Origin: Kiritimatiellales bacterium
Lineage (GTDB): Bacteria; Verrucomicrobiota; Kiritimatiellia; Kiritimatiellales; Pontiellaceae
Length of the DNA: 34,012 nucleotides
Assembly: GCA_003252225.1 (NCBI GenBank)
Contig: QKFE01000170.1
Span: 1-34,012, forward strand
Direction: 5' to 3'
The position numbers were made by a program, and so were the translations under genes. The notes under the pieces are model-generated. The model was not told the origin of the DNA. It saw only the letters and a list, made by a program, of their open reading frames with translations, and searched no databases. Of the stretch, positions 1 to 34,012 are shown piece after piece; position 1 is the first letter of the stretch, and every line of letters starts with the position of its first letter.

Positions 1-2
1 AA

Positions 3-941
3 GTTTATGCCCAGAAGCACGGCAACGGTGAAATCCGCCGCGTAAACATCAATGCCGCTCCGCTGGATGTTGAAGGGTTCAAGCTGGTTAAAGAGGCGGG
101 GATTGGAACCTATCAGATTTTTCAGGAAACCTATCACGAAGCGACTTTCCGCGAGGTGCATCCTTCCGGCCCGAAGAGCGATTTCCTCTGGCGGCTGCAC
201 GGACTGGATCGCGCGCAGGATGCGGGCATTGATGATGTCGGAATCGGCGCGCTGATGGGGTTGTTTGACTGGCGTTTTGAAACGATGGCGCTGCTGTATC
301 ACACGATTCATCTCGAAGAAAAATACAAGGTGGGACCGCATACAATTTCGTTCCCGCGCATTGAGCCGGCGATCGGAACGGACACCGCTCAATATCCGGG
401 CGTAAACGATTATGACTTTAAACGACTGGTCGCGATTCTGCGTTTGGCGGTACCGTACACCGGGCTGATTCTGACCTGCCGCGAATCGGTGGAACTGCGC
501 AATGAAATTATCCGCTTCGGCGTTTCGCAGATTGATGCCGGATCGGATATCGGCGTCGGCGCGTATTCATCAAAGGATGAGGAGTCGTATAAAAAGAGCC
601 AGTTTGTTTTGAACGACGGACGGTCGCTGGATCAGGTGATTCGCGAGCTTTGTGAAGCGGATCTAATTCCTTCCTTCTGTACCGGCTGTTACCGGCTCGG
701 CCGCACCGGCGAGCATTTTATGGAGTTTGCGGTTCCGGGTTTTGTAAAACGCTTCTGCACACCGAATGCGGTGCTGACCTTCCTCGAATATATGGAGGAT
801 TATTCGTCGCCGGAAACAAAACAGGCCGGCATGAAACAGATTGAGCGCGAACTGGGTCGTATGCCGGAAAGCGAGCAGAAAAACAGATTGCTCGAACGCA
901 TCGCACAGGTGAAGCAGGGCGCCCGGGATTTATACTTTTAA
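3..941 (+). CDS. hydG: [FeFe]-hydrogenase maturation radical SAM protein HydG, 3' part (5' end outside window)
   Basis: Open frame runs from base 3 (VYAQKHGNGEIRRVNINAAPLDVEGFKLVKEAGIGTYQIFQETYHEATF...) through the listed 156..941 ORF; HydG-like C-terminal CTGCYRLGRTGEHFM motif; followed by hydE. Confidence 0.93.
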   Translation, partial: VYAQKHGNGEIRRVNINAAPLDVEGFKLVKEAGIGTYQIFQETYHEATFREVHPSGPKSDFLWRLHGLDRAQDAGIDDVGIGALMGLFDWRFETMALLYHTIHLEEKYKVGPHTISFPRIEPAIGTDTAQYPGVNDYDFKRLVAILRLAVPYTGLILTCRESVELRNEIIRFGVSQIDAGSDIGVGAYSSKDEESYKKSQFVLNDGRSLDQVIRELCEADLIPSFCTGCYRLGRTGEHFMEFAVPGFVKRFCTPNAVLTFLEYMEDYSSPETKQAGMKQIERELGRMPESEQKNRLLERIAQVKQGARDLYF

Positions 942-945
942 TTAA

Positions 946-1021
946 AACCACGGAATACACTGAATACACGGAACTGGTTCTTCATATTCAAATTTCAGTG
1001 TGTTCTGTGTATTCCGTGGTT
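946..1021. repeat. 76-bp palindromic element in the hydG-hydE intergenic space
   Basis: Left arm AACCACGGAATACACTGAATACACGGAA; reverse complement of right arm AACCACGGAATACACAGAACACACTGAA (about 25/28 identical). Confidence 0.9.
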
Positions 1022-1037
1022 AAAAAATGGTGAACAA

Positions 1038-2135
1038 ATGGTTTTGGATATTTTGGAAAAAGCCCGAATGGGTGATGAACTGAGTGTTGAAGAAATTGAA
1101 GCGCTGCTTTCGGTTTCGGATGAAACGGAGCTGAAGGCGCTGTTTGATTGCGCGTATGCCGTTAAAGAAGCGCATGTCGGAAAAGTCGCCTATTTCCGCG
1201 GATTGATCGAATGCAGCAATATCTGCATGAAGGACTGCTACTATTGCGGCATCCGGAAGAGCAATAAAAACGTCGAGCGGTTTCTGATGGATGAGGAAGA
1301 GATTTTCCGCGAGGCAGTCTGGGCCTATGAAGCGGAATACGGCTCCGTCGTAATTCAGTCGGGCGAACGGCAGGACGCGGCTTACGTCGATATGATCGAA
1401 CGGGTGGTGAAACGGATTCATGACGCGACGAACGGGGAAATCGGTATCACGCTTTCGCTGGGCGAGCAGACAGAGGAGGTTTACCGCCGGTGGCGTGAGG
1501 CCGGGGCGACCCGTTATCTTCTGCGGATTGAAACAACGAACCCGGAACTTTATGCAAAACTCCACCCGAAAGACCATTCGATGGAGGAACGGTTAGAGTG
1601 CCTGCAAAGGCTGCGCCGTACCGGATATCAGGTTGGAACCGGCGTGATGATGGGTTTGCCGGGGCAGACGATGCGCGATCTGGCGAACGATATTCTTTTC
1701 CTGAAAGCGATGGATGTCGATATGGTCGGAATGGGGCCGTATATCCCGCATTCCGACACACCGATGGGGGAAGAAATACCGCCCTATTCGGACGCACAGA
1801 AAACGTCGGCATTGAAACTCGGCCTTAAAATGATCGCGGTGACGCGGATCGTTTTGAAGGATGTCAACATTGCCGCCGCCACCGCGCTACAGGCACTGGA
1901 ATATACGGGACGGGAACAGGGGCTGAAATGCGGCGCCAATGTGATTATGCCCAACGTTACCGAAACCGACTTCAGACCAAAATACCAGCTGTACGATAAC
2001 AAGCCGTGCACCGATGAAAATTCATCGATGTGCCGAGGCTGCTTGAGCGGACGGATTACGGGCATTGGCGAAACGATCGGGTTCAATAAAAAAGGCGATG
2101 CGCCGCATTACCGCAAACGCGTTTCGGCCGATTAA
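1038..2135 (+). CDS. hydE: [FeFe]-hydrogenase maturation radical SAM protein HydE
   Basis: Radical SAM Cys motif CMKDCYYCGIRKSN and HydE-like sequence; adjacent to hydG. Confidence 0.93.
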   Translation: MVLDILEKARMGDELSVEEIEALLSVSDETELKALFDCAYAVKEAHVGKVAYFRGLIECSNICMKDCYYCGIRKSNKNVERFLMDEEEIFREAVWAYEAEYGSVVIQSGERQDAAYVDMIERVVKRIHDATNGEIGITLSLGEQTEEVYRRWREAGATRYLLRIETTNPELYAKLHPKDHSMEERLECLQRLRRTGYQVGTGVMMGLPGQTMRDLANDILFLKAMDVDMVGMGPYIPHSDTPMGEEIPPYSDAQKTSALKLGLKMIAVTRIVLKDVNIAAATALQALEYTGREQGLKCGANVIMPNVTETDFRPKYQLYDNKPCTDENSSMCRGCLSGRITGIGETIGFNKKGDAPHYRKRVSAD

Positions 2136-2138
2136 CGG

Positions 2139-2510
2139 TTATTCCGCTTTTTCCCAAACGATGACGTTGGACTCGGCTTTTCCTGCGGCCGGTTTCCGCT
2201 CTACAGCCGACTCCTCTGGTTTCGGAGCCGGCTTGGGCAGCAGCAGATAGTTGATTCCGTCGATGGTGATGCCGACAAGGCTGACAATCATGGAATAGAG
2301 GTAGAGCGTTGAATTGCCTTCGCCGTCTAAAAAACGAACCAGCGTAATTGGAGTGAGGGCAAGCACCAGCGCCAGCCGCGTGAACGGGAACTGTTTTGAA
2401 AACCCCATGAGAATGAGCAGGAGAAACCCGCCGACCGCAACCAGCGCAAGTACGGCGCTGAGTCCGGTGAGGAATTCGCTGACCATTTGGTCGTTAAAAG
2501 AAAACTGCAT
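2139..2510 (-). CDS. small hypothetical membrane protein
   Basis: 123-aa ORF with hydrophobic segments (FLTGLSAVLALVAVGGFLLLILMGF; LYLYSMIVSLVGITI) and charged C-terminal tail; fills the gap between genes. Confidence 0.6.
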   Translation of the reverse strand: MQFSFNDQMVSEFLTGLSAVLALVAVGGFLLLILMGFSKQFPFTRLALVLALTPITLVRFLDGEGNSTLYLYSMIVSLVGITIDGINYLLLPKPAPKPEESAVERKPAAGKAESNVIVWEKAE

Positions 2511-2629
2511 TTTCTAAATCCGGCAATCTGCCGCCTCCCTTTGACGTTCCGCAGACGCTATCAGGAAATAGGACAAAATCCAGCCTAAATACAAAACACA
2601 TTACCCCGCACAAGATTGCGCTTAAACGG

Positions 2630-3004
2630 CTATAAAACCGGCTTTCCGGTTTCACCCGAATTCAGTTTGAATTGGCTGCAGGTGTCGGTGGCCTGAACTT
2701 CCTTTTTGCGAACGGAGCAGAACTGGGTGAAGGGGTTGACGATGTAATTCGCGCAATACCGGCAAAGCCGGCGATTTTCACCCTTATCAAAAACGTCCAC
2801 TTTTGCGGAACGGTCGGCCGCGGTAAATATCACCGGTTCGGCCTTTTTGGCTTTAAACGGAACTTCGGATTCGGAGGCATATTCAAACCCGCAGCCGGAA
2901 CAGGTCAGCTTTTCGCCGGTTTTGGTGAAACCGTCATAGACCGCCTCGCGTTTAAGAAGCGTATCTGCTCCGCAATTCTTGCAAATTATTTCTACTGCAC
3001 TCAT
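2630..3004 (-). CDS. Cys-rich zinc-ribbon-type hypothetical protein
   Basis: Within the 2630..3451 ORF, starting at MSAVEIICKNCGADTLLKREAVY; CxxC pairs CKNC, CSGC, CRYC plus later Cys. The upstream part of the long ORF overlaps the SNase gene antisense, so the internal Met is preferred. Confidence 0.6.
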   Translation of the reverse strand: MSAVEIICKNCGADTLLKREAVYDGFTKTGEKLTCSGCGFEYASESEVPFKAKKAEPVIFTAADRSAKVDVFDKGENRRLCRYCANYIVNPFTQFCSVRKKEVQATDTCSQFKLNSGETGKPVL

Positions 3005-3067
3005 GGCATTGAACCTATATAAACCCCAAAACCCATTCAAGAAAACAACCGATAAGAAGGAGGAAAC

Positions 3068-3424
3068 ATGAAGGATAAGTTGTATCACTACGAAGCAAAA
3101 GTGGTTGCGGTTTATGACGGCGACACCTGCACTGTGGATATCGACCTCGGCCTCGGAGTCTGGGTGCGCGGCGAAAAACTGCGGCTGTTCGGGATTAATG
3201 CGCCGGAAATGCGCGGCGATGAAAAGCCGCAGGGAACGCTTGCGCGCGATTTTGTTCGGGAGCTGATTCTGGGTAAAACGGTGTTCATTCAGACGCAGAA
3301 AGATAAGAAGGGGAAATACGGCCGCTATCTCGCCGATATCTGGGTGGAAGAAGGAGACGATAACTGGATTAATGTGAATAAGCGCATTGTGGAAGCAGGC
3401 CTCGCCGTTTATAAGGAGTATTGA
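3068..3424 (+). CDS. SNase-like (thermonuclease) domain protein
   Basis: VVAVYDGDTCTVDIDLGLGVWVRGEKLRLFGINAPEMRG...GKYGRYLADIWV matches staphylococcal nuclease fold motifs; AAGGAGG upstream of ATG. Confidence 0.85.
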   Translation: MKDKLYHYEAKVVAVYDGDTCTVDIDLGLGVWVRGEKLRLFGINAPEMRGDEKPQGTLARDFVRELILGKTVFIQTQKDKKGKYGRYLADIWVEEGDDNWINVNKRIVEAGLAVYKEY

Positions 3425-3434
3425 TTTCGGGAAT

Positions 3435-3524
3435 GAACCACTGATGAACACAGATCGGCTCGGGTGCTGAAGATCATTTCATTTTGATTGAGTATCCGTG
3501 CGCGTCTGGGTTTATCTGTGGTTC
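3435..3524. repeat. ~90-bp imperfect palindromic intergenic element
   Basis: Left GAACCACTGATGAACACAGA versus reverse complement of right end GAACCACAGATAAACCCAGA (17/20). Confidence 0.7.
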
Positions 3525-3571
3525 CTTTTTCCTGATGAAGATTCGCAGGCAAAGCAAGCGCGAGGGGTTGT

Positions 3572-4906
3572 ATGCGTAAGATTGCAGATTGGGGAAACTA
3601 TCCGGTCATCGAGGCCGAAGTCACCGGATTTGATTCCGCGGAACAGTTGCGCACACAACTCGAACAGCCGGGAGAAGTCATCGCCTTTGGAAACGGTCGT
3701 TCGTACGGCGATGCTTCTCTCCAAAAAAACATCCTGCTCACCCGCCGTTTCAATAAATTTCTTTCATTCGATGAAAACACCGGAACGCTGTGCTGCCAGT
3801 CCGGCGTGCTGCTTTCCGAAATACTCGATGCGTTTGTTCCGCGCGGCTGGTTCCTGCCAGTGACGCCGGGAACCAAGCTGATCACCGTAGGCGGCGCGAT
3901 TGCCGCCGATGTGCACGGTAAAAACCATCACGTTGCCGGCAGTTTCGGCCAGCATGTTCTTTCGATGGAAGTGATGCGCAACGACGGTTCGGTGATCCGC
4001 TGTTCGCCGCAGGAAAAGGCGGAATTTTTCAGATTGACCATCGGCGGCATGGGGCTTTCCGGGGTTATTCTGAACGCGACGTTCCGGCTGAAACGGATCA
4101 ACACCGCCTATATCCGGGAAGAGACCGTCCGCGCCGAGAACCTCGATGAAATTATGGACGGATTTGAGCTCTCCGATAACTGGACCTATTCCGTTGCATG
4201 GATTGATTGCCTTGCGAAAGGCGATGCGATGGGGCGCAGTATTCTGATGCGCGGCGAACACTGCACAAAAGGCGAACTGATTAAGCCGGATCGGCTCGAA
4301 TTGCCCCTGATTCTGAAACAGAGACTGCAATTGGATATCCCGGTCATGTTCCCCAACGTTGCACTGAACCCGCTTTCAATGAAGGCGTTCAATTTCCTCT
4401 ACTACAATAAAACCCGCCCCGGAACCCATTCGCGTATTATCGATTACAACAGCTTCTTTTATCCGCTCGATGCCATCAGCAATTGGAACCGGATTTACGG
4501 AAAACGCGGCTTCACGCAGTATCAGTTTGTTATCCCGAAATCGGCCGGACGCGAAGGAATGCGAACCATTCTGAAACGGATCACCGAAAGCGGACTGGGT
4601 TCCTTCCTCGCCGTACTCAAACTGTTCGGCGAACAGAACAGTTTTATGTCGTTCCCGATGAAAGGATATACTCTCGCGCTCGATTTCCCGATTTCGCACC
4701 GGGCCATGCAACTGTTCACCGAACTCGATGCGATGGTGGCCGATTACGGCGGACGGCTTTATCTCGCCAAAGACTCGCGGATGAATGCGGCGATGTTTGA
4801 AAAAACCTACCCCAATGCCGACGAATTCCGGCAGGCGATCTCGCTGTTAAATGAAGGCGAAACGCAGTTCGCTTCCCTTCAGTCCAAGCGCATCGGAATC
4901 ACTTAA
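3572..4906 (+). CDS. FAD-binding oxidoreductase, DprE1-like (decaprenylphosphoryl-ribose 2-oxidase family)
   Basis: FAD_binding_4-type motif FGNGRSYGDASLQKNILLTRRFNKFLSFD...GWFLPVTPGTKLITVGGAIAADVHGKNHHVAGSFGQHV; downstream SDR is DprE2-like. Confidence 0.85.
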   Translation: MRKIADWGNYPVIEAEVTGFDSAEQLRTQLEQPGEVIAFGNGRSYGDASLQKNILLTRRFNKFLSFDENTGTLCCQSGVLLSEILDAFVPRGWFLPVTPGTKLITVGGAIAADVHGKNHHVAGSFGQHVLSMEVMRNDGSVIRCSPQEKAEFFRLTIGGMGLSGVILNATFRLKRINTAYIREETVRAENLDEIMDGFELSDNWTYSVAWIDCLAKGDAMGRSILMRGEHCTKGELIKPDRLELPLILKQRLQLDIPVMFPNVALNPLSMKAFNFLYYNKTRPGTHSRIIDYNSFFYPLDAISNWNRIYGKRGFTQYQFVIPKSAGREGMRTILKRITESGLGSFLAVLKLFGEQNSFMSFPMKGYTLALDFPISHRAMQLFTELDAMVADYGGRLYLAKDSRMNAAMFEKTYPNADEFRQAISLLNEGETQFASLQSKRIGIT

Positions 4907-4911
4907 TTTTG

Positions 4912-5359
4912 AACCACTAAATACACGAAATACACGAAAGGAGGAATAGGAGTGGCGGGGCTGCTGTATAAAGAGGAGTGCTATGCAATAAACGGAGCAT
5001 GTTTTGAGGTTTATAAGGAAAAAGGGTGCGGATTTCTCGAAGATGTTTATCAGGAGTGTTTGGAAATAGAATTGGAATTACAGGGGATAGAGTTTGTTGC
5101 TCAGCATCCTTTGAGACTGAATTACAAGGGGCGGCCTTTGCGAAAAAAATACATCCCCGACTTCATTTGCACTGGAAAAATTATCGTTGAGATTAAAGCT
5201 GTAAAAGAGATCGGAGATGAACATCGAGCGCAAGTGCAGAATTATCTTAAAGCAACAGGATATAAGCTTGGTCTGATTGTGAATTTTGGTCATTACCCAA
5301 AGGTTCAGATCGAAAGAATAGCAAACTGACCTTTCGTGTATTTAGTGTATTTCGTGGTT
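4912..5359. mobile_element. putative element: GxxExxY ORF between ~30-bp terminal inverted repeats
   Basis: Left 4912-4941 AACCACTAAATACACGAAATACACGAAAGG; reverse complement of 5330-5359 AACCACGAAATACACTAAATACACGAAAGG (28/30). The ORF ends at 5329, immediately before the right arm. Confidence 0.65.
4952..5329 (+). CDS. GxxExxY family protein (PDDEXK_3 nuclease-like)
   Basis: Contains GFLEDVY (GxxExxY) and PDFICTGKIIVEIKA (PD...ExK) motifs; GTG start with AGGAGG upstream. Confidence 0.88.
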   Translation: MAGLLYKEECYAINGACFEVYKEKGCGFLEDVYQECLEIELELQGIEFVAQHPLRLNYKGRPLRKKYIPDFICTGKIIVEIKAVKEIGDEHRAQVQNYLKATGYKLGLIVNFGHYPKVQIERIAN

Positions 5360-5369
5360 AGGTAATAAA

Positions 5370-6101
5370 ATGAAAAGTGTTTTAATATTAGGCGCAACAT
5401 CGGATATCGCGCAGGCGGTTGCAAAGAAGTATGCGGCGGAAGGATGGAGCCTGACGCTCGCGGCGCGGGATACGGTCGCATTGGAACCGATTGCCGCCGA
5501 CCTGAAAATCCGCGCCGATGCTGAAGTTAAAGCCGTGCAGTTTGATGCGACCGACTTTGAAAACCACGCCGCGTTTTATGAATCGCTTTCGCCGAAACCG
5601 GATGCGGTGATTTGTGTATTCGGCTATATGGGCGATCAGGAATCGGTTCGGTCGGATTTCGGTGAAGTGAAAAAAACGATCGATGTGAACTATACCGGCG
5701 CGGTTTCCATTCTGAACATCGTCGCAAATGATTTTGAACAACGGGAAAGCGGCGCGATTGCGGGCATTAGCTCTGTCGCCGGGGATCGCGGTCGGCAAAG
5801 CAACTATATTTACGGTTCCGCGAAGGCCGGCTTCACCGCCTATTTATCCGGGCTGCGAAACCGGCTGGCAAAAAAAGGCGTCCATGTGATGACCGTGAAG
5901 CCGGGATTCTGTCGCACAAAAATGACAGAGAAACTGGAACTGCCCGCCGCCTTAACCGCCGAACCCGAGCAGGTCGCCGCCGCCGTATTCAGCGGAATGA
6001 AAAAGCAGCGCAATGTGGTTTACACCCTCTGGATGTGGCGCTACATCATGCTCATCATCCGCCATATCCCCGAATTCATTTTCAAAAAGATGGATATGTA
6101 A
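5370..6101 (+). CDS. short-chain dehydrogenase/reductase, DprE2-like
   Basis: ILGATSDIAQAVAKKYAAEGWSLTLAAR Rossmann start, catalytic-like S..YIYGSAKAG; paired with DprE1-like gene. Confidence 0.85.
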   Translation: MKSVLILGATSDIAQAVAKKYAAEGWSLTLAARDTVALEPIAADLKIRADAEVKAVQFDATDFENHAAFYESLSPKPDAVICVFGYMGDQESVRSDFGEVKKTIDVNYTGAVSILNIVANDFEQRESGAIAGISSVAGDRGRQSNYIYGSAKAGFTAYLSGLRNRLAKKGVHVMTVKPGFCRTKMTEKLELPAALTAEPEQVAAAVFSGMKKQRNVVYTLWMWRYIMLIIRHIPEFIFKKMDM

Positions 6102-6172
6102 ACAGGTGAGTTTTCATGTTTTCAACAAGATCCTAACTTGACTATTCCGTAAAACAACGGTCTGTTTACAGC

Positions 6173-6628
6173 ATGAATACACACCCACTTAATCTACGCA
6201 ATTTACTCAAGCTAATCCCGCTGTTTTCACTTGCGCTGCTGACCGGCTGCGTGGGAATCGGGCGTAATTATGAAGGCAACGATGTTTTGCTGGATGCCCT
6301 GGCCAAAATCGAAAAAGGCAAAACAACCCGTGCCGAAGTGCTCGAACTGCTCGGGGCGCCGCTCCGTGTTGACAAGGTCAACATCACCGCCCTCACCGAG
6401 CAGTCGCTCGCCCGGTATGAGGGTGAAAAACTGACACTTCAGATCGACCCGGCGCTGTTCGATGAAATTTATGTTTATGAGCGGAAGCAAACGAACACCT
6501 TTTTCGTGTTCACCTTCCTTTTCAACTACTACCGTTCAGACGAGCGTTCCGACCGGCTGGCTGTTTTCTTCGATCGTGACGGCAAAGTGATCGGCACAGG
6601 ATGGACGCCCGGACGCAAGGAACTGTGA
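6173..6628 (+). CDS. BamE/SmpA-like lipoprotein (paralog 1)
   Basis: Lipobox SLALLTGC; KIEKGKTTRAEVLELLGAP motif. Confidence 0.75.
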   Translation: MNTHPLNLRNLLKLIPLFSLALLTGCVGIGRNYEGNDVLLDALAKIEKGKTTRAEVLELLGAPLRVDKVNITALTEQSLARYEGEKLTLQIDPALFDEIYVYERKQTNTFFVFTFLFNYYRSDERSDRLAVFFDRDGKVIGTGWTPGRKEL

Positions 6629-7068
6629 GTCTCTTTTTCCAGAGAAATACCGCCCTTTTCCTGTGCCTCCTGTTTCTGCCCGGCTGTATCAGCGTAACGA
6701 TGATCCGGCACCGGCGCGGCAACGAAATTACCCCCGAAAAAGTCGCCGTTATTCATTCCGCCGAATCCACGTTGGACGACGTACTCGAAAACCTCGGCGC
6801 GCCGATTGAATATCAGCGGCACACGGACGGATTGATTCTGGTTTACCGCACACGTGCGCACAACGTCGCGGAATACGGCATCGATGTCGGCCGGCTCGTC
6901 AGCTGGACCGATCAGGGGCAAACCTACTCATCCCTGCTCAACAACTTAAAATTCATTTACGGCAATTACGCCACCGATGAAGACCGGGTCGTCGTCATCA
7001 TCGGAAACGACCAGCTGGTAAAAGGCATTGCATACCGGGGAGCGATAAATGATCTTCAAAAATTTTAA
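6625..7068 (+). CDS. BamE/SmpA-like lipoprotein (paralog 2)
   Basis: Lipobox LLFLPGC; STLDDVLENLGAP motif. Track gives ATG at 6601; GTG at 6625 overlapping the upstream TGA (GTGA) fits the signal peptide better. Confidence 0.7.
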   Translation: MSLFFQRNTALFLCLLFLPGCISVTMIRHRRGNEITPEKVAVIHSAESTLDDVLENLGAPIEYQRHTDGLILVYRTRAHNVAEYGIDVGRLVSWTDQGQTYSSLLNNLKFIYGNYATDEDRVVVIIGNDQLVKGIAYRGAINDLQKF

Positions 7069-7426
7069 CCCGGTGTTTATCCCCCTGCTCGCCGCCGCCT
7101 TTTTCCTCAGCGGCTGCACCATCCGGAAAATGAGATCCAGCTCCCCCGTACCCGAAGAACGCATCGCCCGGCTGTCTGCCGGAATGGCGAAAGCGCAAGT
7201 GCTCGAACTGCTCGGCCCGCCGGACGATGCCGGACTGCGCATGGACGGAAGCGTCTTCATTTACCGCTTCCACAACAAGGCCGACAAAGCGCTCGAACTC
7301 TCCTTCATGCAGGGCTCATTCAACTATGAAGAGAGCGACTGGCGCACGCATCGGGTCGTCGTCTTTTTTGATAAACAGGGCATCGTTACGGATTTCGCAG
7401 CCTACACCGAAAAAGACGCCATCTGA
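7049..7426 (+). CDS. BamE/SmpA-like lipoprotein (paralog 3)
   Basis: Lipobox AAFFLSGC; ARLSAGMAKAQVLELLGPP motif; start overlaps preceding ORF. Confidence 0.75.
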   Translation: MIFKNFNPVFIPLLAAAFFLSGCTIRKMRSSSPVPEERIARLSAGMAKAQVLELLGPPDDAGLRMDGSVFIYRFHNKADKALELSFMQGSFNYEESDWRTHRVVVFFDKQGIVTDFAAYTEKDAI

Positions 7427-7429
7427 AAC

Positions 7430-7446
7430 CGGCGGCAAAACCGCCG
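7430..7446 (+). terminator. GC-rich hairpin downstream of the lipoprotein genes
   Basis: CGGCGGCAAAACCGCCG; no strong T-run follows. Confidence 0.4.
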
Positions 7447-7479
7447 CAATAAGGGAGGAGGGGCGCGGGGAGGAACCAA

Positions 7480-7803
7480 TCAGCGGTAGTTCTGCTGCAT
7501 CGCTTTATAATCGTCCTGCGTTTCCTGTTCGCGGATCGCCGCCTCGCGAATAATAAACTGCCAAACAGCAATCAGCACCAGAATCATCACCGTTACGAAC
7601 AGCATCGACCACCAGAAAAACTTCTCGTTCCCCTTTTTCCGGGAAAGGTGCAGCATCCTCCGCAGTCCCGAATTCCGGCTTCTCCGCTTCCGTTCACGCT
7701 GATCGAACGGCACCTGCGTCGTCGTCCTGCGCCGACGCCGCTTGTGCTTTTTCGTTTCGACAACCGGCATCCGCTCCCTGTTTTTGTAAATATCGTCTGA
7801 CAT
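7480..7803 (-). CDS. small single-TM basic hypothetical protein
   Basis: MSDDIYKNRERMPVVETKKHKRRRRRTTTQ...FFWWSMLFVTVMILVLIAVWQFII; start chosen at 7803 inside the longer ORF. Confidence 0.55.
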   Translation of the reverse strand: MSDDIYKNRERMPVVETKKHKRRRRRTTTQVPFDQRERKRRSRNSGLRRMLHLSRKKGNEKFFWWSMLFVTVMILVLIAVWQFIIREAAIREQETQDDYKAMQQNYR

Positions 7804-7862
7804 GCTTTTCCCGTTAAAAATTGAGGATGAGAAGGTAGCCGAAAGCCCGGCGGCATCCAACC

Positions 7863-9149
7863 CTAATTCCCATCCAAAATATCCACCGTCCGTTGAATAA
7901 CGCCCCGATTCCGGTTCACCACATCCGCCGCCCGGCCCCCCAGATTTTTCCGGAAAATATCATCCGAAAGCAGTTTCTCAAAAATATCCGCCAATTCCTG
8001 CTCATCGGCAACCTGCAAAATAGCCTGCTGTTTCGTAAATTCCGGCATCACCGCCGGGAAATTTTCCATATTCGGACCGACCACCACCGCCTTTCCGTAC
8101 AGCGCCGGTTCGATCGGATTCTGCCCGCCGTTTTCCTTCAGGCTTTTGCCCACAAAAATGATATCGGCCACCGAATAAAAATTGCGCAGCTCGCCGGTCG
8201 TATCCACAAACAGCAGGTCGGGCAAAGCACCGCCAAAACCGTCAGCCTGACTGCGGCGCACAAAAGAGAGGTTCTCTTTTTCAAACGCTTCAATCACTTC
8301 CGGTGCGCGTTCGACGTGCCGCGGAACCATAATTAGAAACAGCTTCGGATGGGTCGCTTTCAGTTTTTTATACAACGCACACAAAACAGCCTCTTCGCCC
8401 GGCCAGGTGGAACCGCCCAGTATAATGACCGCATCGTCCGGAACACCGATCTTTTTCAGCACGTCCTGCGCGACGGCTTCGCCTTTCGGATCGCGCTCGG
8501 CGACATCGAATTTCACCGTACCCATTACATGCACATTTTCCTTCAGCGCACCGATTCCGATCATCCGTTCGGCCTCAATTTCACCCTGCACACAGATCGG
8601 GTTGATCCGGCGCAGCACATCAGCAGTCAGCGACTTCAGCTTCCGGTAACCTTTGTATGAATTTTCAGACATGCGGCCGTTGATCAGTGAAATTGGAACT
8701 CCGGCTCTATCGGCCAGCCGAATCAGATTCGGCCAAAACTCCCCTTCCACCAAAACAATGCGAACCGGGTTGATAATCCGCAGCACTTTTTCAATCACCC
8801 CCGGCAGATCGACCGGGAAATAAAACAGCACATCGCGCGCATCGATTTCCTTCCGGCCGATGGCGTGCGCGGTTGACGTGGTGGTACTGAGTGCAAAACG
8901 GACATCGGGGTGTTTTTCGCGATAGGCCTTCATGAAGCGGAAGGCGACATAAATTTCTCCGACGCTGACCGCATGCACCCAAATACGGCGGTGTTCGCGA
9001 ATCTTCGCCTTTGTCTGTGTTCCGAAATGGCCGATCCGCTGTTCAAAATGCTGCCAATATCCGCCGCGGCGAATCATGCGCGAAAGAAATTTCGGCAGCA
9101 TAAACAGGAAAACGACCGGGAAAATTAAATTATAAACAACCCAAAGCAT
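7863..9149 (-). CDS. waaA: 3-deoxy-D-manno-octulosonic acid transferase
   Basis: WVHAVSVGEIYVAFRFMKAYREKHPDVRFALSTTTSTAHAIG...VEGEFWPNLIRLADRAGVPISLINGRMSENSYKGYRKL...ENGGQNPIEPALYGKAVVVGPNMENF is characteristic of KdtA/WaaA. Confidence 0.93.
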   Translation of the reverse strand: MLWVVYNLIFPVVFLFMLPKFLSRMIRRGGYWQHFEQRIGHFGTQTKAKIREHRRIWVHAVSVGEIYVAFRFMKAYREKHPDVRFALSTTTSTAHAIGRKEIDARDVLFYFPVDLPGVIEKVLRIINPVRIVLVEGEFWPNLIRLADRAGVPISLINGRMSENSYKGYRKLKSLTADVLRRINPICVQGEIEAERMIGIGALKENVHVMGTVKFDVAERDPKGEAVAQDVLKKIGVPDDAVIILGGSTWPGEEAVLCALYKKLKATHPKLFLIMVPRHVERAPEVIEAFEKENLSFVRRSQADGFGGALPDLLFVDTTGELRNFYSVADIIFVGKSLKENGGQNPIEPALYGKAVVVGPNMENFPAVMPEFTKQQAILQVADEQELADIFEKLLSDDIFRKNLGGRAADVVNRNRGVIQRTVDILDGN

Positions 9150-9185
9150 ATTTGTATTCCGGCTGGCGGCTTCCGTTCAATCCGC

Positions 9186-11081
9186 TTAATAGGCCCGGGC
9201 GTCGCTCTTTTCCATAAAATTGATGAATGAACGGTTTGCCACGCGGTGGCCGCCGGGGGTGGGATAATTGCCGGTGAAATACCAGTCGCCTTTATGATTC
9301 GGGCAGGCTTCGTGCAGGCCTTCGATACTTTGGTAGATAATTTCAACCTCAGCATTCATCCCTTCGGGCGTCAGGATTTCGGCGATTTTCCGGTTGAGCT
9401 GTTCGATCGTGAACGGGTCGAAAAGTTTCCGCACCTGATTCACCGATTCGGAGCGCGGTTTCTTTTCGTCCTCTTTGCAGGCTTCATAAATTTCCCGGAG
9501 AAGATATTCCCTTCCGGTTTCGCGGATCAGTTCAACGCAGGCTTCAAACGCAACGAAATCCTTCATTTTCGACATATCGATTCCATAACAGTCCGGGAAC
9601 CGGATTTGCGGTGCGGATGAAACAATCACGATTTTTTTCATTCCGAGGCGGTCGAGAATCCGGAGGATACTGGTGCGCAGCGTTGTTCCGCGAACAATCG
9701 AATCGTCGAGCACCACCAGTGTATCGGTCGGTTTAATAATGCCGTACGTCGTGTCATAAACCTGCGCAACCAGATCTTCGCGGTCGGCATCGGCCGTAAT
9801 AAAGGTACGCAGCTTTGCGTCTTTGGTCATCAGTTTTTCAACGCGCGGCTGGAAAGAAAGCAGTTCGTCGATCCGTTCGGCGGTAATCCGTTTTTCCTGC
9901 AGCAGGTGATATTTCATCCGTTCGCCGACGACATCTTTCACGCCTTCAACGAGGCCGTAAAAGGCGGTTTCGGCGGTATTCGGAATGTATGAAAAGACGG
10001 TGTTTTCCAAATCATAATTGACGGAATCCAACACCGGGCGAACCAGCATCCGGCCCAGCGTTTTGCGCTCCTGATAAATATCCTTGTCGGTGCCGCGCGA
10101 AAAATAAATCCGCTCGAACGAACACGGCATTTTTTTGAGCGGATCGTTCACCGGTTCCATCAGCACTTCGCCGGTACGTTTCACCACCAGTGCGTGTCCG
10201 GGCTCAACCTCTTTCACCGTGTCAATCGGCACATTCAGCGCGGTCTGAATTTGCGGGCGCTCCGAAGCAATCACCACAATTTCATCATCGGCATAATAAA
10301 AGGCCGGACGGATTCCGTTCGGATCGCGCAGCGCGAACAGGTCGCCGTGCCCGATCATTCCGCACATCACATAGCCGCCGTCAAACGAACGCGTCGCCTT
10401 TTTCAGGATTCGGTACACATCGAGTTCTTCGATAATCCGCTCGGTAATTTCAATTCGCGAAAGGCCGTCTTTACGGTATTTGCGGAAAAGGAAATCGTTG
10501 GCTTCATCGAGAAAATGGCCGATTTTTTCGAGCACCATCACCGTATCGGTTTTATTCCGAGGATGCTGCCCGAGTTCGACCAGCATATCAAAAAGCTCGT
10601 CGTTATTGGTCAGGTTGAAATTACCGGCCACCACCAGATTGCGGGTCATCCAGTTATTCTGCCGCAGGAACGGGTGGCAGAACGATTCGCCGCCGGCCCC
10701 GTGGGTTCCGTAACGCAGATGGCCGAGCAGCAGTTCGCCGGCAAACAGTACGTTCTGTTTCACCCACTCCCCGTCGTTCATCATCTCGGGGTTTTTCTCG
10801 CGGACAACAGCAAACGATTCCGCCATCCGGTTGCGCACGGCAATGATCGGGTTTTTATCCGCCGAACGGGTTCGGGCGATATAGGGGACGCCCGCAGGCA
10901 TATCGAGCTTGATCGTCGCGGCGCCGGCGCCGTCCTGCCCGCGGTTATGCTGCTTTTCCATCAGCAGCGTCAGTTTGTTCACCCCGTACATCGGGGTTCC
11001 GTATTTATCGATGTAAAACTGCAGCGGTTTCAACAAACGCACTGCGGCAATACCGCACTCATGGCCGATCCAATCGCTCAT
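9186..11081 (-). CDS. purF: amidophosphoribosyltransferase (long, 631-aa form)
   Basis: N-terminal class-II glutamine amidotransferase segment HECGIAAV...QHNRGQDGAGAATI; PRPP motif TLVVLDDSIVRGTT. Confidence 0.88.
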   Translation of the reverse strand: MSDWIGHECGIAAVRLLKPLQFYIDKYGTPMYGVNKLTLLMEKQHNRGQDGAGAATIKLDMPAGVPYIARTRSADKNPIIAVRNRMAESFAVVREKNPEMMNDGEWVKQNVLFAGELLLGHLRYGTHGAGGESFCHPFLRQNNWMTRNLVVAGNFNLTNNDELFDMLVELGQHPRNKTDTVMVLEKIGHFLDEANDFLFRKYRKDGLSRIEITERIIEELDVYRILKKATRSFDGGYVMCGMIGHGDLFALRDPNGIRPAFYYADDEIVVIASERPQIQTALNVPIDTVKEVEPGHALVVKRTGEVLMEPVNDPLKKMPCSFERIYFSRGTDKDIYQERKTLGRMLVRPVLDSVNYDLENTVFSYIPNTAETAFYGLVEGVKDVVGERMKYHLLQEKRITAERIDELLSFQPRVEKLMTKDAKLRTFITADADREDLVAQVYDTTYGIIKPTDTLVVLDDSIVRGTTLRTSILRILDRLGMKKIVIVSSAPQIRFPDCYGIDMSKMKDFVAFEACVELIRETGREYLLREIYEACKEDEKKPRSESVNQVRKLFDPFTIEQLNRKIAEILTPEGMNAEVEIIYQSIEGLHEACPNHKGDWYFTGNYPTPGGHRVANRSFINFMEKSDARAY

Positions 11082-11299
11082 TACATACCGTCCTTCGGTT
11101 ATGTTCGGGTTTGATTAGGAAAGGCCGAATCCTTGCACCCGGAACGCCGTGCGGTCAAGCCGCGGAACAGGATTTAATTTACGGCAAAGAAAACCGTTGC
11201 CCGCCCCGCCCGGAACCGACATATTCCCGCGCATTATTTGAACGTTTACAGACCGGAAACGTCTGATTTCGCAACCAATTTAATTAGGGAGATTTAACC

Positions 11300-11995
11300 A
11301 TGTTTGCCTTTCTTGATCCGATGTATCTGATGATTATGCTGCCCGCCTTCATCCTCGCCGGAATTGCCTCCGCAAAAACAAAAGGCACCTTCAACAAATA
11401 CAGCCGCATCACCGCCGGTTCCCGCCTGACCGGCGCACAGGCCGCGCAGCAGATGCTCCACCGCAGCGGTATTTATAATGTTGAAATCAACCGTGTTCGC
11501 GGATTTCTTTCTGACCACTACAACCCGATGAACCGCACCCTCAACCTTTCGCCCGATGTTTACGACTCCCGCTCCCTCTCCGCCATCGGCGTCGCCTGCC
11601 ACGAAGCCGGCCACGCCCTTCAGCACGCAAACGGCTACGCCCCCCTCAAATTCCGCAGCGCACTGGTGCCGATCACCCAGTTCAGCTCCCACGCCGCCAT
11701 CTTCTTCATCATCCTCGGAGCACTGATGAATCCGTTTATGGCCAAAATCGGCATCATTTTGCTCGCCGTCGGCGTCGTATTCGCCCTCGTCACCCTGCCC
11801 GTTGAATGGGATGCCTCCGCCCGCGCAAAACGGCAGATGGTTTCCGACGGCATCGTGATGCCCTCCGAAGCCGCCGCAGCCGGAAAAGTACTCGACGCCG
11901 CCTTTCTGACCTATGTCGCCGGCGCCGTATCCGCCATTCTCACCCTGCTCTACTGGATGATGCGCCTCGGCCTCCTCGGCGGACGCGACGACTGA
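11300..11995 (+). CDS. zinc metallopeptidase (YugP-like, Zn_peptidase_2)
   Basis: HEAGHALQHANGY zinc motif; LTGAQAAQQMLHRSGIYNVEI and DHYNPMNRTLNLSPDVY are typical of this family. Confidence 0.88.
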   Translation: MFAFLDPMYLMIMLPAFILAGIASAKTKGTFNKYSRITAGSRLTGAQAAQQMLHRSGIYNVEINRVRGFLSDHYNPMNRTLNLSPDVYDSRSLSAIGVACHEAGHALQHANGYAPLKFRSALVPITQFSSHAAIFFIILGALMNPFMAKIGIILLAVGVVFALVTLPVEWDASARAKRQMVSDGIVMPSEAAAAGKVLDAAFLTYVAGAVSAILTLLYWMMRLGLLGGRDD

Positions 11996-12189
11996 TCCGG
12001 AGCCCGCCGGAAATGGGGGGGAGGGGTTCGGGGAGAGGGGGAATTTTCCGCCCCGTTTTTCTAAACAAAAACACCCGGTATTTTTTTATGAATAAAAATG
12101 AACGTTTCCGTTTCCAAGGGGTCAATGGATCTGAATTTACACACAGTAAACAGCAGAGGGTTTTTATTTCTCCTTTTTCCTTCTGCGGC

Positions 12190-12224
12190 AAAGGCGGCCA
12201 ACAGGAAATTTGGCCGCCTTTTTT
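12190..12224 (+). terminator. intrinsic terminator between convergent genes
   Basis: AAAGGCGGCCA ACAGGAAATT TGGCCGCCTTTTTT: 11-bp perfect stem plus T-run. Confidence 0.9.
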
Positions 12225-12241
12225 ATTACTGAAATACCGCC

Positions 12242-13672
12242 CTATTTCGCCAGTTTAAGCGCTTCAACCTGCCCCTGACGGGCATAGTCGGCCGCTTCGG
12301 CCAGAATACGGGCCGCTTCCTGCGGAGCGTGGAAACCCATCGAATTTTCGGCCGCAATATAATCCAAACGCCACTGCGCCTTGCGCTGCATTTCAAGCGC
12401 CGGGGCAAGCTGTTCATCGGTTGCGCCCGCCTCTTTGGCCGCCATAACGGCGTCCATCAGGTCATTCAGCGCTTCCCCGCCGCGAAGCAACAGGTGGTAA
12501 TTTGTGTTCTGAATCTTTTCGACGCGGGCGAGGATTTCACTTTCGGCCAAATGGTGGCAGGTCTGACAGGAGCGGTTGACGTTCAGCAGCGGACTGCGCA
12601 CCCAGTGATCGGAAACTTTTGAGGCGCCGTCGCGCATGTACGGCATATGGCAGTCGGAGCAGGAAACGCCGCTGCGGGCGTGAATACCCTGCGACCAAAG
12701 TTCGAATTCCGGGTGTTGCGCCTTGAGAATCGGCGCACCGGTTTCTTTATGTTTGTAATCGTAGAAACGGTCTCCACTTGAAAGTTTGGTTTCATCCCAC
12801 TCTCTTTCGAGGTTCTCCATTTTCAGGCCGTTGCTCCACGGGAAAGTGAGCGGGAAATCCTTCGAGCAATAGTATTCAACGTGGCACTGACCGCAAACCA
12901 GCGAGCGCATTTCATTACGGCTTGCATCGACATTCGGGTCATATTTTTCCTTCCGCGAACCCTGCCGCCAGATTTCGATAGAGGGCAGTGCAGGTACCGG
13001 CGCATCGGATTCCGCCAGCCGCTGTAGCCCGACAATCAGACCGGGGCGGGTGACGCGTACCTGCATGGTTTCCGGATCGTGGCAATCCACACAGGAAACA
13101 GGATGGGCGTGACCCATGTCGTGAAGCATCTGATTCAGCTCTTTATAGGGCATCGAATGGGTTTTATTCAGTCCGGCGATCGGGTCGCCGTCGCCCAGCT
13201 TGCGGTAAACGGGCATCACCGAAGCATGGCAGTGCAGGCACGAACCCCACTGGGCCACATTATGCCGCTTGGTCTGCTCCTGATCGGTAAGCATATAGGC
13301 ATGTCCGCGGCGGTCGCGGTAATCAATCGAAAAGGCATATCCTTTAAACATGCGTTTGAGCCAATGAAATTCCGGACGCTCGATTTTTTCTTCGGGAAGC
13401 GCTTCGCTTCCGCCGTGTCCGCCATATTTGGTTTTTGTGGGCAGAGCGGTCCGTTTGTATCCGTCATATTGTTTGGGCCAGTTTTTCCCCCAGATTTCCG
13501 GATCAGTTGTATCTTCGGAAACCTCGACGACACGCACATACTGCTGTTTGGCTTCGCTTTTGCGCTCAATGATATTGGTCAATAATGCCGTCACCGCCGC
13601 CGAGGCAACGGCCACAATAAGAATCAGCCCGACAAATATGCCTGCTCCACCCAGTTTGCCTGATTTACTCAT
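12242..13672 (-). CDS. nrfA: ammonia-forming cytochrome c nitrite reductase NrfA (CXXCH-type heme 1)
   Basis: Five heme motifs CLHCH, CVDCH, CGQCH, CSDCH, CQTCH; NrfA signatures [52 protein letters not shown]. Start at MSKSGK (13672), overlapping the nrfH stop. Confidence 0.92.
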
Positions 13673-14180
13673 GACTTCCCTTCTCCCGTTTCTCTCCGCG
13701 GTCGTCCCCGCCGATACTCGTCGGCAACGCGCCGTGCCCTGCCGACGCATGGCAGTGAATACAGCTGACCGCATCCGGATTGGTTATATCCCGTCTGAAC
13801 ATTTCGTGAACCATGTCTTCATGGCACTCCACACAGTTATGCTGAAGAATCTGCCGGTTTTTGGATTTAATCATAATCGGCTCGTGGAAATCCTGTAGCG
13901 TGAATGCCTTGGAATGGTGCCAGCCGTTTTCGGCTTTCGCCCGGTATTTCCCGATCAAATCGTGCGGCAGATGGCAGTCAACGCAGGTGGCTGCGGCGTG
14001 ATGGCTGGATTTCTGCCACGAATCATATTGCGGCGTCATAATGTGGCAGTTGACGCAGGCTTTCGGATCGGCGCTGAAATAAGAAAACCCTTCCGCATAC
14101 CGGAAAGTAAACGCGCCGGTTCCCAACAGGATTCCCAGCAAAGCCGCTAAAATGGCCGCCTTTTTATTCAGCATTTTCAT
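13665..14180 (-). CDS. nrfH: cytochrome c nitrite reductase small subunit NrfH (tetraheme)
   Basis: N-terminal TM segment and four CXXCH motifs (CVNCH, CVDCH, CVECH, CIHCH); upstream of and overlapping nrfA. Start chosen at [11 protein letters not shown]. Confidence 0.9.
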
Positions 14181-14369
14181 CCTCTTCTTTTTGCACGTCC
14201 GAATATACCCGATTAAGGAACTCAACATACGCGCAATTTGGAAGGTGCATGAAATTCCCGGACGTGTGAAGAAATAAGCATTCAAATGCTCTATTTAAAC
14301 TCCGTTCAAACAAACCGCGCCGCAAATAGCTTGCACCGCTCCCGGCGGACACGGTAGAGAAACGCCCCC

Positions 14370-15662
14370 ATGCAAACAAAAAAAATAGAGACCTATTTCA
14401 TTAATGTGCTCGGCTGCAAAGTCAACCAATACGACGGGCAACAGATTGCCCAGCTGTTTGAAAATTACGGCCTCAAACAGACAGGAATACCGGACGACGC
14501 CGACCTCATCGTAATCCACACCTGCGGCGTCACCGCCGCCGCCGCCCAGAAATCGCGGCAGACCATCCGTAAAATGCAGCGGGCAAACCCCCTCGCCCAC
14601 ATCATCGTCACCGGTTGCGCCGCCGCCGATGAACTGACCCGGATCGATCAGGCCCCCGTATTCCGCGTTCCCGCCGGGGCCGACTGGCTTCAGCGGCTGG
14701 CGGAACAGCTCAATTCACTGGCCCTGCCGAATTCCGAAGCCGGACACGGCATTGAAACCGACACCTTCACCCTCTCAAAATTCGGCGACCAAACCCGCGC
14801 TTTTTTAAAGGTGCAGGACGGCTGCGATATCGGCTGTTCCTACTGCATCATCCCGCAGTTGCGCAAAGCCCCGCGCGATAAATCCATCGAAGCCGCCGTT
14901 AAAGAAGCCGCCGCCCTCACCGAAGCCGGCTACCGCGAAATCGTCGTAACCGGCGTCAGCGTCGGACTCTACGGCCGCGAAACCGGCTCATCCCTCGCCG
15001 AAATACTCCGTCACATTGCCGCCGTTCCGAATATCGGTCGAATCCGCCTTTCCAGTCTGCACCCCGGCGAACTCACCGATGAACTGCTCGAAGTCTGGAC
15101 CTCAAACGCAAACATAATGCCGCACCTCCACCTTTCCCTGCAATCCGGCTCCGACGCCGTTTTGGCCGCCATGCGCCGCGGCTATTCCGCCCGAGAATAT
15201 TACACCGCCGTCGAACGCGCCCGCGCCGCCCTCGATAATCCCGCGTTCACCACCGACGTCATCGTCGGATTCCCCGGCGAAACCGACGCCTATTTTGAGG
15301 AATCCTACGCCTTCTGCAAAAAGGTCGGTTTCTCCCAAATGCACGTCTTCACCTATTCGCCGCGCCCCAAAACCATTGCCGCCAAAATGAGTAATCAGGT
15401 CAACGGCGCCGTCGCCGCCGAACGCAGCGAAAAACTGCGCGCACTCGGCGAACTGATGTCCCTCGAATATCACCGCCAATTTCTCGGCCGCGAAATCGAA
15501 GTGCTGGTTGAACGGATAAAAGACGGAACCGCCACCGGCTATTCCCGCCGCTACATCCCCGTCGAATTTCAAACCGCCGAATTCAAAACCCCCGATGATT
15601 TACAGGGTCAAATTGTTTCCATCCAACCCACCGAAGCCACCGCCACTAGTTTGAAACGGTAG
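14370..15662 (+). CDS. mtaB: tRNA (N6-threonylcarbamoyladenosine-C2)-methylthiotransferase MtaB
   Basis: VLGCKVNQYDGQQIAQLF N-terminal UPF0004 motif; radical SAM GCDIGCSYCIIPQLRKAPRDKS; IGRIRLSSLHPGELTDELLEV. Confidence 0.9.
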   Translation: MQTKKIETYFINVLGCKVNQYDGQQIAQLFENYGLKQTGIPDDADLIVIHTCGVTAAAAQKSRQTIRKMQRANPLAHIIVTGCAAADELTRIDQAPVFRVPAGADWLQRLAEQLNSLALPNSEAGHGIETDTFTLSKFGDQTRAFLKVQDGCDIGCSYCIIPQLRKAPRDKSIEAAVKEAAALTEAGYREIVVTGVSVGLYGRETGSSLAEILRHIAAVPNIGRIRLSSLHPGELTDELLEVWTSNANIMPHLHLSLQSGSDAVLAAMRRGYSAREYYTAVERARAALDNPAFTTDVIVGFPGETDAYFEESYAFCKKVGFSQMHVFTYSPRPKTIAAKMSNQVNGAVAAERSEKLRALGELMSLEYHRQFLGREIEVLVERIKDGTATGYSRRYIPVEFQTAEFKTPDDLQGQIVSIQPTEATATSLKR

Positions 15663-15685
15663 GGCGCTTTCGATGAAAGCGCCGC
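15658..15685. repeat. REP hairpin, type A (extra unit overlapping mtaB stop)
   Basis: GGTAGGGCGCTTTCGATGAAAGCGCCGC; stem GGCGCTTTC/GAAAGCGCC. Confidence 0.9.
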
Positions 15686-15697
15686 CGGGCAAGCACA

Positions 15698-15847
15698 GGT
15701 AGGGCGCTTTCGATGAAAGCGCCGCTGTTCAACGTATCAGGTAGGGCGCTTTCGACGAAAGCGCCGCAAATCGGATCAAAGGCAATTCGGCGGTTTCATC
15801 GAAACCGCCCTACCCCGCGTCAGTGGTTTCACCGAAACCGCCCTACC
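15698..15847. repeat. left 150-bp REP composite (A-A-B'-B')
   Basis: Two GGTAGGGCGCTTTCGAYGAAAGCGCCGC units (15698, 15740) and two inverted GCGGTTTC..GAAACCGCCCTACC units (about 15790-15814, 15823-15847); ~95% identical to 16338-16487. Confidence 0.93.
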
Positions 15848-15851
15848 CGAT

Positions 15852-16295
15852 CTATTGCCTGTTTTCCCAAACAAATTTCCATTTCCCCGAATCATCTGCC
15901 AAACCTGCGCGGACGGGATTCATCCGAATATAATAGGCTTTCTCTACATAGCTTTCTCCGGGACGCAGACGGTGATCAAAAAAATCGCGCTGCCAAACAA
16001 CAGAGCTGTTTGTTGAAACATAACGTTTCCATTGGGAAATACACCTTTTCATCCCGATCATCGGAGAAAAAGACATAATTGCGTGCAGATGATCGGGCAT
16101 CAGTAATAAGAGATGAACCCACAAATCCCCCCTATTCTGCCGGAACTGAAGTGATTCTTTAATAAGAACAAAAACCTCTTCGCAGCAAAGATGATTCACC
16201 CCCCGCGGCTCACAACCTATCGTAACAAAATATTCAGCCCCATCTTCAACCCATGATGGTATTTCATGAGGCAGTTTTTTACGTTCCGGCAACAT
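15852..16295 (-). CDS. REP-associated tyrosine transposase (RAYT; IS200-like TnpA_REP)
   Basis: HLLLLMPDHLHAIMSF HUH-type motif (HLH), W..YIRMNPVRAGL C-terminal RAYT motif; flanked on both sides by REP hairpins. Confidence 0.92.
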   Translation of the reverse strand: MLPERKKLPHEIPSWVEDGAEYFVTIGCEPRGVNHLCCEEVFVLIKESLQFRQNRGDLWVHLLLLMPDHLHAIMSFSPMIGMKRCISQWKRYVSTNSSVVWQRDFFDHRLRPGESYVEKAYYIRMNPVRAGLADDSGKWKFVWENRQ

Positions 16296-16337
16296 ATGCT
16301 TAAAATTTCCCGTATTGGTTCCGTAAACAAGCTTAAA

Positions 16338-16487
16338 GGTAGGGCGCTTTCGACGAAAGCGCCGCTGTTCAACGTATCAGGTAGGGCGCTTTCGACGAAA
16401 GCGCCGTAAATCGGATTAAAGATAATGCGGCGGTTTCATCGAAACCGCCCTACCCCGCGTCAGCGGTTTCATCGAAACCGCCCTACC
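16338..16487. repeat. right 150-bp REP composite (A-A-B'-B')
   Basis: Direct repeat of 15698-15847 with about 8 substitutions and no indels, offset exactly 640 bp. Confidence 0.93.
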
Positions 16488-16548
16488 AAACGAACTTTAT
16501 CTTTAGACTTTAAACCCTTCCGCCGCATTTCTATATTTCGACCCTCTT

Positions 16549-17433
16549 ATGACGAAACCATCAAATAATCTGAATACAGAAATCCGCGGATGGCAGGATA
16601 AACTGCTTTCGCGCTCGGTGCGCCGGAACAATAAATGCAGCCGGATCATCAGCCTCGTCGGGAAAACCATGGATCTGCAATGCCTCGAAATCAGCATGGG
16701 CGACGGCGCAATCAGCGCCAATCTGCGTGCGCTCGGCGGCAGCTGGAAAACCGCGGTTCCCTCGCAGTCTGCGGCCGACTCCATTTCGTATTCCGTCGCG
16801 GATCCGATTGTTGTGCTCGAAAACGGAAAGCTCCCTTTTGCTGACAACACCTTCAACCGGCTGGTAATCGTTGATGCGCTTAAAGCCTTTGCCGACGATT
16901 ATGAATTTGTGCACGAATGCCACCGGGTTTTGAAAAATGATGCGTGGGTGATTATCAGCGAAACCCGCCGCGCGCCGTTCAGTACCGTCGCATTTTTACA
17001 GCGGATTTTCGGCCTGCTTCCGGTCAGCAACGGCGAGGCACGAAATGGATATAAAATCATCGAACTGTTCAACATCCTGCGCGACGGATTCGATGTTCCC
17101 GAAACCATTGTGTATTCCAACAGCCTGCTCGAAACCGCCGCAACCATCGGCGAAGCATTTCAGAAAATGATCACGCACGGACACTACTGGCTGGTTCGCG
17201 AAAGTGCCGGTTCAGCCGATCTGGGCAGTTACAAACGCCTATACGGGCTGGCCGGTTTTATGTATCCCCTGCTTTGGACTCTCTCGCAGTTCGATTTTCT
17301 GCCCGGCCACAAACTGCTCATTAAAAGCAAACGCCGCCACTGGAGCCCGCGGATTCAACCTGTTTTGCGCGACGGCCGCTCCATCGCCGAAGCCGCAATC
17401 AACACCAAAATCGGCACCGCCGCCCCCTTTTAA
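16549..17433 (+). CDS. class I SAM-dependent methyltransferase-like protein
   Basis: CLEISMGDGAISANLRALGG motif-I-like segment, LPFADNTFNRLVIVDALKAFADDYEFVHECHRVLKNDAWVIIS typical of Methyltransf_11-like proteins. Confidence 0.7.
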   Translation: MTKPSNNLNTEIRGWQDKLLSRSVRRNNKCSRIISLVGKTMDLQCLEISMGDGAISANLRALGGSWKTAVPSQSAADSISYSVADPIVVLENGKLPFADNTFNRLVIVDALKAFADDYEFVHECHRVLKNDAWVIISETRRAPFSTVAFLQRIFGLLPVSNGEARNGYKIIELFNILRDGFDVPETIVYSNSLLETAATIGEAFQKMITHGHYWLVRESAGSADLGSYKRLYGLAGFMYPLLWTLSQFDFLPGHKLLIKSKRRHWSPRIQPVLRDGRSIAEAAINTKIGTAAPF

Positions 17434-17525
17434 AAATTGACCGAAAAAAAACAAAGGACGCATAGATTCAAAAATTTATCCAGTTTAGTTTAGTCACTGA
17501 GCTTCGAACTCTTCATGTTTAAATA

Positions 17526-18227
17526 ATGATCAAGTCCGCATATAAACAGCTGGAACAGGCCATCGGCTACCGCTTCAAAAAGAAAGCGCTGCTCGAACTC
17601 GCGCTCACCCACCCGTCGTTCCGCTACGAAAATCCGGATACCGATGACGACAACCAGCGGCTTGAATATCTCGGCGATGCGGTGCTCAGTCTCATTTCCG
17701 CCGAACACCTTTTTAAAAACAACCCCGATGCGCGCGAAGGCGATATGTCCAAACTGCGCAGCCGCCTGACGCAGGATCGGAAACTGGCCAAAATCGGCGC
17801 CGGTATCGGTATCAGTGAATTTTTGCGGCTGGGCGTCGGCGAACGTAAAAACGGCGGCGCGGAACGGGCCTCTAATTTAGCGGACGCCGTCGAAGCCATT
17901 ATCGGCGCGGCGTGGATCGACGGCGGCGCGCGGGCCGCTAATAAAATTTTTCAGAAGGTGTTTATTCCGGAGCTCGGCGAACTGCAGGAGAGCCCCGCCA
18001 AAAGCAACCCCAAAGGCGAATTGCAGGAATACGCTCAAAGCAACGGACACGATATCCCCGTATACGAAACCATCGAAGCCGTCGGCCCCGAACACGACCG
18101 CACCTTCACCGTACAGGTCACCGTCTGCGGAAAAAACTGGCAGGCCTCCGCCGGCAGCAAACGCGAAGCCGAAAGAAAAGCCGCAACCGCCGCGCTCGAA
18201 GATTTAAATACAAAAACATCGGACTGA
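17526..18227 (+). CDS. rnc: ribonuclease III
   Basis: RLEYLGDAVLSLISAEHLF signature; LADAVEAIIGAAWIDGG; C-terminal dsRNA-binding domain GSKREAERKAATAAL. Confidence 0.95.
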   Translation: MIKSAYKQLEQAIGYRFKKKALLELALTHPSFRYENPDTDDDNQRLEYLGDAVLSLISAEHLFKNNPDAREGDMSKLRSRLTQDRKLAKIGAGIGISEFLRLGVGERKNGGAERASNLADAVEAIIGAAWIDGGARAANKIFQKVFIPELGELQESPAKSNPKGELQEYAQSNGHDIPVYETIEAVGPEHDRTFTVQVTVCGKNWQASAGSKREAERKAATAALEDLNTKTSD

Positions 18228-18230
18228 TTC

Positions 18231-19466
18231 ATGAACGACTATCTCATTTTCATCCTCGCCCTGCTCGTATTCAACTGGCTGCTTTCACTCATCGTTGAAA
18301 CGCTCAACCTGAAAAACGCCTCCACCGAAATCCCCGGAGAATTCGTCGGGATTTATGACGATGAAAAATACGCGAAATCGCAGCGGTACTTGAAAGACAC
18401 CACCAAATTCGACCTCGTTCAATCCGCCGTTATGCTGCCGCTCACGATTGCGTTCATTCTGCTCGGCGGATTCAGCTGGATGAATGACATCGCGCAAAAC
18501 ACCGCCCAATCCATGATTTTGCAGGGGCTGGTTTTCGGCGGTATTTTAATGCTCATCGGCCAAATCATCGGGCTGCCCTTCAGCATCTACAGCACCTTCG
18601 TCATCGAAGAAAAATTCGGCTTCAACAAAACCACACCGAAAACCTTCATTGCCGATATTTTTAAAAGCCTCCTTTTAACCGTGCTGCTCGGCGCGCCGAT
18701 CTTCGCCCTCATTCTCTGGATCTTTTCATCCGTTCCGTATGCCTGGCTCTGGGCGTGGGCCGCGCTCAGCATCATCCAGCTGTTCATCCTGTTTATCGCC
18801 CCCGTCGTCATCCTGCCGCTGTTCAACAAATTCACTCCGCTTGAAGAAGGTGAACTGCGCTCCGCCATCGAAAAATTTGCCGCCGAACAGAAATTCACAT
18901 TGAGCGGAATTTTCAAGATCGACGGTTCAAAACGCTCCACCAAATCAAACGCCTATTTCACCGGTTTCGGGAACACCAAACGCATCGCCCTTTTCGACAC
19001 ACTGATTGAAAACCATTCCACCGAAGAACTCGTCGGCGTACTGGCCCACGAAGTCGGCCACTGCAAACGCGGCCACATCAAAAAAACCATCCTCATTTCA
19101 ATGGCTTCCACCCTGCTGATGTTCTTCATCCTGTCGCTCTTCATTTCAAAGCCGGGACTCTACGCCGCCTTCGGCATCGACGGCACCCCGCTTTATGCCG
19201 GACTCATCTTCTTCGGATTCCTCTACGCGCCGATCAACATGATTCTCGGTCTGCTCGGAACCATCCTTTCGCGCAAGCATGAATTTGAAGCGGACGCCTT
19301 TGCCGCCGAAACAACCCGCGAACCGACCCACCTGATTTCCGCCCTCAAAAAACTCTCCGTCGACAACCTTTCAAACCTGACGCCGCATCCACTGAAAGTA
19401 TTCCTCGAATACTCGCATCCGCCCGTGCTCGACCGCATCAAAGCTCTGCGGAAATTTGAGGGGTAA
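18231..19466 (+). CDS. M48 family metallopeptidase (Ste24/CAAX protease-like)
   Basis: HEVGHCKRGH zinc motif, KHEFEADAFAAE, multiple TM segments. Confidence 0.92.
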   Translation: MNDYLIFILALLVFNWLLSLIVETLNLKNASTEIPGEFVGIYDDEKYAKSQRYLKDTTKFDLVQSAVMLPLTIAFILLGGFSWMNDIAQNTAQSMILQGLVFGGILMLIGQIIGLPFSIYSTFVIEEKFGFNKTTPKTFIADIFKSLLLTVLLGAPIFALILWIFSSVPYAWLWAWAALSIIQLFILFIAPVVILPLFNKFTPLEEGELRSAIEKFAAEQKFTLSGIFKIDGSKRSTKSNAYFTGFGNTKRIALFDTLIENHSTEELVGVLAHEVGHCKRGHIKKTILISMASTLLMFFILSLFISKPGLYAAFGIDGTPLYAGLIFFGFLYAPINMILGLLGTILSRKHEFEADAFAAETTREPTHLISALKKLSVDNLSNLTPHPLKVFLEYSHPPVLDRIKALRKFEG

Positions 19467-20583
19467 ACCGGAACTTACGGCGATAGTCGGACGGCGTTGT
19501 TCCGGTCTCCTGTTTAAAGGCCTGATTGAACCGTTCGCGGGTCGGATACCCGCACGATTCAGACATCACTTCAATCAGCATATCGGTCTCTTTCAAAAGG
19601 CGGCAGGCGCGCTGAATACGTTCACGGCGGATAATTTCATAAACCGAATGCACCAGCAGTTTGCGGAAACGGTTTTCCAGCGTACGCCGCCCTAAATGGG
19701 CCGCGCGGGCAACGTCATCGACCTGAATCGGAACGTGTGCATTTTCGCGGATAAAGCGGAGTGCAGCGGCAACCGCTTTATCATTCACCGCCGTCAAATC
19801 TGTCGATTGGCGTTCAAAAATTTCTTCGGGCGAAATCCGGATCGGTTCAACAGGCCGCGGTTCACCGCGCATCAGCTGTTCGAGCATTTGCGCGGCCTGC
19901 CATCCCACCCGTTCCGCGCCGAGTTCAATGCTCGACATCTGCGGATAAAGCATTTCACAGGCGAACGGATCGTTGTTTACGCCGAGCACGGAAACATCTT
20001 CGGGCACACTCAATCCGGCGTCGATGCAGGCATCGATCACAATCCGCCCCATCGGGTCTTCGGTGGCCAGCACACCGACCGTTCCGCCGCCTTTTAAGGC
20101 TGAAATCGCCGCGCCGATCTGTTCAATGCTCCGGCGCGATTTCAACTCAATGCACTGGAAGCCGCTACGGGCCAGCGTCGAAATAAACGCATCGTGTTTC
20201 AGCGTCGCATCGCCGAATGCTTTCCGACCGGTAATTGCAAACCGCCGGACTCCTTTTTTAATGAAAAACTCCGCCGCCATCCGACCGATTTCAGCGTTAT
20301 CCACCACCACCGAAGTCGGCGGCAGTTCGGCAAAGCGACCGAAAATATTCACCCCGAAAATTCCGCGTTTTTCTAAGGCTGAAATCGCCGCCGAATCCAG
20401 CATTCCAATAACGCCGTCGCCCGACCATTTTTTCAGCTCCGCAAGCGAAACCTCCGGTGCGCCGTGCGGGGCATAAAAGCGCCAGTTTCCCTGTTGAAAA
20501 CCATAGCGCGCAATTCCGGCCACTGCGTCACGGACAAACGGATTCGCGTAATCCATCGCCAGCGCAATGTTGAAATGCCGCAT
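19438..20583 (-). CDS. XylR-like AraC-family transcriptional regulator with periplasmic-binding-protein-like sensor domain
   Basis: N-terminal LacI/PBP-like domain (VSVLGVNNDPFACEMLYPQMSSIELG) and C-terminal AraC HTH (AAHLGRRTLENRFRKLL...SESCGYPTRERFNQAFKQETGTTPSDYRRKF). Confidence 0.88.
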   Translation of the reverse strand: MRHFNIALAMDYANPFVRDAVAGIARYGFQQGNWRFYAPHGAPEVSLAELKKWSGDGVIGMLDSAAISALEKRGIFGVNIFGRFAELPPTSVVVDNAEIGRMAAEFFIKKGVRRFAITGRKAFGDATLKHDAFISTLARSGFQCIELKSRRSIEQIGAAISALKGGGTVGVLATEDPMGRIVIDACIDAGLSVPEDVSVLGVNNDPFACEMLYPQMSSIELGAERVGWQAAQMLEQLMRGEPRPVEPIRISPEEIFERQSTDLTAVNDKAVAAALRFIRENAHVPIQVDDVARAAHLGRRTLENRFRKLLVHSVYEIIRRERIQRACRLLKETDMLIEVMSESCGYPTRERFNQAFKQETGTTPSDYRRKFRFTPQISAEL

Positions 20584-20588
20584 CTTGA

Positions 20589-21581
20589 TTAATCCAGAAT
20601 CGCTTCAATGGCAGCCAGTTCATCGGCGCTGAATTCGGTATTTTCCGCCGCCTGCGCGCAGCATTCGAGCTGGCTTGTTTTACTCGCGCCGACCAGCACC
20701 GTCGTCACTTCGTTGTGCCGCAACACCCACGAAAGCGCCAGCTGCGCCATATTCTGCCCGCGCGTTTCCGCAATGGCGGCCAGTTTTTTTACCCGCTCAA
20801 TTTTATTCGCGCCCAGCCGTTCTTCATTCAGAAAACGGCCATCGGTTTTCACGCGCGAATCATCGGGAATCCCCTTCAAATAGCGGTCCGTCAAAATGCC
20901 CTGTTCCAATGGGCTGAAGACAATTAAACCCGTTCCGGTTTCGTTTGCCGTTTTCAGCGTTTCGTTTTCAACCCGGCGGTCAAGCATGTTGTACCGCACC
21001 TGATTAATTAAAAGCGGTGTTCCGAGTTCGTTTAAAACACCAGCCGCTTTTTTGAACTGATCGGCGGTGTAATAATTCGAGATTCCGGCATACAGCGCAC
21101 GGCCGCTGCGGACGATATAATCGAGTGCGCCCATCGTCTCTTCAATCGGCGTATCGGGATCAGGACGGTGGTGATAAAAAATATCGACATAATCGAGCCC
21201 GAGCCGTTTCAGGCTTTGATCGCAGCTGGCCACAAGATATTTGCGCGAACCCCAGTTGCCGTACGGCCCGGCCCACATATCATACCCCGCTTTGGATGAA
21301 ACAATCAGTTCGTCGCGGTAATTGGAAAAATCCTGTTTCAGTAATCGCCCGGTCACCTCTTCGGCCGCGCCGTACGGCGGGCCGTAATTGTTTGCCAGAT
21401 CAAAATGACAGATTCCCAAATCAAATGCGCGGCGCAACAATGCCCGGCAGTTTTCAAAATCAGCCGAATGCCCGAAATTGTGCCACATGCCGAACGACAC
21501 GGCGGGCAGCAGCAACCCGCTGTTTCCGCAGCGGTTATATTTCATGGCTTCATACCGGGATTTTTCTGCACTGTATTTCAT
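20589..21581 (-). CDS. aldo/keto reductase (YghZ-like)
   Basis: MKYNRCGNSGLLLPAVSFGMWHNFG...FDLANNYGPPYGAAEEVTGRLL...LGLDYVDIFYHHRPDPDTPIEET; start chosen at MKYSAEK (21581). Confidence 0.9.
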   Translation of the reverse strand: MKYSAEKSRYEAMKYNRCGNSGLLLPAVSFGMWHNFGHSADFENCRALLRRAFDLGICHFDLANNYGPPYGAAEEVTGRLLKQDFSNYRDELIVSSKAGYDMWAGPYGNWGSRKYLVASCDQSLKRLGLDYVDIFYHHRPDPDTPIEETMGALDYIVRSGRALYAGISNYYTADQFKKAAGVLNELGTPLLINQVRYNMLDRRVENETLKTANETGTGLIVFSPLEQGILTDRYLKGIPDDSRVKTDGRFLNEERLGANKIERVKKLAAIAETRGQNMAQLALSWVLRHNEVTTVLVGASKTSQLECCAQAAENTEFSADELAAIEAILD

Positions 21582-21592
21582 ACTGTTTTCCT

Positions 21593-22183
21593 TTATTTCC
21601 TTTGCGCCGCCGAATCGCTGACGGATTCGTGGCAAATAACAATTCGGTCGATGTTGAATCTTTTTGAACGGCCGGAAATATAGAGCGTGTATTTTTCGCC
21701 GGCCTTCAAATTATAAACAGGTTCCGTCAGATTCCCGTTGATATCCATCTGAACGGCCCAGTCCCAGCCTTCCGAACTGCCGCCGAAAAACTTTTGGTCG
21801 GTCTGCAGCTTGATCAGTTCGTGCACATCGTCGGCCGTAAAATCGCCTTCGAGCCGAATATAGCAGTCGTTGCAGTTATCCTCGTTCGCGCCTTCGAGCC
21901 GTTTGTGCGCGCGAATCATAATCCGGTAAATACCGTCCTTATCGACCGTAAAGCGATATTTCAGTTCGCTGCCGGGCGGCCCGCCGGACGGTGAGTTTGC
22001 GCTGAATTCCAAATGGGCGGTTCCGGTGAATCCGACAACATCGGTCTTTTTTTCCCAATCGCCCAAAGAGGATCCGGCCTCTTCCGCCTCGATTACAACA
22101 AGGCCCCTTTCGCCATTAAACACCGGCCCGGCAAACGAAAAGGTTGAACTCAGCATCACCATCAGAAAGATTCCACATTTCAT
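21593..22183 (-). CDS. secreted hypothetical protein with carbohydrate-binding-module-like (CBM6-type) sequence
   Basis: Signal peptide MKCGIFLMVMLSSTFSFAG; VVIEAEEAGSSLGDWEKKTDVVGFTGTAHLEF...YRFTVDKDGIYRIMIRAHK...LYISGRSKRFNIDRIVI resembles beta-sandwich CBMs. Confidence 0.6.
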   Translation of the reverse strand: MKCGIFLMVMLSSTFSFAGPVFNGERGLVVIEAEEAGSSLGDWEKKTDVVGFTGTAHLEFSANSPSGGPPGSELKYRFTVDKDGIYRIMIRAHKRLEGANEDNCNDCYIRLEGDFTADDVHELIKLQTDQKFFGGSSEGWDWAVQMDINGNLTEPVYNLKAGEKYTLYISGRSKRFNIDRIVICHESVSDSAAQRK

Positions 22184-22247
22184 CAGCCGTTCTCCTGAAG
22201 CTAATTCTCAAATGTTTATAGCAGTGGGCAAAAAATATGGAGATAAA

Positions 22248-22279
22248 AAAACCCGATCAACTTCAGTTGTCCGGGTTTT
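22248..22279 (-). terminator. intrinsic terminator downstream of the LacI-family gene
   Basis: On minus strand: AAACCCGGACAACTGAAGTTGATCGGGTTTTTTT. Confidence 0.75.
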
Positions 22280-22296
22280 AAAATCGCGCGCTGTTT

Positions 22297-23319
22297 TTAT
22301 GCCTTCGGCGCACCGACCGATTCGCGGATAATCAGATGGGGCTCAAAACGAAGCTGCCGAACCGGAACCTGCCGCTCCTTATTTTCAATGCGGTCGATTA
22401 CCAGCTGGGCGGCCTGCACGCCGATTTCATACGCATCCTGATGCAGCGTCGTGGCCGGCGGAATCAGATACTGCGTGTATTCCATATCGCCGAAACCGAT
22501 CACGGAAACATCGGCAGGAATGGACATATTCAGCTCGTGCACAGCGCGGTAAATGGTCGGAAGCATGAAATCACCGCCGGCAAAAATAGCTGTCGGCGCA
22601 TTTTCCGATGAAAGGAGCTCCATGACCATTTTGAGATTTATATCTTCCTCTTCGAAATCCCACTTATAAATGATCCGGGGCTCTTCCATGTCCGAACACC
22701 GGGAAAGCGCATATTCAAACCCGCGCTGACGCAGCCGGATACTTTCCACATCAATGAAAAGTCCGGCCACTTTGCGGTGGCCTTTTGCAATCAGATGTTC
22801 GGCTGCGAGCTGTCCGCCGTGTTCGTCCGCCGTGCCGACAAAGTCATATTTTTTTTCGGTTGTCAGCGAAACGTCCACAGCGACCACCGGCATGTGGTGC
22901 GAGTCGATGGCTTCGCAGACCCTGTCAATCTGATCGGCATACGGACGGATGATCAATCCTTCGACGCGCCGTTCCGCCAGACGCTGAACGAGCTGTTCGT
23001 CGTGGTCGTCCTGACTGTGCATCAGCAGGATCGGCAGATAGTTGCGTTTCATCAGTTCATCGTGAGCCCCACGGAAGATTTCCTCGGTGAAGCTCTCGAT
23101 GAACGGATCGATGATCATTCCGACGGAATAGGTTTTTCCGCTCTGCATGCCTTTGGCAAACAGATTGGGAACGTAACCCAGTTCCTCGGCAACTTTTTCG
23201 ATTTTCCGGACGGTCGATGTTTTGTGTAAATGCGATTTACCGTTCAGAACACGGCTGACAGTCTGAAACGAGAACCCGGTTTTCAGGGCAATGTCACGAA
23301 TTGTAATTTGCTTACTCAT
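22297..23319 (-). CDS. LacI-family transcriptional regulator
   Basis: N-terminal HTH ITIRDIALKTGFSFQTVSRVLNGKSHLHKTSTVRKIEKVAEELGYVPN; PBP-like effector domain. Confidence 0.93.
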   Translation of the reverse strand: MSKQITIRDIALKTGFSFQTVSRVLNGKSHLHKTSTVRKIEKVAEELGYVPNLFAKGMQSGKTYSVGMIIDPFIESFTEEIFRGAHDELMKRNYLPILLMHSQDDHDEQLVQRLAERRVEGLIIRPYADQIDRVCEAIDSHHMPVVAVDVSLTTEKKYDFVGTADEHGGQLAAEHLIAKGHRKVAGLFIDVESIRLRQRGFEYALSRCSDMEEPRIIYKWDFEEEDINLKMVMELLSSENAPTAIFAGGDFMLPTIYRAVHELNMSIPADVSVIGFGDMEYTQYLIPPATTLHQDAYEIGVQAAQLVIDRIENKERQVPVRQLRFEPHLIIRESVGAPKA

Positions 23320-23413
23320 AGTCCGGTATTGCTAGCACAAACGCTGTCTGCAAACCAAGACATTCGCACGTTTTTTATTTTTTCAACCAACCCGATAAAA
23401 AATCTTCTCAAAC

Positions 23414-24433
23414 CTAATTAACTTTAAGAACCACCCCCGAAGAGGTGTTGTATTTTCCGCCTCGGAACGCGCAGAAGAGGTATTCCGGCCGACCGTTTTT
23501 CATCAGCAGCTGCGGACGTTCAAAACGCCCTTCGCGGTCGAGCCCGTTCGGCGGTTCATCGAAATAGCGGTGCGAATTCCAGAACGCGATCTGCGGATCG
23601 GACCAGCGGATGCCGTCCTCTGACTCGAAATAGAGACCGTATTCGTGGTTCCAGTAGCCCATATCGCGCATGACCATTTTGAACAAGCCGTCTTCGAACC
23701 AGATATAGGCATCTTCGGACTGCGCGTCTTTGCAGACATGGCGAAGGTCAATCATCGGCTTATTGCTGACCTTTTTCCACGGGCCGTAAATAGTGTCGGC
23801 CACAGCAAGGCCGTACTGCCGGTTTGCTGCGGTCCAGTCTTCCTCTTCAATGCCGCGCTCCCAGTCGGCAATCGACCACGATTTATAATAGAGTCGCAGT
23901 TCACCGTCCGGCATTTGCATAAATGCAGGGTTCGTCGTGCACATGGAATCCCACGCATTCCGGTCGGGATTCGGGAGAATCAGCGGCTCATCCGTCCGTT
24001 TCCACGGGCCGTAAAGCGAGTCGGAAACCGCCATACCGGTTCGTTTGGTGTAAACGGTGCCGTCGTTTGTCCCCATATAAAAGAGGACATATTTATCGCC
24101 CACTTTATGGATGGTCGGATTGTGGCAGGTCATCGCGTCCCACCAGTCACCGCCGCGCCCTTTAACCGCAACATCGACGGTTTTATAAGGCCCCGCCGGA
24201 TCATCGGCCACGGCGTGTGCGATTTCGCAGCAGGTAATCCAACCCTCGTGGTCGGCTTCGTTCAGCCAACGGGAATAAAAAACGTGAACTTTTCCATCTG
24301 GGCCATAGATCGGAGAACAACCCCATACATTGTAATCCGGATCTTCCAGAATTCGTCCGACACCGGTCAGACCCATGCAGAAGTCGGAAATAACCTCCGG
24401 TCTGGCGTCGATTAAGTTTGCTGTAGTACTCAT
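23414..24433 (-). CDS. five-bladed beta-propeller glycoside hydrolase (GH43/GH117-like), paralog 1
   Basis: VGRILEDPDYNVWGCSPIYGPDGKVHVFYSRW...ITCCEIAHAVADDPAGPYKTVDV...MTCHNPTIHKVGDKYVLFYMGT; repeated blade-like YGPW motifs; close paralog of 27092..28117. Confidence 0.7.
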   Translation of the reverse strand: MSTTANLIDARPEVISDFCMGLTGVGRILEDPDYNVWGCSPIYGPDGKVHVFYSRWLNEADHEGWITCCEIAHAVADDPAGPYKTVDVAVKGRGGDWWDAMTCHNPTIHKVGDKYVLFYMGTNDGTVYTKRTGMAVSDSLYGPWKRTDEPLILPNPDRNAWDSMCTTNPAFMQMPDGELRLYYKSWSIADWERGIEEEDWTAANRQYGLAVADTIYGPWKKVSNKPMIDLRHVCKDAQSEDAYIWFEDGLFKMVMRDMGYWNHEYGLYFESEDGIRWSDPQIAFWNSHRYFDEPPNGLDREGRFERPQLLMKNGRPEYLFCAFRGGKYNTSSGVVLKVN

Positions 24434-24442
24434 CTAATTTAT

Positions 24443-26869
24443 CTACCCTCCCATAACCACTTCAACGTCGGCTTTGCCGGAAACCGTTGCGGGGTTAATG
24501 GTTTGTCCATCAATCAGCTGTCCGTTGACTTTAATTTCCCGAATACCCGTTTCGGCCCCGTCCGGATTGCTGATGTTGATGTTGTACGTTACTCCGCGGT
24601 ATTCGCGTGTTACCGAATACGCCTTCCATTCCGCCGGAATGCACGGGTCGATCATCAGACCGTCCAGTGTCGGGCGGATACCCAAAAGATACTGTGTGCC
24701 GACGAGATCCATCCACGCCGCCGTACCCGTTACCTGCGTCACATTTGCCCAGCCGTGACGCTTGTTTTCCGGACCGATAATGTTCGAAACATACGCATAC
24801 GGCTCTGCTTCGTACCGATCCAACCCAATATTGTTTAAAGCTTTGTGCGGAATCATATCGCCAAAAATTTTCCACGCGTCTTTTGACCGGCGCAGTTTGG
24901 AAAGCGCGATGATCACCCAGCCGTTGGCCTGACAGAATACGGCGCCGTTTTCCGCGCAGCCCGGATTGTAGCCGGTGAATGGATCGGGATCGTGCGGGTA
25001 GGTTTTGAAGCCCGGATACACCAGCCGCAAACCGAAATCGGTGGCGGTAAACTTAATGGCATTATCCATCCCGCTGTTGTTCTGCTCTTCCGTGCCCACA
25101 CCGGCCCAGACCGACCACGACTGCGGATTAATGAAGATTTTGCCGTATTCGGCATTTTTGGTTCCGACAATATCGCCCTCGTCGGTGAAACCGCGGCGCC
25201 AATATTCGCCGTCCCACGCATGGGTTTCAAGATTGTTCACCATGCGGTCGAGGCAGCCCTGCAACCGGTGGAGATCTTCTTTCGATTTACCGGCACGTTC
25301 GCCGATTTCCAGCATCTGCCGCAGAATGATGACATATTGCTGGCCGCAGAAAATAGACTCGCCTTTTCCGGCGCGGGAGAAGCGCAGAATAATATCGTTC
25401 CAATCGCCGTGGAATGTCAGCGGGAATCCTTTTGCCCCGAGGTTGTTTTCGGTGAAATCGACCCCGCGCATCAAATGTTCCCAAACCGTCGCCGAGCCGT
25501 ACGTGGTCCAATTGTCCTTCTCCGACAGCCACGGCACCTCTTTTTCGAGCAGACTGTAATCGCCGGTTTCGGCAAGAATCGCGTAGACCACCATCGGCAT
25601 CCAGAGATGGTCGTCGGCATGTTTGGATGCACCGCGCGACATCGCCGGGCCGTCTTCCGGATAGCAGGTATGCAGTGCGTGCCCGTCTTCAAACTGCTGC
25701 GAAAGCAGATAGAGACACATTTCCTCCGCCCATTTCGGATCGCGGTACGCCACGCCGACCATATCGGTTGCGGTGTCACGGTAACCGAAACCGCGGTAAC
25801 CCGGAGCATGCCACGATGTTGAGCGCGAATAGCGGCCGTTATGCACGGTCTGAATCGGGCTCCAGATGTTAATCTGGCGGGCAATATCGGCGTCCGGAAC
25901 GGATACCTGCATTTTGCTCAAATGATTATCCCACCAGCCGGTGAGTTTCGCGAACTGCGCGTCGATGGCTTCATGGCTGCGGAAAATTTCGAGGTCTTTT
26001 TTGATCTGCGCCAAGGTTTCTTTGTGTTTGATCAAACCGCCCGGAGCCACGCCCAGCGTGAATACAACCCGGTCGGATTCACCCGGTTTCAGGGTGATGT
26101 TGACATTACCCGCCGCGCACGGATGCCCGCATTCAATGGTATCGTTTCCACAGTGCCCTTTTTCCAAAGCAACCGGATTCTGTTCATAACGGTACGGCCC
26201 GAGGAATTTTTCGCGGTCGCCGGACCAGCTGTCCATTTTACGATCGGCCGCCATCCAGATCAGCGGAACATCTTCCACAAACGGCTGGGGCGTGTGCTGA
26301 TAACGGTAAATAATCGCATCAAGATCTTCTTCGTAAAACGTGGTGACCTGCGACTGAATGTAGTAGCCGTAAAACAGGTCGGTCGTCCATTCAAGCTGCG
26401 CGAGGTCGGCATAGGCATACAGGCCGAGCTCTTTTTCTTCACCCGAATTATTGGTGATTTCGAGATCGTAAACCATGGCGTCAACGTCCATGGCGCAGGA
26501 AAGGCGCAGTTTTGCGGTTACGCCGTTTTTAGAACCTTCGAAAATGGAATATCCGGCGTGGTGCTCGGCATACCACGAATCCAACGGTGTTTCGGAGGGG
26601 CGGAAGGTCGGTGACCAGTGCGTGCCGTCTTTTTCGCGGACATAGGTGTAAAAGCCGGGGCCGTCCATGGGAACGTTCTGGTAGCGGTAGTGCATCAAAC
26701 GGTAGGTAATCGGGCTCTTCCACCAGGCGAATCCCCCCCCTGCCTGCGAGACAAAAGCGTGCAGTTTTCCGTTGGAAAGATAGTTAATCCACGGGGTCGG
26801 GAGGTCACTGCGGTTGATCCGGATCGACCGGTTTTCATCATCAAAACTATAAACTTCGTTACTTTTCAT
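24443..26869 (-). CDS. GH94-like glycoside phosphorylase (cellobiose/chitobiose phosphorylase family)
   Basis: Catalytic-region motif FHGDWNDI, RGFGYRDTATD, ADDHLWMPMVVYAILAETGDYSLLEKEVPWL, GAVFCQANGWVIIALSKL; no signal peptide; start chosen at MKSNEVYSFDDENRSIRI (26869). Confidence 0.85.
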   Translation of the reverse strand: MKSNEVYSFDDENRSIRINRSDLPTPWINYLSNGKLHAFVSQAGGGFAWWKSPITYRLMHYRYQNVPMDGPGFYTYVREKDGTHWSPTFRPSETPLDSWYAEHHAGYSIFEGSKNGVTAKLRLSCAMDVDAMVYDLEITNNSGEEKELGLYAYADLAQLEWTTDLFYGYYIQSQVTTFYEEDLDAIIYRYQHTPQPFVEDVPLIWMAADRKMDSWSGDREKFLGPYRYEQNPVALEKGHCGNDTIECGHPCAAGNVNITLKPGESDRVVFTLGVAPGGLIKHKETLAQIKKDLEIFRSHEAIDAQFAKLTGWWDNHLSKMQVSVPDADIARQINIWSPIQTVHNGRYSRSTSWHAPGYRGFGYRDTATDMVGVAYRDPKWAEEMCLYLLSQQFEDGHALHTCYPEDGPAMSRGASKHADDHLWMPMVVYAILAETGDYSLLEKEVPWLSEKDNWTTYGSATVWEHLMRGVDFTENNLGAKGFPLTFHGDWNDIILRFSRAGKGESIFCGQQYVIILRQMLEIGERAGKSKEDLHRLQGCLDRMVNNLETHAWDGEYWRRGFTDEGDIVGTKNAEYGKIFINPQSWSVWAGVGTEEQNNSGMDNAIKFTATDFGLRLVYPGFKTYPHDPDPFTGYNPGCAENGAVFCQANGWVIIALSKLRRSKDAWKIFGDMIPHKALNNIGLDRYEAEPYAYVSNIIGPENKRHGWANVTQVTGTAAWMDLVGTQYLLGIRPTLDGLMIDPCIPAEWKAYSVTREYRGVTYNINISNPDGAETGIREIKVNGQLIDGQTINPATVSGKADVEVVMGG

Positions 26870-27091
26870 ATTCACCCTAGAATTCCATCGATAAATTCGC
26901 TCGACAATAGTTCTTTCGGCCCACATATTGCGCCGATGTTAATGTAAACATCTGTTCATGGTGTATCAGGCTAAGCCCTGTCCTGTCCATGTTTTTTTGT
27001 TTGAATATGTCTCCGTTAACACCACAATTTCGGCGTTGAGAAGGCAACATTGTTAAAAACACCCGCTTTTTCCGGGTTTAGAAAGGAATTC

Positions 27092-28117
27092 ATGAAAATC
27101 AGCCAAACCGAACCCATCCCGTCGGATTTCGAAAAAAAACTCAAGCCGGTCGGCCGCATTCTCGAAGATCCGGACTACAATGTCTGGGGCTGTTCCCCCA
27201 TTTGGGGCGATGACGGCAAAGTGCATGTCTTTTACTCCCGCTGGAAAAACGAAGCCAAACATCAGGGCTGGATCACCTGCTGCGAAATCGCCCACGCAGT
27301 GTCGGATTCGCCGGAAAAACCATTTGAAACAGTCGATGTAGCCGTAACCGGACGCGGCGGCGACTGGTGGGACGCGATGACCTGCCACAACCCGACCATT
27401 CACAAAGTCGGCGATAAATATGTCCTCTTTTACATGGGAACCTCCGACGGCACGCCGTACACCAAACGCGTCGGCATGGCGACTTCGGACTCCCTTTACG
27501 GCCCGTGGGAACGGACGGATAAACCCATCATTGAGCCGAATCCCGACCCGAACGCATGGAATTCCATCTGCACCACCAACCCGGCTTTTGTTCAGCACCC
27601 GAACGGCGAACTGTGGCTCTATTACAAATCATGGCGCATTACAGACTGGGAAAAAGACCTCGAAAACGGTCTGCGCGTTGCCACCGCCGACGTCGGCAAA
27701 TTCACGAACCGGCAATATGGCCTCGCCGTTGCAAAAGACCTCAACAGCCCGTTTGAAAAAGTCGGCGACGGCCCGATTATCGATCTCAGCCACCTCGGCG
27801 AAAACGCGCAGTCCGAAGATGCCTATATCTGGATTGAAGATGGCAAATTCAAAATGATCATGCGCGATATGGGCTACTGGAACCACGAATACGGTCTGAT
27901 GTTTGAATCCGATGACGGGATTAAATGGGGCATGCCCACCGTCGCGTTTTATGAAGGATCAAAATACATCAAAGAGCCGCCGAACGGCATTGAGCGCGAA
28001 GGCCGCTTCGAACGCACGCAGGTGCTTCTGAAAAACGGAAAACCGGACTATGTTTTCTTTGCGATGGTCGGCGGAAAATACAACACCAGCTCCGGCGTTG
28101 TACTCAAAGTCGATTAG
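27092..28117 (+). CDS. five-bladed beta-propeller glycoside hydrolase (GH43/GH117-like), paralog 2
   Basis: Close paralog of 23414..24433 (VGRILEDPDYNVWGCSPIWGDDGKVHVFYSRW...). AGAAAGGA precedes ATG at 27092; the track start at 27050 is less likely. Confidence 0.7.
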   Translation: MKISQTEPIPSDFEKKLKPVGRILEDPDYNVWGCSPIWGDDGKVHVFYSRWKNEAKHQGWITCCEIAHAVSDSPEKPFETVDVAVTGRGGDWWDAMTCHNPTIHKVGDKYVLFYMGTSDGTPYTKRVGMATSDSLYGPWERTDKPIIEPNPDPNAWNSICTTNPAFVQHPNGELWLYYKSWRITDWEKDLENGLRVATADVGKFTNRQYGLAVAKDLNSPFEKVGDGPIIDLSHLGENAQSEDAYIWIEDGKFKMIMRDMGYWNHEYGLMFESDDGIKWGMPTVAFYEGSKYIKEPPNGIEREGRFERTQVLLKNGKPDYVFFAMVGGKYNTSSGVVLKVD

Positions 28118-28135
28118 TTTAAACAACTCGAAACC

Positions 28136-28163
28136 GGGGCAGGACGGGTATATATCCTGCCCC
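28136..28163 (+). terminator. hairpin downstream of the propeller glycosidase
   Basis: GGGGCAGGA CGGGTATATA TCCTGCCCC, 9-bp stem without T-run; possible attenuator or RNA-processing hairpin. Confidence 0.4.
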
Positions 28164-28175
28164 CTTCAACTATAT

Positions 28176-28257
28176 TTGAACACCAAGACACAAAGTCCCC
28201 GAAGGAACTCAACAGCTTATCCCACTACACTTCGTGTTCTTTGTGCCTGTGTGTTAA
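28176..28257. repeat. ~82-bp palindromic intergenic element
   Basis: Left TTTGAACACCAAGACACAAAGTCCCCGAAG; reverse complement of right TTTAACACACAGGCACAAAGAACACGAAG (about 23/28 with one gap). Confidence 0.8.
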
Positions 28258-28287
28258 ATTATACTTCTATCTGAGGAGTATTTTATA

Positions 28288-30789
28288 ATGATGCGCGGAG
28301 TTTTTTCATTCAATCAGGGCTGGCGCTTCCTTCAGGAAGACGTGCAGATACGCAATTTCGAATCCATCCACCACCGTTATTTTGACGCGCCCGAGTGGAT
28401 TAAATCCGGCAACAACGGACTGGCCAAAGTCGGTTACCCCGACCAGCAGTGGAAAGCCGTCGATCTGCCGCACGACTTTTTGCAGGACAATGCGTTTTCG
28501 CCCGATGCAGCCTGTTCCCACGGGTCGATTGAAAAAGGGATCGCGTGGTATCGCAAAACGTTTGAAATTCCGGCCGAAGACAACGGGCGGCGCATTCAAC
28601 TTGAATTCGGCGGTATTTACCGCGATTCGCAGGTCTGGGTGAACGGCCACTTTGCCGGGCGCCATCTCAGCGGCTACACCAGCTTCTGTTTCGACATTTC
28701 CGAACTGCTCAACTATGGCGGTCATAACGTCGTTGCCGTCCGCTGCGATGCCAACCTCGCCGAGTTGTGGTCGTACGAAGGCGGCGGTATTTACCGCGAC
28801 GTCAACCTCATCAAAACCGACCCCGTCCGCGTTGATTGGTGCGGCACATTTGTAAATCCGGCTGTAAAAGAAAACTGCGCCAAACTGACGATCGAAACAA
28901 CGGTTCGAAACGACCGCCTTGAAGCCGTTGAATGTGAAATCTGTTCAACCGTAATCGATGCCGAAGGGCGCGAAATTTTAACCGTCGGTTCGCCGGAAAA
29001 AATTGAACTCGACGGTATTTCAACCTGTATTCAAACCGCGACCCTGCACAACCCGGTTTTGTGGGACGTTGAAAACCCGTATCTTTACACCCTAAAGACC
29101 GATATTTTTGCAGACGGAAAAAAGGTCGATGAATACACCACCGATTTCGGTATCCGCACCATTCATTTCGACGGAGAAAAAGGATTTTTCCTCAACGGAA
29201 AACCGCTGAAGCTGCGCGGCGTCTGCAACCATCAGGATCATGCCGGCGTCGGAACCGCAATCCCCGACAGCCTGCAGGAATGGCGGATGATTCAGATGAA
29301 AAATATGGGGGTGAATGCGCTGCGCACTTCGCACAATCCCCCCACCCCGGCCCTGCTCGATATCTGTGACCGCATGGGAATTCTGGTGATGGACGAAACC
29401 CGGCTGACCGGATCTTCGCCCGAATTCCTCCAGCAGCTCGAAGACCTCATCCGGCGCGACCGCAACCACCCTTCCGTCATCATGTGGTCGCTCGGAAACG
29501 AAGAGATGAATGTACAGTGGAGCGAAGTCGGCGTGAAACAGCTGCGCCGAATGCAGAACCTTGTGCACAAACTCGACCCATCGCGTCCGGCAACTTATTC
29601 GATGAACTGCGACTGGCTCGAAATCGCCGATATGTATCACGCTCAGGGATTCCGGCTGGACGTTTTCGGCGCCAATTACAACTACACCGGACACGGCGTC
29701 GAAAACGAACAGTACGATAAATTCCACGCGCGCTACCCCGACTGGCCGATGCTCGGCAGCGAAACCGGCGGATCGTTTGCAACCCGCGGCCTCTACGAAC
29801 TTGAATACTACGACGGAAAACCGGTCGAACTGAATGAGTTTGGCCACGGCGCACTCTGCTGGGAAAACGAACACCTCAAAGAAACCGCATCGGCTTACAA
29901 CAATGGACTGACACCGTGGGGCATGTCGATTGACGCAACATGGAAAGCCTGCGCCGAACGCGACTTTATGGCGGGTACCTTCCTTTGGACCGGCTTCGAC
30001 TATCGCGGCGAAACCTACCCTTACGCATGGCCCGCCGTCATCACCCGCTTCGGCATCATGGATCTGTGCGGCTTCCCGAAAGACGCCTATTTTTATTACA
30101 AGGCGTGGTGGAACCCGGAACCCCAGCTGCACCTGTTTCCGCACTGGAACTGGGCCGGAAAAGAGGGGCAGGAAATCAAAATCCGCGCTTACGCAAACTG
30201 CGCTGAAATCGAGCTGTATTTAAACGGCGAACGCCTTGGCCGCAAACCGGTCGAAATCAACGGCTATTTTGAAACGATGGTTGAATACCAACCGGGCAAA
30301 CTCGAAGCCGTCGGATTCGATACAGGCGGAAATGAAATCCTGCGCACCGTTAATGAAACCGTCGGCAAACCCGCCGCTATTCGGGTTATTCCGGATCGCA
30401 CCCTGTTAAACGCCGACGCGCGCGACACCGCGATCTGCCGCGTTGAAATTATCGATTCCGCAGGCCGACTGGTTCCAACCGCAAATAATACCGTTGAGTT
30501 TTCACTCGAAGGCAGCGGTAAACTGATCGGTGTCGGCAACGGCAATCCCACCTGCCACGCGCCGCCGAAAGGAAATACGGTTCCCGCCTTTTACGGCCTC
30601 TGTCAGGTGCTGATTCAATCCGCCGATAAACCCGGCGAAATCATTCTAAGGGTGAAATCGCCCGGCCTGTCCGATAGTTCAGTTGAATTCAAAACCTCAA
30701 CCGGGAAAATGCTCCCCGTTATCCCCGGAATCTACAACCGGGTAGACCGCATTGAAATCGACGCCAATCCGGTGGATGGAATTTTATAA
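28288..30789 (+). CDS. glycoside hydrolase family 2 (beta-galactosidase-like)
   Basis: GH2 jelly-roll start WYRKTFEIP..., GVCNHQDHAGVGTAIPD, acid/base region VIMWSLGNEE, nucleophile region PMLGSETGG; no signal peptide. Confidence 0.92.
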   Translation: MMRGVFSFNQGWRFLQEDVQIRNFESIHHRYFDAPEWIKSGNNGLAKVGYPDQQWKAVDLPHDFLQDNAFSPDAACSHGSIEKGIAWYRKTFEIPAEDNGRRIQLEFGGIYRDSQVWVNGHFAGRHLSGYTSFCFDISELLNYGGHNVVAVRCDANLAELWSYEGGGIYRDVNLIKTDPVRVDWCGTFVNPAVKENCAKLTIETTVRNDRLEAVECEICSTVIDAEGREILTVGSPEKIELDGISTCIQTATLHNPVLWDVENPYLYTLKTDIFADGKKVDEYTTDFGIRTIHFDGEKGFFLNGKPLKLRGVCNHQDHAGVGTAIPDSLQEWRMIQMKNMGVNALRTSHNPPTPALLDICDRMGILVMDETRLTGSSPEFLQQLEDLIRRDRNHPSVIMWSLGNEEMNVQWSEVGVKQLRRMQNLVHKLDPSRPATYSMNCDWLEIADMYHAQGFRLDVFGANYNYTGHGVENEQYDKFHARYPDWPMLGSETGGSFATRGLYELEYYDGKPVELNEFGHGALCWENEHLKETASAYNNGLTPWGMSIDATWKACAERDFMAGTFLWTGFDYRGETYPYAWPAVITRFGIMDLCGFPKDAYFYYKAWWNPEPQLHLFPHWNWAGKEGQEIKIRAYANCAEIELYLNGERLGRKPVEINGYFETMVEYQPGKLEAVGFDTGGNEILRTVNETVGKPAAIRVIPDRTLLNADARDTAICRVEIIDSAGRLVPTANNTVEFSLEGSGKLIGVGNGNPTCHAPPKGNTVPAFYGLCQVLIQSADKPGEIILRVKSPGLSDSSVEFKTSTGKMLPVIPGIYNRVDRIEIDANPVDGIL

Positions 30790-30802
30790 GAAGGAGCAGT
30801 TC

Positions 30803-33157
30803 ATGATGATGAAAAAAGCGATGTTGACAACCCTGCTCGGCGCAATAACCGGCCTTGTTGTTGCGGCGGAACTTTCACCCGAAATCCTCGAACAGCTCGG
30901 CCCCGCCGGACGCGCGGCCTATAACGATCATCTGCATTTGACCGATGTGGTGATGAAAAACTATCCGTGCAAAACGGAGATTCAGGTCAACGGCAACTAT
31001 GAAAAACTGACCAAGGTTTTCTTTTTAACCAACGCCGTTGTCGTCGATGGAGAAGCATCCATTCCCGTTCCGCCGGAAGTCGCGCGCCACTCGCAGCTCT
31101 TCCGCAGTTTTTCCGTTGAAGGCGAAGGCCTGCTCGGTATCAGCCGCGTTGATTTTGTTTCCGAAAACGACGGTTTCCGCGAAACCAAAATGGGGCAGCA
31201 TTCCGACAAACAATTCCTAATCGAAGCCGTACTGGCCAACTTCAAAGACGGCGCAACCTATAAAATGGTTTTCAAAGGCAAGGGCACGGTGAAAAATATC
31301 TACCTCGCCAACTGGGAAGGCATCGCCACCGAATTCAATCCCAGCCCCTACCTTGCTCCCGGCCTCGATAAGCCGGTAATGGATGTAGAGGTGAAAATCG
31401 ACGCCACAAAATACCGCTCCATCGGCGGCATCTGCGAGCTCCAGCGCGACCGCTACTTCCGCTACTACGCCTCGCCCAATATGGATCGCGCCGGCAAAGA
31501 GCCCTATTTCAAAGGCAAAGGATTCCTCCCCGGCCGCCAGATCGAAAAACTCGCTTTCCTGCTGGAAGACCGCTACGGCGCAGCCGATCGTATGCCCTTC
31601 ATAAAAGAAGATCCCAAACGCCCCGGCTACGCCGACCTCTCCTTCTTTGAAGAAAACAAAGGCATGTTCTGGCGCTTTGAAGGCACCGACCCCGATCTTA
31701 AATTCGCGATGTGTTTCGATATGTGGCCGAGTTTCATGGAACCGGAGATCGAAGGCATCGCCAACACGATGGGTACGCCCGAAAACTATGACGCCGCCAC
31801 CGAACTGGCCGTTGAATACCTTAAGGCGCAGGTGCGCGACAGCGGTCTGACCGCCACCTGGTGGGAAGTTAAAAACGAGTGCGATATTCAGATGGAATGG
31901 ATGTGGCACTGGCAGAGCGGATATGACGGCTGGAAAATGCTGGCTGATTTCCACAACACCATGGCAGAGGGCATCCACGCCGCCCTGCCCGAAGTCAAAG
32001 TCGGCGGTCCGGCTTCGGCCTATATTCAGCCGCATCTCAAAAACTTTGACCTCTGGTCGCACCACAAACGCTTCATGGAACTGACCAAGGGCAAACTCGA
32101 TTTCTATTCCCACCACTTCTACGAACTCGCCTCCAACAACACCTATATGGAACAGTGGAACGGGCGCAACAGTTATGCGCAGGGCATCATGGAATGCACC
32201 CTTGATTTGATCAAAGCACAGATGACCGCAATGGAATACGAAGTGCCGATTTTGATCACCGAGTTCGGCACCCTCAACGCACCGCGCGGCGACCTCGGTT
32301 TCTGGGTTCACGTCAAAAACGTCAACAACCTGATGATGAATCTGCTGACCCGCCCGCAGGATATCGACATGGCCGTCCCGTTCATTCTGACCTATATGCA
32401 CTGGGATCCGCATGCAACCGAATCGTTTATCCACATGTATGACGACGGCGAATTTTACAAAACCAAAAACACCTACCTGCTCGATCTGTGGGACGACTAT
32501 AACGGCAAGCGCGTCGAATCCTCCGCCAACCACCGCAAGATTTTCACGCACACCGTGCTCGATGGCGACGTATTGCGGATTGCGCTCAACAACCGCTCCG
32601 ACCAGCGGGCAAAAGTCAACATTTCCGCCGTACTGCCGAAGGGCGTGAAAGCGGTTTCCGCAACACGCAAAATGCCGGTCTATGAAAAAGGCGAAATGAA
32701 GTTTATCCGCGAGCCGCTCAACGATCTTTCTGCTGTCGATATCGGCGTTGAAGTCACCCAGCTCATCACCGTCAAACTTTCGGAAGCGCCCGAACTGGAA
32801 ACCACTCAGAACGAAACCGTTTGGTATGCGCCCGACACTGCGGTTAAAGCCGACGGCCCGGCTGAATTCAAAATCAAGGTTTCAGCCGATGAGCTTGCAA
32901 AAAAAGGCAGCAAAGCGATTCTGCGAATCGGCCTGTATCGATCCGGCGGCTTTGAAAAAGGCTTAACCGCTTCGGTCAACGGCAAAGCAATCGGCCGCAT
33001 CGACCTCTCCTACAGCAAAGGCGCCCCGAATTTCTTCGACTTTTTCGAACTCGATTTTGACCCTTCGCTGTTGAAGACGGAAAACACCGTAAAGGTGGAA
33101 CTGGAGGAACCCGACGCCTTCATCTCCACGGTCAAAATCCGCCTGTTCACGGAGTGA
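30803..33157 (+). CDS. secreted GH86-like beta-agarase/beta-porphyranase
   Basis: Signal peptide MMMKKAMLTTLLGAITGLVVAA; TWWEVKNECDIQMEWMW (acid/base Glu-like) and VPILITEFGT (nucleophile-like); start with AAGGAG upstream. Confidence 0.7.
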   Translation: MMMKKAMLTTLLGAITGLVVAAELSPEILEQLGPAGRAAYNDHLHLTDVVMKNYPCKTEIQVNGNYEKLTKVFFLTNAVVVDGEASIPVPPEVARHSQLFRSFSVEGEGLLGISRVDFVSENDGFRETKMGQHSDKQFLIEAVLANFKDGATYKMVFKGKGTVKNIYLANWEGIATEFNPSPYLAPGLDKPVMDVEVKIDATKYRSIGGICELQRDRYFRYYASPNMDRAGKEPYFKGKGFLPGRQIEKLAFLLEDRYGAADRMPFIKEDPKRPGYADLSFFEENKGMFWRFEGTDPDLKFAMCFDMWPSFMEPEIEGIANTMGTPENYDAATELAVEYLKAQVRDSGLTATWWEVKNECDIQMEWMWHWQSGYDGWKMLADFHNTMAEGIHAALPEVKVGGPASAYIQPHLKNFDLWSHHKRFMELTKGKLDFYSHHFYELASNNTYMEQWNGRNSYAQGIMECTLDLIKAQMTAMEYEVPILITEFGTLNAPRGDLGFWVHVKNVNNLMMNLLTRPQDIDMAVPFILTYMHWDPHATESFIHMYDDGEFYKTKNTYLLDLWDDYNGKRVESSANHRKIFTHTVLDGDVLRIALNNRSDQRAKVNISAVLPKGVKAVSATRKMPVYEKGEMKFIREPLNDLSAVDIGVEVTQLITVKLSEAPELETTQNETVWYAPDTAVKADGPAEFKIKVSADELAKKGSKAILRIGLYRSGGFEKGLTASVNGKAIGRIDLSYSKGAPNFFDFFELDFDPSLLKTENTVKVELEEPDAFISTVKIRLFTE

Positions 33158-33161
33158 CCGG

Positions 33162-34012
33162 ATGAGAAAAAAAGCATTCAACTGCCTGCTCCTTCTGCTT
33201 CCGCTGGCCATATTCGCCGACCCGCCCCCACCGCCAGAAGGGTTTAAGTGGGAGGTTGACCCCCGCTTCACCGACGAGTTTGAAGGCAACAAGCTGGACG
33301 GCGAAAAATGGCACGACCACCACCCCCGCTGGAAGGGCCGTCCCCCTGCCAAATTCATACCCGAAAATGTCTTCGTCCAAGACGGGATGCTCCATTTAAA
33401 AAACGGGATGCTCGATGAACCGGTTGCCGACCGGAACGATACGTTCACCATCGGCGGGGCCGCCGTTGTTTCAAAAAAAATCGAGGCCCATTACGGCTAC
33501 TATGAATGCCGGTTGAAAGCATCCGGCATTTCCATGTCGTCGACGTTCTGGATGAGCAACGGGGGGCATGAATACAAAGGTATCGGGAACGTATCGCAGG
33601 AGCTCGATATTCTTGAAACCGTCGGCGGCGCGAAAAAGAACCCGGCCTATGCCAATTACATGAACTCCAACACGCACGTCTGGCACAACCGCTCCAGCCT
33701 GAAGGCCGGGAATAAAGCCAAACTGCCGGGTAAAGCGGACGAGGATTTCAACATTTACGGCTGCTGGTGGGAAAACGCAAACACCTGCCATTTTTACCTT
33801 AATAACCAGCATGTCGGCACCGTCAATTTTGACACGTCGCTGATTCCCCACCCCTTTGAACATCCGATGCACATTAATATGGTGACGGAAACGTACGACT
33901 GGGAAATCCCCCCGACGCCGGAAGAGGTGAATAACCCGGAAATCAATACCACCCGGATCGACTGGGTTCGCGTTTACACCCTTGAACCGGCGGACGGAAC
34001 CCTTTCGGAGTG
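33162..34012 (+). CDS. secreted GH16 endo-galactanase (agarase/porphyranase-like), reaches window end
   Basis: Not in ORF track because the stop is not inside the window. MRKKAFNCLLLLLPLAIFADPPPPPEGFKWEVDPRFTDEFEGNKLDGEKWHDHHP...STFWMSNGG...SQELDILETVGG (ExDxxE catalytic motif)...WVRVYTLEPADGTLSE, final bases 'tg' consistent with a TGA just past the edge. Confidence 0.88.
   Translation, partial: MRKKAFNCLLLLLPLAIFADPPPPPEGFKWEVDPRFTDEFEGNKLDGEKWHDHHPRWKGRPPAKFIPENVFVQDGMLHLKNGMLDEPVADRNDTFTIGGAAVVSKKIEAHYGYYECRLKASGISMSSTFWMSNGGHEYKGIGNVSQELDILETVGGAKKNPAYANYMNSNTHVWHNRSSLKAGNKAKLPGKADEDFNIYGCWWENANTCHFYLNNQHVGTVNFDTSLIPHPFEHPMHINMVTETYDWEIPPTPEEVNNPEINTTRIDWVRVYTLEPADGTLSE

Follow-up and report, generated by a model that had tools for sequence, protein, structure and literature searches.

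The 448-bp unit at positions 4912-5359 of the window (the whole 34,012-nt stretch of DNA that was analysed, contig C150 of a 3.0-Mb assembly that is 86% complete) consists of a left arm, a Shine-Dalgarno sequence, a GxxExxY ORF and a right arm, and lies between a dprE1-like and a dprE2-like gene. The evidence tips somewhat in favour of GxxExxY acting in trans as the nuclease of a palindromic mobile element family, of which this unit is one copy. GxxExxY genes are boxed by arms across phyla, and these arms covary and are specific for the class of protein they enclose. Solo palindromes co-occur with the gene, and sites are found occupied, empty and in a series of stages of decay. The protein itself presents purifying selection, intact catalytic residues and a predicted nuclease fold. 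That it acts on the arms, and with what chemistry, we infer from this combination. A wider proposal is offered more tentatively, as one that may well hold but that we would not yet call probable: GxxExxY proteins would be the dedicated enzymes of an unrecognised, phylum-spanning class of palindromic DNA, multiplying three-repeat hairpins, with clades that co-evolve with their arms, and the same boxed plan would have arisen also for S23/IVP and RAYT-like proteins, with a separate arm class for each.

The unit between the dprE1-like and dprE2-like genes

The left arm (AACCACTAAATACACGAAATACACGAAAGG, positions 4912-4941, forward strand) is built of three ~9-nt repeats and pairs with the right arm (reverse complement AACCACGAAATACACTAAATACACGAAAGG, positions 5330-5359, reverse strand). 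The arms are 30 nt each, 93% (28/30) complementary and 388 nt apart, and end in AACCAC/GTGGTT. An arm score was defined as a standard local alignment of the left flank with the reverse complement of the right flank, with a threshold of at least 14. The pair scores 26-27, as compared with medians of 8-10 for shuffled flanks of GxxExxY genes, and ranks first among the inverted repeats of the window. The terminal repeats described in the earlier note are thus borne out, as is its close packing of the ORF: the Shine-Dalgarno GGAGG (4940-4944, forward strand) overlaps the inner end of the left arm, and the stop codon (5327-5329) of the 125-aa ORF (4952-5329, forward strand, GTG start) directly adjoins the right arm. 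The host gene upstream of the insertion (3572-4906, forward strand) encodes a dprE1-like FAD oxidoreductase, for which DprE1 is the best NCBIfam match with 428 bits, below the cut-off of 500. The host gene downstream (5370-6101, forward strand) encodes a dprE2-like SDR, which matches PRK07102 above its cut-off and DprE2 with 226 bits against a cut-off of 250. No target-site duplication is visible at this site (TTTTG / AGGTA), where relatives are too diverged for the exact ends to be read.

The ORF was assigned by profile matches, conservation and predicted fold to the PD-(D/E)XK nuclease-fold family GxxExxY. PF13366 (PDDEXK_3) is its sole Pfam match (E-value 2e-42; 145 bits against a cut-off of 22), TIGR04256 is matched with 142 bits against a cut-off of 35, over the full model, and the motif residues G27, E30 and Y33 are present. 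An alignment of 65 sequences, which left out copies with internal stops, contains eight invariant residues, including D70, K82 and Q94, with E80 and Y33 conserved in at least 90%. The D-ExK-Q site is intact in the window protein. No cysteine is invariant in this alignment, such that conserved Fe-S cysteines were not found. Close pairs present dN/dS values of 0.03-0.12 and, judged from these ratios, the protein is under strong purifying selection. The AlphaFold2 model (pLDDT 95) was matched by Foldseek to Cas4 SSO0001 (probability 1.0) and to the Holliday junction resolvase ST1444 (probability 0.99), with RecE/LHK exonucleases also among the best matches, while a sequence search revealed no solved homologue in the PDB at a meaningful E-value. 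From what is established on the matched folds, DNA that is branched or end-processed would be a plausible substrate. Our literature search found no biochemistry for GxxExxY/PF13366, and there are no Cas genes in the examined neighbourhood of the ORF.

The genes dprE1 and dprE2 are adjacent in 21 genomes of the genus. The pair had been described as normally adjacent and split by the unit, and a comparison of the junction in relatives confirms this, with empty sites in many of them: the dprE1 stop overlaps the dprE2 start (ATGA) in L121, L129, L132, L133, L136 and L137. GxxExxY is found at the junction in G000, G007 (with one stop), G009 (decayed) and G010 (cut by the contig end). In G013, the arms are kept without the ORF, and G008 contains an apparent relic of the left arm. 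In a DprE1-DprE2 tree, the filled L131 is sister to the empty L133 (support 92/91), and, by its starred branches, the tree requires a minimum of two changes for the filled state and two for the empty one. The nearest relatives of the window GxxExxY protein are found both at dprE1-dprE2 and at other sites.

Arms and palindromes beyond the window

The genome contains seven GxxExxY genes, six of them complete, and inverted arms enclose every one of these six. The arm pairs differ in sequence but share one design of three ~9-nt (8-10) repeats, e.g. CACGAAATA, CGCAAAGA and CACGGATGA. Across loci, the arms form one superfamily with three ~9-nt repeats such as NACACGGAA, the sequences varying widely. 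When GxxExxY homologues were checked for flanking arms, these proved general. Within the genus, 30 of the 32 loci with both flanks readable score at least 14 (shuffled, 1%). This count is based on flanks taken from the domain boundaries; boundaries at ORF starts, with their long upstream start codons, missed arms and yielded 18/33 at the same threshold. In other genomes, the threshold is reached at 72 of 77 loci with both flanks readable (shuffled, 6%). This set is drawn mostly from Verrucomicrobiota, Kiritimatiellota and Planctomycetota, with additional loci from Armatimonadota, Acidobacteriota, Bacteroidota and Proteobacteria. In the same flank test, SDR genes used as a control presented arms at 0/22. 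The median score of the 77-locus set is 25, as compared with 10 for shuffled flanks and 15 for left and right arms taken from different loci. As pairs from the same locus thus score higher than pairs from different loci, left and right arms covary. Arm similarity also tracks protein similarity (Mantel rho 0.39 for all loci and 0.28 without the ABC loci described below, p 0.002; within the genus, rho 0.16, p 0.04). This correlation would fit co-evolution of protein and arm, with host relatedness contributing.

In Opitutales-type genomes, 19 of 80 loci share a single junction between an ABC ATPase and its permease (L044, L049, L054, L055, L057-L060, L074, L082, L094, L098, L101, L104-L108 and L114). 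Here, the arms have switched between GxxExxY clades, from CACGAA to CACGGA in all units, and still match each other. This copy is apparently stably resident and possibly recruited and, as it was kept at one junction over long divergence, some copies behave like resident genes. The earlier note had regarded the unit as transposon-like or homing-like rather than as a resident gene. The first part is well supported, both as a statement on anatomy and in terms of comparative genomics, since homologues generally carry arms and the dprE1-dprE2 junction is empty in many relatives; the denial of residence does not extend to the Opitutales-type copies.

Of 100 loci in which neighbours were called as the longest ORFs, 60 have GxxExxY in the same direction as both neighbours and 8 have it opposite to both, and this mostly co-directional arrangement suggests expression by read-through. 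Carriage by phages or plasmids was rejected as an explanation, as phage records contain no GxxExxY and plasmids contain it in only 6 of 72,556 cases. The six distant plasmid copies present clear arms in two cases (Bacteroides and Bernardetia), weak arms in one (Treponema) and none by the flank test in three. In the plasmid of Fusobacteria bacterium ZRK30 (L332), the gene has 21-nt repeats on its flanks (AGATTTAATCCGTGTACCTAT) that are direct and not inverted.

The arms of the 448-bp unit are not exclusive to the ORF. The same palindromes occur in the genome as solo intergenic hairpins, and the arms belong to a larger family of palindromes that is mostly found without the ORF. A degenerate arm pattern matches 79 times in the genome, as compared with 18 for a reversed-pattern control, and the matches are mostly facing pairs with short loops. 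One of these lies in the window at 946-1021 (AACCACGGAATACACTGAATACACGGAA and a facing copy, 20-nt loop), where it was identified by both pattern match and inverted-repeat search. A degenerate solo palindrome (GAACCACTGATGAACACAGAT ... ATCTGTGGTTC) lies upstream of dprE1 at 3435-3524 and has a DNA fold z of -5.3; solo palindromes fold as stable DNA hairpins, with z of -5 to -8. According to our reading of the pattern-match list, about six solo pairs have GAA-type arms like those of the window element, and at least three further pairs have CACAAA-type arms like those of the GxxExxY copy on contig C143. For the commonest solo subfamily (CACGGA type), the assembled ~86% of the genome contains no GxxExxY copy that matches. 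The loops of the solo hairpins are short and unrelated, and the hairpins are not obvious deletion products of the ORF-bearing form. The window also contains a second palindrome system at 15658-16487, namely GTAG-like REP clusters (GGTAGGGCGCTTTCGATGAAAGCGCCG and facing copies) located between and around genes.

Two further kinds of gene in the genus are boxed in a similar manner. S23/IVP genes (23S_rRNA_IVP, PF05635) found outside rRNA (L148-L177) are boxed by inverted arms, e.g. TAGGCACTAGGCA or GTTTGGAGTTTGGAGT, in 25 of 29 cases, with 7-8-nt repeats such as TAGGCACTAGGCA, GTTTGGAGT and GGTTGTT; L152 and L175 are examples in the same genome as the window. Genes for ~340-aa Y1_Tnp proteins (L206-L235, e.g. 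L218 and L219) have TIRYT-like terminal inverted repeats (GGGGTCAGTCC...) that are distinct from the GxxExxY arms. When arms were assigned to a protein class by nearest neighbour, using arm lists compiled by hand, 50 of 52 were matched to the correct class, which would not be expected of a cargo gene carried by a generic palindrome. In G000:C321, ~0.7 kb separates an IVP gene from a GxxExxY gene (3941-4261 and 4970-5317, respectively), and such proximity is also seen in several other genomes of the genus, e.g. G009:C204 and G023:C433. Four small genomes of the genus (G011, G015, G019 and G022; 1.1-1.3 Mb) contain no GxxExxY, IVP or Y1 genes.

A putative enzyme for the palindromes and the competing readings

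Co-occurrence of arms and gene was analyzed in 115 genomes drawn from the phylum, with genome counts transferred by hand to the contingency tables. The exact arm pattern CCACNRANNNCACNRANNNCACNRA is found in 39 of the 115, whereas a reversed control matched four genomes, once each. GxxExxY is found in 52 of the 115 at an E-value threshold of 0.001; the tables considered 51, as the match in G112 is below the family cut-off. All 32 genomes with at least two arms carry GxxExxY, and none of the 64 genomes without it has two or more (Fisher p 2e-15 per genome; for at least one arm, 8e-10 per genus and 3e-5 per family). In 17 genomes, there are more arms than two per GxxExxY gene, and the association is thus not merely due to the gene's own flanks. 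In 13 genomes, GxxExxY is present with no arms of the searched pattern, which covers only some arm types. It should be noted that the co-occurrence could partly reflect shared ancestry or lifestyle.

In the mechanism that we propose, GxxExxY would be a PD-(D/E)XK nuclease of the same type as Cas4/RecB/Hjc, but small and stand-alone, and its target would most likely be its own arms, probably in the form of extruded hairpins or cruciforms. By nicking or cutting these arms, it would drive their copying into other intergenic sites, and a solo palindrome might possibly also be replaced by the ORF-bearing form. The ORF-bearing copy would be the autonomous form and solo hairpins of the same arm type its non-autonomous relatives. 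The element brings a ribosome-binding site but, being usually co-directional with its neighbours, would probably be expressed by read-through. The role of GxxExxY for its palindrome class would then be that proposed for RAYT (TnpA-REP) with REPs.

The palindromes might, however, be mobilised by another enzyme, such as a RAYT/Y1 transposase, with GxxExxY as cargo. We consider this unlikely, although it is the alternative that deserves most attention, as Y1_Tnp genes are present in 38 of the 39 genomes with arms and as a precedent is known: in RAYT systems, a nuclease/transposase gene is flanked by palindromes that are also scattered as short intergenic hairpins in gene-carrying genomes (PMC3733652). 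Nonetheless, the Y1 genes of the genus have different terminal repeats of their own, and arms are specific to the encoded protein. Y1_Tnp and S23/IVP are also weaker predictors of arms than is GxxExxY. Among the 64 GxxExxY-negative genomes, Y1_Tnp is present in 34 and IVP in 32, but just one of these shows an arm match, and no more than a single one, and the coefficient for GxxExxY in a ridge logistic model (3.0) is twice that for Y1 (1.4). One genome, G088, has neither Y1 nor IVP but contains three GxxExxY matches and eight arm matches, while 13 genomes of its genus without GxxExxY have 0-1 arm matches each. The full-length element of G088 (L273) measures 594 bp from arm to arm, and two internally deleted relatives, ~92-95% identical, lie elsewhere in the genome (L270, with both arms and a 263-bp deletion, and L288). 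Such a set of copies is what an autonomous element accompanied by MITE-like derivatives would present. As flanking DNA is partly common to the copies, segmental duplication may account for individual ones. No clean empty site or recent insertion with clean flanks was found in this genus, where intergenic DNA is diverged or rearranged.

Homing through shared arms is less probable still. According to this reading, GxxExxY cuts solo palindromes, which are candidate target sites and spread by other means, and the ORF-bearing palindrome replaces them by recombination. The ORF does take the place of the loop in a palindrome that abounds as a solo form in the same genome, and solo and ORF-bearing palindromes are found at the same dprE1-dprE2 junction in different species. 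However, the solo palindromes at that junction (G004, G005, G014 and G021) belong to other arm families than do the ORF-bearing copies, and some sister genomes have no palindrome there at all (L133, as compared with the filled L131). The restriction of solo palindromes to GxxExxY genomes would also be left unexplained.

We give little credence to an element acting at the RNA level, like the intervening sequences of 23S rRNA, in which the arms would pair in a polycistronic mRNA and RNase III would excise the unit. The Coxiella IVS is strikingly alike in build (428-444 nt, with a 28-bp terminal stem and one ORF; PMC4990558), and the excess of co-directional over opposite loci noted above fits such an element. 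Selection for an RNA stem is, however, not supported: in 76 arm pairs, transition mismatches that read as G.U on the coding strand are not in excess over those that read as A.C (71 and 75, respectively; p = 0.80), and this strand symmetry indicates that pairing is kept as a DNA-level inverted repeat. Solo hairpins and non-co-directional copies, moreover, exist, and the co-occurrence of solo palindromes and gene is not explained.

It is least probable, and indeed very doubtful, that GxxExxY is a resident gene with regulatory flanking hairpins (terminators, mRNA stabilisers or attenuators) derived from a generic intergenic repeat, as, despite the long retention at the Opitutales ABC junction (19 loci) and strong purifying selection, the arms tightly box the ORF on both sides and covary across phyla, some sites are empty or decayed, one genome contains near-identical partial copies at several positions, and ordinary SDR genes have no such arms.

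Were GxxExxY the enzyme of its palindromes, as we favour, the link would give a directly testable function to a curated family with no function so far assigned. It would also provide REP-like palindromes with a second enzyme class, one that is not HUH, and explain why hairpins abound in some genomes and are absent from sisters, the palindromes that accompany GxxExxY being a large share of the intergenic repeats in many environmental bacteria. Searches by arm sequence and by GxxExxY/PF13366, in which subscription journals were sparsely covered, found no earlier description of such an element.

Comparison with known systems

The predicted fold and the D-ExK-Q active site liken GxxExxY to the Cas4/RecB-family and Hjc nucleases. 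Unlike these, it has only 125 aa, lacks conserved Fe-S cysteines and is found in no CRISPR or RecBCD context. With MITEs and insertion sequences, the unit shares terminal inverted repeats, internally deleted copies and short non-autonomous relatives, but it lacks a transposase of the DDE, HUH or serine type and a target-site duplication was not seen.

In size and build, the unit is also like the 23S rRNA intervening sequences of Leptospira and Coxiella, with ~430-450 nt, terminal inverted repeats of ~28 bp and one small ORF. Their ORF, S23/IVP, is a four-helix bundle located in 23S rRNA, whereas GxxExxY has a nuclease fold and lies between protein genes, and the free-standing S23 genes of the genus have an arm class that is different again. 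The finding that these genes are boxed nonetheless suggests that one and the same wider element design may also include the 23S rRNA intervening sequences. TIR-associated tyrosine transposases (TIRYT), a description that the ~340-aa Y1 genes of the genus fit, likewise have one ORF that is closely enclosed by terminal inverted repeats, although GxxExxY comes from another enzyme superfamily and has a non-overlapping arm class.

There is also a likeness to RAYT/REP, as the GxxExxY gene is flanked by palindromes and matching ones are found elsewhere in the genome, their dependence on the gene being seen as co-occurrence only. Still, RAYTs are HUH (Y1) enzymes, while GxxExxY has a PD-(D/E)XK nuclease fold and no HUH Y1 match. 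REPs carry a GTAG tag, while the GxxExxY arms are three ~9-nt repeats ending in CCAC/CCGC, with no GTAG/CGTC tag. Both systems are present in this genome, and their repeats differ. With neither an HUH enzyme nor a GTAG tag, the GxxExxY element is not a member of the RAYT-REP group but, by analogy, is most likely functionally like it.
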